Below, piece by piece: positions 1 through 64,000 of a stretch of 64,000 bases of DNA. This DNA comes from Actinopolyspora lacussalsi. Its GTDB lineage: Bacteria > Actinomycetota > Actinomycetes > Mycobacteriales > Pseudonocardiaceae. The stretch lies in the NCBI GenBank assembly GCA_030803735.1, contig JAURUC010000001.1, positions 2,869,501-2,933,500 on the forward strand, given 5' to 3'. Under the pieces are notes generated by a model. That model did not search any database, was not told the DNA's origin, and saw nothing but the letters and a program-made list of their open reading frames with translations. A program made the position numbers and the translations under genes. The first letter of the stretch is position 1; every line of letters starts with the position of its first letter.

Positions 1-2
1 CG

Positions 3-71
3 CTGCGCACGAAACCGAAGCAGCAACAACCACCGCGGCAACCGGTGTACGGCCAACAGCCAGGACACTGA
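3..71 (+). CDS. C-terminal tail of a Pro/Gln-rich membrane protein (5'-truncated by window edge)
   Basis: Only the last 22 codons are inside the window, ending at a TGA. The tail begins LRTKPKQQQPPRQ and ends GQQPGH. It resembles the end of the next gene (LRRKPVQQPPRQQ... PNGY), so the two are probably tandem paralogues with a cytoplasmic Pro/Gln-rich tail after the last membrane helix. The gap to the next start is 60 nt and the strand is the same, so they may be co-transcribed. Function unknown. Confidence 0.6.
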   Translation: MRTKPKQQQPPRQPVYGQQPGH

Positions 72-131
72 ACCAATACCGAAGATCGTACGGCGGTTCC
101 GACAGTCGGGGAAATCTCAGAGGGCAGCATC

Positions 132-698
132 ATGAACACACCGCAGCAGTTCCACGGCACACAGCAGCCGCAGCCAGGAGCGATGCCACCGCAACAATCG
201 CCCTATCCGGGAGCTCAACCCGGACAGGCACAACAACCAGGACCCACACCAGCCACTCCCCGGCAAAGCGGGAGATCTCCGGCTACCACAATCCTGGGAA
301 CAGCGGCGTTACTCGTCAGCGGACTCATAGTCGTGCTTACATTGCTCTACTCGAAAAACGAGATCGCATGGTTCGTGGAATCGGGAATTCTGCTCGCACT
401 GGGAATAATGCTGCTGACGCGTACACACCTCGCGAAGGGAATCGCCGTGAGCGGCATGGCAGTATCCGTTATCGCAGTCTGCTTGCGAGTATTCGAATAC
501 GGGATCAGTGTGTACGGCTGGCGAACACCGTTGGATGTCGGTTACATCATGGAAACCACGGACGGAATAATGTTCTACTGCTCGATCCTGGTGACGATGC
601 TGGTTTTCCTGCCATCCGTGCTGCACTCGTTGCGCCGGAAACCGGTCCAGCAGCCGCCGCGGCAGCAGTACTACTACGGAACGCCGAACGGCTACTGA
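132..698 (+). CDS. Pro/Gln-rich four-helix membrane protein, function unknown
   Basis: This is a 188-residue protein. Residues 1-48 are a low-complexity Pro/Gln/Gly segment. About four hydrophobic helices follow (roughly 52-72, 80-97, 102-125 and 147-167), and a short basic Pro/Gln/Tyr tail ends the protein. The ATG has a GAGGG ribosome-binding site 7 nt upstream. The architecture (disordered Pro-rich N-terminus plus a small membrane bundle) is common among actinobacterial envelope proteins, but I recognise no specific family. The truncated gene just upstream ends with a similar tail, which suggests a tandem duplication. It converges on the coiled-coil gene on the other strand, with a terminator hairpin between them. 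Confidence 0.75.
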   Translation: MNTPQQFHGTQQPQPGAMPPQQSPYPGAQPGQAQQPGPTPATPRQSGRSPATTILGTAALLVSGLIVVLTLLYSKNEIAWFVESGILLALGIMLLTRTHLAKGIAVSGMAVSVIAVCLRVFEYGISVYGWRTPLDVGYIMETTDGIMFYCSILVTMLVFLPSVLHSLRRKPVQQPPRQQYYYGTPNGY

Positions 699-713
699 CA
701 CCGGCGAGCGGCG

Positions 714-746
714 TCGGCCCGTGAGTGGAGAGGTCTCACGGGCCGA
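714..746. terminator. Bidirectional hairpin terminator between convergent genes
   Basis: A perfect 12-bp inverted repeat (TCGGCCCGTGAG / CTCACGGGCCGA) encloses a 9-nt loop. It lies between the stops of the plus-strand membrane-protein gene and the minus-strand coiled-coil gene, so it can serve both. There is no long T tract, as is usual for actinobacterial terminators. Confidence 0.75.
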
Positions 747-836
747 GCACGGCCCCGCTTCCAGTCGCGAGAGTTCCGACCGCAAGGCTTCCGACCGCAG
801 GGCTCCCAGCCACGGGGTTTCCCGCGTCCGGGACCG

Positions 837-1403
837 CTAGCGCAGCCAGCTGCGCTGCGAGAAGTCCTCCTCGTCGTCGTCCCATTCCTCGGCGGCGGCC
901 CGACGACGAGGTCGCGGCGCGGGATCGGGACGCTGCTCCGAAGGCCGGGTCGGTGTCGGATCCGGCTGCTGCTCGACCGGAGGCTCCTCGGGTATGGACC
1001 TGCCGAACCGCCCGGCCGCGACGTTCCAGCCGTCGTCCGGCCGCGCGGGCGGCGGTTGTGCTCCGGCCGCGCCCGGAGCAGCGCCCGGACCAGATGGCGG
1101 GCCACCGGGGAAACCGCTGGAACTCACCTGATGAGCGAAGGGGTCCTCGTCCTCCCGCTCACCGATGCTGATCTGCTCCCTGCGGGCGCGTTCCCGCAGC
1201 ACCGCCCGCTCGGCCTCCAGCCGCTGCTCCTCCTCGCGTCGGGCGCGCTCCTCCTGTTCCCGAAAGACGCGTTCCCGCTCGTCCACCTCGGCCTGCACGG
1301 CCGCGGTCTCCCGCTCGTACTCGCTGTCCAACTCGTCCTTGCTGCGCCGGGACTGCTCCACCACAGCCTCGATCTCGGCGACCGACACCTCGGACCCGTA
1401 CAT
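837..1403 (-). CDS. Coiled-coil protein with disordered Pro-rich C-terminus, last gene of a putative T7SS-substrate operon
   Basis: This is a 188-residue protein with no signal peptide or membrane segment. Residues about 8-85 form a highly charged Glu/Arg coiled coil. After that the chain is Pro/Gly-rich and ends in an acidic patch (WDDDEEDF) followed by SWLR. The ATG at 1403 has a GAAGAGGGG ribosome-binding site. It lies 74 nt downstream of the 781-aa WXG-domain gene on the same strand and probably shares its transcript. I do not recognise a family; a cytoplasmic chaperone or adaptor for the upstream products is one possibility, by context only. Confidence 0.7.
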   Translation of the reverse strand: MYGSEVSVAEIEAVVEQSRRSKDELDSEYERETAAVQAEVDERERVFREQEERARREEEQRLEAERAVLRERARREQISIGEREDEDPFAHQVSSSGFPGGPPSGPGAAPGAAGAQPPPARPDDGWNVAAGRFGRSIPEEPPVEQQPDPTPTRPSEQRPDPAPRPRRRAAAEEWDDDEEDFSQRSWLR

Positions 1404-1477
1404 TCCCCTCTTCCACGCCTTCCCCCGAATCCGGGGAGCACGACGATCGGCTAGCGCTCATTCCTCACCCGGCCGGT

Positions 1478-3823
1478 CTATTTCTCGTTCGGTTCGCCCA
1501 GCACGGCTTGATACTGCCAGGAAGTGTCCGAGTCGAGGCCGTCGTCGAACAGATCGCCCTCGGTGCGCCAGGGACTGTCGTTGCTGCGCTCCTCGTCGCC
1601 ACCACCCTGCTGGCCCGCACCACCCATACCGCCCATGGGCATCATTCCACCCCGGGCAGCGCCCTGCTCGCTCTGACCGGACGTGCCGCTCGACTCGCCC
1701 ATGGAGGCCAGCCCGGTGGCACCCTGCGAATCCGTCGGGCCCGATTTCCCTCCCATTGTCGACAGCCCCGCCTCGCCCGCTACGTCGCCGAGCTGGTTCT
1801 CGGAACGACCGCCGCCCCAGATGCTTCCGCCGGTGTCCTCCGGAGAGCTGAACAGATCGCCGGAGAACGCGGTGAAGGTGGGCCGACCCGACGACAACTG
1901 CTCGGAATCGCTGAACACCCCGGCGCCCGCCCACTGCGAAGTGGTCCGCGCCGCGGCCTCGTACGGGTCGCTCTGCCGCGCTCCGTCGGGACCCTGCCCC
2001 TCCTCGGCGGGGGTTCCGGGGAAGGTCGCCGCATCAACCGGAGCCGCGGATCGGTCCTGGCCGAAGTCGACGGTCTGGGTGCTCGGCTGACCGTTCCCGT
2101 CGTCGACCGTGACGCGCAGCCCGCCCTCGGCATCGCGTGCCACGTTGACGGTGCGCTCGCCGTCACGGATGACAGCGGTGCCGTCCTCGTTCGGCCGGAT
2201 GACGGTCGGCTCGCGCGAACTTCCGGTAACGTTCGTGGACTCGCCCGCAGTCGGCGGCACACCCTGCTGGCCGGGAGCACGGGAGGATTCCGTCGCTGCC
2301 GGTGCGACGGAATCCGAGCCGGTCGCACCGCCCGACTCACCGAACGGGATCTGGTAGTTCCGGGGCTGTCCCTGCTCGTCCAGCAGCGTCAGCTGGGTAC
2401 GGCCCTGCGAGTCGACCTCGCGAACGGCGATCCGCTCGGCACCCTCCCCGATGGTCACCTGATCCAGATCCGGCTCGGCCTCGGCACCGCCGGTTCCGTT
2501 CGGAGCCGCCGAAGCGGCCTCCCCACCCTGTTCGGACAGCCGGGAGCGAATCTCCTCCGCCGAGGGAGTCTCCGGCTGCTCGGGCATTCCGGCTCGCTGC
2601 CCGCCCGGCGCGCCCGCACCGCCCGTTGTGCCGGCTGGTCCGCCACCACCGCCGGGAACGCCACCGGGAGCACCACCTGGAGCACCTCCGGTGCCTCCGG
2701 TGCCCTGGGACCGACTGGTCACTCCGGCGTCGGAGGGAGTCCGCTGCTCGCCCTGCTGTCCGCTGTCCTGCTGCGGATCCTGTTCGCCGAGTTCGTCGAA
2801 GGTGTCGTCGTCCAGCTTGGCCAGTTGGTCCCGGAGCGCGGAGAACGCCTTCTCGGTGTGCTTGTAGGCGTCGTGGATCTCCTTGCGCAGCGCCTTGACG
2901 TCGTGGGCGTACCAGCCGCAGAAGTCGTCGAGCCACTTGATGCGTTTGTTGGCGACGGTACCGCCGCCGTCCCTACATCCCGGCGCACCAGGGAGGCGGA
3001 GATCGTCCCAGGTGATCCGGACATGGTACTCGATATTCGTTGGTTTCTCGGCATCCTTGGTATCCACGTCTGTGTTCTTCGGCAGCTGCGCTTCGACGCG
3101 CGGCAGCAGTGCCTTGCCGAACTCCTTCATCTGCGGCTCCTGCAGCTTGGACTTGCTGTAGCGGAGCCCATCGCGGACCATCTTCTCCATGCCGTCGAGG
3201 TCCTGGAGCATCTCCTCGGACTGGTCGTCCTCGCCGTAGTGCTTGTAGAAGCTGCTCTTGTCCTTGAAGTCGGACAACCCACCGGGGCCGATGCGGTTCT
3301 TGGGGACCTTCGCCGCCTCGTGCAGCGCTCTGCCGGTCGCGTTCAGGTCGTCGCAGTACTTGTTCAGCGGCCCTTTTACACCCGTGTACCGCTGCCGCGC
3401 GGCGTCGGCCGCCGAACCCTGCCACGCCTGGTCGATCCCCTTCTCCAGTGAGTCGAGGTGGCTCAGCCAGGCTTCCCGGTTACCGGCGAGTTCGGAGAGC
3501 TTGCCCGAGGCGGACTCAAGCATCCCCCAGCCGATGCCGCGCAGCTTCGGCAGATCGTGCGTCTCGGTGGCTCCGGTGCCGTAAACCGCGTACTCGTCGC
3601 CGGGGTACTTCTTGGCCGCGCCCTCGTGGGCGCGCCATCTCCGGAAGACCCTGCCCCACACGCCGTCGCGCAGGACCTTTTCGAGCTCGTTCAGCTTGTC
3701 CAGGTGGAAATCCGAGTTCCCCTGGCCGGAAGGGGAACCGTTCTCCTTGTCCGACTCGTAAGCACTGGAGTAATTCTCCCGGCCCTGTTCCTGAGCCCTT
3801 CCCTGGACGCCCGCGGGACCCAC
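1478..3823 (-). CDS. Large WXG-domain protein with Gly/Pro-rich body, putative type VII secretion substrate
   Basis: This is a 781-residue protein. The first ~350 residues are predicted helical and include a WxG turn (W134-Q135-G136 in AWQGSAAD) between two helices, the signature of WXG100/PPE-type T7SS substrates. From about residue 350 the chain is low-complexity Gly/Pro/Ser/Glu, with a stretch near 390-420 of repeated PGG triplets, and the C-terminus is acidic. It has no signal peptide or transmembrane helix. The GTG start at 3823 follows a GGGGGAG ribosome-binding site and lies 3 nt after the stop of the EspC-like gene, so the two are translationally linked. The helical N-terminus plus long disordered body resembles secreted ESX effectors. 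No toxin or enzyme domain is recognisable at the C-terminus. Function is inferred. Confidence 0.75.
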   Translation of the reverse strand: MGPAGVQGRAQEQGRENYSSAYESDKENGSPSGQGNSDFHLDKLNELEKVLRDGVWGRVFRRWRAHEGAAKKYPGDEYAVYGTGATETHDLPKLRGIGWGMLESASGKLSELAGNREAWLSHLDSLEKGIDQAWQGSAADAARQRYTGVKGPLNKYCDDLNATGRALHEAAKVPKNRIGPGGLSDFKDKSSFYKHYGEDDQSEEMLQDLDGMEKMVRDGLRYSKSKLQEPQMKEFGKALLPRVEAQLPKNTDVDTKDAEKPTNIEYHVRITWDDLRLPGAPGCRDGGGTVANKRIKWLDDFCGWYAHDVKALRKEIHDAYKHTEKAFSALRDQLAKLDDDTFDELGEQDPQQDSGQQGEQRTPSDAGVTSRSQGTGGTGGAPGGAPGGVPGGGGGPAGTTGGAGAPGGQRAGMPEQPETPSAEEIRSRLSEQGGEAASAAPNGTGGAEAEPDLDQVTIGEGAERIAVREVDSQGRTQLTLLDEQGQPRNYQIPFGESGGATGSDSVAPAATESSRAPGQQGVPPTAGESTNVTGSSREPTVIRPNEDGTAVIRDGERTVNVARDAEGGLRVTVDDGNGQPSTQTVDFGQDRSAAPVDAATFPGTPAEEGQGPDGARQSDPYEAAARTTSQWAGAGVFSDSEQLSSGRPTFTAFSGDLFSSPEDTGGSIWGGGRSENQLGDVAGEAGLSTMGGKSGPTDSQGATGLASMGESSGTSGQSEQGAARGGMMPMGGMGGAGQQGGGDEERSNDSPWRTEGDLFDDGLDSDTSWQYQAVLGEPNEK

Positions 3824-3826
3824 GAA

Positions 3827-4156
3827 TCACTCCCCCTTCCCGGCGTTGGACACGTTCTCGGCCTGGGCCCGGTCCCGCGATTCCATGTCGCTGAAGGAGG
3901 ACTCGATGTTCTCGGCCAGCCCGTTCAGGTGATTCCGCGCCTTGCCGAGTGAACCGGCGAACCCCTGGCAGGCGGTCTCGAAAACGGCACCGACGCCGAT
4001 GTCCCTGCCGACCTGGCCGAAAGTGCCCTCTCCCGAATCGATCGACTCCGCGAGGTTCGTTCCCGCGTTGAAGGCGTCCGCCAGGTTCCGCGTACTGTTG
4101 GCGACCCGCTTCATCGCCTCGCCGTCGTAATCGGCGGAGCCGTCCGACCGGCCCAT
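3827..4156 (-). CDS. Small helical protein, EspC/DUF2580-like putative T7SS substrate partner
   Basis: This 109-residue, mostly helical protein has a central Gly-rich segment around residue 50. The length and helix-turn-helix layout match the EspC (DUF2580)/WXG100-like group, although no clear WxG is present. The ATG at 4156 has an AGGGGG ribosome-binding site. It is the first gene of the operon with the 781-aa WXG-domain protein, separated by 3 nt. WXG100-like partners are typically encoded immediately before the larger effector they escort, so a heterodimer is a reasonable inference. The assignment rests on size, composition and context. Confidence 0.65.
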   Translation of the reverse strand: MGRSDGSADYDGEAMKRVANSTRNLADAFNAGTNLAESIDSGEGTFGQVGRDIGVGAVFETACQGFAGSLGKARNHLNGLAENIESSFSDMESRDRAQAENVSNAGKGE

Positions 4157-4299
4157 GACGTCGTCCCCCTAAACCGCTCGTTCCGACCAGCGCCCGTAAC
4201 GCGAACACGGGAACGTGACCGTACGGCGCACCGTGGATCATCCCAGACCGTGCGGTGTCGCCGTGAGGGTTCAACGACGTCATTGCACACGCAAAGCGG

Positions 4300-4362
4300 C
4301 GAGTACCGGCTACTACGAACACCGGCCGCCGCGAAGCGGCACGCCGGAACCGGCGGTACTCG
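4300..4362. other. Nested inverted repeat upstream of the EspC-like operon
   Basis: The arms CGAGTACCG and CGGTACTCG are perfect inverted repeats, with an inner GCCGC/GCGGC hairpin. The element sits between the 34-aa ORF stop and the start of the EspC-like gene. It may be a terminator for the former or a regulatory site for the latter. Confidence 0.4.
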
Positions 4363-4380
4363 AGCCAACAGAGCTGTTGC

Positions 4381-4485
4381 TCAGGTCGGTGGTGACACGA
4401 GCACCACCGCGGCGATCGCCCCGAGAGCGATCGCGACGAGCGGAAGGAGCAGGACGTAGAGCAGATCTCCGACGAAGTAACGCAT
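4381..4485 (-). CDS. Possible 34-aa single-span membrane protein
   Basis: The ATG ORF encodes 34 residues starting MRYFVGDLLYVLLLPLVAIA, followed by a second hydrophobic run and a short SPPT tail. Nearly the whole chain could be one membrane helix. The ribosome-binding site is weak, which keeps confidence low. Another tiny membrane ORF lies 143 nt upstream on the same strand, after glmM. No family is recognised. Confidence 0.4.
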   Translation of the reverse strand: MRYFVGDLLYVLLLPLVAIALGAIAAVVLVSPPT

Positions 4486-4628
4486 GACGGATCACGCCCA
4501 CCGGTTACCGAGCGGTCGGGTACGGGAGTCGATTCACCGCGCCACGAGTCAGCGACCAGAACGGCGATTCAGAACTTGGCCCGGCGATCGGAGCTTGGCC
4601 CGGCGAATCGGGGATCGACAAGACGGGG

Positions 4629-4796
4629 TCAGGGCCTGGCACGGCGTGGCCAGTGCTCCACCAGCCAGTTACTGCCGTCGTGCGCCAAGGTAGCTGCCTT
4701 GGCACCCGCGACGGCGAGAGCGGACAACACGACAAGACCTGCGACCAGGCTGATCGCGAACAGTGCGACCAACATGGTGACAACAATGGCACCCAT
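4629..4796 (-). CDS. Possible 55-aa small membrane protein downstream of glmM
   Basis: The ATG ORF encodes 55 residues. Residues 3-33 are strongly hydrophobic (MGAIVVTMLVALFAISLVAG at the start), followed by an amphipathic, basic tail ending RRARP. It starts 51 nt after the glmM stop on the same strand, so it could be read through from the glmM transcript. The even hydrophobic run followed by a charged tail favours a real coding region over chance, but there is no homology support. Confidence 0.45.
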   Translation of the reverse strand: MGAIVVTMLVALFAISLVAGLVVLSALAVAGAKAATLAHDGSNWLVEHWPRRARP

Positions 4797-4847
4797 GTGA
4801 CGAGGCTCTCACAACTGGGCGCCAAATGCGAGACTTTGATCACATAT

Positions 4848-6182
4848 TCATCTGATCGAGCCAACGACCTCGGCCAGTCGCTCCGCGGTTCGCTTGGCGC
4901 ACTCGGCCGTGGGGGCCTCCACCATCACCCGTACGAGCTGCTCGGTTCCGGAGGGACGCAGCAGTACCCTGCCGTGCTCGCCCAGCTCCGACTCGGCGTC
5001 GGCGACCGCCTCGGAGACCGCCGGAGCGTTGACCGCGGTGCTCTTGTCCGACACGGAAACGTTCACCAGGCTCTGCGGCAGCCTGGTCATCGTGCCCGCG
5101 AGCTCGGCCAACGGGGCTCCAGCGGCCGCCATCCGCGACATCAACCGCAGCGCGGTCAGCAGCCCGTCCCCCGTGGTGGCATGGTCCGGCAGCACGATGT
5201 GGCCGGACTGCTCCCCGCCGAGGGCGAACCCACCGTCCCGGAGTTCCTCCAGCACGTAGCGGTCCCCGACCGCGGTGGTACGGAGTGCCACACCGTACTC
5301 CCGCATCGCCAGATGCAGCCCGAGATTGCTCATGACCGTGGTCACGACGGTATGCCCCGTCAACTCCCCGGAGTCCCGCATCGCCACGGCGAGTATCGCC
5401 AGCAGCTGGTCGCCGTCGACCAGTTCACCGGCGGCGTCGACAGCCACGCAGCGATCCGCGTCCCCGTCGTGGGCGATGCCCAGATCGGCGCCGTGCTCGA
5501 GCACGGCCTCCCGCAACCGCTCCGGTCGGGTCGAGCCGACATCGGCGTTGATGTTGAGTCCGTCGGGCTCGGCGTGCAGCGCCACGACCTCCGCACCGGC
5601 ACGTCGGTACGCCTCGGGGGCGGCCCGGAAGGCCGCGCCGTGGGCGCAGTCGACCACCACCCGCAGCCCGTGCAGCGAGCCGGGCGTGGCGGCCAGCAGG
5701 TAGTCCACATAGCGGTCCAGCGCGTCGGGCATGTCCCGCACGCGGCCGACGTGCTCGCCCACCGGACGGACCGGGTTCTCCGCCATCCGATCCGCGATCT
5801 CGTCCTCGAGGGCGTCGGCGAGCTTGTGCCCGCCCGCCGCGAACAGCTTGATCCCGTTGTCCGGCATCGGGTTGTGCGAGGCCGAGATCATCACACCCAG
5901 GTCCGCCCCGGTATCGGCCACCAGCCGCGCGACCGCGGGTGTCGGCAGGACCCCGACACGCACCACATCGGCCCCGGCGGAAGTCAGCCCCGCTGTCACC
6001 GCGGCCTCCAGCATCTCACCGCTGGCCCGGGGGTCCCGCCCCACCAGGGCGATCCGCCGACGTGAGTCGTCCCGGTCGTAGAGCACCCGGGCAGCCGTGC
6101 TCGCCAGGGACATCGCCAGCTCCGGGCCGAGATCGGAATTGGCCAGACCGCGCACCCCGTCGGTGCCGAACAGACGGGACAA
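4848..6182 (-). CDS. glmM: Phosphoglucosamine mutase GlmM
   Basis: This enzyme interconverts glucosamine-6-phosphate and glucosamine-1-phosphate on the way to UDP-GlcNAc, in the cytoplasm. The N-terminus carries [10 protein letters not shown]. The phospho-serine loop is [12 protein letters not shown] and the metal loop is DGDADR. The phosphate-binding end has [12 protein letters not shown]. The frame is open to an ATG at 6281, but an AGGAGG ribosome-binding site lies 6 nt before a TTG at 6182. That TTG gives [12 protein letters not shown] and 444 residues, the usual family length, so I place the start there. Its position beside rpsI and rplM matches M. tuberculosis Rv3441c-Rv3443c. A terminator hairpin lies upstream, so it probably has its own promoter. 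Confidence 0.95.
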
Positions 6183-6502
6183 CCGCTTCCTCCTGATGCT
6201 CACGGCACACGTAGGGCCTGTTTGGGACTTGGTGGGATGGTCGACCGAACCGGTGCGGCACCTCGCGGAGTCCCGGGACATGTGGAGCGGTCAACCGCGC
6301 CACCCGACCCGCTGCCTCACGCCGACGTCCGACTCGGCTCGTCCGGAACCTCTCGGCCCGGCGCGACCGCGCACTCGAACACCGAACTCCGCCGACCAAA
6401 CACCACGGGAGCAGCCCCGGTGCCCGACGGACTACCGAGACTGCTCCCACAGGATGTCGGCACCGCCCCGCTCCTGCCACCGCGAGGGGCGGGCGGGGCG
6501 AA
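6183..6502. other. Gap between glmM start and rpsI terminator
   Basis: About 320 nt with no convincing gene on either strand. It must hold the glmM promoter (minus strand), but no clear -35/-10 pair could be picked out. Confidence 0.5.
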
Positions 6503-6530
6503 CCGGGTTCGCCGAATCGGGCGAACCCGG
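6503..6530 (-). terminator. Terminator of the rplM-rpsI operon
   Basis: A perfect 11-bp inverted repeat (CCGGGTTCGCC / GGCGAACCCGG) with a 6-nt loop lies just downstream of the rpsI stop. There is no T tract, consistent with an actinobacterial intrinsic terminator. Confidence 0.75.
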
Positions 6531-6536
6531 GAAAAG

Positions 6537-7064
6537 TCACCGCTTGCTGTACTGCGGGGACTTCCTGGCCTTCTTGAGGCCGTACTTCTTGCGTTCCTTG
6601 GCCCGCGGGTCACGCGTGAGCATGCCGGCCTTCTTCAGGGTGGGCCGGTCCTCCGGCTGGTAGGCCACCAGGGCACGGGCGAGCGCCATGCGCAGCGCAC
6701 CGGCCTGGCCGGAGGGGCCACCGCCCCTGAGGTTCACGAAAACGTCGAAGCCCTCGGTGCGCTCCACCAGCTCCATGGGCTCACGGGCGATGTTCTGGTG
6801 CACCCGGTTGGGCATGTACTCGTCCATCGGCTTGCCGTTGAGGATGAAACGGCCGGTGCCGGGAACCAACCGAACCCGAACGATCGCCTTCTTGCGACGC
6901 CCGACGGTCTGGATCGGCCTGCTGGACGGAAACGGCGCCACGCCCTGAGCGAAAGCCTCAGGGGCCGGCTCGTCGGCCGGGACCTCTGAATCGAGGACCT
7001 CGGGAGCCGGGGCTTCGTCGGTCTCTGGAGTGCTCACGTGCTCTTCCTCGTATCCCTCGGTCAC
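6537..7064 (-). CDS. rpsI: 30S ribosomal protein S9
   Basis: S9 binds the 3' domain of 16S rRNA, and its C-terminal tail reaches the P-site tRNA. The core has [32 protein letters not shown] and the diagnostic end [12 protein letters not shown]. The N-terminal ~45 residues are an unusually acidic, Pro-rich extension. The GTG at 7064 overlaps the rplM stop (GTGA), giving 175 aa. A second GTG at 7037 preceded by GAGGAAG would give 166 aa and is an equal candidate. It is co-transcribed with rplM. Confidence 0.95.
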
Positions 7065-7507
7065 TTCTTGGCCTTCGTTTCGATCTCGAAGGGCTGCGGC
7101 TGCTGCGAGTGGTGCGGGTGATCCGGCCCGGCGTAGACCCTGAGCTTCTTGGCCATCGCGCGACCGAGCTTCCCCTTGGGCAGCATGCCCTTGATCGTCT
7201 GCTCCAGCAGACGCTCGGGCTTGTTGTCGAGCATCTCGCCGAAGGAGTTCTTCTTCAGGCCGCCGGGATAACCGCTGTGCCGGTATACGAAGGCCTGGTC
7301 GCGCTTCTTACCGGTGAGGACGACCTTCTCGGCATTGACGATGACGACGAAGTCGCCGGTGTCCATGTGCGGAGCATAGGTCGGCTTGTGCTTGCCACGC
7401 AGCAGCGTGGCGGCCTGGGTGGCCAGCCGGCCGAGCACTACGTCCTCGGCGTCGATCACATGCCAGGCGTGGGTCACCTCGCCGGCCTTCGGGCTGTACG
7501 TGCGCAC
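7061..7507 (-). CDS. rplM: 50S ribosomal protein L13
   Basis: L13 is an early assembly protein of the large subunit. The protein shows [28 protein letters not shown], the YRHSGYPGG loop and [14 protein letters not shown]. The frame is open further upstream, but the GTG at 7507 after a CGAGGTAG ribosome-binding site gives [15 protein letters not shown] and 148 residues, the normal actinobacterial length. The stop overlaps the rpsI start. L13-S9 is a universally conserved pair. Confidence 0.95.
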
Positions 7508-7874
7508 GGGTCTACCTCGTCGTCGTTCGCGTTGGAGTCTCGGTGCGGCAGTCGTGTCCCGTCGCCCATCACGTCGGGGCGTATCGCGATCCGATTCACC
7601 CCGTGGGAACCGGTACGTCCCACGAGCGATCGAGACCGTCACCTCGTGCGAGCCGCCCCCGGGGCTTTCCACCTCGGCCGGTCACCGAGTCATCTCGCGG
7701 TCGTACACACCCACCGCACAACAACGGATGAGAGTACTCGGTGGCTGACAAGCGGGTCGAAACGGGTCCCCGAACACCCACCGCGCCCCACGTGGGAGCC
7801 ACGGTGGCGGCAAGAACCAGCTTCGGCCTATCCCAGCACCACCGTCATGATATCGGACGGGTGGCACGGCGAAG
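7508..7874. other. Leader and promoter region of rplM
   Basis: About 370 nt without a convincing gene. It should contain the rplM-rpsI promoter and a long 5' leader. On the minus strand around 7570-7600 the sequence GATACGCCCCGACGTG weakly resembles the leader element found upstream of rpsL and rpsJ. No clear -35/-10 pair was found. Confidence 0.45.
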
Positions 7875-7912
7875 ACGTGCCCCCTGGACCCGTTGCGATC
7901 CAGGGGGCACGT
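7875..7912 (-). terminator. Terminator after the WXG100 gene pair
   Basis: A perfect 14-bp inverted repeat (ACGTGCCCCCTGGA / TCCAGGGGGCACGT) with a 10-nt loop begins 17 nt past the second WXG100 stop. It should end the minus-strand ESX transcript before rplM. Confidence 0.85.
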
Positions 7913-7929
7913 GGCCGGGTCGGCGCGGT

Positions 7930-8220
7930 TCAGCCGCCGAACTTGGCGGCGTTGGCACGCTCACCGGCCTGGTAGGACTCGTTGGCCGCGTTGATGGCCA
8001 TGCCCATCTTGGCCGTGATCTCACGCATGTTCTGCGCGGCGTTGTCCCAGTCCTTCTGCGCGGCGAAGTACTGCTCCTGCGCGTCGCCCTCCCAAGTGCT
8101 GATCAGCGGCTTGAGCATCTGCTCCAGCTCGTCGAGCTCCGCCTGGATCTTGGTCGCGGCCTGGTTCAGGCTCTCGGCACCGGCGCTGAGCTGGCCGAAG
8201 TCAACCTTGATCGAACTCAT
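7930..8220 (-). CDS. esxT: WXG100 family protein, EsxT position in the ESX-4 locus
   Basis: This 96-residue helical hairpin has W43-E44-G45 in the turn (ISTWEGDAQ), the WXG100 signature. A C-terminal YxxxE (YQAGE) matches the YxxxD/E export signal of ESX substrates. It follows the other WXG100 gene by 54 nt and is the last gene before the terminator. The proteins are expected to form an antiparallel heterodimer secreted by the adjacent EccBCDE/MycP machine. The symbol is given by synteny with Rv3444c; sequence identity to EsxT is low. Confidence 0.85.
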   Translation of the reverse strand: MSSIKVDFGQLSAGAESLNQAATKIQAELDELEQMLKPLISTWEGDAQEQYFAAQKDWDNAAQNMREITAKMGMAINAANESYQAGERANAAKFGG

Positions 8221-8274
8221 GAGACTTGTTCCCCTCTGTGAAGATTATCGGACTCGAAAAACCCGGAAACCGGC

Positions 8275-8589
8275 TCAGCCGTTGAGCATGCCCTCGATCT
8301 TGGAGACCTCGGCGGCCTGCTCCTCGTCGCGCTGCGCGTAGTCCTGACCCGAGGACTTGATGTTCTCGCTGATCTCCTGCAGCCGCGTGGTGATGACGTC
8401 GGCGTTCTGCCGGAACTGGTCCATCAGCTTCTGGAAGGTCCGGCTCGCGGTGCCCTCCCAGGAGGCGATGACCGGATCGATCTCGCCCTGCAGCTTGGAA
8501 ATCGCCTGATCGACGTTGTTGCGGACCTCCTCGACCTGAGCAGCGGAGCGCTGCATCAGCTCGACATCGGTCCCGAATCCCTGACCCAT
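8275..8589 (-). CDS. esxU: WXG100 family protein, EsxU position in the ESX-4 locus
   Basis: This 104-residue helical hairpin has a WEG turn (IASWEGTASRTF) and a C-terminal YAQRD that fits the YxxxD export motif. The frame is open to 8766, but the ATG at 8589 with a GGGGGA ribosome-binding site gives the normal family length (MGQGFGTDVE). It is the first of two adjacent WXG100 genes. Both partners carrying a YxxxD/E is less common than one. The symbol follows synteny with Rv3445c. Confidence 0.85.
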   Translation of the reverse strand: MGQGFGTDVELMQRSAAQVEEVRNNVDQAISKLQGEIDPVIASWEGTASRTFQKLMDQFRQNADVITTRLQEISENIKSSGQDYAQRDEEQAAEVSKIEGMLNG

Positions 8590-8793
8590 TTGGGAATCCC
8601 CCTTCAATCCGTCGCTGAAAGATCGGTCGAACTTCCGACGCAGACATTGCCAGAACGGTTCCACCGGTGTCGTGGTTTTCCGCGGATCACGTTGCTCATG
8701 TAAACGGGCCGGTTCCCGAACGCGCCGGAAGCACCGCTCCACACGACCCCGTTCCGGAGGCCACACCGGAGAACGAGGCTCGAAGGAGCGGGA

Positions 8794-10686
8794 TCAGCGC
8801 ACCGAGATGCTGCGCACGACCCGCTCACAACCGGCCGTCACGCGCCGTTCCCCGGCGGGGTCGTACTGACAGCCGATGCTGATCCTGGTTTTCGAACGGT
8901 GCAGCACGTACCAGTCCACAACGGAACCGGACAATCGTTCGCGATAGTGAACCACCCGTTCACCCGCGAACCGGGTGTCCGACTCGAAATCGGACAGTTC
9001 ACTGTCGGAACCGTCGAACTTCTCCCGCAACTCGCGCACGGATCGCCGACGGTTCGCCGAAACGTCGTAGCCCGGTCTACCCGCGCGCACCGAGATCACC
9101 TCGTCCCCACCGGAGTCGGGCGGCCGGATGCGCGTCTCCCACAGCTCGGGATCGCCACCGCCCTGCCCCCAACCCGCCGGGTACTCGAACTCATAGCCGT
9201 AACGAGCCACATGACCACCGCGCGCCGCGGGCAGGAACAGCGTGATCGCCAGCGTGGCCACCACCCCCAGCACCAGGAGCACCGCCGTGACCGCGAAAAA
9301 CCACTTCCGCCGGGAGCCCCCACGTCGTGCCGGTTCGGCGTTCCGGGACGACGCCTTCCCGTCGGGGGCACTGGAAAAACCGGGTGCACCCGGAAAACCG
9401 GTGCCGCCGTGGTCGGTCGCTCCGGAGGCGGTCACGCCGGAAACCGGTGTCGTGGTTCCGCTCGGCCAAACTCCCGGCGCGGAACCGGGGGGATGGTGCC
9501 CGGGGACGGGCGGGCCGCCGGAGTGCGGTGGCGGGGCCGGTGCGCCACCCCCGACAGGCGAACCGCTCGTCAACTGCCCGGAGCCGGGCGGCACGCGCAG
9601 CGCACGCGTGACCTCACGAGTCGGGTCCTCCCGCACGCCACGCAGCGCGCCGCGTGCCACCACGGTCTCGGGTTGATCCAGCGTGGTCGGCACGATCCCG
9701 GTTCGCTCGTGGATCAACCGCGCGACCATCGGCACCCTGCTGGAACCGCCGACGAGGAAGACGGCGGCGAGTTCCCGCTCGGTCACCCCTCCGTCGGCCA
9801 GCACACCGGGGAGGAGATCGGCGACGCCGCTCAACGAGGTCACGATCAGCGATTCCAGGTCGGATCTGGTGACGAGGGTGTCCGAGAACGGCGGTGGCAG
9901 CGGGACATCGGTGTAGCTGTGCCGGGACAGCGTTTCCTTCGCGCCGCGCACGTCCTGCCGGAGCACCCGTCTGCGACGCCTGTCGGCTATCTCGCGGCCC
10001 TCGACGAGCTGTCGCCATCCCGCCGGATCGACCGGCTCGACCGTACTTCCGACATGTTCCAGCAGTGCCTGATCGATGTCCGCCCCACCGAAATCGGGCT
10101 TGCCACGGGTCGCCAGCACCCGGAAGGACTCGTCGGTCCGGCGCACCAGACTCGCGTCCACCGTCCCACCGCCGAGGTCGAGCACGGCCAACGCGGCGCC
10201 GTCGGGCAACCCGTGGCCCGCCGCGTGGAACACCGCCGCTCCGACCGGCTCCGGCAGCAGCACGACTTCGGTGGCCAGCCCGGCCGCCGCGTGGCGCAGC
10301 CTGCCGGTACGCACCGTCCCCCAGTCGGCGGGGTGGGTCAGCACCAGCAGATCGACGGCCGCTCCGCCCGCGTATCGCCGGGCCTCGTCGACCGCCCGGG
10401 CCAGCACCGCGCGGATGGCGTCGCCCACGGCGAGCACGGTCCCGCCCAGCAACAGCTCGACCTCGTCGATGCGGCGTTTGGGGTGCGGCTCGAAGCGGGC
10501 CGGATCGACGGCGGCCTGCCGCTCCGCCTCCTGACCGACGAACAGCGTGCCGTCGGCCGAGGCGAACAGCGCCGAGGAAAGCAACGGATGACCGTCGATG
10601 ACCACCACGTGTGGTTCGGCCCCGTCGAGCGAGGCGACGGTGCAGGTACTGGAGGTACCGAAGTCCACCGCGACGTGCAGGGTCAA
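8794..10686 (-). CDS. Hsp70/actin-fold membrane protein of the ESX-4 locus (Rv3446c position)
   Basis: The N-terminal ~370 residues form an Hsp70-like ATPase: phosphate 1 motif VAVDFGTSSTCTV, phosphate 2 motif LDLGGGTVDASLV and adenosine motif VFLVGGSSRVPMV. A Pro/Gly-rich linker follows, then one transmembrane helix (about 460-487, FFAVTAVLLVLGVVATLA) and a ~140-residue extracytoplasmic domain. This fits the type VII secretion-associated protein found between the esx genes and eccC in M. tuberculosis (Rv3446c). The frame is open much further upstream within eccC, but the TTG at 10686 lies 6 nt after AAGGAG and puts the ATPase motif at residue 6. The DnaK substrate-binding domain is absent, so a regulatory or assembly ATPase is more likely than a chaperone. 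Confidence 0.85.
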   Translation of the reverse strand: MTLHVAVDFGTSSTCTVASLDGAEPHVVVIDGHPLLSSALFASADGTLFVGQEAERQAAVDPARFEPHPKRRIDEVELLLGGTVLAVGDAIRAVLARAVDEARRYAGGAAVDLLVLTHPADWGTVRTGRLRHAAAGLATEVVLLPEPVGAAVFHAAGHGLPDGAALAVLDLGGGTVDASLVRRTDESFRVLATRGKPDFGGADIDQALLEHVGSTVEPVDPAGWRQLVEGREIADRRRRRVLRQDVRGAKETLSRHSYTDVPLPPPFSDTLVTRSDLESLIVTSLSGVADLLPGVLADGGVTERELAAVFLVGGSSRVPMVARLIHERTGIVPTTLDQPETVVARGALRGVREDPTREVTRALRVPPGSGQLTSGSPVGGGAPAPPPHSGGPPVPGHHPPGSAPGVWPSGTTTPVSGVTASGATDHGGTGFPGAPGFSSAPDGKASSRNAEPARRGGSRRKWFFAVTAVLLVLGVVATLAITLFLPAARGGHVARYGYEFEYPAGWGQGGGDPELWETRIRPPDSGGDEVISVRAGRPGYDVSANRRRSVRELREKFDGSDSELSDFESDTRFAGERVVHYRERLSGSVVDWYVLHRSKTRISIGCQYDPAGERRVTAGCERVVRSISVR

Positions 10687-10868
10687 GCACAACTCCTTCG
10701 GTGCCGCCGGTTGTCCAACACCGGCGCCGGTCGACCACCGGTCACGATCAGCTACTCCGTTGAAGTTCTCCGCTCGTTCCCGACGGTGTTCACGGCCAGC
10801 CGATCCCCCTGTCCTCGGGGTGGCCCGCGTCCGAGAACCGAGCCGCCCCGAGGTGTCCGGAAGGCGTT

Positions 10869-13800
10869 CTACTCCGGCTGGATGTAGGCGGTCTGGATCA
10901 ACTGCGGACCACCCTTGAGACTCCGGCTGACCAGAGTTCCCCTGCCCGGCGGCAACTGCCGCGACTTGATGTTGCCGATGAGCTGGCCGTCGTCCTTGTT
11001 GGCGCTCATGGCCAACCCCGGCGCCGAGGACTCGCGCATCTTGCCGATGATCGGCTCGAACAACGCCCTGCTGGCACCACCGGAGTTGCGCGCCAGCACC
11101 ACGTGCAGGCCGACGTCGCTGGCCTGCGGGACGAACTCGGCGAGCTGCTGCATCGGGTTGTTGCCCTGCGGGGCCACCAGGTCGTAGTCGTCGGCCACCA
11201 CGAACAGCTCCGGACCGGACCACCAGGAGCGGTTCTTGAGCTGTTCCTGGGTGACGTCCGGCCCCGGCAACCGCTTCTTCAGCGCGTTGCAGACGTCGTT
11301 GATGTTGCCCTTGAGCTGGTCGGCGGAGACGGCGTACTCCATCAGGTGCCCCGTGTCCAGGAAACCGAGCATGGTTCGCCGGTAGTCCACCAGCAGGATC
11401 AGCGCTTCCTTGGGGCTGTAGCGGTTGGTGATACCGCGCACGATGGTGCGCAGCAGTGCCGTCTTGCCCGCTTCCCGTTCGGCGAAGGCGTAGAAGTGCG
11501 GCTCCGCGTCGAAGTCCAGGTAGACCGGGTGCAGCCCGTCCTCGTTGATGCCGATCGGCACCAACCGCTGTTTGGGCTGCTGTTCGGGTGTCGGCAGCTG
11601 TTCGTGCGGGAGCACGTCGGGCAGCAACCGCACCTTCGGTGCCGGCCTGCCCTGCCAGGAATTGCGCACCTTGGTGACCAGGTCCGCGACACCGTCGGAG
11701 AGGTCCTGGTTGTACGCCTCCCAGCCGACCCGGTCACCGAGGTTTTCGCTGTCGACCCTGGGAATGGCGGTGAGGAAGTGCAGTTTGCTCGGGTGCAGTC
11801 CGCGCCCCGGCCTTCCGGAGGGGACGTTGACCGCCACCTTTCGATCCACTTCGGACTCGCTGGGGTCCCCCAGCCTGAGTTCGAAGCGGGTACCGATCAG
11901 GTCCTTGAGCGCGGGGCGGATCTCGGCCCAGCGGTTGGCCGAGACGAACACGTGCACCCCGAAGGTCAACCCCTGCGCGGCCAGGTCGAGCACGTCCTGC
12001 TCCAACGTCTCGAAGTCGTTGCGGAACGCGCCCCAACCGTCGATGACCAGGAACACGTCACCGTAGGGGTCGTCGGTTATGCTGCCCGCCGCCTTGCGCT
12101 TGCGGAAGTCGGCCATCGAGTCCACGCCGAGTTGCTGGAACCGCGCCTCACGCTCGGCGACCAGCTGCTTGATCTCGGCGATGGTCCTGCGCACCACGTC
12201 CTGGTCACGACGACCGCCGAAACCACCGATGTGCGGCAGGCTCTGCAGCGCGGCCATCGAACCGCCGCCCAGGTCGACGCAGTAGAACTGTACTTCCCGC
12301 GGGGTGTGGGTCAGCGCCATCGAGCAGATCAGGGTCCGCATCAGGTTGGACTTGCCCGACTGCGGCCCGCCGACCACGGCACCGTGCCCGTTGGCGCCGC
12401 CGAGGTCGACCACCATGTGGTCCTGGCGCTGCTGGTAGGGCATGTCGATGATGCCGACCGGAACCTGCAGCTTCCCGTTTCCGGCGTTGCCGACCGGGGT
12501 GTACCCCCGCTCCTCGGTCGCCGAGAGCGGCGGCAGCACCGAGTCCAGTGTGGGCGGAGCGTCCAGCGGGGGAAGCCAGACCTGGTGCGCGGGTGGACCC
12601 TGCCCCTGCACCTTGTTGATCACGAGCTGGAAGTCGCTGTCCGGCAGACCGTCGCCGTCGTTGTCGACGATGCCCGACTGGTCCGACTCGGGCTCCGGTT
12701 CCGGCTGCGCGGGCTGATCCGGCTCCGCGGGCGGCTCGATGTAGTCCGGCACGAAGAACCGGGGGCGCTTCTCGCCCGTGACCGGCGAAGCAGCGACCGT
12801 ACGGCGCTTGCCCCCGCCCTGGTGCATGTGACCGGAGACGTAGGCCGCGCGGAACCGCTCCATGCCGCCCGGATGCTTCAGGTAACCGTGACCACCGGTG
12901 GCGGGCAGGTCACCGGCGTCGGGAACGCCGATCGCGGCACGCGACTCGGCCTGGTTGAAGGTCTTGAGCCCGATCCGGTAGGACAGGTGCGAGTCCAGCC
13001 CCCGCAGCTTGCCCTCCTCCAGGCGCTGCGAGGCCAGCAGCAGGTGCACCTGCAGCGAACGTCCCAGCCGTCCGATCATGTTGAACAGCTCGGCGAACTC
13101 GGGCTTGGTGGACAGCAGCTCGGAGAACTCGTCGATGACCACGAACAGGGCGGGCATCGGCGCCAGGTCCGCCCCGGCCTGGCGGGCCTCCTCGTAGTCC
13201 CAGACGTTCTTGACCTTCGCCTTGTTCAGTTCCTCCTGGCGCCTGTTGAGCTCACCGGCCAGCGCGTCCTGCATCCTGTCGACCTGGGTGAGGTCGTCGG
13301 CGAGGTTGGTGATGGTCGCCGAGACGTGCGGAGCAGCCTCGAACCCGTTGAACGTCGCACCACCCTTGAAGTCGACCAGCACGAAGTTCAAGGCGGTCGA
13401 GGAGTGCGTGGCCATCAGGCCGAGCACGATGGTGCGCAGGAACTCCGACTTACCGGAACCGGTGGCGCCGATGCACAGCCCGTGCGGGCCCATACCGCCG
13501 GACGCGGTCTCCTTGATGTCCAGCGAAACGACCTGACCGTCCTCACCCGGTCCGATGGCGACCTTGTAGCGCTCCGGTATGGGACGGGGCCGCCACGCCT
13601 CGTTGAGGTCGAACGAGATCGGGTCGCCGCTGAGCCCGAGCTGTTCGATGTAGTTGAGCGGGGTGGTGAGCGGCTCCTGACCGCTGCTCTCGGTCTCGGC
13701 CTGACCGGTTCGGGCCGACATCATGCGGTAGGGGGAGAGCTGCCGCGCCAGCGCGGTGGCCTCCTCCTTGGTCATGGCGTCCGGCACACCGAACCACTCG

Positions 13801-14921
13801 ACGTTGTTGCCGCTACGAGCACCGACGCGCTCGGGTTCGACGACCATGCGCATCCCCCGCTTGGTCGTCAGCGCACCGAGCACATCGGACAGATCGATCA
13901 GTGTGACCCCGGTCATGCCGCCCTCGAGCAGAATCTGCTCCTCACGGCTGATCTCGGCGTCGTCGAGCACGATCACCACGTGCGGACCGTCCGGCGGTGC
14001 GTTGTTGCGGTTGAACCGGGGTCTGCCGTCCAGCTGGTCGGCGAGCATCTCCTCGATGGCACGTAACGACCCGGCCATCAACCGCTGCTGGCCGATCCCG
14101 TCCGTGAGCTCGGGGTGCTGCGAGTGCGGCAACCATTTGACCCAGTCCCACTCGACCCTGGAACGCCCACCGCTGGCGACGGCGATGACCACGTCGTCCG
14201 GGGTGTGGAAAGTCGCCAACTGCGCCAGCAGCGCCCGGGTCAACGCGCGCGTGGTCTCGCGCTCCCCCTGCAGCCCGATGGCCGCGAAACCGCGCAGCGA
14301 GGTGGCCACCGGCAGTTCCGACACCAGCGAGTGAGCACGGACGAACCGACGCAACGCCAGGGTGGTTATCGGCTCCAGCTCGTCGACGGGACCGGTCTGC
14401 GGCGGCACGAGTCGGGTCTCCAGCCGTTGCGACCCCAGGCCGACCCGGAGCTGGCAGAAATCGCTGTCGCCCGCGCGGCGTTCCCACATCCGACGGCTGG
14501 TGGCGATCGACCACAACGTCGACGGTTCGGGATGAACCCAGGTGCGAGCCAGCCGCTGCTCGTCCGCGGCCTGCCTGGCCCGTTCCCGCATCTGTCCGAG
14601 ATACCGCAGGTAGTCCTTGCGGTCCTCGTTCATCTCCGCCTTGCTCTGACCACCGCCCTGATTACCACCGGCCATCATGCCCACAGTGGAAACCAGCATC
14701 ATCATCGGCATCATCATCATCATCGGGTTGCTGCTGGCCCGCTGAAGCATGAAGACCATCATTCCGAGAGATGCCACGATCATGACGGCCGGAAGGAGCT
14801 TCTGCACGATGTTCCCGGGGACCGCTCGCGGAATCTCGGGAGGGGACTCGAGATGAACCTCGCCACCCGGCGGCTTTGGAGCGGCCATGCGTGGCGGTCG
14901 CTTGAACTGCAGCGTGCTCAC
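10869..14921 (-). CDS. eccC: Type VII secretion ATPase EccC (fused EccCa-EccCb), ESX-4 type
   Basis: EccC is the hexameric FtsK/SpoIIIE-type motor of the T7SS. Two transmembrane helices near the N-terminus (about 40-80, the second rich in Met) precede a DUF domain and three tandem ATPase modules. Their P-loops are GATGSGKSE (about residue 485), GGPQSGKSN (about 852) and EREAGKTA (about 1150, with the first Gly lost). Walker B strands are visible (LFVVIDEFSELL, VFLVIDGWG, LFVVADDYD). With the GTG at 14921 it is 1350 residues; this start gives VSTLQFKRPPR, as in relatives. An in-frame ATG at 14942 adds a Cys-rich heptapeptide and is less likely. It is divergent from eccD. Confidence 0.95.
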   Translation of the reverse strand: MSTLQFKRPPRMAAPKPPGGEVHLESPPEIPRAVPGNIVQKLLPAVMIVASLGMMVFMLQRASSNPMMMMMPMMMLVSTVGMMAGGNQGGGQSKAEMNEDRKDYLRYLGQMRERARQAADEQRLARTWVHPEPSTLWSIATSRRMWERRAGDSDFCQLRVGLGSQRLETRLVPPQTGPVDELEPITTLALRRFVRAHSLVSELPVATSLRGFAAIGLQGERETTRALTRALLAQLATFHTPDDVVIAVASGGRSRVEWDWVKWLPHSQHPELTDGIGQQRLMAGSLRAIEEMLADQLDGRPRFNRNNAPPDGPHVVIVLDDAEISREEQILLEGGMTGVTLIDLSDVLGALTTKRGMRMVVEPERVGARSGNNVEWFGVPDAMTKEEATALARQLSPYRMMSARTGQAETESSGQEPLTTPLNYIEQLGLSGDPISFDLNEAWRPRPIPERYKVAIGPGEDGQVVSLDIKETASGGMGPHGLCIGATGSGKSEFLRTIVLGLMATHSSTALNFVLVDFKGGATFNGFEAAPHVSATITNLADDLTQVDRMQDALAGELNRRQEELNKAKVKNVWDYEEARQAGADLAPMPALFVVIDEFSELLSTKPEFAELFNMIGRLGRSLQVHLLLASQRLEEGKLRGLDSHLSYRIGLKTFNQAESRAAIGVPDAGDLPATGGHGYLKHPGGMERFRAAYVSGHMHQGGGKRRTVAASPVTGEKRPRFFVPDYIEPPAEPDQPAQPEPEPESDQSGIVDNDGDGLPDSDFQLVINKVQGQGPPAHQVWLPPLDAPPTLDSVLPPLSATEERGYTPVGNAGNGKLQVPVGIIDMPYQQRQDHMVVDLGGANGHGAVVGGPQSGKSNLMRTLICSMALTHTPREVQFYCVDLGGGSMAALQSLPHIGGFGGRRDQDVVRRTIAEIKQLVAEREARFQQLGVDSMADFRKRKAAGSITDDPYGDVFLVIDGWGAFRNDFETLEQDVLDLAAQGLTFGVHVFVSANRWAEIRPALKDLIGTRFELRLGDPSESEVDRKVAVNVPSGRPGRGLHPSKLHFLTAIPRVDSENLGDRVGWEAYNQDLSDGVADLVTKVRNSWQGRPAPKVRLLPDVLPHEQLPTPEQQPKQRLVPIGINEDGLHPVYLDFDAEPHFYAFAEREAGKTALLRTIVRGITNRYSPKEALILLVDYRRTMLGFLDTGHLMEYAVSADQLKGNINDVCNALKKRLPGPDVTQEQLKNRSWWSGPELFVVADDYDLVAPQGNNPMQQLAEFVPQASDVGLHVVLARNSGGASRALFEPIIGKMRESSAPGLAMSANKDDGQLIGNIKSRQLPPGRGTLVSRSLKGGPQLIQTAYIQPE

Positions 14922-15247
14922 CGGACAGCAGCACCCTTCCATGTTGTCGGCGATCTGTCGTCAACTGCGCAAGCAGCATTCTGTAACCGGCCGTGCCGCG
15001 CCCCGCCGCGGGGGCGGAAACGACGGCGTAGCCACAGGACAGCCCGCTCACGGTGATCCTAACGGAACCGGCGCGGAACAGTTCTGGCAAACCGAACCCG
15101 CGCACCGGTTCGTACGGCCATACTAAGAGGACCACGCGTCCGAGTGGGGTGATTTCGCGGAATTCCACCCCGCTTGGTTGGATCGAACCGAGCGCGTAGA
15201 GCACACACACGGATCGACATCGAAGGACGAGGGATTAGGGGGCCCAA
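14922..15247. other. Divergent promoter region between eccC and eccD
   Basis: The 326-nt gap must hold the promoters of both ESX-4 transcripts (eccC-Hsp70-esx on minus, eccD-mycP on plus). I see no open frame with coding character and no well-spaced sigma-70-type pair. CATACTAAG near 15118 could be a plus-strand -10 but has no good -35. Confidence 0.5.
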
Positions 15248-16660
15248 GTGGCGACCGGGACCACGGTATTCAGCCGCGTGACGGTGGTCGCGCCGAAGAC
15301 GCGCATAGACCTCGCGTTACCCGCGGACGTCTCGGTGGCGGACCTGCTGCCGATGTTGCTGGACATGGCGCACGAGGCCACCCCGGACGGCGGAGCACGT
15401 CACGGCGGCTGGTGCCTGGCGAAGCTGGGTGACGCACCGCTGGACACCAGCCAGACTCTCGCGGCACTCGGCATCGTGGACGGCGACATGCTCCAGCTGC
15501 GACGCAAGTCGGACGATCCACCACCGCCGCTGTACGACGACGTGGTGGACGCGCTCGCCGAGGCGGAGCCGGGAAGTTACCGCCCCTGGACCAAGGAGAC
15601 AGCCGCCAGAACCGGCCACGCGGCGGGCGCGCTGGCGATGATCGCCTCGGCCGTGGCCCTGGGAATGGCCGCCGTGCCGCAGGGGATCATCTTCCACATC
15701 ATCGCCGCCGTGGTGGGACTCGCGGTCGCGATCTTCGCCACCGGCATAGGCGCGATAGTCGCCCGCGCCTACGGAGCAGCGACCACCGGGACGGTGCTGG
15801 CCGCCGCGGGAGGACTGCCGATGGCCTTCGTGGCGGGACTCAGCATCGTTCCCGGCCAGGACATGCGACCGAAACTGCTGCTCGCCAGCGCGCTGGTGCT
15901 CATATTCGCCTCGGTGTCGCTCATGGTGATCGGGGCGGGAATCATCCACTTCATCGCCGCCGCGACGATCTCGCTGTTCGCCGTGATCGGATTCCTCGTC
16001 GCCACCCTGGTTCCCGCCGCGACCGCCGCCGGAGTCGCCTCCGGCGCCGCCGCGGTGGGGCTCGCGGGGATCTCCATGCTCCCCCGAATCACGATCCAGC
16101 TGGCCAAGCTGCCGCTGCCGCACGTTCCCGGCAACGCCGAGGACCTCAAGGAGGACGGCGGCTTCCCGGACTACCACCAGATCCAGCGGCAGTCCGGTCT
16201 CGCGCACAAGTACATGACCGGCCTGATCGTGGGATGTGGCGGTACGGCCGCGCTCGGAGCGATGATCGCCGCCGCCGCACCGAACATCTGGGGCCCGCTG
16301 CTGGCCGGGGTGGTCTCGGCAGTGCTGATGCTGCGTGGGCGCAACTACGCCAACGGCAGCCAGGCGATCGCGTTGCTGCTCAGCGGGCTGATCGCCGCGC
16401 TGGGCATGACCATCTGGTTGGTGCTTCCCACGGTGACCACCTCGCAGCAGAAGCTCACCTGGTTGTTCTGGCCGTTGCTGCTGCTAGGCGTGGCCGCGAT
16501 CGTGTTCGGCGTCGTCTTCCCCAACCGGCGGTTCTCACCGGTGCAGCGCCGCAGTGTCGACATCATCGAGGCGGTGCTGATCGCACTGGTGCTTCCGCTG
16601 GCGCTGGGGGTCATGGACGTGTACATGACGATCCGCGATCTCAACATCAGCCTGTTCTGA
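15248..16660 (+). CDS. eccD: Type VII secretion membrane channel protein EccD
   Basis: EccD forms the central membrane barrel of the T7SS core complex. The protein has 470 residues: an N-terminal ubiquitin-like (YukD) domain, residues 1-90 (TRIDLALPADVSVADLLPML), a short linker, and about 11 transmembrane helices to the C-terminus. The GTG at 15248 is preceded by AGGGGG with 6-nt spacing. It is followed 46 nt later by mycP on the same strand, as in Rv3448-Rv3449. Confidence 0.93.
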   Translation: MATGTTVFSRVTVVAPKTRIDLALPADVSVADLLPMLLDMAHEATPDGGARHGGWCLAKLGDAPLDTSQTLAALGIVDGDMLQLRRKSDDPPPPLYDDVVDALAEAEPGSYRPWTKETAARTGHAAGALAMIASAVALGMAAVPQGIIFHIIAAVVGLAVAIFATGIGAIVARAYGAATTGTVLAAAGGLPMAFVAGLSIVPGQDMRPKLLLASALVLIFASVSLMVIGAGIIHFIAAATISLFAVIGFLVATLVPAATAAGVASGAAAVGLAGISMLPRITIQLAKLPLPHVPGNAEDLKEDGGFPDYHQIQRQSGLAHKYMTGLIVGCGGTAALGAMIAAAAPNIWGPLLAGVVSAVLMLRGRNYANGSQAIALLLSGLIAALGMTIWLVLPTVTTSQQKLTWLFWPLLLLGVAAIVFGVVFPNRRFSPVQRRSVDIIEAVLIALVLPLALGVMDVYMTIRDLNISLF

Positions 16661-16706
16661 TGGAGCTTCCGTCGATTCGCCGAACAGCCGCCGCGAAGGA
16701 AGCGTG

Positions 16707-18155
16707 ATGCGTTCAACCACAACTGTGCACCGTGGCAACCTCCGGCGTGCGCTGGCGATCTCGGCCGCGACCGCCACTCTCCTGGTGTGCGGACCGGTAC
16801 AACCGGCCACCGCCCAGGACGAGGACGAGACCGGAACCGAGAGCGAGCAGGAGCTGCGGCTGCCCCCGGTCCCGGAGGACACGAATGTGACGGTGTCCTC
16901 AGGCAGACTCTCACCGGACGACGGCTTCAGCCGGCAGCAGGCATGCCTGGCCGCGAACGAGAGCGGATCACGGATCAGAAGGCAGCCCTGGAGCCAACGG
17001 GTGCTCGGTTTCGGCCGTGCCCACGAGCAGGGACTCACCGGGGCGGGACAAACGGTCGCCGTGGTCGACACCGGCGTGAACGAACACCCCAGGATCGGGC
17101 AACGACTCCGAGCCGGCGGTTCCAAGATAACCGGCGGTGCGCTGCAGGACTGCGACGGGCACGGCACGGTGGTGGCGGGCATCATCGCCGCGAGCGACTC
17201 GGAGGAGACGGGCTTCGTCGGCGTCGCGCCGGAGAGCGACATCCTGTCCATCCGGCAGTCGTCCTCGATCTACCAGAAGGAACAGTCCGGCGAGACCGTC
17301 GGCAACACGTCGACCATGGCCCAAGCCGTCGCCAGTGCCGTGGCACAGGGCTCCGACGTGATCAACATCTCGCAGGCCTCCTGTCAGACGCTCTCCCGCG
17401 CCCTGTCGCCCAACAAGCCGAACTGGGAACTGCGCGCGGCCGTCAGACAAGCCTACGAACAGGACGTCGTAGTGGTCGCCGCGGCGGGCAACGTCGGCGG
17501 CAAGTGCGAGAAGAACGAGCCCGGCGATCCGAGCACCGCTGTGCTGCCCGCCTGGTTCGACGATTACGTGCTGACCGTGGCTTCGGTGAACCGGCAGGGC
17601 GCACCGTCCGAGTTCACCATTCCCGGACCGTGGGTGGACGTCGCCGCACCCGGCGAGGACCTGATCTCACTCGACCCGGGGATCGATGGCGACGGGCTGG
17701 TGAACCGCGTAGCCCGCGACTCCAACAGCCAACCGCAGCCGTTGCAGGGCACGAGTTTCGCCGCTCCCTACGTTTCGGGGCTGGCCGCGCTGATCAAGGA
17801 GAAGAACCCGGAACTCTCCGCGGCCCAGGTGATGCACCGGATCACCGAAACCGCGCAGCACCACGGTGGCAGCGAGGGCGGTAACGACATCATCGGCTAC
17901 GGGATGATCAACCCGATGGCCGCGCTCAACAACGTCATCCCCGCCGAGCACGACGCGGCTGCTGCCCCGGTCGAGCCCCGACGCCTGGAAGCGCACGTGT
18001 TCCCGGAGCGGAACTGGGCCGCCATCGCGGTGGCGATGGGAGGAACCATCGGCGGTCTGGCCACAGTGCTGTTCACGGCGTTCCTGCTCAACGCGGTAAG
18101 GCGGGTTCGGGCACGGAACCGGGGCGAATCACCGGTGGGGTCGGAAACCTCCTGA
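16707..18155 (+). CDS. mycP: Type VII secretion mycosin protease MycP
   Basis: This membrane-anchored subtilisin-like protease is part of the T7SS core complex. Residues 1-36 are a signal peptide. The catalytic triad is visible: D121 in VAVVDTGVN, H152 in DGHGTVVAG and S350 in QGTSFAAPYVSG, with the oxyanion Asn at 262 (AAAGN). A C-terminal transmembrane helix (about 435-460) and basic tail follow. The ATG at 16707 is chosen because AAGGAA lies 5 nt upstream; a GTG three nt earlier is the alternative. It converges on eccB. Confidence 0.95.
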   Translation: MRSTTTVHRGNLRRALAISAATATLLVCGPVQPATAQDEDETGTESEQELRLPPVPEDTNVTVSSGRLSPDDGFSRQQACLAANESGSRIRRQPWSQRVLGFGRAHEQGLTGAGQTVAVVDTGVNEHPRIGQRLRAGGSKITGGALQDCDGHGTVVAGIIAASDSEETGFVGVAPESDILSIRQSSSIYQKEQSGETVGNTSTMAQAVASAVAQGSDVINISQASCQTLSRALSPNKPNWELRAAVRQAYEQDVVVVAAAGNVGGKCEKNEPGDPSTAVLPAWFDDYVLTVASVNRQGAPSEFTIPGPWVDVAAPGEDLISLDPGIDGDGLVNRVARDSNSQPQPLQGTSFAAPYVSGLAALIKEKNPELSAAQVMHRITETAQHHGGSEGGNDIIGYGMINPMAALNNVIPAEHDAAAAPVEPRRLEAHVFPERNWAAIAVAMGGTIGGLATVLFTAFLLNAVRRVRARNRGESPVGSETS

Positions 18156-18166
18156 TCGAGGTTTTC

Positions 18167-18206
18167 CGGGCGGTTCGGCGGATCACTCGCTCGGCGGAAC
18201 CGCCCG
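18167..18206. terminator. First hairpin between convergent mycP and eccB
   Basis: The arms CGGGCGGTTC and GAACCGCCCG are perfect inverted repeats around a 20-nt loop, just past the mycP stop. Confidence 0.6.
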
Positions 18207-18227
18207 ACGAGGGTTACGAACGAACTC

Positions 18228-18258
18228 GCGGCCCGGAACCGGCTCGGTTCCGGGCCGC
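18228..18258. terminator. Second hairpin between convergent mycP and eccB
   Basis: A perfect 13-bp inverted repeat (GCGGCCCGGAACC / GGTTCCGGGCCGC) with a 5-nt loop. It is strong enough to terminate transcription from both sides. Confidence 0.8.
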
Positions 18259-18306
18259 GTTACTACCCGACGGGAGGACCACCCGTGGCGGTGGCCGCCC
18301 GTGGAG

Positions 18307-19887
18307 CTAGTCGGCGGCGGCTCCGGTGTCGGCCTGCTGCTGTTCCTCCTCCGGCGCCCGGTTGACACCGGCGTCCGATTCGACGGGGATGGAGTCGTAT
18401 ACGAAGCTGGCCTGCGCCGGATCCAGGAAGTCACCGGAGGGCAACGTCCCCAGGATCGAGGCGGGGGCCGCTCCGATGTCCCCCGTGCCGTTGACCACGC
18501 CCAGCCCCTTGGCGGTGGCGACGTCCTTGATCCCGTAAGTGACCCCTCGGTTGGAGACCAGGTAGAGGGGACCGCCCTCGGCGGTGTCGGGGCCGGTGCT
18601 CCCGCGCACCACGGCCGCCTTGCCCGGCGGCATGTAGAAGTAGTCCACGCGCGGCCCCGTGCCGTCGAACTGGGCGAGTTTCACCGGCGCCTTGGGGGCG
18701 GGCGTACCCGACCCGACGGTGACCGTGACCCGCTGCTCCCCGGACGCGTCGGACCAGCTCAGGCAGGAACGATTGGCGTCCGCGAACGAGAGCGGCTGTG
18801 GAACCCCCACCGGGAAGTGGTCCACGTCGAGCTCGTCGGCCGCGTCGGCACTACCGATGTCGGTGAGCATTCCCGTGGCGTTGGGAATCTCCTTGGAGCT
18901 GTACCTGGAAGCGTGCAGCACCGCGGCCGCACCGCGAGTGATGTGCTGCTTGCCGCTCTGTCGCAGCACGAAGAACTGCGGGGACTCCCCCGGCACACTG
19001 CGCTCGAGAACGTCACCCACCCCGTAACCGCCACTGTCGTACTCCGGAGTGGTTTCCGACAGTTCCGGCACCGCGAGCGAGTCCACCTCGGGGATCGCGT
19101 TGAGCATGTTGGTGCTGACGATGCGCGGAACCGCGTCGCCGAGACCGAACATCTCCGTCACCGCGAGTTCCTCGGCAGGCAGAGCGGCTTTGACCACCCT
19201 GGCTCCGGTGCTGTTGTCGGAGCGCACGCGATAGACCAGATACGTCTGCCGCGAGGAGGAATCACGCACGTAGAGCGCCTCGTCACGCCCGATTTCCCGA
19301 CCACGGCCGGTAACCCCGCCCAGCACGGTGGTCTCCACCTCGGCGGTGCCGAGCATGTCCTCGGTGTCCAACGCCTTGTTCAGCTCGGCCACGTCACAGA
19401 TCGCCCATGCCGGAGTGGCCGCCTGCCCCGGCTCGGGCAGGAAGTCCGGTGCGTTGGGCATTCCCGTCTTCGGTCCGCGGGGTAATTCCGCCAGGGCTGC
19501 CTGGTCGACCTTGGTCGGCTCGATCGCCTGCCCCTGACCGTTGCCCTTGGCCATGACGAGCAACTTCGCCGAGGCCATGTTGAGCATCGGAATCAGGCGC
19601 TTGTCGGCCTGATCGTCGGAAGTGACGACGTAGACACTGCCGCTGCCTTTCGCTATGACCACCGAGCCCGGTTTCGGGACGGTGCCCTGGCCGCCGAACA
19701 ATCCCCACACCAGGAATCCGATCATCCCGATACAGGCGATGATCGCACCCGCGATGGTGGCGCGTTTGTGCGAACCGAGCGGATCGTGCAGCATCACCGC
19801 GTCCCGGCGGGCGAGTGCCGATTCCATACGGCGTATGACGAACCTGTACGCCTGGACTTGTGATTTGGTGGTGGGTGTTGATGCCAT
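18307..19887 (-). CDS. eccB: Type VII secretion protein EccB
   Basis: EccB is a single-span membrane protein with a large periplasmic domain, part of the T7SS core. The protein has 526 residues: cytoplasmic N-terminus with the conserved TTKSQVQAYRFVIRRMESAL, one transmembrane helix (about 44-64), then the extracytoplasmic R1-R4 repeat region, and an acidic, Pro/Gln-rich C-terminus. The frame is open to 19974, but the ATG at 19887 gives MASTPTTKSQVQAYRF, as in homologues. It is transcribed divergently from eccE. Confidence 0.95.
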   Translation of the reverse strand: MASTPTTKSQVQAYRFVIRRMESALARRDAVMLHDPLGSHKRATIAGAIIACIGMIGFLVWGLFGGQGTVPKPGSVVIAKGSGSVYVVTSDDQADKRLIPMLNMASAKLLVMAKGNGQGQAIEPTKVDQAALAELPRGPKTGMPNAPDFLPEPGQAATPAWAICDVAELNKALDTEDMLGTAEVETTVLGGVTGRGREIGRDEALYVRDSSSRQTYLVYRVRSDNSTGARVVKAALPAEELAVTEMFGLGDAVPRIVSTNMLNAIPEVDSLAVPELSETTPEYDSGGYGVGDVLERSVPGESPQFFVLRQSGKQHITRGAAAVLHASRYSSKEIPNATGMLTDIGSADAADELDVDHFPVGVPQPLSFADANRSCLSWSDASGEQRVTVTVGSGTPAPKAPVKLAQFDGTGPRVDYFYMPPGKAAVVRGSTGPDTAEGGPLYLVSNRGVTYGIKDVATAKGLGVVNGTGDIGAAPASILGTLPSGDFLDPAQASFVYDSIPVESDAGVNRAPEEEQQQADTGAAAD

Positions 19888-19990
19888 TCTTCGCCTAAAG
19901 CTCTCCCGTGCGAGGTACCGTTCAGCAGGGTAGCCGGGAAAGGTTGCCGCGTGGGTCCGGTTCGACCGACTCACCGCAGTATTCTCTTCG

Positions 19991-20003
19991 ATCGGTTACC
20001 GAT
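19991..20003. promoter_or_regulatory. Small palindrome in the eccB-eccE divergent region
   Basis: ATCGGTTACCGAT is a perfect inverted repeat (6+1+6) midway in the 181-nt gap between the divergent eccB and eccE starts. This is a plausible operator position, with no further support. Confidence 0.3.
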
Positions 20004-20068
20004 ACCTACACTCGCCCGCACCCACAGTGGGCAGACGCATCTAACTGCGAGGGGGAGAGACCCAACGG

Positions 20069-21382
20069 ATGTCCGTGACCACACAGCATTCGGCCCCACC
20101 GAAAGCATCGGGATCGTCCGGCACCGGGCCCACCAACGCGACGCGGGCACGAATCCAGGCAAGGCGGCGGACCAGTGGTGCCAGTCTGGGGGCGCTGCCG
20201 GTATCCAACCTCGTCGTCATGGAGATCGGTATCGCGGCCGGTCTGATCGTCGTAGGCATCGATCGGACACTGTGGCCGGTGGCGGCCGGAGTGGCGGGGT
20301 TCGCCGTGATCATCGCGCTGCTGCGCAGGCGCGGCCGGTGGTTCACCCAGATGTTCGGGCTGGTGCTGGGCTACAAGTTCCGCAACCACACCAGCGTGGT
20401 CACACCAGTCACGCCGGGTCTGACGGACGGTGGGGACGAGAACGGCGACGGCGTGATCGGCCCGGAGGAGAACCATCGGGTCTCACTACTGCGGCTGGTC
20501 GTTCCCGACCTGGTCGTGGCACACGGCCAGGACCACGACCGCAACCACGTCGGGATGGCGTTCAACGACGGCAAGTGGACCGCTGTGCTCATGGTGGAAC
20601 CCACACCGTCGTTGGTCACCGAGATCGGCAAGGCACCGAACCTCCCGCTCGGCTCGCTGACCCACTGCCTGGAGGACCGCGGCGTGGTCCTCGACGCGAT
20701 CCAGGTGATCTGGCACTGCTACCCCGGCAGTGCCGCGCTGCCCTCCAAATCGCCCGCGCTGAACTCGTACATGGAGGTGCTGGGCCCGTTACCGGCGGCG
20801 GCTCGTCGTACCACGTGGGTGACGGTGCGGTTGGACCCGAAACGGTGCGCCAAGGCCGTGGGCGAACGGGGCGGCGGCATAGTGGGTGCGCACCGCGCGC
20901 TGATCGGTGCGCTGTCCCGAGTGCGCAGCGCCCTGGAGCGGGAGTCGGTACCGACCCGGCCGCTGGATCCGGACGAACTGCTGCAGGCGGGGATCGCCTC
21001 GGCCGAACTGCAGTCGGTGCTGGGATCGCAGCGCTCGGTCGGACTCAAGGAACGCTGGGACGGGGTCACGGCGGGCGGAGTGGGCCACTCCAGCTACGCG
21101 ATCACCGGCTGGCCCTCGCAGATGAGCAACAACCTGAACGCGCTCACCGGGGTTCGTGCGTTGTCCTCCACGGTGGCGATGTCCATATCCCCCACCGGTG
21201 AGAACAGTGAGGTCGGGCTGCGCAGCCTGGTCAGGGTCAGCGCCCGGACTCCCGACGAGCTGGACACCGCGGACGAGCAGTTGCGCGGTATCAGCAATCG
21301 ACTCGGGGTCACGCTGACCCCGCTGGGCGGCGTGCAGCTGGCCGGATTCAACGCGACTCTCCCGTTGGGAGGCTCGATATGA
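20069..21382 (+). CDS. eccE: Type VII secretion protein EccE
   Basis: EccE sits at the periphery of the T7SS membrane complex. The protein has 437 residues: a basic N-terminus, two adjacent transmembrane helices (about 48-90, containing GIAAGLIVVGIDRTLWPVAA), then a cytoplasmic domain beginning GRWFTQMFGLVLGYKFRNHT. A GAGGGGGAGAG tract lies upstream of the ATG. ESX-4 of M. tuberculosis lacks eccE, whereas this locus, like that reported for M. abscessus, has one. The next gene overlaps by 4 nt. Confidence 0.9.
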   Translation: MSVTTQHSAPPKASGSSGTGPTNATRARIQARRRTSGASLGALPVSNLVVMEIGIAAGLIVVGIDRTLWPVAAGVAGFAVIIALLRRRGRWFTQMFGLVLGYKFRNHTSVVTPVTPGLTDGGDENGDGVIGPEENHRVSLLRLVVPDLVVAHGQDHDRNHVGMAFNDGKWTAVLMVEPTPSLVTEIGKAPNLPLGSLTHCLEDRGVVLDAIQVIWHCYPGSAALPSKSPALNSYMEVLGPLPAAARRTTWVTVRLDPKRCAKAVGERGGGIVGAHRALIGALSRVRSALERESVPTRPLDPDELLQAGIASAELQSVLGSQRSVGLKERWDGVTAGGVGHSSYAITGWPSQMSNNLNALTGVRALSSTVAMSISPTGENSEVGLRSLVRVSARTPDELDTADEQLRGISNRLGVTLTPLGGVQLAGFNATLPLGGSI

Positions 21383-22113
21383 GCCGCAGCAGGACCATCG
21401 ACACACCCGACGATCTGCGCGACAGGGTTCCGGAGTTCCTGGTTCCCCCGGAAACGCTGGACACGGTCAGCCCTTCCGGTGACCGCGGCGGGATGATCAT
21501 CGGATCCGGGCCGCACGGCGAACCCATCTCCACCTCGATCCTTCGTCCGCAGCCCACCAGGATGGTCACGGTGGGCGGGCTCTACCTGGCTCGACAGATC
21601 GCGCTGCGCGCCATGGCCACCGGCGCTTGGGTGATCATCGCTACCGGGCGGCCGGACTCCTGGGAGAACCTGGCGACCGCCGCGGGGCACACCCCCGACG
21701 GCACCCCGGTCCCGCTGGTGCAGATCCGACGGCTCACCCCGTTCGACCTGCCGCGTTCCAGCGAGGACGCCCCGCTGCTGGTGATCCACGACGGCGGAGC
21801 CGTGCCCCAGGAACTGTTCCCGCCCCGTTCGGCGTGGCAGACCACCATGTACGTGTTGCCGTACCTACACCCGCAGGTGGGCAACGGTACCGCCGCGAAC
21901 ACGGCCGATCTGGTGCTGCTACAGCGAATCCCGATGAACCAGGCCCAGCTGGCGGGGCGGATCTGGCACCTGCACCCGCCACAGGTGCAGCAGCTGACCG
22001 CGCTGCAGGACGACGGGATCATCGCCCTGGGCAACATGCTGTGGAGCCCGATCCGGCTCGTGACCAACCACGCGGAACGGGAGCTCCTGGGACCCATTCG
22101 GCGCGGCGACTGA
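21379..22113 (+). CDS. EccE-coupled protein of unknown function
   Basis: This 244-residue protein has its ATG overlapping the eccE stop (ATGA), so translation is coupled. There is no signal peptide or membrane segment. Features include GGMIIGSGPHGEPIS near residue 37, the segment RMVTVGGLYLARQIALRAMA at 61-80, which resembles a nucleotide-binding/ATPase core without an intact P-loop, and TADLVLLQRI near 175. The pattern recalls the degenerate ATPase modules of EccC. A cytoplasmic partner of EccE is inferred from coupling. I do not recognise a named family. Confidence 0.75.
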   Translation: MSRSRTIDTPDDLRDRVPEFLVPPETLDTVSPSGDRGGMIIGSGPHGEPISTSILRPQPTRMVTVGGLYLARQIALRAMATGAWVIIATGRPDSWENLATAAGHTPDGTPVPLVQIRRLTPFDLPRSSEDAPLLVIHDGGAVPQELFPPRSAWQTTMYVLPYLHPQVGNGTAANTADLVLLQRIPMNQAQLAGRIWHLHPPQVQQLTALQDDGIIALGNMLWSPIRLVTNHAERELLGPIRRGD

Positions 22114-22126
22114 CCTCACCTCCCGG

Positions 22127-22177
22127 CGATTTCGCGAGAAATTGACGCTCCGGGAGTGTCGATTTCTCGCGAAATCG
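22127..22177. repeat. Long hairpin made of two palindromic repeat units downstream of the eccE operon
   Basis: CGATTTCGCGAGAAATTGAC (22127-22146) is the inverse of GTCGATTTCTCGCGAAATCG (22158-22177) with one mismatch and an 11-nt loop. Each arm is itself a near-palindrome. It is well placed as terminator of the eccE transcript. The same unit recurs at 23157, 29361 and 56626. Confidence 0.8.
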
Positions 22178-22266
22178 CGGCGAGTGTGTCCACACCGCAC
22201 CCAGCTGTCCACATCCCGCGGGAAACGCCGGGCCGAGTGAGATTCGTCGCTTCGATACTGGCGGGT

Positions 22267-23154
22267 ATGGCAGACATCGCATCGACAACGCACCCGGAAC
22301 CGGCACCCCGGGGGTCGGTACTTTTCACCCGCGCCGAAGCACTGGAAGCCGGAATAACGGACCGCGTGCTACGGGAGTCCGGGGCGTACCGCCGGGTACT
22401 CCACGGTCTCTACACCCCGGCCGATGTTCCGCTGAGCCACGAACTGAGGTGCCAGGCAGCGGCACGGCTCCTGCCCTCCGACGCGGTGATCACCGGAAGG
22501 TCGGCCGCCACGCTGCACGGGGCACGGCTCGCTGACCACAACGACGCGGTCGAAGTACTCGTCAACGACAAGTACGTGAACCGAAGAGCGGGGTTGAAGT
22601 GTTGGGCGCGGAGCGTCTCGACCGATGAGTACTCCGCCTGGAGCGGAATCAGGCTTGCCTCCCCCTGCCGGAGTTCCTTCGAGATGCTCGCCCGCTATCC
22701 GCTCAGGTGGGCTGTGGCCAACTGCGACCGGATGTTGCACGAGGGAATGATCGGGGAAAACCAGCTCCGCCGCTTCCTCGGCGAGCGAAACCACTACGGG
22801 ATTCGCCAGGCCCGAGCCGCTTTCGAACTGCTGGATCGCAGAGCGGAGTCGCTTCCGGAGTCGATGCTGCGCGTACTCCTGGTGCAGCGGGGCCTGCCAC
22901 CGACCCCGCAACTGAACATCCTGCACCGGGGAAGGTTCGTGGCGCGAGTGGATCTCGCATACGAGGACGCCAGGGTCGCCTTGGAGTACGAAGGGGTCTG
23001 GCACGCGGACGCGGAACAGTACCGCCGCGACCGGATGCGCAGGCAACGCATAGCGGAGTGCGGCTGGCAGGTGCTCGTGGTCACCGCACGGGAGCTGTTC
23101 GAGACGCCGAACGAACTCGTGCGGCGGGTCGGGGCGGCGTTGGCAAGGGCGTGA
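22267..23154 (+). CDS. AbiEi-like / DUF559 (Vsr-type nuclease fold) protein
   Basis: This 295-residue protein has an N-terminal winged-helix-like domain typical of AbiEi-family antitoxin proteins (RAEALEAGITDRVLRE, YRRVLHGLYT, AVITGRSAATLHGA). The C-terminal domain (about 195-290) resembles DUF559/very-short-patch-repair nucleases: RVDLAYED, VALEYEGVWH and WQVLVVTARELF. The ATG at 22267 is preferred; the frame runs in from a palindromic repeat further upstream. Copies of a palindromic repeat flank the gene on both sides. No toxin partner is adjacent, so it is an orphan. Role unknown; a DNA-binding regulator or nuclease is plausible. Confidence 0.75.
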   Translation: MADIASTTHPEPAPRGSVLFTRAEALEAGITDRVLRESGAYRRVLHGLYTPADVPLSHELRCQAAARLLPSDAVITGRSAATLHGARLADHNDAVEVLVNDKYVNRRAGLKCWARSVSTDEYSAWSGIRLASPCRSSFEMLARYPLRWAVANCDRMLHEGMIGENQLRRFLGERNHYGIRQARAAFELLDRRAESLPESMLRVLLVQRGLPPTPQLNILHRGRFVARVDLAYEDARVALEYEGVWHADAEQYRRDRMRRQRIAECGWQVLVVTARELFETPNELVRRVGAALARA

Positions 23155-23156
23155 GC

Positions 23157-23181
23157 GTCGATTTCTCGCGAAATCGCCGCG
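23157..23181. repeat. Copy of the GATTTCTCGCGAAATC palindromic repeat
   Basis: GTCGATTTCTCGCGAAATCG followed by CCGCG lies immediately after the DUF559 gene, between it and the convergent truA. It could serve as a terminator as well as being a member of the repeat family. Confidence 0.75.
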
Positions 23182-23242
23182 CTGTGCGGAGAGGGAAGCC
23201 TCTCACGGCCCGGGCGGCGGCGTTTTCCGGCGAAACCGACGG

Positions 23243-24145
23243 TCACAGCGAACGCCGCGCCCGGGTGGTTCTGACCCGCTCGGCCAGCTGGTCATCGGGC
23301 GGATAGTCGACCCCGGTCAGCGCCAGGCCGTGCGCCGGGGCCACCGCGCTGGTCTTGGTCCCCTCACGCAGCATCTCCGCCGGCCACTCGGTACCGCGTC
23401 GGGAATCACCGGACATCAGCACCGACCCCACCAGACTCCGAACCATGGAGTGGCAGAAGGCGTCGGCGGTGAGGGTCGCCTCCAACAGGTGCCGGTCGAC
23501 TCGCTCCCACTCGAACAACTGCAGCTGCCGGACGGTGGTCGCACCCTCGCGTTGCTTGCAGAAGGCCGCGAAATCGTGCAGCCCCACCAGGTCGTTCGAA
23601 GCCAGCTTCAGCCGCCGCACGTCCAGCGGCCTGTTCCAGGCCAGGGTGTCGCGCCGCCGCAGCGGGTCGACTCCCCACGGCGCGTCCGAAACCAGGTAGC
23701 GGTAGTGCCGCCGCATCGCGGCGAACCGCGCGTCGAAGCCCGCAGGAGCGACCTCGGCCCGCAGCACCCGAACGTCACCGGGCAGAATCCGGTTCCAGCG
23801 ACCGCACAGCCGCGTCAGATCGGGCACACCGTGCTCGTCGACCTCCAGCCGGTGCCGATCCCCCGCAGCCAGCGGCACCGCGTCCACGTGGACCACCTGA
23901 CGGTCGGCGTGCACGCCCGCGTCGGTTCGCCCGGCCACTACGACCGAACCCACGAGCTCCCTGCCCGGCGGCTGCTTCCACAGCGCGTCCTCCAGCAGTC
24001 CCTGCACGGTCCGCAACCCGGGCTGGCGCGCCCAGCCGGAGAAATCGGTGCCGTCGTAGGCGAGTTCGACGCGAACGCGAACGAACCCGCCCTCCCGTTC
24101 GGGAGCGGCGGGTTCGTCGGCGACCTCGGCACGCGACGGAATCAG
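23243..24145 (-). CDS. truA: tRNA pseudouridine(38-40) synthase TruA
   Basis: TruA makes pseudouridine at positions 38-40 of tRNA anticodon arms. The catalytic Asp is in [15 protein letters not shown]. The N-terminal strand [20 protein letters not shown], conserved in the family, is encoded but precedes the first ATG/GTG/TTG (a TTG at 24016). No ATG, GTG or TTG precedes it in frame back into rplQ. A CTG at 24145 overlaps the rplQ stop (CTGA) and lies 6 nt after AAGGA, so I infer a CTG start and 300 residues. An ATT directly after it is another option. It is translationally coupled to rplQ. Confidence 0.85.
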
Positions 24146-24699
24146 GACCGGTCCTTGTTCTCGGCGTCCTCGTCGCTGGTGCCCTCGGCGTCGGAGGCGT
24201 CGGAAGCGGACTCCGCGACGTCGGCGTCCGCGGACTCGTCGGTCTCGGCGGTCTCCTCGCCCTGCTGGGCGGGCTCCGCCGTGGCCTGCTGGTCCTTCGC
24301 GAACTTGGTGCCGCGGGCGGCTTCGGCCTCGGAAGTGGCCGTCTTCTCGTTGACCAGCTCGATGATGGCCATCGGAGCGTTGTCACCCTTGCGGGGCATG
24401 GTCTTGACCACCCTGGTGTAGCCACCGGGGCGGTCGGAGAAGAACGGTCCGATCTCCGCGAAGAGCTTGTGAACAACGTCCTTGTCACGGATCGTCTTCA
24501 GCACTTCGCGACGATTGTGCAGGTCACCCTTGGTGGCCTTGGTGATGAGACGCTCCGCCAGCGGCTGGACCCGCTTGGCCTTCGCCTCGGTCGTGGTGAT
24601 CCGCCCGTGCTCGAAAAGCGCGGTGGCCAGGTTCGCCAGGATCAGCCGCTGATGCGACGGCGACCCGCCAAGACGCGGACCCTTCGTTGGGCTGGGCAT
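24142..24699 (-). CDS. rplQ: 50S ribosomal protein L17 with acidic C-terminal extension
   Basis: L17 lies near the peptide exit tunnel. The core is residues 1-120: [39 protein letters not shown] and [20 protein letters not shown]. Residues ~125-185 are an acidic, Ala/Glu/Asp/Ser-rich extension not present in most bacteria but seen in actinobacteria. The ATG has a good ribosome-binding site (GAGAGGAGC). It follows rpoA and overlaps the inferred truA start. Confidence 0.95.
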
Positions 24700-24750
24700 C
24701 GGTTGCTCCTCTCAAGGTGCGGCCGGAAACCAGTCCGCGAAGCGCAGCCG

Positions 24751-25872
24751 TCAGAGCTGCTCAGTCTCCGCGTAGTCCTGACCGTCGTCGTCATAACCGT
24801 TGTCGAAGCCGGTTTCGTAACCGCTGTCGAGACCGGTGTCGAAACCGCCGGCGGACATCCCCTGGGAGATGCTCGGCTCCTCCGACCAGCCTTCCGAGGG
24901 GTACTCGGCGGCAGCGGCGGAGGGATCGAATCCCGGAGGGCTGTCCTTGAGGGTCAGACCCAGACCGACCAGCTTCATCTTGACCTCGTCGATCGACTTC
25001 GCACCGAAGTTGCGAATGTCGAGCAGGTCGGCCTCGCTGCGCGAGACCAGCTCGCCGACGGTGTGGATACCCTCGCGCTTGAGGCAGTTGTACGAGCGTA
25101 CCGTGAGATCGAGATCCTCGATCGGCATGGAGTACGCTGCGATGGTGTCCGCCTCGGCGGGCGACGGACCGATCTCGATGCCCTCTGCGTCGACGTTGAG
25201 CTCACGGGCCAGGCCGAACAGTTCGACCAGGGTGCGGCCTGCCGAGGCGACCGCGTCCCGCGCGGTCATCGACGGCTTGGTCTCGACATCGAGAACGAGT
25301 CGGTTGAAGTCCGTGCGCTGTTCGACACGAGTCGCGGTGACGTCGAACGAAACGTTCCGCACCGGCGAGTAGATCGAGTCCACCGGAATCCGGCCGATCT
25401 CGGCACCGGACTCCTTGTTCTGTGCCGCCGGGACGTAGCCGCGACCCCGCTCGACCACGAGCTCGATCTCCAGCTTGCCCTTGGAATTCAGGGTCGCGAT
25501 GTGGAGATCGGGATTGTGTACCGTCACACCTGCCGGTGGGACGATGTCGGCGGCGGTGACGTCACCGGGGCCCTGCTTGCGCAGATACATGGTGACGGGC
25601 TCGTCGTCCTCGGAACTGACCACGAGTTCTTTGATATTCAGGATGACGTCCGTAACGTCTTCCTTGACCCCCGGAATCGTGGTGAATTCATGCAGCACAC
25701 CGTCGATACGCAGGCTGGTCACGGCCGCACCCGGGATCGAGGACAGCAGGGCACGGCGGAGCGAATTGCCGAGGGTGTAACCGAAGCCGGGCTCCAGCGG
25801 CTCGAAGGTGAACCGGGAGCGCGTCTCCGAAATAGGCTCCTCGGACAGTGAGGGTCGCTGGGAGATGAGCAC
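24751..25872 (-). CDS. rpoA: RNA polymerase alpha subunit
   Basis: The alpha dimer nucleates RNA polymerase assembly, and its C-terminal domain contacts promoters and regulators. The N-terminal domain has [20 protein letters not shown]. The C-terminal domain has [20 protein letters not shown] and [14 protein letters not shown]. The GTG at 25872 ([12 protein letters not shown]) with AAGGA upstream gives 373 residues, longer than typical (~340-350) because of an acidic Gly/Tyr/Asp tail after residue ~325. The frame is open to 26082, but that extension is not conserved. Confidence 0.95.
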
Positions 25873-25948
25873 TGTCGTTTTTCCTTTCCACACGGCGCCC
25901 GCCATTTTACGCCGAAGGGATGGCGTGCCCGCTGCGAACAGTGGGCGA

Positions 25949-25973
25949 GGTGGGGACGCGTCGCGTCCCCACC
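25949..25973 (-). terminator. Hairpin between rpsD and rpoA
   Basis: A perfect 11-bp inverted repeat (GGTGGGGACGC / GCGTCCCCACC) with a 3-nt loop lies in the 151-nt gap. It may be a partial terminator or attenuator between rpsD and rpoA. Confidence 0.65.
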
Positions 25974-26023
25974 CGTACCGGGCCGCGGAGCAGCCATCGA
26001 TGCGGTAGCCGCTCCGCCCGGTA

Positions 26024-26629
26024 TCACTTCGAGTAGAGCTCGACGATGAGCTGCTCGGTGACCGGTGTATCGATCTGCGCACGCTCCGGCAGCTGGTGCA
26101 CCAGCACGCGCAACGACGAGGGCACCACTTGCAGCCAGGCCGGGCAGGGCCGCTCGCCCAGGGTTTCCTTGGCGATGATGAACGGCGTCGTGTTCAACGA
26201 CTTCGGCTTGACGTCGATGATGTCGAACTTGGCGACCTGGTAGCTCGGAATGTCGACCTTCCTGCCGTTGACCAGGAAGTGACCGTGGTTGACCAGCTGA
26301 CGGGCCTGCCTGCGGGTACGAGCGATCCCCGAACGGTAGACCACGTTGTCCAGCCGGCTCTCCAGCATCTGCAGCAGGTTGTCACCGGTCTTGCCGGGCC
26401 TGCGGTTGGCCTCCTCGTAGTAGGAGCGGAACTGACGTTCCAGCACTCCGTACGTGAAGCGGGCCTTCTGCTTCTCCTGCAGCTGCTGCAGGTACTCGGT
26501 TTCCTTGATGCGTCCACGGCCGTGCTGCCCCGGCGGGTACGGACGACGCTCGAACGACTGGTCACCGCCGACGAGGTCAACCTTCAACCGACGGGACTTA
26601 CGGGTCGCGGGACCGGTGTAACGGGCCAT
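26024..26629 (-). CDS. rpsD: 30S ribosomal protein S4
   Basis: S4 is a primary 16S rRNA binder and, in many bacteria, an autoregulator of this operon. It has 201 residues. [19 protein letters not shown] opens the protein, and the S4 RNA-binding domain shows [20 protein letters not shown] and [20 protein letters not shown]. It lacks the four-Cys zinc motif found in some S4 forms. It follows rpsK by 25 nt in the rpmJ-rpsM-rpsK-rpsD-rpoA-rplQ order. Confidence 0.96.
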
Positions 26630-26654
26630 TGCGTTTCTACTCCTCTCCCGCTTC

Positions 26655-27059
26655 TCAGACCCGACGACGCTTCGGCGGGCGGCAGCCGTTGTGGGGCTGC
26701 GGGGTCACGTCCTGGATGGTTCCCACTTCGAGGCCGGCGGCCTGCAGCGAACGGATCGCCGTCTCACGTCCGGAACCCGGCCCCTTGACGAACACGTCGA
26801 CCTTCTTCATGCCGTGCTCGGCAGCCTTGCGAGCGGCGTTCTCGGCCGCCATCTGCGCGGCGAACGGCGTGGACTTGCGGGAGCCCTTGAAGCCGACGTG
26901 ACCGGCGGAGGCCCAGCTGATCACCGAACCGACGGTGTCGGTGATCGACACGATCGTGTTGTTGAAAGTGCTTTTGATGTGCGCCTGTCCGTGCGCTACA
27001 TTCTTTTTTTCCTTGCGCCGGACCTTCTTGACGGTCCCGGCGCGACCCTTCGGTGGCAT
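26655..27059 (-). CDS. rpsK: 30S ribosomal protein S11
   Basis: S11 binds the 16S platform. It has 134 residues. [57 protein letters not shown] and the end [15 protein letters not shown] are all typical. The gene lies 23 nt after rpsM on the same strand. Confidence 0.97.
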
Positions 27060-27082
27060 TACTGCTTATCTCCTCGCGAGGC

Positions 27083-27460
27083 TTACTTCCTGGCCTTCTT
27101 CTTGCCTGCGACCGTCTTCTTCGGCCCCTTGCGGGTGCGGGCGTTGGTCTTGGTCCGCTGCCCGTTCAACGGCAGGTGGCGACGGTGCCGCATCCCGGCG
27201 TAGGAGCCGATCTCGATCTTCCGGCGAATGTCGGCCTGCACCTCACGACGGAGGTCACCCTCGACCCGGTAGTTGTTCTCAACGTGTTCACGCAGCTTGG
27301 CGAGCTGCTCGTCGTCGAGATTCTTCGCGCGGGTGTCCATCGAAATATCCGCGTTGCGCAGAATCTCCTGCGAGCTGCTGCGGCCGATGCCGTAGATGTA
27401 GGTCAGCGCGACCTCGATGCGCTTCTCGCGCGGGAGGTCAACGCCGGCAATCCTTGCCAT
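27083..27460 (-). CDS. rpsM: 30S ribosomal protein S13
   Basis: S13 bridges the subunit interface and contacts P-site tRNA. It has 125 residues from the ATG at 27460: [53 protein letters not shown] and a Lys-rich tail. The frame is open six codons further, but the start chosen matches the family and has an AGGAGCACCTG ribosome-binding site. Confidence 0.97.
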
Positions 27461-27694
27461 CTGGCAGGTGCTCCTCACTCTTCATTCCAGGTCTACTCCC
27501 CGACCGTCCTCGTGCACGGGGCTCGCCCGGGCGGAGTCGTTTCGAAACCGAAAACCCGTCCGGGACCCGTACCCACACGAAGCCCCGGCCTGGTTCCGGG
27601 GGTGAACCGACCCAACTCCCGAGTCGGCAGGTCACAGGGAGGTCCCTTGTATCGCCTGGTTCGTTTGTCTCGGTAGCGACCGCGTCGCTGCCGG

Positions 27695-27808
27695 TCAGCC
27701 CTGACGCTGCTTGTGACGCCCGTTGTTGCAGATCACAAGAACCCGTCCGTGACGACGGATCACCTGGCAGTTATCGCAGATCTTCTTGACACTCGGTTTG
27801 ACCTTCAC
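27695..27808 (-). CDS. rpmJ: 50S ribosomal protein L36
   Basis: This is a 37-residue protein (GTG start) reading [20 protein letters not shown] in its first part. It has the zinc-ribbon ligands of the Cys-containing (C+) L36 type: C12, C15, C28 and H33. It sits between infA and rpsM, the standard position. Confidence 0.93.
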
Positions 27809-27861
27809 GGCCGTGCTCTCCTGATCGCGACGCGTGTCCGTAACCCCGGACACCGTGGAGG

Positions 27862-28083
27862 TCACTTGTAGCGGTAGACAATGCGCCCACGGGAGAGGTC
27901 GTAGGGAGACAGCTCCACGACGACCTTGTCCTCGGGCAGGATGCGGATGTAGTGCTGGCGCATCTTGCCACTGATGTGCGCGAGGACCTTGTGGCCGTTC
28001 TCCAACTCGACACGGAAGGTCGCGTTGGGGAGCGGCTCGATCACCCGACCCTCGACCTCAATGGCCCCGTCCTTTTTGCCCAT
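27862..28083 (-). CDS. infA: Translation initiation factor IF-1
   Basis: IF-1 blocks the A site during initiation. This 73-residue OB-fold protein reads [40 protein letters not shown] and [16 protein letters not shown]. The ATG at 28083 is preceded by GGAGGAC. The frame stays open to 28431 only by chance. It heads the infA-rpmJ-rpsM-rpsK-rpsD-rpoA-rplQ-truA cluster. Confidence 0.97.
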
Positions 28084-28658
28084 GTCCTCCGCGTTTCGTG
28101 ACGGTGACAGTTCATCTTCTCGGTAGCTCGTACCGTTATTACCGCTGACGCCGGAGCCGGCACCAAAGGCAGACCCACTCCGACGCGGTCCGGCAGCCCA
28201 ACCACCCACGGACAAGCTGGCCCCGAGGACATGCACAGGAATCACGGTCCCGCGATCGGGAAACCGTGCTGCTGCCCGCCCCAGCGGACCACGCCCCCTG
28301 CGAACAGAACGGCATGACGAACCGGCGCCACGAGTGCGCCGGTACTCCACTGTACGCGCACGCGCGAATGCCACCCAAATCGGGGCTGGACATCGAGCCG
28401 ACAGCCACTCCGCGGGCCCTTTAAAACACACTCAGTGATAACTGTTCGTCGCTCCTTCGCCGCTCATCGAAGGAGACGAGTCCCACAGCCACGCGTGGCA
28501 CCGCCATCGATACCAGGCGGACCCCGTGTCCTCGGGGACGTCCGGGGCGACCGGGAGGGGGCAGCCGCTCCGGAGGAAGCGCTTCCGGGGAGAGTGTCGG
28601 TATGATCGAAGGTCGTCCGGCGAAACCACCCCGGTCAGGCACACCGAGGAGATACAAG
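28084..28658. other. Divergent gap between infA and the methyltransferase gene
   Basis: 575 nt with no convincing gene. TATGAT at 28601-28606 is a good -10 for the plus-strand methyltransferase, but no matching -35 is visible. The infA promoter (minus) must also be here; I cannot place it. Confidence 0.5.
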
Positions 28659-29300
28659 GTGACGACCCAGCACCACGGCCGTTTCTCACCGACGCATTGG
28701 CTGCGGAAGACACCTGTCGTTGATTACCGACGGTTCTTCACAGCGGCGATCCGTCATCCGGGAACGGTCGGCGCGGCAACCCCCACCTCGAACGCGGTGG
28801 CGGACAGTGTGGGACGCGTCGTGCCGGCTCGCGGCGAACCGGTGGTCGTCGAACTCGGCCCGGGGACCGGCTCACTCAGCGTCGAGATCAGGAAAAGACT
28901 GCCCGCCACGGGCAGACACGTGGGGATAGAACTCGACGAGCACATGGTGCGCCACCTGCGCGGGCGGATCCCCGAGATGGAAACGGTGCACGGGGACGCA
29001 CGGGAACTGCGATCGACGTTGCCCAAGCTCGGGATCGACAGCGCGGATGTGATCGTGACCAGCATTCCCTGGTCCCTGCTCGACGAGAACGAGCAGCACG
29101 ACGTCCTTCGGCAGTGTCGCCGAAGCCTGGCACCTGACGGGGTGTTCACCGCCATGACCTACCTGCCGATGCGCCACAGCCCCGGGGGGCGCCGCTTCCG
29201 GGCTCGTCTGGAGGCCGGTTTCGGCGAGGTGCTGACGCACATCACGTGGCGAAGTGTCCCGCCGATGCTGCACTACACCTGCCGCCACCCGATCGAGTGA
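28659..29300 (+). CDS. SAM-dependent methyltransferase, phospholipid N-methyltransferase/KsgA-like
   Basis: This 213-residue class I methyltransferase has SAM motif I VVVELGPGTGSLSVEIRKRL at about 62-81, an acidic ribose contact in GIELDEHM, and motif IV VTSIPWSLL. The overall pattern (FFTAAIRHPGTVGAATPTS before motif I) matches PmtA-type phospholipid N-methyltransferases and their KsgA-like relatives. The GTG at 28659 follows AGGAG by 7 nt. It is a monocistronic plus-strand gene inserted in the otherwise minus-strand ribosomal block, between infA and map. Substrate not determinable. Confidence 0.8.
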   Translation: MTTQHHGRFSPTHWLRKTPVVDYRRFFTAAIRHPGTVGAATPTSNAVADSVGRVVPARGEPVVVELGPGTGSLSVEIRKRLPATGRHVGIELDEHMVRHLRGRIPEMETVHGDARELRSTLPKLGIDSADVIVTSIPWSLLDENEQHDVLRQCRRSLAPDGVFTAMTYLPMRHSPGGRRFRARLEAGFGEVLTHITWRSVPPMLHYTCRHPIE

Positions 29301-29360
29301 GCCGTCGGTCGAGGCGACCGCGAAATCACCGCGCAGCCGCTGCGGTGTGGCCCCGCCTTC

Positions 29361-29385
29361 GTCGATTTCCCGCGAAATCGCCGCG
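29361..29385. repeat. Copy of the GATTTCNCGCGAAATC palindromic repeat
   Basis: GTCGATTTCCCGCGAAATCG followed by CCGCG matches the copy at 23157 except for one T-to-C change. It adjoins the long-hairpin element that starts at 29433. Confidence 0.7.
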
Positions 29386-29432
29386 CCCCTTCGACGCAGG
29401 GCGAACTCCGACCATGACCGCAGTCGGCGCCG

Positions 29433-29540
29433 CCGCGGGTTCTCCGGTGCGGCTCCCGCGAGGACGGCCCCGACGTTGTATAGTACCTACCCGATGTCGG
29501 GGCACCCGCAGCGAGAGCCGTGCCAGAGGTTCCGCCACGG
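29433..29540. repeat. Long-hairpin repeat family, copy A
   Basis: A ~108-nt imperfect inverted repeat with outer arms around CCGGTGCGGCTCCCGC / GCGAGAGCCGTGCCAG and inner arms CCCCGACGT / ATGTCGGGG flanking a TATAGTACCTAC centre. It lies between the convergent methyltransferase and map genes. Copies B (56487) and C (56744) share the layout with compensatory changes. Confidence 0.8.
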
Positions 29541-29572
29541 AACCACCCACCAAAACCGGGGGCACGGTCGCC

Positions 29573-30361
29573 TCACTCAGCGGCGGTGAGCACCCAGGGA
29601 CCGTCGGGGGTGATGGCCACGGTGTGCTCCCAGTGAGCGGCCCGGGATCCGTCGGACGTCACCACGGTCCACTCGTCGGAGAGCTCCTCGCTTTCCGGCG
29701 GGCCGAGCGTCAGCATCGGCTCGACGGCCAGTGCCATTCCCTCCCGGAGCTTGGGCCCCTTGCCCGGCTTGCCCAGGTTGGGAAGGAAGGGCTCCATGTG
29801 CATGCGGGTCCCGATGCCGTGCCCGCCGTACTCGGCGATGATCCCGTAGTCGATTCCGTCCGAGGCGGCGGCCGACTTGGCCGCGGACTCCACCGCGTGC
29901 GAGATGTCGGTCAGCCTGTTCCCGGCGGCGACCTTGTCGATACCCGACCACATCGCCCGCTCGGTGGCCGCCGACAACGCCAGTTCACGTTCCCCAACCG
30001 AACCGACCGGGATGGTCACGGCGGAGTCACCGTGCCACCCGTCCAGAATCGCTCCGCAGTCGACCGAGATCAGGTCGCCGTCGGCGAGCACCTCCGTCGT
30101 CGAGGGGATGCCGTGCACGATCTTCTCGTTGATCGAGGCGCAGATCGACCCCGGGAAACCGTGGTAGCCCTTGAAGGAGGGAATCGCGCCCGCGTCACGG
30201 ATGACGCCCTCGGCGACCGAGTCGAGTTCGGCGGTGCTGACCCCCGGTTTCGCCTGCTCGGTCACCGCCGCGAGGGCGCGCGCGACGACGAGCCCCGCCG
30301 CGCGCATCGCCTGAATCTCACCACTGCTCTTGAGCTCGATGCCCTTACCCCGACGCAGCAC
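29573..30361 (-). CDS. map: Type I methionine aminopeptidase
   Basis: This enzyme removes the initiator Met from nascent proteins. It has 262 residues. Metal ligands are visible: Asp in ISVDCGAILDGWHGDS (two Asp), His in YGGHGIGTRMHMEP, Glu in LAVEPMLT and Glu in WEHTVAI. The GTG at 30361 (VLRRGKGIELKS) has AGGGG upstream. The frame is open to 30505 without a conserved extension. It is downstream of secY-adk, as usual, but separated from adk by 289 nt. Confidence 0.95.
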   Translation of the reverse strand: MLRRGKGIELKSSGEIQAMRAAGLVVARALAAVTEQAKPGVSTAELDSVAEGVIRDAGAIPSFKGYHGFPGSICASINEKIVHGIPSTTEVLADGDLISVDCGAILDGWHGDSAVTIPVGSVGERELALSAATERAMWSGIDKVAAGNRLTDISHAVESAAKSAAASDGIDYGIIAEYGGHGIGTRMHMEPFLPNLGKPGKGPKLREGMALAVEPMLTLGPPESEELSDEWTVVTSDGSRAAHWEHTVAITPDGPWVLTAAE

Positions 30362-30650
30362 CGCTGCCCCTCTCGTCAACTCAACGGCCTTACAAGAACG
30401 CTTCTCGCCCCGGTACGAATCCCGGGCCACTTCCCCACCGCGGCCCGGCGACCGCGGGAGCCGGGCGGTCCGGGAGCGTCGGAGACCTCCCCGGCTCCGC
30501 CACACCTCACCGACCCCCGCGGTCCGAGTACCGTCGCGCCGAACACCGCCGTTCGCGGAACGAGTTCACGCGAGGTCCGGCCACGAAATCATCTCCCCGG
30601 GACCGGCGGCCCGGCTACGGGCAACGGATCGAACCGGGGAGCGAAACCAC
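30362..30650. other. Gap between adk and map
   Basis: 289 nt on the adk-map path with no convincing gene. It may hold a promoter for map. No strong hairpin or sigma-70 pair was picked out. Confidence 0.4.
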
Positions 30651-31202
30651 TCAGGCACGAGCGCGCAGGGCCTCCAGGGCTCGCGAGGTGACTTCCTCGA
30701 CCGGCCCGAACGCGTCGATCGTGATCAGCTTGTTCCGGTAGTAGTCCAACAGCGGCGCCGTCTCCGAGTCGTACACGTCCAGCCTGCGCCGGATGAGTTC
30801 CTCGGTGTCGTCCGAGCGACCGCGGTCCAGCAGACGCCGGACCAACTCCTCCCGGGGAACCTCGAACTGCACCACCGCGGTGAGTTCCATCCCGTTCTCG
30901 GAGAGGATGCCGCTGAGCACGTCGGCCTGCGGCGTCGTGCGCGGGAATCCGTCGAGCAGAAAGCCCTCGGCCGCGTCACTGGCGGCAAGACGCTGACGCA
31001 CCATCTCGTTGGTGACCTCGTCCGGTACCAGCTCACCGGCGTCGAGGTAGCTCTTGGCCTCCTTGCCCAGTGGCGTGACGTTGTCGATGTTCTCCCTGAA
31101 CAGATCGCCACTGGAGATGTGGGGGACCGCGAGATGTTCACTCAGCACGGCCGCTTGGGTGCCTTTGCCCGCACCTGGCGGGCCGACCAGAACCAATCGC
31201 AC
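30651..31202 (-). CDS. adk: Adenylate kinase
   Basis: This enzyme catalyses ATP + AMP = 2 ADP. It has 183 residues. The P-loop [10 protein letters not shown] is at the N-terminus, followed by [11 protein letters not shown], the NMP-binding segment, FLLDGFPRT and a short LID ([19 protein letters not shown]), i.e. the short form without the zinc domain. The GTG at 31202 gives [10 protein letters not shown]; a TTG one codon earlier with GGAGG 7 nt upstream is an alternative. It follows secY after 287 nt. Confidence 0.96.
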
Positions 31203-31489
31203 CAAGGGTCTGCCTCCGAATCCGTGATGATGGCTCACGCCACCGTTTGGCGGGCACTTTCGTCCCGTCTGTCATCGCCGTCCGCACCACGCGGGCCCCC
31301 GGGAAGCACTCCCGGCGGCGATCCCGCCGACGCGGACATCGAGCGATCGACACCGTAACCGACGTGGCCGATTTCGCCATGATTACCGCCCGAACTGTGG
31401 GAAACCACTCGAAGCGGAACCGCGCCGCTCGGGGTCATCGACCACCGAGCGGGCAGCGGCCACGGCGTCATCGCCAGGACTCTTCGAGC

Positions 31490-32800
31490 CTACCGGAGGA
31501 AGCCCTCGTAACTGCGCTGCGTGAGTTGGCTCTCGACCTGTTTGACGGTGTCCAGTCCCACGTTGACCATGATCAGAACCGCGGTGCCGCCGAACGGGAA
31601 GTTCTGCGCACCGCCCTGACCACCGGTAACCCCGAGGAAGAAGTTCGGGAGTACCGCGATGATGCCCAGGTAGAGCGCACCGGGCAACGTGATGCGCGAG
31701 AGCACGAAACTCAGGTACTCGGCAGTGGGCCTGCCCGGACGAATACCCGGGATGAAACCGCCGAACTTCTTCATCTCGTCGGCACGCTCTTCCGGATTGA
31801 ACGTGATCGAGACGTAGAAGTAGGCGAAGAAGATGATCATCGTCATGTACAGCAGGATGTGTACCCAGCTGGACGGATCGACGATGTAGGTCTGGATGAA
31901 ACGCGACCACCAGGTGTTCTGGTTGCCCGCGAGCTGTCCCAGCAACTGCGGGAGGTACAGCAGCGAGGAACCGAAGATCACCGGGATCACACCGGCCTGG
32001 TTGACCTTCAGCGGCAGATACGTGGAGGTGCCGCCGTACATCCGGCGCCCGATCATGCGCTTGGCGTACTGCACCGGGATGCGGCGCTGCGCCTGCTCGA
32101 CGAACACCACGCTGGCGATGATGACCAGACCGAAGCAACAGATCACGGCGAAGACGAAGCCGCCGCTGTTGTTCAGGATGTTGCCACCCTCGGCCGGGAT
32201 GCGGGAAGCGATCGAGGTGAAGATCAGCAGCGACATGCCGTTGCCGACACCGCGTTCGGTGATCAGCTCGCCCATCCACATCAGCAATGCCGCACCGGCG
32301 GTCATGGTGACCACGATGACCACCATGTTCAGCACCGAGCTGTCCGGGATGACCTCCTGCTGACACCCCGGGAAGAGCTGCCCGCGCACGGCCAGCGCGA
32401 CGATGCCCGTCGCCTGCAGCACGGCCAGCGCGACCGTCAGGTAGCGGGTGTACTGCGTGAGCTTGGCCTGGCCGGACTGGCCTTCCTTCTTCAACTGCTC
32501 GAACCGCGGGATCACCACCTGCAGCAGCTGAACGATGATGCTGGCGGTGATGTAGGGCATGATCCCGAGGGAAAGCACCGACAGTTGAAGCAGGGCTCCG
32601 CCGCTGAAGAGGTTCAGCAACGAATAGACGCTCTGACTCTCGCCTTGTAGAGCCTGCACACACTGCTGGATGTTCGGATACGACACCCCTGGAGACGGAA
32701 TCGTGGCACCCAGTCGGTACAGCACGACCATTCCCAGTGTGAACAGGATCTTACGGCGCAGGTCCGGCGTCGTCAGAGCCGAGCGGAAGGCGCCGAGCAC
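31490..32800 (-). CDS. secY: Preprotein translocase subunit SecY
   Basis: SecY is the channel subunit of the Sec translocon. It has 436 residues and ten transmembrane helices, with landmarks IPSPGVSYPNIQ in the first loop, LNLFSGGALLQLSVLSLGIM and the C5 loop IPGIRPGRPTAEYL. The GTG at 32800 is preceded by AGGAGGTCTGC, an excellent ribosome-binding site. The gap from rplO holds a T-tailed terminator, so secY starts a separate transcript. Confidence 0.96.
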   Translation of the reverse strand: MLGAFRSALTTPDLRRKILFTLGMVVLYRLGATIPSPGVSYPNIQQCVQALQGESQSVYSLLNLFSGGALLQLSVLSLGIMPYITASIIVQLLQVVIPRFEQLKKEGQSGQAKLTQYTRYLTVALAVLQATGIVALAVRGQLFPGCQQEVIPDSSVLNMVVIVVTMTAGAALLMWMGELITERGVGNGMSLLIFTSIASRIPAEGGNILNNSGGFVFAVICCFGLVIIASVVFVEQAQRRIPVQYAKRMIGRRMYGGTSTYLPLKVNQAGVIPVIFGSSLLYLPQLLGQLAGNQNTWWSRFIQTYIVDPSSWVHILLYMTMIIFFAYFYVSITFNPEERADEMKKFGGFIPGIRPGRPTAEYLSFVLSRITLPGALYLGIIAVLPNFFLGVTGGQGGAQNFPFGGTAVLIMVNVGLDTVKQVESQLTQRSYEGFLR

Positions 32801-33128
32801 GCAGACCTCCTGTGCGCGAGCCGGTAGTCACCGGCCGATGTCGGTGGCCGACTCACGAGTCGCCCACGGCTGGATTCCGTCAACGGTTCCGTACCACGGC
32901 GTGGCACGGAACCGCCGCACGGACTCTAACAGCATTCACCCCGCCCGCAGTAGCCACCTGCGGACAATGGCAACGAAACGGCGCCCGGAAAACACTCGCG
33001 GTGATCAATGAGCGGCCACTTCGGACACTGTTCGCGATCGGCGAACCCGGGGCGTGGCTGTCGGCACCACGTGTTCGAAGGCGAAATCGCTGCTCACCGA
33101 AAACGGGAACACCGCTGGAGAAAAAGAA
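32801..33128. other. secY promoter/leader region
   Basis: About 330 nt without a convincing gene between the rplO terminator and secY. The secY-adk(-map) promoter should be here. TAGAGT (minus strand, about 32925) is a possible -10 with no matching -35. Confidence 0.4.
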
Positions 33129-33160
33129 CGGGCCGGTCGACAACGAAGTCGACCGGCCCG
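33129..33160 (-). terminator. Rho-independent terminator after rplO
   Basis: A perfect 13-bp inverted repeat (CGGGCCGGTCGAC / GTCGACCGGCCCG) with a 6-nt loop is followed on the minus strand by TTCTTTTTCT. This is the most classical terminator in the window and ends the spc transcript before secY. Confidence 0.92.
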
Positions 33161-33237
33161 AAAACGTGAACCGCGCGACGCGACGCGGGTTCGGCCGCAC
33201 CGGAACATCGCCCCGTGACGGGACGGTTCGTCCGGGT

Positions 33238-33687
33238 TCAGCGCTCCTGCTTGGTGGCGCTGCCGCCCGCGGCCGTGATCTTGTCCTTGGCACTGCCCGT
33301 GAACGCGTGCGCGGTCACGTCCAGCTTCACCCCATCGAGATCCCCGCCACCGAGGATCTTGACGAGTTCGCCCTTCTTGAGCAGTCCGGAGGCGATCAAC
33401 TCGTCGATGCCGACCTTGCCACCCTGCGGGAAGCGCTCGGCCAGCTTGCCGATGTTGATGCCCTGGTACTCGACGCGGTTCGGGTTCTTGAAACCACGCA
33501 ACTTGGGCAGCCGGATCTGCAGCGGCATCTGGCCGCCCTCGAACCCGGGCGCCACTGTCTTACGCGCCTTGGTCCCCTTGGTGCCGCGCCCCGCGGTCTT
33601 GCCCTTGGAGGCTTCACCGCGGCCGACCCGGATCCTGCTCCGCTTGGAACCGGGAGCGGGCCGCAGATCGTGAATCTTGATGGCCAT
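33238..33687 (-). CDS. rplO: 50S ribosomal protein L15
   Basis: L15 is a late-assembly protein of the 50S central region. It has 149 residues: [40 protein letters not shown] and [12 protein letters not shown] are typical. The ATG overlaps the rpmD stop by one base. It is the last gene of the spc transcript. Confidence 0.97.
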
Positions 33688-33872
33688 TACTCGACGACCT
33701 CCTCGACCGAAACAAGGTGGCCGACGGTGTCGACCTGACCACGAACCGTGGGACTGTTCGGCCGAACGACCGTCTGGCCGATCTTACGCAGCCCGAGGGT
33801 GCGCATGGCGTCACGCTGGTTGGGCTTGGTGCCGACCAGACCACGCGTCTGGGTGATCTTGAGTTTGTTCAT
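33687..33872 (-). CDS. rpmD: 50S ribosomal protein L30
   Basis: This 61-residue protein reads [20 protein letters not shown] and [20 protein letters not shown], a standard L30. The ATG at 33872 lies 4 nt after rpsE. The frame extends upstream into rpsE without support. Confidence 0.95.
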
Positions 33873-33876
33873 CGGC

Positions 33877-34488
33877 TCAGACCTCCTGACCCGCGCGCTG
33901 GCGCAGCATCCGGGCGGGAGCCACGTCCTCCATCGGGAGACCACGGCGAGCCGCGACCTCCTCGGGACGCTGCAGCTCCTTCAGCGCCGTGACGGTGGCC
34001 TGCACGATGTTGAGCGCGTTGCCGCTGCCCAGCGACTTGCTCAGCACGTCGTGCACACCGGCGCACTCCAGCACCGCACGGACCGGGCCACCCGCGATGA
34101 CACCGGTACCCGGGCTGGCCGGGCGCAGCAGCACCTTGCCCGCGGCGTCCTCACCCTGTACCGGGTGAGTGATGGTGCCCGCGACCCGCGGTACGCGGAA
34201 GTAGTTCTTCTTGGCTTCCTCGACCCCCTTGGCGATGGCGGAAGGCACTTCCTTGGCCTTGCCGTAGCCAACGCCGACGAGGCCGTCGCCGTCACCGCAG
34301 ACGACCAGCGCGGTGAAACTGAACCGCCGGCCACCCTTGACGACCTTCGCGACCCGGTTGATGGTCACTACACGTTCGAACTGCGGGGATTTTTCCTGGG
34401 CCGCCCCGCCACGGCCGCCGTCGCGGCGGTCCTTGCGGTCCTTGCCGCCGGATTCCGAACCGCCTTCACGCCGAGTGCGTCCAGGCAT
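33877..34488 (-). CDS. rpsE: 30S ribosomal protein S5
   Basis: S5 contributes to decoding fidelity. It has 203 residues: a basic Gly/Arg-rich N-terminus, then [40 protein letters not shown] and [19 protein letters not shown]. Upstream rplR is 65 nt away and rpmD follows after 4 nt. Confidence 0.97.
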
Positions 34489-34553
34489 CAGGCGTCCCTT
34501 CCGTTACGTGCTGTCATCCTTCGTACGACGACGATGTGGTTATTGCGCACTTC

Positions 34554-34964
34554 TCAGAACTCCAGACCGCCGCCACGCGCGGCATCCGCGAGAGCCGCGA
34601 CCCGACCGTGGTAGGCGTTGCCGCCACGGTCGAACACGACCTTCTCGACTCCTGCCTCGCTGGCCCGCTGCGCGACCAACTCACCCACGCGGGTGGACTG
34701 GGCCGTCTTGTCTCCCTCGAACGAGCGCATGTCGGGCTCGTGCGTGGAGGCGGCAGCCAGGGTGTGACCGATCGTGTCGTCGATGACCTGCGCGACGATG
34801 TGCTTGGTGGATCGGCTGACAACCAGACGCGGCCGCTGCGGGGTGCCGCTGATCTTCTTGCGGAGTCGAACGTGCCGCTGGTTCCGGGCACGGCGACGCT
34901 CGCCCGCGACGCTCTTGCCCACCGGCTTCTTCCTGGTGGCTGTGGTGCTCTCGCTCATGGTCAC
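34554..34964 (-). CDS. rplR: 50S ribosomal protein L18
   Basis: L18 binds 5S rRNA. It has 136 residues: [40 protein letters not shown] and [20 protein letters not shown]. The GTG at 34964 overlaps the rplF stop (GTGA) and has GGAAG 8 nt upstream. An ATG two codons in is the alternative. Confidence 0.96.
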
Positions 34965-35500
34965 TTACCCGTCTTCCCGACCTTGCGGCGGATCTTCTCG
35001 CCCGCGTAGCGCACGCCCTTGCCGTTGTACGGCTCGGGCAGACGCAGCTTGCGGATCCTGGCGGCTACCTCGCCGACGAGCTGCTTGTCGACGCCCTTGA
35101 CCGAAAGTTTGGCCGGGCCGTCCGTGGCGAACTCGATGCCTTCCGGGGGTTCCATGACGACCGGGTGGCTGTAGCCGAGGGAGAACTCGAGGTTCTGCCC
35201 CTTCTGCACCACGCGGTAGCCCACGCCCTGGATTTCGAGATCCTTCTGGAAACCCTGGCTGACGCCGACAACCATGTTGTTGATCAGGCTGCGGGACAGA
35301 CCGTGCAGCGAGCGGTTCGCACGCTCGTCGTCCGGACGCTTCACCAGCAGCGAGCCGTCCGAGTCCTGCTCGACCCTGATCGGTTCGGAAATGTTCTGTT
35401 GCAGCTTGCCCTTGGGGCCGTTCACCGTAACCGTCTGGCCGTCGATGCTCACATCGACGCCGGAGGGAACGGTGATCGGCAACTTCCCGATGCGCGACAT
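34961..35500 (-). CDS. rplF: 50S ribosomal protein L6
   Basis: L6 lies near the factor-binding site. It has 179 residues from the ATG at 35500: [32 protein letters not shown] and the end [25 protein letters not shown] lies upstream. The frame continues into rpsH without support. Confidence 0.97.
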
Positions 35501-35516
35501 ACCGTAAACTCCTCCT

Positions 35517-35915
35517 TCACCAGACGTAGGCGAGGACTTCCCCGCCCACACCGTTCCGCATCGCTTGGCGATCCGTCTGCAGACCGCTCGACGTCGAGAT
35601 GATGGCGATGCCCAGTCCCCCCAGAACCTTGGGAAGGTTCGTGGACTTGGCATACACCCGCAGACCGGGCTTGGAAACCCGGCGCAGCCCGGTAATGGAC
35701 TTCTCGCGGTTCGGGCCGAACTTGAGCTCCACGACCAGTTCCTTGGTCTTGGCGCCCTGCTGTTCACGAGAGCCGGCCACGTAACCCTCGCGCTGAAGAA
35801 TGTCGGCGATGTTCGCCTTGATCTTGGAGTGCGGCATCACGATCTCGTCGTGGTACGCGCGACTCCCGTTGCGCAGACGTGTCAGCATGTCTGCGATCGG
35901 ATCGGTCATCGTCAT
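35517..35915 (-). CDS. rpsH: 30S ribosomal protein S8
   Basis: S8 is a primary 16S binder and, in E. coli, the translational repressor of the spc operon. It has 132 residues: [39 protein letters not shown] and [19 protein letters not shown]. It is preceded by a 233-nt gap with a long hairpin, unusual inside this operon. Confidence 0.97.
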
Positions 35916-35950
35916 GGTGACCCTGTCAACCTTTCTCGTTCGGTTCCCCG

Positions 35951-35990
35951 GGCCCGGATGCCGCGAACCGCGGTTCGCAGGTCTGGGCCC
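35951..35990 (-). other. 40-nt hairpin between rpsN and rpsH
   Basis: Outer arms GGGCCCGGA / TCTGGGCCC (one wobble pair) enclose the perfect palindrome GCGAACCGCGGTTCGC at 35963-35978. It sits in an unusual 233-nt gap inside the spc operon, 36 nt from the S8 start. It may be a terminator, an attenuator or an S8-binding leader. Confidence 0.65.
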
Positions 35991-36148
35991 TGGCCTGAAC
36001 GAAGTCGGGGTACTGGCTGCCCGCTCCCGAAGTAACTTCGCAGCGGTCAGTCCGTTGTCGTCGCGAGCCGTTGCCGGGCTGCAGCCACTGGTTTCGGTAC
36101 CGGTGACGAGACGCTCCGCCGTCGGTGGAGCCGCCCCGCCGCACTACC

Positions 36149-36334
36149 TCACCAGGAGGACTTGCTAACCCCGGGCAGCTCGCCCGCGTGGGCCATCTCG
36201 CGGAAGCAGATCCGGCAGAGTCCGAACTTCCGCAGGACCGCCCGGGACCTTCCGCAACGCTGGCAACGAGTGTAGGTACGCACCCGGAACTTCGGCTTGC
36301 GTGCCGCCTTGTTGATCAGTGCTTTCTTGGCCAT
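36149..36334 (-). CDS. rpsN: 30S ribosomal protein S14 type Z
   Basis: This 61-residue zinc-binding form of S14 has [20 protein letters not shown], with two CxxC pairs. The length and sequence ([20 protein letters not shown]) match the type Z gene of the spc operon. It is 43 nt after rplE. Confidence 0.96.
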
Positions 36335-36377
36335 CGGCCCAGTTCTCCTAGTCTCGATCCGCAGCGACGGCCACGAG

Positions 36378-36953
36378 TCACTGTTCCCGGAACGGGAATC
36401 CCAGCTGCCGCAGCAGCGACCTGCCTTCTTCGTCGGTGGTGGCCGTTGTCACTACCGTGATGTCCATACCGCGCGAACGGTCGATCGAGTCCTGGTCGAT
36501 CTCGTGGAACATCGACTGGTCGTTGAGACCGAACGTGTAGTTGCCGTTACCGTCGAACTGCTTCGGCGACAGACCCCGGAAGTCCCGGATCCGCGGCAGG
36601 GAGATGGAGACCAGCCGGTCCACGAACTCCCACATCCGTGCGCCGCGCAGCGTCGCCCTGGCGCCGATCGGCATACCCTCGCGGACCTTGAACTGCGCGA
36701 TGGACTTGCGTGCCTTGCGCACCTCGGCGCGCTGGCCGGTGATAGTCGCGAGGTCGCGAACCGCGCCCTCGATCAGTTTGCTGTCCCGCGCGGCATCGCC
36801 CACACCCATGTTGACGACGACCTTGACCATGCCCGGCACCAGCATCGGGTTGGAGTACTCGAACTCCTCCTTGAGCGCCGGTACGATCTCGTCGCGGTAG
36901 CGGGCCTTCAGCCGCGGGACAATCCTCTCGGTGTTCTTCTCAGTGGTAGTCAC
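36378..36953 (-). CDS. rplE: 50S ribosomal protein L5
   Basis: L5 binds 5S rRNA and contacts P-site tRNA. It has 191 residues: [53 protein letters not shown] [20 protein letters not shown] and [20 protein letters not shown]. It begins 3 nt after rplX. Confidence 0.97.
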
Positions 36954-36956
36954 GAG

Positions 36957-37271
36957 TTAGATGTCCTTACCGTTGCGGCGAGAGATCCGAACCTTCTTGC
37001 CGTCTTCACCGGTGCGGTAGCCGACGCGGGTGGGCTTACCGTCCGAGTCCACGACCATGACGTTGCTGACGTGGATCGCGGCTTCCTGCGTCACGATGCC
37101 GCCGGACTGCGCACCACGCTCGGTACGCGAGACGCGCGTGTGCTTCTTGATCTGGTTGACGCCCTCGACCAGCACACGCTCCCGACTCGGGAAGGCCTGG
37201 ATGACCTTGCCCCGGGCACCCTTGTCCTTACCGGCGATGACGACGACCGTGTCGCCCTTCTTCACCTTCAT
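36957..37271 (-). CDS. rplX: 50S ribosomal protein L24
   Basis: L24 is an assembly initiator at the tunnel exit. It has 104 residues from the ATG at 37271: [20 protein letters not shown] (KOW motif), [20 protein letters not shown] and a basic end. The ATG overlaps the rplN stop by one base. Confidence 0.96.
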
Positions 37272-37639
37272 CACAGCACCTCCGGCGCGAGTGAGATGAT
37301 CTTCATGAACTTCTTCTCACGCAGCTCACGCCCGACGGGGCCGAAGATACGGGTACCTCGGGGGTCACCACCCGGCCTGACCAGGACGGCGGCGTTCTCG
37401 TCGAACCGGATGTAGGAACCGTCCGGACGACGCTTTTCCTTCTTCTGGCGGACGATTACCGCCTTGACCACATCACCACGCTTGACACCGGCGGCGGGAA
37501 TGGCTTCCTTGACGGTAGCCACCACCACGTCGCCGATACCCGCGTAGCGCCGACCGGAACCACCGAGCACCCTGATCGTGAGGATCTCCTTGGCCCCGGT
37601 GTTGTCGGCGACTCGCAGTCGCGACTCCTGCTGGATCAC
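37271..37639 (-). CDS. rplN: 50S ribosomal protein L14
   Basis: L14 forms part of the inter-subunit surface. It has 122 residues from the GTG at 37639: [40 protein letters not shown] and [29 protein letters not shown] precedes the start. A strong terminator separates it from rpsQ, so it opens a new transcript. Confidence 0.97.
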
Positions 37640-37729
37640 CTTTACTCCTGACCCTAAGTTTCCGCACACGCTGTGCGGAGACACTTTGGCACGCCCGATT
37701 TCCGACCCGGCATGCGCGGTCACAACAAC

Positions 37730-37759
37730 CCGCGGGGGGCTTGCCGCCGCCCCCCGCGG
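37730..37759 (-). terminator. Terminator between rpsQ and rplN
   Basis: A perfect 11-bp all-GC inverted repeat (CCGCGGGGGGC / GCCCCCCGCGG) with an 8-nt loop starts a few bases past the rpsQ stop. It divides the S10 operon from the rplN-headed spc operon. Confidence 0.85.
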
Positions 37760-37765
37760 ATGGCG

Positions 37766-38044
37766 TTACTTGGCCTTTTCCTGGATCTCGACCAACCGCC
37801 AGCGCTTCGAGGCCGACAGCGGACGAGTCTCCATCAGCGACACCCGGTCGCCGATGCCCGCCTCGTTGTTCTCGTCATGCGCCTTGACCTTGGTGGTCTT
37901 GCGCATGATCTTGCCGTAGAGCGGGTGCTTCTTACGGTCCTCGAGGGCCACGACCACCGTCTTGTCCATCTTGTCCGAGACGACGTAGCCCTCACGGGTC
38001 TTGCGCTGGTTGCGCTGCTGCTCTTGCGTGACTGTTTCGCTCAT
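37766..38044 (-). CDS. rpsQ: 30S ribosomal protein S17
   Basis: This 92-residue protein is a 16S 5'-domain binder. [20 protein letters not shown] and [20 protein letters not shown] are typical of actinobacterial S17. It overlaps the rpmC stop by 4 nt (ATGA). It is the last gene of the S10 operon before a terminator. Confidence 0.97.
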
Positions 38045-38283
38045 GCCGCGCCCTCCTCGGCGCCCTCGGGAGACACGGAGAGGCCCAGCTCACGTTCACG
38101 CATGATCGTGTAGATCCGAGCGATGTCCCGACGAACGACGCGCAACCTTCGGTTGTTCTGCAATTGCCCGGTAGCCATCTGGAACCGAAGGTTGAACAGC
38201 TCTTCCTTCGATTCACGCAGCCGGGAGACGAGCTCCTCGTCGTTGAGTTCCCGGAGCTCGGTAGCGGTGACACCAGCCGCCAT
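38041..38283 (-). CDS. rpmC: 50S ribosomal protein L29
   Basis: This 80-residue protein lies at the tunnel exit. [20 protein letters not shown] and [20 protein letters not shown] identify it. The ATG overlaps the rplP stop by one base. Confidence 0.97.
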
Positions 38284-38702
38284 CAGAAGTCACCACCCTC
38301 GCGGGACACGATCTTGCACTTCATCGGAAGCTTGTGGACCGCGCGCCTCAGTGCCTCGTAAGCGATCTTTTCGTTCGGGTAGTTCAGCTCGAAAACCACC
38401 CGGCCCGGCTTGACGTTGGCGATCCAGTACTCCGGCGAACCCTTACCGGAACCCATGCGGGTCTCGGCCGGCTTCTTGGTCAGCGGGCGGTCCGGGAAGA
38501 TGTTGATCCACACCTTGCCGCCACGCTTGACGTGCCTGGTAATCGCGATACGGGCCGACTCGATCTGCCGGTTGGTCACGTAGGCGTGTTCCAGCGCCTG
38601 GATGCCGTACTCGCCGAAGTTGATCCGGGTGCCGCCCTTGGCGAAGCCCTTACGCTTCGGCGCGTGGCTCTTGCGCCACCTGACCTTGCGTGGGACGAGC
38701 AC
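38283..38702 (-). CDS. rplP: 50S ribosomal protein L16
   Basis: L16 lies near the A-site tRNA elbow. It has 139 residues with a GTG start: [40 protein letters not shown] and [20 protein letters not shown]. It starts 3 nt after rpsC. Confidence 0.97.
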
Positions 38703-38705
38703 TTG

Positions 38706-39629
38706 TCAGTCCTCCGTCTTCTCATCAGCGTGCGGCTCGCTGACAGCCGGAGCGTTCGCGGCGGCGGCGTCCGTCGCCGTCTGCTCCTGCTGCGGGCTCT
38801 CCGCGGAGCCACCGGACTTACCGCCCTTGGCTGCGGCACGGCCACCCTCGGTGCCCACGTTCGTGGTGCCGGAGGCACCCGAACGACGACGGCCGCCACG
38901 CTCGGAACGGCCGCCACGGCCGCCCTCGCGACCGCCACCACCGCCGCCGCCCTCGCCGCGCGGCGGGCGCACCTCGGACTCCTGCTGCTTCTGCTTCAGG
39001 CCGCCGATGAGCTCGCCCTTGTAGATCCAGACCTTCACACCGATACGGCCGAAGGTCGTACGAGCCTCGAAGAACCCGTAGTCCATGTCCGCACGCAGCG
39101 TGTGCAGCGGCACCTGGCCCTCACGGTAGAACTCCGAGCGGGACATCTCGGCGCCGCCGAGCCTGCCACTGCACTGCACCCGGATCCCCTTGACCTGGGA
39201 GGAGCGCATGGCCGACTGGATGCCCTTGCGCATGGCCCTGCGGAAGGACACCCGGTTCGACAGCTGCTCGGCGATCCCCTGGGCGACCAGCTGAGCGTCG
39301 GCCTCGGAGTTCTTGACCTCGAGGATGTTGAGCTGAACCTGCTTACCGGTCAGCTTCTCCAGCGAACCGCGGATGCGGTCCGCCTCGGCACCCCGCCGAC
39401 CGATGACGATTCCCGGCCGTGCGGTGTGAATGTCCACCCTCACCCGCTCGCGAGTGCGCTCGATCTCCACCTTGGAGATCCCGGCGCGCTCCATCCCGCG
39501 GGAGAGATGACGGCGGATCTTGACGTCCTCCGCGACGTACTCCGCGTATTGCTTGTCGGCGTACCAGCGCGACTTCCAGTCCGTGGTGATGCCGAGCCGG
39601 AAGCCGTGCGGGTTGATTTTCTGACCCAC
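38706..39629 (-). CDS. rpsC: 30S ribosomal protein S3 with long Gly/Arg-rich C-terminus
   Basis: S3 forms the mRNA entry tunnel. The core (1-215) has [22 protein letters not shown]-domain [20 protein letters not shown] and [15 protein letters not shown]. From ~220 to 307 the chain becomes an RGG-type Gly/Arg stretch, then an Ala/Ser/Glu acidic end. E. coli S3 is ~233 residues and mycobacterial S3 ~275, so this tail is long. It overlaps the rplV stop by one base. Confidence 0.96.
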
Positions 39630-40054
39630 TACCGGGCACTCCCCTTCTGGCTGCGCTTACGAGACTTGCCCTGGCCCTTCGGCTGGCGCGACTCGACCTC
39701 GACCGTGATGTGGCTGGTCCGCTTGCGGATCCGGAAGGCCCGGCCCTGAGCACGCGGGCGGAACCGCTTCAGCGTCGGTCCCTCGTCCACATACGCGCGG
39801 TGTACCCACAGCGTGCTCGGATCGAGCGCGTTGTTGTTCTCCGCGTTGGCCATCGCACTGGCGAGCACCTTCGACACCTGACCGCTGGCGGTCTGCGGCG
39901 CGAACTTGAGCACGTCCAGGGCTTCGCTGGCGCTTCGACCCCTGATGAGATCGACCACGCGCCGCGCCTTCATGGGCGACACGCGGACGAAGCGGGCCCG
40001 CGCCACTGCACGCGGATTCTCAACCGCGGCACTGTCGTCGGTACGGGCATTCAT
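39629..40054 (-). CDS. rplV: 50S ribosomal protein L22
   Basis: L22 lines the exit tunnel (macrolide region). It has 141 residues: [40 protein letters not shown] and [20 protein letters not shown]. It lies 69 nt after rpsS. Confidence 0.97.
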
Positions 40055-40123
40055 CCTGCTACCCCTTTGCCCCGGGTCGTCGAATCCGTGCGACGACCCG
40101 GCTCGTTCGTGTCACAAACCCGC

Positions 40124-40405
40124 TCAGCGGCGGCGAGACTTGCGGTCATCCTTGACGTGACCCTTGAAAGTGCGGGTCGGGGCGAACTCGCCGAGCTTGT
40201 GCCCGACCATGTTCTCGCTGATGAACACCGGCACGTGCTTGCGGCCGTCGTGCACCGCAATCGTGTGCCCCACCATGTCCGGGATGACCGTGGACCGGCG
40301 CGACCAGGTCTTGATCACCGTCTTCTTGTTGGACTCGTTCAGGGTGTCCACCTTCTTGAGCAGGTGGTCGTCCACGAACGGGCCCTTCTTCAGGCTACGT
40401 GGCAT
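40124..40405 (-). CDS. rpsS: 30S ribosomal protein S19
   Basis: This 93-residue protein sits at the 30S head. [40 protein letters not shown] and [20 protein letters not shown] are standard. It is 18 nt after rplB. Confidence 0.97.
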
Positions 40406-40423
40406 CGGTCGTTACCTCCCTGC

Positions 40424-41263
40424 TCAGCGCCGCTTCTTCTTGCCGGTGCGACGGCGCCGAACGATGAGCTTGTCACTGGGTTTGCTGCGGCGGCTACGAC
40501 CCTCGGGCTTACCCTTCGGGTTGACCGGGTGACGACCACCGGAGGTGCGTCCCTCACCACCGCCGTGCGGGTGGTCGATCGGGTTCATGACGACACCGCG
40601 GACGGTCGGGCGCTTGCCCTTCCAGCGGTTACGCCCCGCCTTGCCCCAGTTGATGTTGGAGTGCTCGGAGTTACCGACCTCGCCAACAGTGGCCCGGCAG
40701 CGGACATCGACGTTGCGGATCTCACCCGAAGGCATCCGCAACTGGGCGTAAGGCCCTTCCTTGGCCACCAGCTGAACCCTGGTGCCCGCCGAACGAGCGA
40801 TCTTCGCCCCACCACCGGGACGCAGCTCGATGGCGTGGATCACCGTACCGGTGGGGATGTTGCGCATCGGCAGGTTGTTACCCGGCTTGATGTCGGCCCG
40901 CGGCCCGCTCTCCACCATGTGGCCCTGCTGGACCTTGTTCGGCGCGATGATGTAACGCTTCTCGCCGTCCCGGTAGTGCAGCAGCGCGATGCGCGCGCTC
41001 CGGTTGGGGTCGTACTCGATGTGCGCGACCTTGGCCGGCACACCGTCCTTGTCGTTGCGGCGGAAGTCGATCACGCGGTAAGCACGCTTGTGACCGCCAC
41101 CCTGGTGCCGAGTGGTGATCCGGCCGTGCCCGTTCCGGCCGCCCTTGCCGTGCAGCGGACGGACCAGCGACTTCTCCGGGTAGGATCGGGTGATCTCGGA
41201 GAAATCGGCCACGCTCGAACCGCGACGGCCCGCCGTCGTCGGCTTGTACTTGCGAATGCCCAT
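40424..41263 (-). CDS. rplB: 50S ribosomal protein L2
   Basis: L2 is essential for subunit association and peptidyl transfer. It has 279 residues: [40 protein letters not shown] (with the functionally important His in the loop) and a basic KKKRR tail. It is 47 nt after rplW. Confidence 0.97.
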
Positions 41264-41310
41264 CTCTATCGCAGTCCTCAGTCTCCTTCGGTCGGTTGCG
41301 AACGCCCGCT

Positions 41311-41610
41311 TCAGGCGGCCGAACCGCCGAAGATCTCAATCGGCTTGCTATCGGGGGACAGCGTCACGATCGCCCGCTTGGTGTCCTTGCGTTTGCCGAA
41401 ACCGGTGCGGGTCCGCTTGCGCTTGCCCTGGCGGTTGATCGTGTTGACACTCTTGACCTGCACGCCGAAGATCTTCTCGACCGCGATCTTGATCTCGGTC
41501 TTGTTGGAGGTCGGGCGCACCAGGAACGTGTACTGGTTCTCCGAGATCAGGCCGTAGCTCTTCTCGGAGATCACCGGCGCGATGATGATGTCTCGCGGAT
41601 CGGGGATCAC
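41311..41610 (-). CDS. rplW: 50S ribosomal protein L23
   Basis: L23 docks SRP and trigger factor at the tunnel exit. It has 99 residues: [40 protein letters not shown] and [20 protein letters not shown]. The start overlaps the rplD stop by 4 nt. Confidence 0.96.
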
Positions 41611-42305
41611 TGGTCTGCCTCCTCAGCCTGACTCGAAGTCGCGTCGGAAGTGACCGCGGTCTTGGCCGAACGACCCGGAGACCGTTCCGCGACGAAACGC
41701 TCGAAGGCTTCCTTGCTGAACACGACGTCGTCGTTGACCAGAACGTCGTAGGTGTTCAGCTGACCGGGGTCGATGATGTGCACGTGGGGAAGGTTGCGCA
41801 GGCTCAGCCACGCGTTCTCCTCGGTGCGGTTGAGCACCACCAGCACGCGCCGGGCGTCGGTGACGTTGCGCAGCGCGGCCTTGGCCTCCTTGGTGGAGGG
41901 CTTGTCACCGGTCGTCACCTGGTTGATGACGTGCAGCTGCTCGGAACGCGCCCGGTCGGAGAGGGCACCGCGCAGGGCGGCGGCCTTCATCTTCTTGGGC
42001 GTGCGCTGCGAGTAGTCGCGCGGGGTCGGGCCGTGCACCGTGCCACCGCCGACGAACTGCGGGGCGCGGATCGAACCCTGCCGGGCGTTACCGGTCCCCT
42101 TCTGGCGGTACGGCTTCTTGCTACCGCCGGAGACCTCGGCGCGGGTCTTGACCGAGTGCGTGCCCTGCCGAGCCGCCGCGAGCTGGGCGGTCACGACCTG
42201 GTGCATCAGCGGCACGTTCGCCTGCGCGTCGAACAGCTCCGCGGGCAGATCGACCTGCCCGTCGGTCTTGCCTTCCGGGGTACGGACGTCGAGCTTCGCG
42301 GCCAT
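41607..42305 (-). CDS. rplD: 50S ribosomal protein L4
   Basis: L4 lines the exit tunnel; in E. coli it also represses the S10 operon. It has 232 residues from the ATG at 42305: [60 protein letters not shown] and a short C-terminal extension rich in Ser/Ala/Glu. It overlaps the rplC stop by one base. Confidence 0.97.
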
Positions 42306-42955
42306 CACGCACCACCCTTCGTAGAGCTCTTGACCAGCACGAGGCCACCGTTCGGGCCGGGAATGGCACCCTTGATCAGCAGCAGCCCGGACTCGTCGTC
42401 GACCCGGTGAACCTTGAGGTTCTGGGTGGTCACGCGGTTGCCGCCCATACGGCCGGGCATCTTCTTGCCCTTGAACACCCTGGCGGGGTAAGCGCAACCA
42501 CCGATCGAGCCCGGCTTGCGGTGCACGGCCTGGGTACCGTGACTCATCGGCTGCCTGCCGAAGTTGTACCGCTTGATCGTGCCCGCGAAGCCCTTGCCCT
42601 TGCTGGTGCCGACCACGTCGACCTGGGCGCCCGACTCGAACACGTCGGCCGTCAGCTCCTGGCCGAGTTCGTAGTCGTTGGCGTCCGAGGTGCGCAGCTC
42701 GACCAGGTGACGACGCGGCGTCACTCCGGCACGGGCGAACTGGCCACCACGTGGCTTGCTCACCTTGCGCGGATCGATGGCGCCGAACGCCAGCTGCACG
42801 GCCTGGTAGCCGTCGTTCTCGTTGGTACGGATCTGGGTCACCAGGTTGGGCCCGGCCTGCACGACCGTCACCGGGACAACCCGGTTGTTGTCGTCGAAGA
42901 CCTGGGTCATCCCGAGCTTGGTGCCCAGAATCCCCTTCATCTGCCTTTCAGACAT
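42305..42955 (-). CDS. rplC: 50S ribosomal protein L3
   Basis: L3 reaches the peptidyl transferase centre. It has 216 residues: [60 protein letters not shown] and [20 protein letters not shown]. It lies 51 nt after rpsJ. Confidence 0.97.
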
Positions 42956-43006
42956 GGGTCTCGTTCTCTCCGCCGCCTGTCACTGAAACGAATGCGCGTC
43001 GACCGC

Positions 43007-43312
43007 TCACTGAATATTCACATCGACACTGGCCGGCAGGTCGATGCGCATGAGCGCATCCACCGTCTTGGGTGTCGGCTCGACGATGTCGATGAGTCGC
43101 TTGTGCGTCCGCATCTCGAAGTGCTCCCGCGAGTCCTTGTACTTGTGCGGGGAGCGGATGACGCAGTAGACGTTCTTCTCGGTAGGCAGCGGCACCGGCC
43201 CGACGACCGAAGCGCCGGTGCGCGTCACGGTCTCGACGATCTTGCGCGCGGACGCGTCGATCGCCTCGTGGTCGTAGGCCTTGAGCCGGATGCGGATCTT
43301 CTGTCCCGCCAT
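43007..43312 (-). CDS. rpsJ: 30S ribosomal protein S10
   Basis: S10 is part of the 30S head and, with NusB, of antitermination complexes. It has 101 residues from the ATG at 43312: [40 protein letters not shown] and [20 protein letters not shown]. It heads the S10 operon. A 524-nt leader/promoter region precedes it, with a hairpin element also found upstream of rpsL. Confidence 0.97.
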
Positions 43313-43483
43313 AGTGGCTTGCCGTTCCTCTAGTCTCGTGCCGCTAGTACCTAGCGCGGTGCGCAGACCCGGCGCCGACGTCGCGGCGACCCGGCGGCCA
43401 CGTGCTGAAGCGCACGTACCTGCCCGATCTCGCGAACGCGACACCACGGTTTCGCAGCCCGCCCCTGTTCAGGTGTCTGGGTG

Positions 43484-43516
43484 CCCGGTACACGCGGTCG
43501 GGCGTGTCGCCCGCGC
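43484..43516 (-). promoter_or_regulatory. Leader element shared with rpsL (rpsJ copy)
   Basis: On the minus strand this reads CGGGCGACACGCCCGACC, then G, then CGTGT, AC and CGGG. CGGGCG-ACA-CGCCCG is a small hairpin. The same 18-mer and flanking CGTGT..CGGG occur in the rpsL leader at 48356-48385. The core lies ~185-200 nt before the rpsJ start. Confidence 0.6.
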
Positions 43517-43685
43517 GACGCAACCGGTCCCATCGATCCACGCCGATGAGATGGATCCGCAGGGATCCGTACACCTCGGGTTGCCACCTAATCGGCCCCG
43601 GCCGGAACGTTTGTCCGGCGGCACCCGCGCAACCGGAACGCCGCCCCGCGAAGGAAATTCACGGCAACGGCGTGCCCACGTCGAA

Positions 43686-43738
43686 GCGGCCGAACCGATC
43701 ACGAACCGTGATTCACACGGCTCAGGAAGTTCGGCCGC
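43686..43738. other. Inverted repeat in the tuf-rpsJ gap
   Basis: The arms GCGGCCGAAC and GTTCGGCCGC are a perfect 10-bp inverted repeat. The 33-nt loop contains a second hairpin (ATCACG-AAC-CGTGAT). It may be part of tuf termination or of the S10 operon control region. Confidence 0.5.
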
Positions 43739-43795
43739 CTCAACAGGCAACCCGTTCAGGGTGACACACCGAGTGCGTCGCCCCTGAATCGGGGT

Positions 43796-43831
43796 GGGTT
43801 CCGGGTCCGGTCACCACCGGGTCCGGAACCC
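43796..43831 (-). terminator. Terminator after tuf
   Basis: The arms GGGTTCCGG / CCGGAACCC enclose further GC pairing and lie 6 nt past the tuf stop on the minus strand. Confidence 0.75.
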
Positions 43832-43836
43832 TGCCC

Positions 43837-45030
43837 TCACTTGGTGACCTTGATGACGCGACCCGCGCCGACGGTACGGCCGCCCTCACGGATCGCGAAG
43901 CGCAGCCCTTCCTCCATGGCGATGGGCTGGATGAGCTGCACCGACATCTCCGTGTTGTCACCGGGCATGACCATCTCGGTGCCCTCGGGAAGGGTCACCA
44001 CACCGGTCACGTCGGTGGTACGGAAGTAGAACTGCGGACGGTAGTTGTTGAAGAACGGCGTGTGCCTGCCGCCCTCGTCCTTGGACAGGATGTAGACCTG
44101 CGCCTCGAACTCGGTGTGCGGGGTGGTGGTGCCGGGCTTGATGACAACCATGCCCCGCTCGACGTCCTCACGCTTGACACCACGCAGCAGCAGACCGACG
44201 TTGTCGCCGGCCTCACCGCTGTCGAGCAGCTTGCGGAACATCTCGACACCGGTGACGGTCGTGCTGATCGGCTTCTCCTTGATGCCGACCATCTCGACGT
44301 TCTCGTTCACCTTGATGACACCGCGCTCGACACGGCCGGTGACCACGGTCCCGCGACCGGTGATGGAGAAGACGTCCTCCACCGGCATCAGGAACGGCTG
44401 GTCGGTGGCACGCTGCGGGTCCGGAACGCTGGAGTCCACCGCGTTGAGCAGCTCCATGATCTTCTGGCCCCACTCGGCGTCGCCCTCCAGGGCCTTCAGC
44501 GCCGAGACACGGACGATCGGTACGTCGTCGCCCGGGAAGTCCTGCTCGCTGAGGAGCTCACGGACCTCCATCTCGACCAGGTCCATGATCTCCTCGTCGT
44601 CGACCATGTCGGCCTTGTTCAGCGCGACGAGGATGTAGGGGACGCCGACCTGCTTCGCCAGCAGCACGTGCTCGCGGGTCTGCGGCATCGGGCCGTCGGT
44701 GGCGGCCACGACCAGGATCGCACCGTCCATCTGGGCGGCACCGGTGATCATGTTCTTCACGTAGTCCGCGTGGCCCGGAGCGTCCACGTGGGCGTAGTGC
44801 CGCGCCTCGGTCTGGTACTCGACGTGCGCGATCTGAATCGTGATCCCGCGGTCCTTCTCCTCCGGCGCCTTGTCGATGTCCTCGAAAGGCGTGTAGGGGT
44901 TCAGGTCCGGGTGGTTGTCGTGCAGGACCTTGGTGATAGCCGCGGTCAGTGTGGTTTTGCCGTGGTCAACGTGACCGATGGTCCCGATGTTGACGTGCGG
45001 CTTGTCCCTCTCGAACTTCGCCTTCGCCAC
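43837..45030 (-). CDS. tuf: Elongation factor Tu
   Basis: EF-Tu delivers aminoacyl-tRNA to the ribosome. It has 397 residues. GTPase motifs: G1 GHVDHGKT, G2/switch I RGITI, G3 [13 protein letters not shown]4 [10 protein letters not shown]. Domains 2 and 3 are complete, ending [12 protein letters not shown]. It is 160 nt after fusA with a hairpin between them and is followed by its own terminator. Only one copy is seen in this window. Confidence 0.98.
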
Positions 45031-45136
45031 TGGAATGTCCTCCTGGACTCGTCATCATTTCCGCCCCGCCACGGGCTCGGGTCACGCGCCCTCTCGCGTG
45101 GGAGCCAGCTCCGGGCGGAGTCCTGTCGGGTTGTGC

Positions 45137-45174
45137 CATCGGCCCGTTGTCCCGAGCGCGGAAACGGGCCGATG
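45137..45174 (-). terminator. Hairpin between fusA and tuf
   Basis: A perfect 12-bp inverted repeat (CATCGGCCCGTT / AACGGGCCGATG) with a 14-nt loop lies 16 nt past the fusA stop. It may partially terminate or process the str-operon transcript before tuf. Confidence 0.65.
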
Positions 45175-45190
45175 TCGGGCCACAGCGGAG

Positions 45191-47293
45191 TTACTCCCCC
45201 GTGGCCTTCGCGATGATCTCCTTGGCCACGTTCGCCGGAACCTCGCCGTAGGAGTCGAACACCATCGAGTAGTTCGCGCGACCCTGCGTCTTGGAACGCA
45301 GGTCGCCCACGTACCCGAACATTTCGGACAGCGGAACCAGCGCCTTGACAACGCGGGAACCGCCACGCTCCTCCATGGCCTGAACGTGACCACGGCGGGA
45401 GTTGAGGTCGCCGATGACTTCACCCATGTATTCCTCGGGTGTCGTCGTCTCGACCGCCATCAACGGTTCGAGCAGCGCGGGACTGGCCTTGGAGCAGGCC
45501 TCCTTCATCGCCATCGAACCGGCGACCTTGAACGCCATTTCCGACGAGTCCACCTCGTGGTACTGGCCGTCCACCAAGGTCATCTTGACACCGACCATCG
45601 GATAGCCCGCCAGCACACCGACCTGCATGGCGTCCTGCGCGCCCTCGTCCACCGACGGAATGTACTCGCGGGGGATACGCCCACCGGTGATCTGGTTGTC
45701 GAACTCGTAGGTCGCGCTCTCCGAGCTCTGCTCGATCGGATCCAGGTTGACGACCACACGCGCGAACTGACCGGAACCACCGGTCTGCTTCTTGTGCGTG
45801 AACTCGTGCTTCTGGACCGACTTGCGGATCGTCTCGCGGTAGGCGACCTGCGGCTTGCCGATGTTGGCCTCGACCTTGAAGTCGGTCTTCATCCGGTTGA
45901 CCAGGACCTCGAGGTGGAGCTCACCCATGCCCTTGACGATGGTCTGCCCGGTCTCCTCGTCGAACTTGACCTGGAAGGTCGGGTCCTCTTCGGCGAGCTT
46001 CTGGATCGAGGTGGACAGCTTCTCCTGATCGGCCTTGGTCTTGGGCTCGATCGCGACCTCGATGACCGGGTCGGGGAAGCTCATCGACTCCAGAACGATC
46101 TGGTTCTGCGGGTCGCACAGGGTGTCACCGGTGCTGGTGTCCTTCAGCCCGACGACCGCGTAGATGTGCCCGGCCTGTCCCTCCTCGACCGGGTTCTCCT
46201 TGTTGGAGTGCATCTGGAACAGCTTGCCGATGCGCTCCTTGCGGTCCCGGATGGAGTTCATCACCTGGGCACCCTGCTCGATCTTGCCCGAGTAGACCCG
46301 GACGTAGGTGAGCTTGCCGTAGAACGGGTGCACGGCCACCTTGAACGCCAGGGCCGAGAAGGGCTCCTCGGTGCTGGCCTGCCGCTCGGCGGCATCGCCG
46401 GAGCCCGGCAGCACGCCCTGCACCGCGGGAATGTCCAGCGGCGAGGGGAGGTACTCCACGACCGCGTCCAGCATCGGCTGCACGCCCTTGTTCTTGAAGG
46501 CGGTCCCGCACAGCACGGGGAAGGCCTCCTGGCTCAGCGTGAGCGCACGGATGCCCTGCTTGATCTGCTCGACGGTCAGTTCCTCACCGCCGAAGTAGGC
46601 CTCCATGAGCTCTTCACTGGACTCGGCGACCGACTCGAGCAGCTCGTTGCGGTACTCGTGGGCGGTCTCGACCAGATCGGCCGGGATGTCCTCGAGCTCG
46701 TACTGCGCGCCCTTGGCCACGTCACCACGCCAGGTCAGCGCCTTCATGCTGACCAGGTCGACAACACCCTCGAAGTCGGACTCGCTGCCGATGGGCAGTT
46801 GCAGCACCAGCGGCTTGGCGTTGAGTCGTTCCCGGATGGTGCCGAGGGTGAAGTAGAAGTCGGCGCCCATCTTGTCCATCTTGTTGACGAAACAGATGCG
46901 CGGGACGCCGTACTTGTCCGCCTGGCGCCACACCTGCTCGGACTGGGGCTCGACCCCCTCCTTGCCGTCGAACACGGCGACGGCGCCGTCGAGCACCCGC
47001 AGCGAACGCTCCACCTCGGCGGTGAAGTCGACGTGCCCGGGGGTGTCGATGAGGTTGATCTGATGTTCCTGCCAGAACGTCGTGGTGGCAGCCGAGGTAA
47101 TCGTGATACCCCGCTTCTGCTCCTCCGACATCCAATCCATCGTCGCGGCGCCGTCGTGTACCTCACCGAGCTTGTAGTTGATCCCGGTGTAGTACAGAAC
47201 CCGTTCGGTCGTGGTGGTCTTGCCCGCGTCGATGTGGGCCATGATGCCGATGTTGCGGACCTTGGTCAGGTCGGTCAGCACGTCGCGTGCCAC
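45191..47293 (-). CDS. fusA: Elongation factor G
   Basis: EF-G catalyses translocation and, with RRF, ribosome recycling. It has 700 residues. G1 [19 protein letters not shown], switch [11 protein letters not shown]3 [21 protein letters not shown]4 NKMDKMGAD; domain IV tip [20 protein letters not shown]. The GTG/ATG start at 47293 ([14 protein letters not shown]) fits the family. It follows rpsG by 79 nt. Confidence 0.98.
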
Positions 47294-47372
47294 GAGTTAG
47301 TCCCCGTTCCTACAGCAAGCCTGAAGCCGTCGAATCGGTGAGCCGAGGCGGGCAATACAGCCGTGCCCGGCC

Positions 47373-47842
47373 TCACCACCGGTAATGCGCGAAAGCCTTG
47401 TTGGATTCCGCCATCTTGTGCGTGTCCTCGCGCTTCTTGACACTCGCACCGAGACCGTTGCTGGCATCGAGCAGCTCGTTGGTCAGGCGCTCGGTCATCG
47501 TCTTCTCACGACGCTGCCGGGAGAAACGAACCACCCAGCGCAGGGCCAGCGTGGTGGAGCGGCCGGCGCGCACCTCGACCGGGACCTGATAGGTCGCGCC
47601 ACCGACACGGCGGCTGCGTACCTCCAGCGAGGGCTTGATGTTGTCCAGTGCGCGCTTGAGCGTCACGATCGGGTCGGTGCCGGTCTTCTCGCGGCACCCC
47701 TCGAGCGCGGAGTAGACGATGCGCTCGGCGAGCGAGCGCTTGCCGTCCACCAGGACCTTGTTCACCAGCTGAGTGACCAGCGGCGAGCTGTACACGGGAT
47801 CGGCGTTCAGCTGCCGCTTCGGTGCAGGACCCTTCCGGGGCA

Positions 47843-47843
<1 letters not shown>
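47373..47843 (-). CDS. rpsG: 30S ribosomal protein S7
   Basis: S7 nucleates the 30S head; in E. coli it represses the str operon. It has 156 residues: [40 protein letters not shown] and [20 protein letters not shown], ending KAFAHYRW. It overlaps the rpsL stop by one base. Confidence 0.98.
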
Positions 47844-48217
<374 letters not shown>

Positions 48218-48355
48218 GGACCGGCTTTCTTCTCGAGCGTTCGCGTCTTGGTGGTACTCGTTAACAGCAGCGCTCGTTCGAGCACCGTTCGCACCCCTGG
48301 CGCCGAGCACCGCGTACGTAGGTCTCTGTGTACTTGGGCCTCTCCCGCGCCCTCA

Positions 48356-48385
48356 CCCGCGACACGAGGTCGGGCGTGTCGCCCG
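48356..48385 (-). promoter_or_regulatory. Leader element shared with rpsJ (rpsL copy)
   Basis: On the minus strand this reads CGGGCGACACGCCCGACC, then T, then CGTGT, CG and CGGG. It lies ~150 nt upstream of the rpsL start and ~155 nt downstream of the inferred transcription start, so it is in the leader RNA. It matches the rpsJ leader at 43484-43516. Confidence 0.6.
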
Positions 48386-48545
48386 TTCCTCAGCCGTTCG
48401 GCGGGGCGGCGTCCCAGCGGGCAGTGCCCCGGTGGGCCGTCAGGAGAGTTCCGCACCATCCACGGGCGCTCCCCCGCCGACCACGCGGGCGGTTCTCGCG
48501 CACGGACATGCGGAGTGACCCGAGGGGTTTCGGGTCCAAGTCATA

Positions 48546-48575
48546 AAGATACCTGCCCCGTTTGCAGAGGGTCAA
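48546..48575 (-). promoter_or_regulatory. rpsL: Probable promoter of the str operon (rpsL)
   Basis: On the minus strand TTGACC (48570-48575) and TATCTT (48546-48551) are 18 nt apart, a good sigma-70-type pair. Transcription would start near 48539, ~320 nt before the rpsL ATG. Confidence 0.65.
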
Positions 48576-48702
48576 AACGGGGGTGCGCGCCCGACTCGCC
48601 AACGCCCGCACCCGACTTTACTGCGGAAGGCAAGAGATCGCGAGCACCTGGCCACCAGGCTCCCGCACTGTGGATACCCGAGCACGCCCCCGAGCCGCCC
48701 CA

Positions 48703-48759
48703 CCCGCTGTTATCCAGTGTCCCCGCTGTTATCCAGTGTCCCCGCTGTTATCCAGCGTC
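48703..48759. repeat. Three tandem 19-bp repeats
   Basis: CCCGCTGTTATCCAGTGTC is repeated three times head to tail (48703, 48722, 48741); the third has one T-to-C change. It lies between rpsL and the ADP-ribosylglycohydrolase-like gene, directly before the diverged long-hairpin copy. Confidence 0.9.
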
Positions 48760-48846
48760 GCGCTCCCGAGAGGAAGACCCGACGTCGCGCGGGTCGCAGC
48801 CCGATGTCGGCTACCCGCTGCGAGAGCCGGCGGGAGATCCGGCCGA
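48760..48846. repeat. Long-hairpin repeat family, diverged copy D
   Basis: It shares, in order, GAGGAAGACCCGACGT, CCCGATGTCGG, CCCGCTGCGAGAGCCG and GGAGATCCGGCC with copies A-C. The GTAGTnACTAC centre is lost. It lies past the stop of the 1566-aa gene. Confidence 0.5.
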
Positions 48847-48881
48847 GCGAGTGGCACTACAACCCGGCCGGAAAACCTCGA

Positions 48882-51800
48882 TCAGGAATCGTCCAGCACA
48901 TCGAGCTGCCCGGAGCTGACGCTGTTGATCCGCCGAGGAGCCGGTTTGGGGTGATGCGACTGCTCGCCGCCCGCTCCCTGATCACCGCGCCCCGCTCGCG
49001 GACGCGGTTCCGCGTCGTCGGAACCGACCGCCCGCCCCTCGGACTCCGGCTGAACCTCGGGACCGGAGTCGACGCTCCGGTCGGGCCCGCTCTCCTGAGC
49101 CGCGCCGGCCCTCCGGGGAGCAGCCACGGCGGATTCGGAGTCACCGTTGTCCGGGACCGCACCGTCGCGAGCGACCGCGGCGGGACGGCCGGGGACGTCG
49201 GGACCGTCGGTGGCCTCGGAGTACCCGGGGCCGTCGATGTGCCCGGGGCCGTCGATGTGCCCGGCCGCGGCAGGGCGAGCGGAGACATCAGGGTGACCGA
49301 CCTCGTCGGACACGGTCGGAATCACGTGAGTTCGCCGAACATCATCCGATTCGGGGAAGGAATCGACGGTTTCCCCACCTTCCGGAGCGTTCGAGCCGAA
49401 CGCGGCGGCATCGAAACCCACTTCCGGCTCGCCGGGTTCGGTCCATCCGGTGCTCCCTCCGGAACCGGTTCCGGGACTCGACGCCCGTCCGGCTTCGAAC
49501 CACGAGTCCGAGGGCTCGGCCGGAACCGAGGTGTCGAAGGCGACGCGCTCCTCCCTTCCCGTCGCGGCGGGCGTCTCGGAACGCTCCGCGGCGAGCTCGG
49601 GCTCCTCGGAAACCCGGCGCTCCGCGTTGTCGACGTCCGGTCGATCGTGCTTCTCCGGGGAACCGAGTGCGTCGGTGTGGACCGCGCGAGCCTCCGGGGA
49701 GGCCACGGCGCCGGACTCCGGCTCCCGCGCGGCGGACGTCGCGGGCTCGTCGAACGCCCGCTCCATCCCGGGAAGCGGCGAACTCCCGTCGCGCCGCCCC
49801 GCTTCCGGTGCGGAAGGTTCCCCGGGCACTTCCGACTCCGCGAGCGTCCCGGGTGACTCCTCGCTCGAAGAGCGTTGTCCGGGGCGAGCCGAGCCCACCT
49901 CGCCCTCCCCGACGATCCGGGAGGGATACCTGCGACGCCATTCGCCGTCCGAGGCGGGAGAGCTCGCATCGGAGTTCTCCTCCGGCCGCAGTCGAGCGTC
50001 GAACGCCGCGACGCAGTCCATCGCCATCCGCTGCACGACCTCACGGAGTTCGAGCTCGGCCAGCCAATCCATCGGCAACGCCCCCACACCCAGCAACGCG
50101 CCGACCACGGAGCCGCAGACCGCTCCGCTCGCACTGCTGTTACCCGAGTGGCGAACCGCGACGCGCAGCGCACCACGCACGTCCTCCGACGCCAACGTCG
50201 CGCACACGGCTATGGCGAGCACCTCCGCCGCGCTTCGGCCACCGCCCAACCGCCGCGCGAGCCGTTCGGGATCCGGCGTGCCCTCGGTGGCGACATCCAC
50301 CGCGGTGGCGAGCGCCGCACTGGTGTCCTCGTGACCCTGCCAGGTCTCCAGTACCTGCAGCGCCAGCCAGACCCCCTCGTCGAGCCCCTTGCCCAGTACA
50401 GCCTGCTGCACGATCACAGCGAACGCCCCCGCGGGCAGATAACCGCTCGGATGACCGTGGGTCAGCGAGGCCAGCCGCACCCCGACCTCGAAGACCTCGA
50501 CGGGCTCGGCGGACCAGAAGGCGGCCGGGGTGGCCCGTACGAGCGCGCCACAACCGGTGGAGTTGTCCACGGGAGCCGTCTGCTCACCGTGCGCGGAACG
50601 CTCACCGAACGCCTCCAGCTCGCTGTACACGGCGGAACCGGGCGAACGCACGGCGAACAGCTCGGGCACCTCGATCAGCCAACCGTCCGGCTCCGGGTGA
50701 TCGTCGGCCAGGCCACCGAGCGCCCACCGCCAGGAAACGCCCTGGCTGTACAGCCAGCGCTGGGCCGCGAGCCGCGACTCCGGCAGCGGGTCCACGGCAT
50801 CCGGTGAGCCCGAGTGCCCGGTACAGGCACGAATCAGCCCCTCGGCGCTGAACAGCACGGTCTGCGTGGCCGCGGTCACAGATCCGGGTGTCCCGGCGTA
50901 CTCCGGAAGTTCGACAGGCCCCCCCGCACCGTGGCGATCGGCGATTTCCTCGGCGCTCAGCGGGGTGACACCCGCCCCCAGGGCATCTCCCAACGCCCCG
51001 CCCAGCAGACACCCCAGGATTCGTTCGGTCAGTGAGTGGGGGGCCGCATCGGCGTCCTCGGCGATCGCGTGCCCTCCCCCGACATGCGGCCCACTCGACT
51101 GCTCCTCGGTGGTGGAGGCACCACCCGACGCGCGGTGGGTGGACTCGCTCGACGGGTCGTCCCGCTCCACCGGGGGCTCGGCCGGGTGCCCGGCAGGCCC
51201 AGTGGAGTGCTCGGCAGGCTCAGCGGAGTGCTCGGCAGGCTCAGCAGAGTGCTCAGCAGAGTGCTCGGCAGGGGGTTCGGGAGTGTATTCGGCGGGTTGT
51301 CCACCGGGACCGTCCCCGGCCTCCCGGCCGCGATCGTCCACCTCGCCACGAGCGGCTGTTGTCGCGTCGGCGTCCCCCGTGGTCGGTTCGGGCCACGGGT
51401 GCTCGGTCTCCGCTTCGGCGACGGGGGCGGATTCCCCAGGGGTCTCTCGGTCTACAGGGAGCTCTCGGTCTACAGGGAGCTCTCGCTCGACGGAAGGTCG
51501 TCGAACGCTCTCGTCCACGCCGGAACCGGCCCGAGCGGGAGCGGGCGGTGTCACGAACGACCCATCGCTGGGCTCGGAGACCTCCGGGGTGCCCTCCCGG
51601 TCCGTCGCCACCTCCTCGTCCACCGATCCCGCCGTGGACCGCCGAACCGGTCGTTCGGCTTCCGGTGGCCACGGCACGTCCGGGGACGAGTCGAGCACCG
51701 AGGACAACTCCGGTGAAGCCGTCTCGGTGGGGGGAGTTCCGGTGGTCCTGCTGCCCGGTAACGGCGGCAGCTGGTCGACACCGGGCAACCGGATCCGCGG

Positions 51801-53582
51801 CGCGGCCGATGTTTCGGTGTCCTCCGGCGCGAGGAGCGGATCCGCACGTTCGCCGCTCCCGGCACCGGATTCGTCGGGAGAGACGGTCTCGCCGTGCGAG
51901 GTGTCCGGCGCGGCGGGGTGCTCTTCCCCCGAAGGAGCGAGATACCCCCGTGCCAGCGGGTCGGTCGAGTCGGCGACTCCCTCGTCCACGCTGGGAACGG
52001 GCGTGCTCTCCGGACGGTCGATGTCGGCGATGTCTCCCACCGGTCCGGGGCCACCGTTGCCCGCGCCCACCCCGGGAGGCTCCTGCCACGGGGACTCGGA
52101 AACCTGCTCGGAACTCGCGGTCGCCCCGGCCCCCGGGAGGTACTCGGAGTCCGGAGGATGTTCGGGAGCAGGGGGATGTTCGGGGTTCCCGCGCAACACG
52201 ATCCGGTCGGTTCCCGGATCGGTTCCCCGCACGGGTGGCCGAGCCGTGGCGCTCTCCACGGGGACGCCGGCGTCGTTCTCGGCCTCGGCGTACGGCTCGG
52301 GACCGACGGGCGGTTCGGGAGGCGGCTGGTGCTCCTTCCCGATCGCGGGCAGCACCTGGGTGGGAGGGGCGGCCGCGTCCACCGTCCAGGCGGCGGAGTC
52401 CAGGCCGCGTGCCCGCTCGGCGCTGTCGTCGACGTAGCGCTGCGCCCACTTCGGAGCGGGTGGTGGCGGGGCGAACGCCTCCGCCGCGTCGGTGGACAGG
52501 GTGTTGACGATCTCGCGGATCTCCAGCTCGGCCGCCCACCGTTCGGGAATGGCCGCCGCACCGTGTATCGCCCCGGCCAGCTGGCCGGCCAGCGCCCCGG
52601 CGATGCTGCTGTCCGCGGAGTGGTTGACCGCGGCGGTGACCGCGTCCGCGAACGTGGCCGCCGAGGCCACCGAGGCGAAGGCGATCCCCAGCTCCCCCAG
52701 CCCGTTGGACGGGCAGAACTCGATGTCCAGCACACGCGGATCGACCGGTCCGCCCTGGCGAGCGGTGAACACGGCCGCGTGCAACGTCCGCAGCACACCG
52801 GCGGGCGGCACGCCCTGCTCCAGCTGCGAGCGGTGGAGCTCCCAGGAGCGCACCGCGTCCCACAGCGGGATGCCGTTGATGAGCGCGCCGAGCACGTCCG
52901 AGTGCAACGCGCAGGCGGCGCGGGTCTCGTAGTGCGAGGTCAGCAGCCACGGAACCCGCGAGGCCACCGTGTTGACGGTCCGGGCCTCGCCACTCCAGAC
53001 CATCACCGGAGCGGTCCACACCAGACAGTCCGCGAAGGGCTGTTCCTCGGGTGGGACGGCCGAGGGCTGCCCGGGGGTGAGCTGTTCGGCCGGTACCCGG
53101 TCGGTCAACGCCGACAGCGTGCGAAGCGCGGGACCACCGGCATTCCGGGTGGAGAAAAGCTCCGACCTGCCGAGCAACCAACCCGTGGGTTCGGGGTGAC
53201 TGCGCCAGTAGCCGGACATGGCGTACGGCCAGGGCACTCCCTGGGTGTACAACCAGGCCAGGTGGTTGGCGCGGATCACCGGAAGCGGATCCTGCTCCCC
53301 CGTGGCACGGGCGCGCAGCAGGGCGTCCATGGTGAACACCGTCAGTTGGGTCAGATCCGTGACGCCACCGCGGTTACCGAACACGGGCAGGTTGTCCACG
53401 ACACCGCGCGGGCCGAGCCACTGCCGGATGGCTGACGAACTCCAACCACGCACCCCCGCACCCAGCGCGTCACCGACCGCTCCGCCGAGCAACGCGCCGC
53501 GCAGTCGGTCCGACCAGCTCAACTGCCGGACCGCACCGGGTTGGCCGCCGGCCTGGGCGGGCCTGGACTGCCTGTCGGTCAT
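48882..53582 (-). CDS. Tandem ADP-ribosylglycohydrolase-like protein with very long disordered linker
   Basis: This is a 1566-residue protein. Two domains resemble ADP-ribosylglycohydrolases (ARH): residues ~25-390 (RGALLGGAVGDALGAGV) and ~850-1195 (LGCLLGGALGDALGAGV). Each ends in the family's Gly/Ala helix (SADSSIAGALAGQLAGAIHG; SGNSSASGAVCGSVVGALLG). Between and after them are ~450 and ~370 residues of Pro/Glu/Ser/Thr/Asp-rich low-complexity sequence with short repeats (RELPVD; AEHSAEP; GHIDGP). Canonical metal-binding motifs look eroded: TDDTQ appears as TDLTQ in domain 1 and TAATQ in domain 2, and the GDSDSTG-type motif as SADSSIAG and SGNSSASG. The ATG at 53582 (MTDRQSRPAQ) is preferred to the open frame up to 53729. 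No signal peptide or membrane helix. It may bind ADP-ribose rather than hydrolyse it. Confidence 0.85.
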   Translation of the reverse strand: MTDRQSRPAQAGGQPGAVRQLSWSDRLRGALLGGAVGDALGAGVRGWSSSAIRQWLGPRGVVDNLPVFGNRGGVTDLTQLTVFTMDALLRARATGEQDPLPVIRANHLAWLYTQGVPWPYAMSGYWRSHPEPTGWLLGRSELFSTRNAGGPALRTLSALTDRVPAEQLTPGQPSAVPPEEQPFADCLVWTAPVMVWSGEARTVNTVASRVPWLLTSHYETRAACALHSDVLGALINGIPLWDAVRSWELHRSQLEQGVPPAGVLRTLHAAVFTARQGGPVDPRVLDIEFCPSNGLGELGIAFASVASAATFADAVTAAVNHSADSSIAGALAGQLAGAIHGAAAIPERWAAELEIREIVNTLSTDAAEAFAPPPPAPKWAQRYVDDSAERARGLDSAAWTVDAAAPPTQVLPAIGKEHQPPPEPPVGPEPYAEAENDAGVPVESATARPPVRGTDPGTDRIVLRGNPEHPPAPEHPPDSEYLPGAGATASSEQVSESPWQEPPGVGAGNGGPGPVGDIADIDRPESTPVPSVDEGVADSTDPLARGYLAPSGEEHPAAPDTSHGETVSPDESGAGSGERADPLLAPEDTETSAAPRIRLPGVDQLPPLPGSRTTGTPPTETASPELSSVLDSSPDVPWPPEAERPVRRSTAGSVDEEVATDREGTPEVSEPSDGSFVTPPAPARAGSGVDESVRRPSVERELPVDRELPVDRETPGESAPVAEAETEHPWPEPTTGDADATTAARGEVDDRGREAGDGPGGQPAEYTPEPPAEHSAEHSAEPAEHSAEPAEHSTGPAGHPAEPPVERDDPSSESTHRASGGASTTEEQSSGPHVGGGHAIAEDADAAPHSLTERILGCLLGGALGDALGAGVTPLSAEEIADRHGAGGPVELPEYAGTPGSVTAATQTVLFSAEGLIRACTGHSGSPDAVDPLPESRLAAQRWLYSQGVSWRWALGGLADDHPEPDGWLIEVPELFAVRSPGSAVYSELEAFGERSAHGEQTAPVDNSTGCGALVRATPAAFWSAEPVEVFEVGVRLASLTHGHPSGYLPAGAFAVIVQQAVLGKGLDEGVWLALQVLETWQGHEDTSAALATAVDVATEGTPDPERLARRLGGGRSAAEVLAIAVCATLASEDVRGALRVAVRHSGNSSASGAVCGSVVGALLGVGALPMDWLAELELREVVQRMAMDCVAAFDARLRPEENSDASSPASDGEWRRRYPSRIVGEGEVGSARPGQRSSSEESPGTLAESEVPGEPSAPEAGRRDGSSPLPGMERAFDEPATSAAREPESGAVASPEARAVHTDALGSPEKHDRPDVDNAERRVSEEPELAAERSETPAATGREERVAFDTSVPAEPSDSWFEAGRASSPGTGSGGSTGWTEPGEPEVGFDAAAFGSNAPEGGETVDSFPESDDVRRTHVIPTVSDEVGHPDVSARPAAAGHIDGPGHIDGPGYSEATDGPDVPGRPAAVARDGAVPDNGDSESAVAAPRRAGAAQESGPDRSVDSGPEVQPESEGRAVGSDDAEPRPRAGRGDQGAGGEQSHHPKPAPRRINSVSSGQLDVLDDS

Positions 53583-53882
53583 CGGGGGACTACTCCTGCT
53601 CGGTTCGGTCTTGCCGGGCCGCGAATCCGGAAACGCTCGACGTGGCCGATAACGACGGCGTCCGGACACTCGCCGGGTGTCCGATTCCGACAGTCGCACG
53701 ATCACGTCGAGCGGCTCCAGGAAGTTCACCCGTTCTCGCGTTCCACCGCGAACGACCCGATGACGAACGACCCGGACCGATCGGTTCGCGGCCGGAGGGA
53801 TCCGAAGTACCGGGGAATCCGGATCACCGCCACGACCGAAAGAGTACCAACCGGGCCGGAACCCGATCCCACGATGAACCGA

Positions 53883-54362
53883 TCAGTCCGCTCCCTCGGC
53901 CCGACCCCGCCGCGGCGGCTGCGCGCGCGAGGTTATCGCCAGCCGGTTCCAGCTGTTGATCCCCGTGGCGGCCCAGGTCAACACGGCCGCCTCCGCCTCG
54001 GAGAAAGTCTCGCGCACCCGCTGCCACACCTCGTCGTCGACGTGGCTCTCACTCACGAGGGTGACCGCCTCGGCCAGTTCCAGCGCCGCGCGTTCCCGCT
54101 CGGAGTAGAGCTCCACCTCCCGCCAGGCGGGCAGCACGTCGAGCCGTTGTTGGGAGATGCCGAGCTCGCGCGAGTCCGACAGGTGCATGTCCAGGCAGAA
54201 CGCGCAGCCGTTGAGCTGCGAGGCCCGGATCTTGACCAGTTCGTAGATCTCCTTCTCCACGCCGGCTCGTTTCAGCTCCTCCTGGATCGACTGCTCCAGG
54301 TTCCGCATCGCCCGGTAGACCTCCGGGGTGATTTCGGCGAGGTTCATGCGTTGTTCGGTCAT
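53883..54362 (-). CDS. Carboxymuconolactone decarboxylase/AhpD-family protein
   Basis: This 159-residue all-helical protein has the AhpD redox motif C53-A-F-C56 with a downstream His (NGCAFCLDMHLSDSRELG). That motif is typical of the alkylhydroperoxidase-like branch of the carboxymuconolactone decarboxylase family, which acts in peroxide defence, not in ring cleavage. The C-terminal third (AAVLTWAATGINSWNRLAI) is the usual helical end. It is divergent from a MocR regulator, with only 45 nt between the two starts, a common arrangement that suggests the regulator controls it. Confidence 0.88.
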   Translation of the reverse strand: MTEQRMNLAEITPEVYRAMRNLEQSIQEELKRAGVEKEIYELVKIRASQLNGCAFCLDMHLSDSRELGISQQRLDVLPAWREVELYSERERAALELAEAVTLVSESHVDDEVWQRVRETFSEAEAAVLTWAATGINSWNRLAITSRAQPPRRGRAEGAD

Positions 54363-54396
54363 GGTGCGAATCTATGCACTCGCGGGGCGCGGATAT

Positions 54397-54431
54397 GGTC
54401 CAGTTCGATGCGTGACGACAGGTCCAGTTCG
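54397..54431. promoter_or_regulatory. Direct repeat, candidate MocR operator
   Basis: GGTCCAGTTCG occurs at 54397-54407 and again at 54421-54431, 24 bp apart, spanning the MocR start codon and next to the divergent promoter. MocR regulators commonly bind direct repeats near their own promoter. Confidence 0.45.
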
Positions 54432-55826
54432 GATCGCTCCGGACCGGGTGGCATCGACCTCCACCTGGATCCGCGGGCGAGAGTGGGCAGCGGCGAGCTG
54501 GCGGCCTCGCTGCGAACCGCGATCCGCGAGGACAGGCTCCCGCCGGGAAGCAGAGTTCCCTCCACCCGGGACCTGGCCGGCGATCTCGGAGTGTCCCGGG
54601 GCACCGTCACCCGCGCCTACGAACTGCTAGTGGCCGAGGGGTTGCTCCTCACCCGACAGGGGGCCTCGACCGTCGTCGCCGACACCGAGCCCCCGACCCG
54701 CAGGCACGCTAGGGAGTCACCGGTCCGGCGACCCACCGACCTCCACTGGGACCTGCGCCCGGGGAAACCGGATCTGAGCATGTTCCCCCGTTCCGACTGG
54801 CTGGTCGCCCAGCGACGCGCGCTCCGCCACGTGCCCGCGGCTGAGCTCGACTACGGCCACCCGGCCGGCCATCCGCTGCTGCGGGAGGCGTTGGCCGAGT
54901 ACCTGGGGAGGGTTCGGGGAGTTAGCACCTCACCGGAGCGGATCGCCGTGTTCGGCGGTTACAGCCAGGCCCTGCGGGTCCTCGCGGAGGTACTGCTGCG
55001 GCGCGGGACGCCTTCGGTGGACTTCGAGGACCCGTCGCTGCCGAAGTTGCGCGAGATCGCGGGCGAGGCGGGTCTGCGGGTGAACGGGGTCCCGCTGGAC
55101 GAGTCAGGCTTCGATCCGCGTGGTTCGCACAGCCCCGTCCTCGTGGTGACACCGGCACACCAGTACCCGCTGGGCGTGACCATGTCCGCGGCACGACGCG
55201 CCGAACTGAGCAGGCTCGCGCGAACCGAGGACAGGCTGGTCGTCGAGGACGACTACGACGGCGAGTTCCGGTTCGACCGCGAACCGGTCGGGGCGCTGCA
55301 GCGGTGGGCACCGGAACAGGTGATCTACGCCGGAACGGCGAGCAAAACCCTGGCGCCCGGACTTCGGCTCGCCTGGCTGGCGTTGCCGGAGCGACTGGTG
55401 GAGCCGGTGCGCGAACGCAAGGCCGACGGCGATCGAACACCCCCGGTGACGGAACAACTCACCCTCGCCGAGATGCTGCGCTCCGGAAGCTACGATCAAC
55501 ATGTGCGGCGCTGCCGGGCCGGTTACGAGCGACGGCGACGGCGGATCGTGGCCGCGCTCACCGAATCCAAGGTGCGCCACGAGCTGTATCCCGCGGGGAT
55601 CGCGGCAGGCCTGCACCTGACGCTGCGACTGGCTCCGGAAGGGCTTTCCGAACAACGGGTGCTGCGACGACTGCGTCGGCACTCCGTGGCGGTGGAAGGT
55701 CTCGCCGAACACTGGATGGACGACCGGCGGCGACAGGAAGGTCTGGTGATCGGTTACGCCGCTCCGCCGGGACACGCGTTCGGGCCGGCGCTGCGAACGT
55801 TGTTACGTGTTCTGTCGGAGAGTTGA
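54408..55826 (+). CDS. MocR/PdxR-family (GntR-HTH plus aminotransferase-fold) transcriptional regulator
   Basis: This is a 472-residue protein. The N-terminal winged helix (about 25-90) has LPPGSRVPSTRDLAGDLGVS and RGTVTRAYELLVAEGLLLTR. The C-terminal class I aminotransferase fold has HQYPLGVTMSAARR and the PLP-binding Lys in YAGTASKTLAPGLRLAW (K about 313). Such proteins use PLP as a co-regulator. The ATG at 54408 is chosen because it opens the HTH domain correctly; the frame extends much further upstream across the divergent gene and is not credible there. The likely target is the divergent AhpD-family gene. Confidence 0.9.
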   Translation: MRDDRSSSDRSGPGGIDLHLDPRARVGSGELAASLRTAIREDRLPPGSRVPSTRDLAGDLGVSRGTVTRAYELLVAEGLLLTRQGASTVVADTEPPTRRHARESPVRRPTDLHWDLRPGKPDLSMFPRSDWLVAQRRALRHVPAAELDYGHPAGHPLLREALAEYLGRVRGVSTSPERIAVFGGYSQALRVLAEVLLRRGTPSVDFEDPSLPKLREIAGEAGLRVNGVPLDESGFDPRGSHSPVLVVTPAHQYPLGVTMSAARRAELSRLARTEDRLVVEDDYDGEFRFDREPVGALQRWAPEQVIYAGTASKTLAPGLRLAWLALPERLVEPVRERKADGDRTPPVTEQLTLAEMLRSGSYDQHVRRCRAGYERRRRRIVAALTESKVRHELYPAGIAAGLHLTLRLAPEGLSEQRVLRRLRRHSVAVEGLAEHWMDDRRRQEGLVIGYAAPPGHAFGPALRTLLRVLSES

Positions 55827-55972
55827 ACCGGAAGTTCGAGGGCACGACGACGGAGCCGGGGCGTTGGTCATCAGGGCCGCTTCCCGCTGTGACTACGGCA
55901 GCACCGCACGAAGCAGTATCGAACAGGCGTTCTATCCTGACCTTTTTCGCTGGTGTGACCGAGAGAGGAAAC

Positions 55973-56440
55973 GTGAACGAACAACAAGACGTGACCACCG
56001 AGCAGCCCACCACCGAGCAGAACGTCACCGCCCAGGGCGTCACTGAGCAGGGTGATACGGAGCGGGGTGATACGGAGCGGGGAACCGAGAACGCCGAGGC
56101 GAGCAACGGCAATGCGGAGCAGGGCACCCAGAAAAAGGCCAAGGGGCGCAAGCAGACCGGTGCGCGCAAGACACGTCAGGTGGAACTGACGCTGACGGTC
56201 AGTGGAACCGCCGAAGGCGAGTGGCAGGCCGATCTGACGCACGCGGGCAAGAAGATCGTGCAGGGACTCCCGATCGCCGCCTCCGCCGTTTCCAAGGCGG
56301 CCGGTGAACTGCACGACGACATCTCGGAAGCGATCGAGTCGGTGCTTTCCGAGGCCCGCCAGCAGCACGAGGCCAGGCTGGCCGAGCTGGAGGCGGAACT
56401 GCAGCGGGTGCGCAAGACGCTGGAGGACCTGGAGAGCTGA
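55973..56440 (+). CDS. Small protein with polar N-terminus and C-terminal coiled coil, possibly DUF6319
   Basis: This 155-residue protein begins with a Gln/Thr/Glu-rich region with repeats (TEQ; GDTERGDTERG), followed by a basic patch (KKAKGRKQTGARKTRQ, about 53-70). A beta-like segment VELTLTVSGTAEGEWQADLT comes next, then a helical coiled coil from ~115 to the end (ARQQHEARLAELEAELQRVR). The GTG at 55973 has GAGAGAGGAAAC upstream. The basic patch suggests nucleic-acid or membrane-surface contact. A DUF6319-type assignment is tentative. Confidence 0.7.
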   Translation: MNEQQDVTTEQPTTEQNVTAQGVTEQGDTERGDTERGTENAEASNGNAEQGTQKKAKGRKQTGARKTRQVELTLTVSGTAEGEWQADLTHAGKKIVQGLPIAASAVSKAAGELHDDISEAIESVLSEARQQHEARLAELEAELQRVRKTLEDLES

Positions 56441-56486
56441 CCTCCGGTTCGAGCGTCTCCGGCTCGGTTGCGGAGGGGCTCGCCTG

Positions 56487-56597
56487 GCGGAATCTCCGGT
56501 GCGGCTCTCGCTCCGGGGAGGCCCGACATCGGGTAGTCACTACACAACGTCGGGCCTTCCTCGCGAGAGCCGCACCGGGGAAACCCCGGCGGTGCGG
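56487..56597. repeat. Long-hairpin repeat family, copy B (inverted orientation)
   Basis: Perfect 16-bp outer arms CCGGTGCGGCTCTCGC / GCGAGAGCCGCACCGG (56496-56511, 56563-56578). The inner arms GGCCCGAC / GTCGGGCC flank a GTAGTCACTAC centre. The reverse complement aligns with copies A and C along its length. It lies after the coiled-coil gene. Confidence 0.85.
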
Positions 56598-56625
56598 GCC
56601 GCGTAGCCGTGGTGTTTCTGACGGC

Positions 56626-56645
56626 GTCGATTTCTCGCGAAGTCA
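56626..56645. repeat. Partial copy of the GATTTCTCGCGAAATC palindromic repeat
   Basis: GTCGATTTCTCGCGAAGTCA matches the family over its first 16 bases; the right half has one change. It lies between long-hairpin copies B and C. Confidence 0.6.
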
Positions 56646-56743
56646 CCGGTCCTCGGCGCAGTGCCGAACACCGAACACCCACACAGGTCGGACTCCGACC
56701 ACTCTCGCAGGCCGAGCTCCTACCACTCCTCCAACTCGCACCG

Positions 56744-56850
56744 CCGCGGGTTCTCACGGGTCGTCTCGCGAGGACAGCCTCGACGTGGCGTAGTAACTAC
56801 TCGATGTCGAGGATCCCGCAGCGAGACGGCCCGTGAGGTTCCGCCACCGG
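56744..56850. repeat. Long-hairpin repeat family, copy C
   Basis: Layout as in copy A: CCGCGGGTTCTC start, GCGAGGACAGCC, inner arms CCTCGACGT / ATGTCGAGG around GTAGTAACTAC, then CCGCAGCGAGACGG and GAGGTTCCGCCACCGG. The inner arm change C-G to T-A is compensated on the other side. Confidence 0.85.
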
Positions 56851-56885
56851 CACCGGCACAACCGCCGAAGCTTCACAACAAAAAA

Positions 56886-56916
56886 GCTCCCTGCTCGGAG
56901 GAGACGAGCAGGGAGC
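56886..56916 (-). terminator. Rho-independent terminator after rpoC
   Basis: A perfect 11-bp inverted repeat (GCTCCCTGCTC / GAGCAGGGAGC) with a 9-nt loop, followed on the minus strand by TTTTTTGTTGTG. It ends the rpoB-rpoC transcript. Confidence 0.92.
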
Positions 56917-56971
56917 CTGGCGACCACGACGGTGCGCCGAACACTTCCCCGGTTCGGCGCACCGTTTCGCG

Positions 56972-60883
<3,912 letters not shown>

Positions 60884-60975
60884 GTCGGATCTTCTCCCTT
60901 TGTTGGGTGTGTGCCGGGTGGACGTGGGGCCGGTTCGCGGCGGCCACGGCGGGCTGCCGCGAACCGGCGACGAGG

Positions 60976-63900
60976 TCAGTTGACGACGTCGTCGACCGAG
61001 GGGGCCTCGTTCTTGGACAGGTTGATGCCGAGGTTGGCCGCCGCGCGTTCGAGGTCCTCGTCGTCACCGTCCCGCATCTCGATGGCGGCACCGTCGCTGG
61101 AGAGCACCTCGACGTTCAGGCACAGCGACTGCAACTCCTTGAGCAGCACCTTGAACGACTCCGGAATACCCGGTTCTGGGATGTTCTCACCCTTGACGAC
61201 CGCTTCGTAGACCTTGACGCGACCGAGCACGTCGTCGGACTTGATCGTCAGCAGTTCCTGCAGCGTGTAGGCGGCACCGTAGGCCTGCATCGCCCAGCAC
61301 TCCATCTCACCGAAGCGCTGGCCACCGAACTGGGCCTTACCGCCCAGCGGCTGCTGGGTGATCATCGAGTACGGCCCGGTCGACCGTGCGTGGATCTTGT
61401 CATCCACCAGGTGCAGCAGCTTGAGGATGTACATGTAGCCGACCGCCACGCGGTGGGGGTACGGCTCCCCGCTGCGTCCGTCGATCAGCATCGCCTTGCC
61501 GTCGCCGTCCACGACGCGCTCCCCGTCGCGGTTCGGCCTCGTCGACGACAGCAGACCGGTGATCTCCTCCTCGCGAGCACCGTCGAAAACCGGGCTGGCC
61601 GTCTTGGTACCCGGCTCGACGTCGTAGAGCTCCTCGGGGATCTTCTTCGCCCAGTCCGGATCCCCGTCGATCGACCACCCCTGCGAGGCGATCCAGCCGA
61701 GATGGGTCTCCAGGACCTGCCCGATGTTCATACGCCGCGGCACACCGTGGGTGTTGAGGATGATGTCCATCGGGGTGCCGTCCTTGGTGAACGGCATGTC
61801 CTCGATCGGCAGGATCTTGCCGATAACACCCTTGTTGCCGTGCCTGCCGGCGAGCTTGTCACCGTCCTGGATCTTGCTCTTCTGGGCCACGTAGACCCGG
61901 ACGAGCTCGTTGACCCCGGGCGGGAGCTCGTCGTCCTCCTCGCGGTTGAACACGCGGACGCCGATGACCTTGCCGGTCTCACCGTGCGGCACCTTCAGCG
62001 AGGTGTCCCTGACCTCCCTGGCCTTCTCCCCGAAGATCGCGCGGAGCAGCCGCTCCTCCGGGGTCAGCTCGGTCTCACCCTTGGGAGTGACCTTGCCGAC
62101 GAGGATGTCGCCGCCCTGCACCTCGGCACCGATGCGGACGATGCCGCGCTCGTCGAGGTCGGACAGCACGTCCTCGGAGACGTTCGGGATGTCCCTGGTG
62201 ATCTCCTCGGAGCCCAGCTTGGTATCGCGGGCGTCGACCTCGTGCTCCTCGATGTGGATCGAGGTGAGCACGTCGTCCTGCACCAGCCGCTGGGAGAGGA
62301 TGATCGCGTCCTCGTAGTTGTGCCCCTCCCACGGCATGATGCCGACGAGCAGGTTCTTGCCCAGCGCCATCTCGCCGTCCTCGGTCGAGGGACCGTCGGC
62401 GATGACCTGCCCTGCCTCGACCCGGTCGCCCTCGTTGACGATGGGCTTCTGGTTGATGCAGGTCCCGTGGTTGGACCGGGCGAACTTCTGCAACCGGTAG
62501 GTACGCCGGTTGCCGTCGTCGTCCATGATAGTGAGGTAGTCGGCGCACAGGTCCTCGACGACACCCGCCTTCTCCGCGGTGATGACGTTGCCCGCGTCGA
62601 CGGCGGCACGGAGCTCCATGCCGGTACCGACGAGCGGGGACTCGCTGCGCAGCAGCGGAACCGCCTGCCGCTGCATGTTGGCACCCATCAGGGCGCGGTT
62701 GGCGTCGTCGTGCTCCAGGAACGGCAGCATCGCCGTGGCCGCCGAGACCATCTGACGCGGCGAGACGTCCATGTACTCGATCTCGGTGGGGGCGAGCAGC
62801 TCGACCTCGCCGCCCTTGCGCCTACCGAGCACACGGTCCTCGAGGAAGTTGCCGTCGTCGTCGATCGGCGTGTTGGCCTGCGCCTTGGTGTAGCGGTCCT
62901 CCTCGTCGGCGGTGAGGTAGTCCACCTGATCGGTGACCACACCGTCGACCACCTTGCGGTAGGGCGTCTCGATGAACCCGAACGGATTGACCCGGCCGAA
63001 GGTGGCCAGCGAACCGATCAGACCGATGTTCGGCCCTTCCGGCGTCTCGATCGGGCACATCCGGCCGTAGTGCGAGGGGTGGACGTCACGAACCTCGACG
63101 CCCGCACGCTCCCTGGAGAGACCGCCCGGCCCCAGCGCCGAGAGCCTGCGCTTGTGCGTCAGGCCGGCCAGGGGGTTGGTCTGGTCCATGAACTGGGAGA
63201 GCTGCGAGGTGCCGAAGAACTCCTTGATCGCGGCGACGACCGGGCGAATGTTGATCAGTGTCTGCGGTGTGATCGCCTCGACGTCCTGGGTCGTCATGCG
63301 CTCGCGGACGACGCGTTCCATCCGGGAGAGGCCGACCCGCACCTGGTTCTGGATGAGCTCGCCCACGGTGCGCAGCCTGCGGTTACCGAAGTGATCGATG
63401 TCGTCGAGCTCGACCGGGACGTCGTTGTCCTCGGAGCCCATCGAGTTCTCGCCCGCGTGCAGCCGGACCAGGTACTCGATGGTGGTGGCGATGTCGTCGT
63501 GTGTGAGCACGCCCGAGGTGAACGGCAGGTCGATGCCGAGCTTCTTGTTGACCTTGTAGCGGCCGACGCGGGCGAGGTCGTAACGCTTCTCCTTGAAGAA
63601 GAGGTTCTCCAGCAGCGTCTGCGCGCTCTCCTTCGTCGGCGGCTCGCCGGGACGCAGTTTGCGGTAGATGTCCAGCAGGGCCTCGTCCTGGCCCGAGGTG
63701 TGGTCCTTCTCCAGGGTCGACAGCATCGTCTCGGAGAAGCCGAACCGCTCGCGGATACCCTCGGCGGTCCATCCCAGCGCCTTGAGCAGGACGGTGACCG
63801 GCTGCCTGCGCTTGCGGTCGATCCGCACACCGACGGTGTCGCGCTTGTCGACGTCGAACTCCAGCCAGGCACCCCTGCTCGGGATGATCTTCGCGCTGTA

Positions 63901-64000
63901 GACGTCCTTGTCGGTCGACTTGTCGACGGTCTGGTCGAAGTAAACGCCGGGCGACCGGACCAGCTGCGAGACCACGACACGCTCGGTGCCGTTGATGATG
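60976..64000 (-). CDS. rpoB: RNA polymerase beta subunit (N-terminus beyond the window)
   Basis: The visible part is ~1008 residues; it starts in the middle of the conserved [20 protein letters not shown] segment, so the first ~150 residues lie past position 64000. Landmarks: the rifampicin region [20 protein letters not shown] then [38 protein letters not shown], the catalytic-side [17 protein letters not shown] and the C-terminal [20 protein letters not shown]. Compared with the usual DQNNPLSGLTH, the cluster reads [11 protein letters not shown]. It is followed by rpoC after 92 nt. Confidence 0.98.

Follow-up and report, generated by a model that had tools for sequence, protein, structure and literature searches.

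A long-hairpin family anchored at stop codons in Actinopolyspora and related genera, probably of miniature transposable element type

The window, a 64,000-nucleotide stretch of an Actinopolyspora genome, holds long hairpins between its genes that resemble one another and whose two arms differ from copy to copy in a paired fashion. What kind of element are these hairpins, and what keeps them folded? The original prediction described three intergenic copies of about 108 nt (A, B, and C) and a diverged fourth (D), took their paired differences as evidence of selection on structure, and left the choice between an RNA element, a bidirectional terminator, and a miniature mobile or REP-like element.

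Copies of the hairpin in the window and in related genomes

A covariance model of the family, which we call F1 (model R1, 40 copies), placed copies A, B, and C where they had been claimed. Copy A occupies 29427-29544 on the forward strand (cmsearch, 127.3 bits), copy B lies inverted at 56478-56595 on the reverse strand (118 bits), and copy C is at 56738-56853 on the forward strand (118.8 bits). The diverged fourth copy is also real, though decayed (48736-48852, forward strand; 47.3 bits, E 3e-7). A fifth copy, E, more decayed still, probably lies at 18185-18294 on the reverse strand (23.6 bits, E 0.035); it keeps the spacing to a stop codon that is usual for F1, and its counterpart in another genome of the same species (G041, locus L082) scores 23.4 bits.

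The distance from the model end to a stop codon is 28 nt for A, 37 nt for B, 29 nt for both D and E, and 118 nt for C. Copy A is followed by a 28-nt tail (29545-29572, forward strand; delimited by sequence and the spacing rule) that runs to the abutting stop codon of a facing Peptidase_M24 gene, methionine aminopeptidase-like (29573-30505, reverse strand; PF00557, 150.4 bits), and a small palindrome, GATTTC-CCGC-GAAATC, was recognized by inspection in its 5' part (29364-29379, forward strand). The 37-nt tail of copy B (56441-56477, reverse strand; from sequence, ORF calls, and Pfam) reaches the stop codon of a DUF6319 gene (55955-56440, forward strand; Pfam and ORF calls). Copy C, with its unusual spacing, faces rpoC (56972-60883, reverse strand; Pfam), which is convergent with the gene preceding copies B and C; its 5' part holds the small palindrome GATTTCTCGCGAAGTC (56629-56644, forward strand; by inspection). 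An inverted-repeat search found a further repeat near the rpoC 3' end (56886-56916) that looks like rpoC's own terminator. Copy D faces an ORF on the reverse strand (end 48882), and copy E a subtilase gene (16725-18155, forward strand; PF00082).

On the model strand the predicted fold energies are -67.4 (A), -85.4 (B), and -74.8 kcal/mol (C), with z scores of -5.5, -9.6, and -7.6 and none of 200 shuffles as good for any of the three; all three also form strong hairpins on the other strand. The fold of copy D was equalled by 66 of 200 shuffles (z -0.46). The hairpin thus stands as first described, and the element around it needs redrawing: it also includes a 5' part and a conserved tail of some 30 nt, and most copies, far from being scattered loosely between genes, are anchored to stop codons. 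As anticipated, it matched no named family in Rfam, neither in a scan of the whole window nor when the element from six loci was searched at E values up to 0.5. Copy C had no match among plasmids, and the titles and abstracts on actinobacterial repeats or MITEs within coverage, which excludes most subscription papers, hold no description of such a family. Separately, Rfam matched 5_ureB_sRNA at 60.6 bits in a Saccharopolyspora soli locus (L131:2577-2866).

The family is abundant. Two DNA searches of the host genome (G000), which falls in the Actinopolyspora righensis species cluster, gave at least 87 and at least 52 matches with 40 of about 350 candidates scored in each. A covariance-model search of this genome and its relatives had been proposed as the check on the family, and R1 returned at least 130 copies in the 5.03 Mb host (150 of 7742 first-look candidates scored) together with matches in 13 of 41 related genomes: all nine of the genus, 4 of 16 other family members, and none of 16 from the order. 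A cross-genus model, R2, matched 69 of 249 Pseudonocardiaceae genomes, representing 14 of 46 genera, and the host only among 296 genomes of the class, both with stricter filters under which weak matches are lost. A pattern scan found at least 120 stretches, distributed among the matches listed as Actinopolyspora 77, Saccharopolyspora 27, Amycolatopsis 9, Halopolyspora 3, Sciscionella 2, Halosaccharopolyspora 1, and Prauserella 1.

Copies are unevenly spread within and between genomes. One congener (G006, 4.23 Mb) has three matches, against at least 89 in each of seven others. Among the model matches listed, none falls at 0.014-1.30 Mb of the host genome or at 2.04-2.77 Mb of G021; these stretches are probably terminus regions.

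Position behind stop codons and paired change in the arms

Gene positions were taken from a simple codon-usage ORF caller made for this analysis rather than a published one, and 126 of the 130 host copies could be classified, the other four lying at locus edges. None of the 126 is inside a called ORF. Instead, 107 lie directly behind a stop codon, and in these the 3' side of the hairpin faces the end of an oppositely oriented gene. Measured from the model end, the spacing to this gene's stop codon in the host is nearly constant (median 30 nt, quartiles 28 and 32.5, 95th percentile 189). In a wider multi-genus set that overlaps the host set, 192 of 225 copies are oriented likewise, with medians of 31 and 33 nt. 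Stop codons beside F1 are TAG in 26 of 94 cases, compared with 34 of 367 genes in a 424-kb segment, an enrichment expected if insertion helps build the stop.

Copies also lean toward the presumed origin of replication: 79 of the 107 stop-anchored host copies and 9 of the 19 others do so, with the strand switch rather than dnaA used to place the origin at 3.5 Mb, as do 34 of 37 among the G020 matches listed (40 in all) and 88 of 113 among the G021 matches listed (125 in all), counted by eye and assuming an origin at coordinate 0 and a terminus half way. The presumed leading strand holds 246 of 368 genes in a 424-kb host segment. We rejected replication polarity as a rule for F1, taking it as a by-product of gene orientation in the host; the G020 bias is stronger and not fully explained.

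F1 is enriched between convergent genes: 67 of 107 stop-anchored copies are so placed, compared with 94 of 254 gene 3' ends where the gap is 60 nt or longer, a comparison set that includes F1-bearing sites. Such placement, like the strong hairpins on both strands of A to C and the stem with TTTCTCTTT after it that Saccharopolyspora rosea copies have in their 5' part, is what a family of ordinary intrinsic or bidirectional terminators lacking mobility would show. We consider that explanation improbable: neither strand of copies A to C has a T run after the long hairpin, the alignment reveals conserved internal and apical motifs that termination does not need, and in S. rosea the copies are near-identical, dispersed, and bounded by terminal repeats.

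The paired differences between arms are real. Across 64 copies from many genera, 94.5% of 2604 cells pair (78.8% when shuffled, at most 46.3% with slid partners). Changes on both sides occur in 24 of 42 pairs (shuffled 18.0 ± 1.4; slid at most 18) and in 364 cells (shuffled 107 ± 10; slid at most 101), counts that treat the copies as unrelated. The step from covariation to structural selection held in part. Covariation lies far above both controls, but it is no sole proof of selection, since templated correction of imperfect palindromes, through strand switching during replication, also gives paired changes. Correction of this kind in place of selection is a minority reading that we take seriously, given that arms change as whole blocks and that elements are recurrently broken at or near the hairpin tip, breaks that an extruding DNA hairpin, or one that blocks replication, might cause. 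It would yield Watson-Crick pairs, however, and three G.U pairs are kept nearly constant (13-116 in 61 of 64 copies, 15-114 in 63 of 64, 49-77 in 41 of 48 gap-free copies); nor does it account for the variable arm (columns 20-28), where G.T exceeds A.C by 54 to 5.

This asymmetry extends to the whole hairpin. In the model orientation 264 cells are G.T and 36 are A.C, and among pairs that are mostly Watson-Crick the counts are 99 and 34; G.T predominates in 15 columns and A.C in seven, the latter a point against a strand-specific fold. When 239 copies were folded with G.U forbidden, a choice made to lessen strand bias, there were 185 G.T and 84 A.C, with G.T ahead in 106 copies and A.C in 41. 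An excess of G.T over A.C suggests a strand-specific fold, and this excess and the conserved G.U pairs argue for strand-specific selection. The pattern points to a fold formed by RNA or single-stranded DNA of the strand that lies antisense to the adjoining gene.

Terminal repeats and a candidate autonomous partner

Genome G240, in which a 700-base slice is identical to S. rosea A22, holds five F1 copies that are identical over the model, three of which (L420, L421, and L423) lie between terminal inverted repeats, GWGCCTGTCTTTGAACT, with at most three mismatches. This repeat occurs 293 times in the genome at up to two mismatches, compared with five occurrences of a reversed control. Hairpin-bearing elements of 231-234 bp comprise a small stem-loop, the long hairpin, and the tail; shorter derivatives of 118-148 bp mostly have no hairpin. 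By hand count, 13 of 19 short pairs of terminal repeats have TNA on both sides and only 10 of 19 have identical TNA, as do the flanks of three of six elements of 231-234 bp, a point against the insertion model.

A matching insertion sequence resides in the same genome. The F1 ends read GWGCCTGTCTTYGAAC at both sides and those of the IS GTGCCTGTCTTTGATC, so that 14 to 15 of 16 positions are alike. Between two such ends lies a 962-bp IS with a 277-aa transposase carrying PF13340 and PF01609, which scores 199.5 bits against NCBIfam NF033580 (transpos_IS5_3, IS5 family; cut-off 110). The full-length transposase is present at eight places at 100% identity and one at 99%. Relatives occur in G020 (five at 77-78%, two with an internal stop), G021 (full-length, 64-65%), and G003 (one at 56%); the Actinopolyspora host has only broken pieces. 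Recognizable ends were found at 13 of 16 IS loci tried, and all 13 show an exact TNA duplication. F1 itself carries no gene, and an IS5-family element of the NF033580 kind is its likely autonomous partner. Matching IS, TNA flanks, and terminal repeats together support the suggestion of a miniature mobile element in S. rosea.

F1 also serves as a landing site for this IS family. Seven of the 13 delimited IS copies are inserted at F1 hairpins (L470, L488, and L497 in S. rosea; L471, L480, and L489 in G020; L472 in G021); in six cases the insertion point is the TGA within the 3' arm. At L489, F1 is present on the tail side only, and the other side is an IS end.

Outside S. rosea the ends fade. 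Other Saccharopolyspora and G020 show weak terminal repeats that still exceed the control. In G021, first tests were negative both for the genome's own ends (n = 9) and for the S. rosea repeat (n = 17); alignment then yielded a different terminal repeat that none of 200 shuffles matched, a weaker case than S. rosea since it was chosen after both ends had been viewed. Four Amycolatopsis copies gave no terminal repeats. In the host genome, F1's own terminal repeats are at control level (10.55 against 10.76 of 18); in Actinopolyspora copies the S. rosea repeat is likewise at control level, and for repeats derived from the tail between 16 and 100 of 200 shuffles did as well. With their own ends undetectable, the window copies are assigned to the mobile family through hairpin, tail, and spacing to the stop codon, and on this homology they would be relics in which that fold is intact.

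The best explanation, to which we would give a probability of roughly two in three, is that F1 belongs to the MITE type, takes stop codons as insertion sites, and keeps its hairpin, probably as a transcription barrier. The IS5-type transposase of S. rosea, or a relative, would move it. TGA and TAA both fit TNA, and insertion at such a target would regenerate the stop and leave the protein intact. Selection probably maintains the hairpin, which folds on the strand antisense to the adjoining gene. We favor for it the role of a 3'-end barrier that would end or block transcription between facing genes, making insertion harmless or even useful. A symmetric MITE gives no orientation preference, a point against the insertion model, and in S. 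rosea hairpin-less derivatives abut stop codons with either end, so the observed bias needs selection through the hairpin, which is its likeliest cause. In small samples from S. rosea, gene ends lie at the tail side (0 to 51 nt) of all six hairpin-bearing elements, and those around 11 hairpin-less elements lie at the tail side in five cases and at the 5' side in nine.

More tentatively, F1 may be a mobile element that equips genes with structured 3' ends, inserting at the stop codon, restoring or supplying the stop, and leaving behind a strand-specific antisense fold. If so, the fold would have been kept across many genera of a single family, and in Actinopolyspora after the transposition ends had decayed, and sites that still exchange hairpin types between strains would form a domesticated, still-shuffling system of 3'-end cassettes. 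F1 brings together three topics usually treated apart: the choice of TNA targets by an IS5-type transposase, the safety of stop codons as places to insert, perhaps even favored ones, when the genome is GC-rich, and the origin of folded 3' ends. What F1 does to transcription and mRNA ends is open to direct test, since there are at least 130 copies in an almost constant arrangement and the same gene occurs naturally both with the hairpin and without it.

Turnover of sites and relation to known elements

Positions of F1 turn over between genomes. The gene beside a sampled copy also bears F1 in the host genome at 11 of 14 A. righensis loci, at 36 of 50 loci of A. alba, A. mzabensis, A. xinjiangensis, and G003, at 5 of 17 loci of A. 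biskrensis, G002, and G005, at the single locus of G006, and at 3 of 58 loci of other genera. Over 424 kb of the host compared with G041 and A. alba (G007), strong sites are mostly shared. Orthologous hairpins average 91.1% identity with G041 (17 sites; flanks 93-99%) and 89.4% with A. alba (11 sites; flanks 91-99%). Three of the 17 and two of the 11 fall below the average similarity of paralogs, and four of the 17 in G041 are at or below 84%. Among sites aligned between these three genomes there was no clean empty site with a target duplication; those where F1 is absent are truncated copies, deletions, or replacements. The hairpin at site A persists in seven Actinopolyspora genomes, in one of them only weakly.

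Conservation of this last kind would also be expected if F1 were mainly a functional RNA or regulatory element of gene 3' ends and the terminal repeats of Saccharopolyspora a later capture. The hairpin and tail are common to many genera while the ends differ (S. rosea compared with G021, none detectable in Actinopolyspora), and the G.U pairs are strand-specific. Yet the turnover of host genes, the three of 17 orthologous copies less alike than an average paralog, and a congener with only three matches sit poorly with a fixed regulatory element, and we regard this reading as rather unlikely next to a MITE-type origin. For the related S. erythraea, RNA-seq work describes 190 putative intergenic ncRNAs (PMC3610266).

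Bacterial MITEs are described as elements of 70-300 bp with terminal repeats of 15-30 bp, often beside genes, with ERIC, NEMIS, RUP, YPAL, and Nezha as examples (PMC3733652). F1 shares their size range, its non-coding and gene-adjacent nature, and a strong hairpin, and in S. rosea its ends match a resident IS; it is by this S. rosea form that F1 fits the MITE kind. Unlike MITEs, it stands at a near-fixed distance and in a single orientation at stop codons, its hairpin has undergone deep paired change and is kept in Actinopolyspora with no detectable terminal repeats, and copies or whole families replace one another at one site.

REP and BIME sequences resemble F1 in being palindromic and of high copy number, with some directly behind stop codons (PMC12306157, PMC3733652); REPs within 15 nt of a stop codon have been linked to translation control (PMC12306157), and REP ends are reported to provide TAG stops (PMC3733652). 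These likenesses notwithstanding, we rejected the REP-like membership that had been among the suggestions, and consider movement of F1 by a RAYT tyrosine transposase very improbable. The REP-transposase check gave four Y1_Tnp matches in the host, two with OrfB_IS605 (TnpB) neighbors (L039 and L040) and two partial (L041 and L042), hence IS605-type elements or fragments and no RAYT standing without TnpB. The hairpin is about 100 nt rather than a palindrome of 20-40 bp, and whereas a REP carries its GTAG or CGTC tag at one end, GTAG lies at the apex in many F1 copies. Terminal repeats and TNA flanks point instead to a DDE transposase, and F1 further differs from REPs in its strict orientation. 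L039 and L040 are themselves IS605-type elements of the host genome with both TnpA and TnpB.

Integron attC sites offer another comparison. In these sites a hairpin follows the stop codon and folds on the opposite strand from the gene, its structure conserved despite sequence variation. F1 shares all of these traits, and differs from attC in occurring as dispersed single copies at conserved core genes and in its TNA flanks and terminal repeats.

At some orthologous sites F1 is replaced between strains by a second hairpin family with a similar tail, F2. It is about 115 nt long, with at least 27 near-full-length copies of 92-99% identity in the host (40 of 106 candidates scored), at G000:C1:3121453-3121571 and 26 other places (L373-L399). 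Several F2 copies are followed by F1 halves (L381, L383, L384, L395, and L399). F1 is recurrently broken at or near its apex, in these flanks as in a hybrid in G004 (L075, about 12204-12321) and a half element in G041; the breaks look as if an extruded DNA hairpin had been cut or skipped. Finally, the small palindrome GATTTCTCGCGAAATC, found in the window at 29364-29379 and 56629-56644 and at many other loci, is frequent beside Actinopolyspora F1 and F2 copies and is sometimes repeated.
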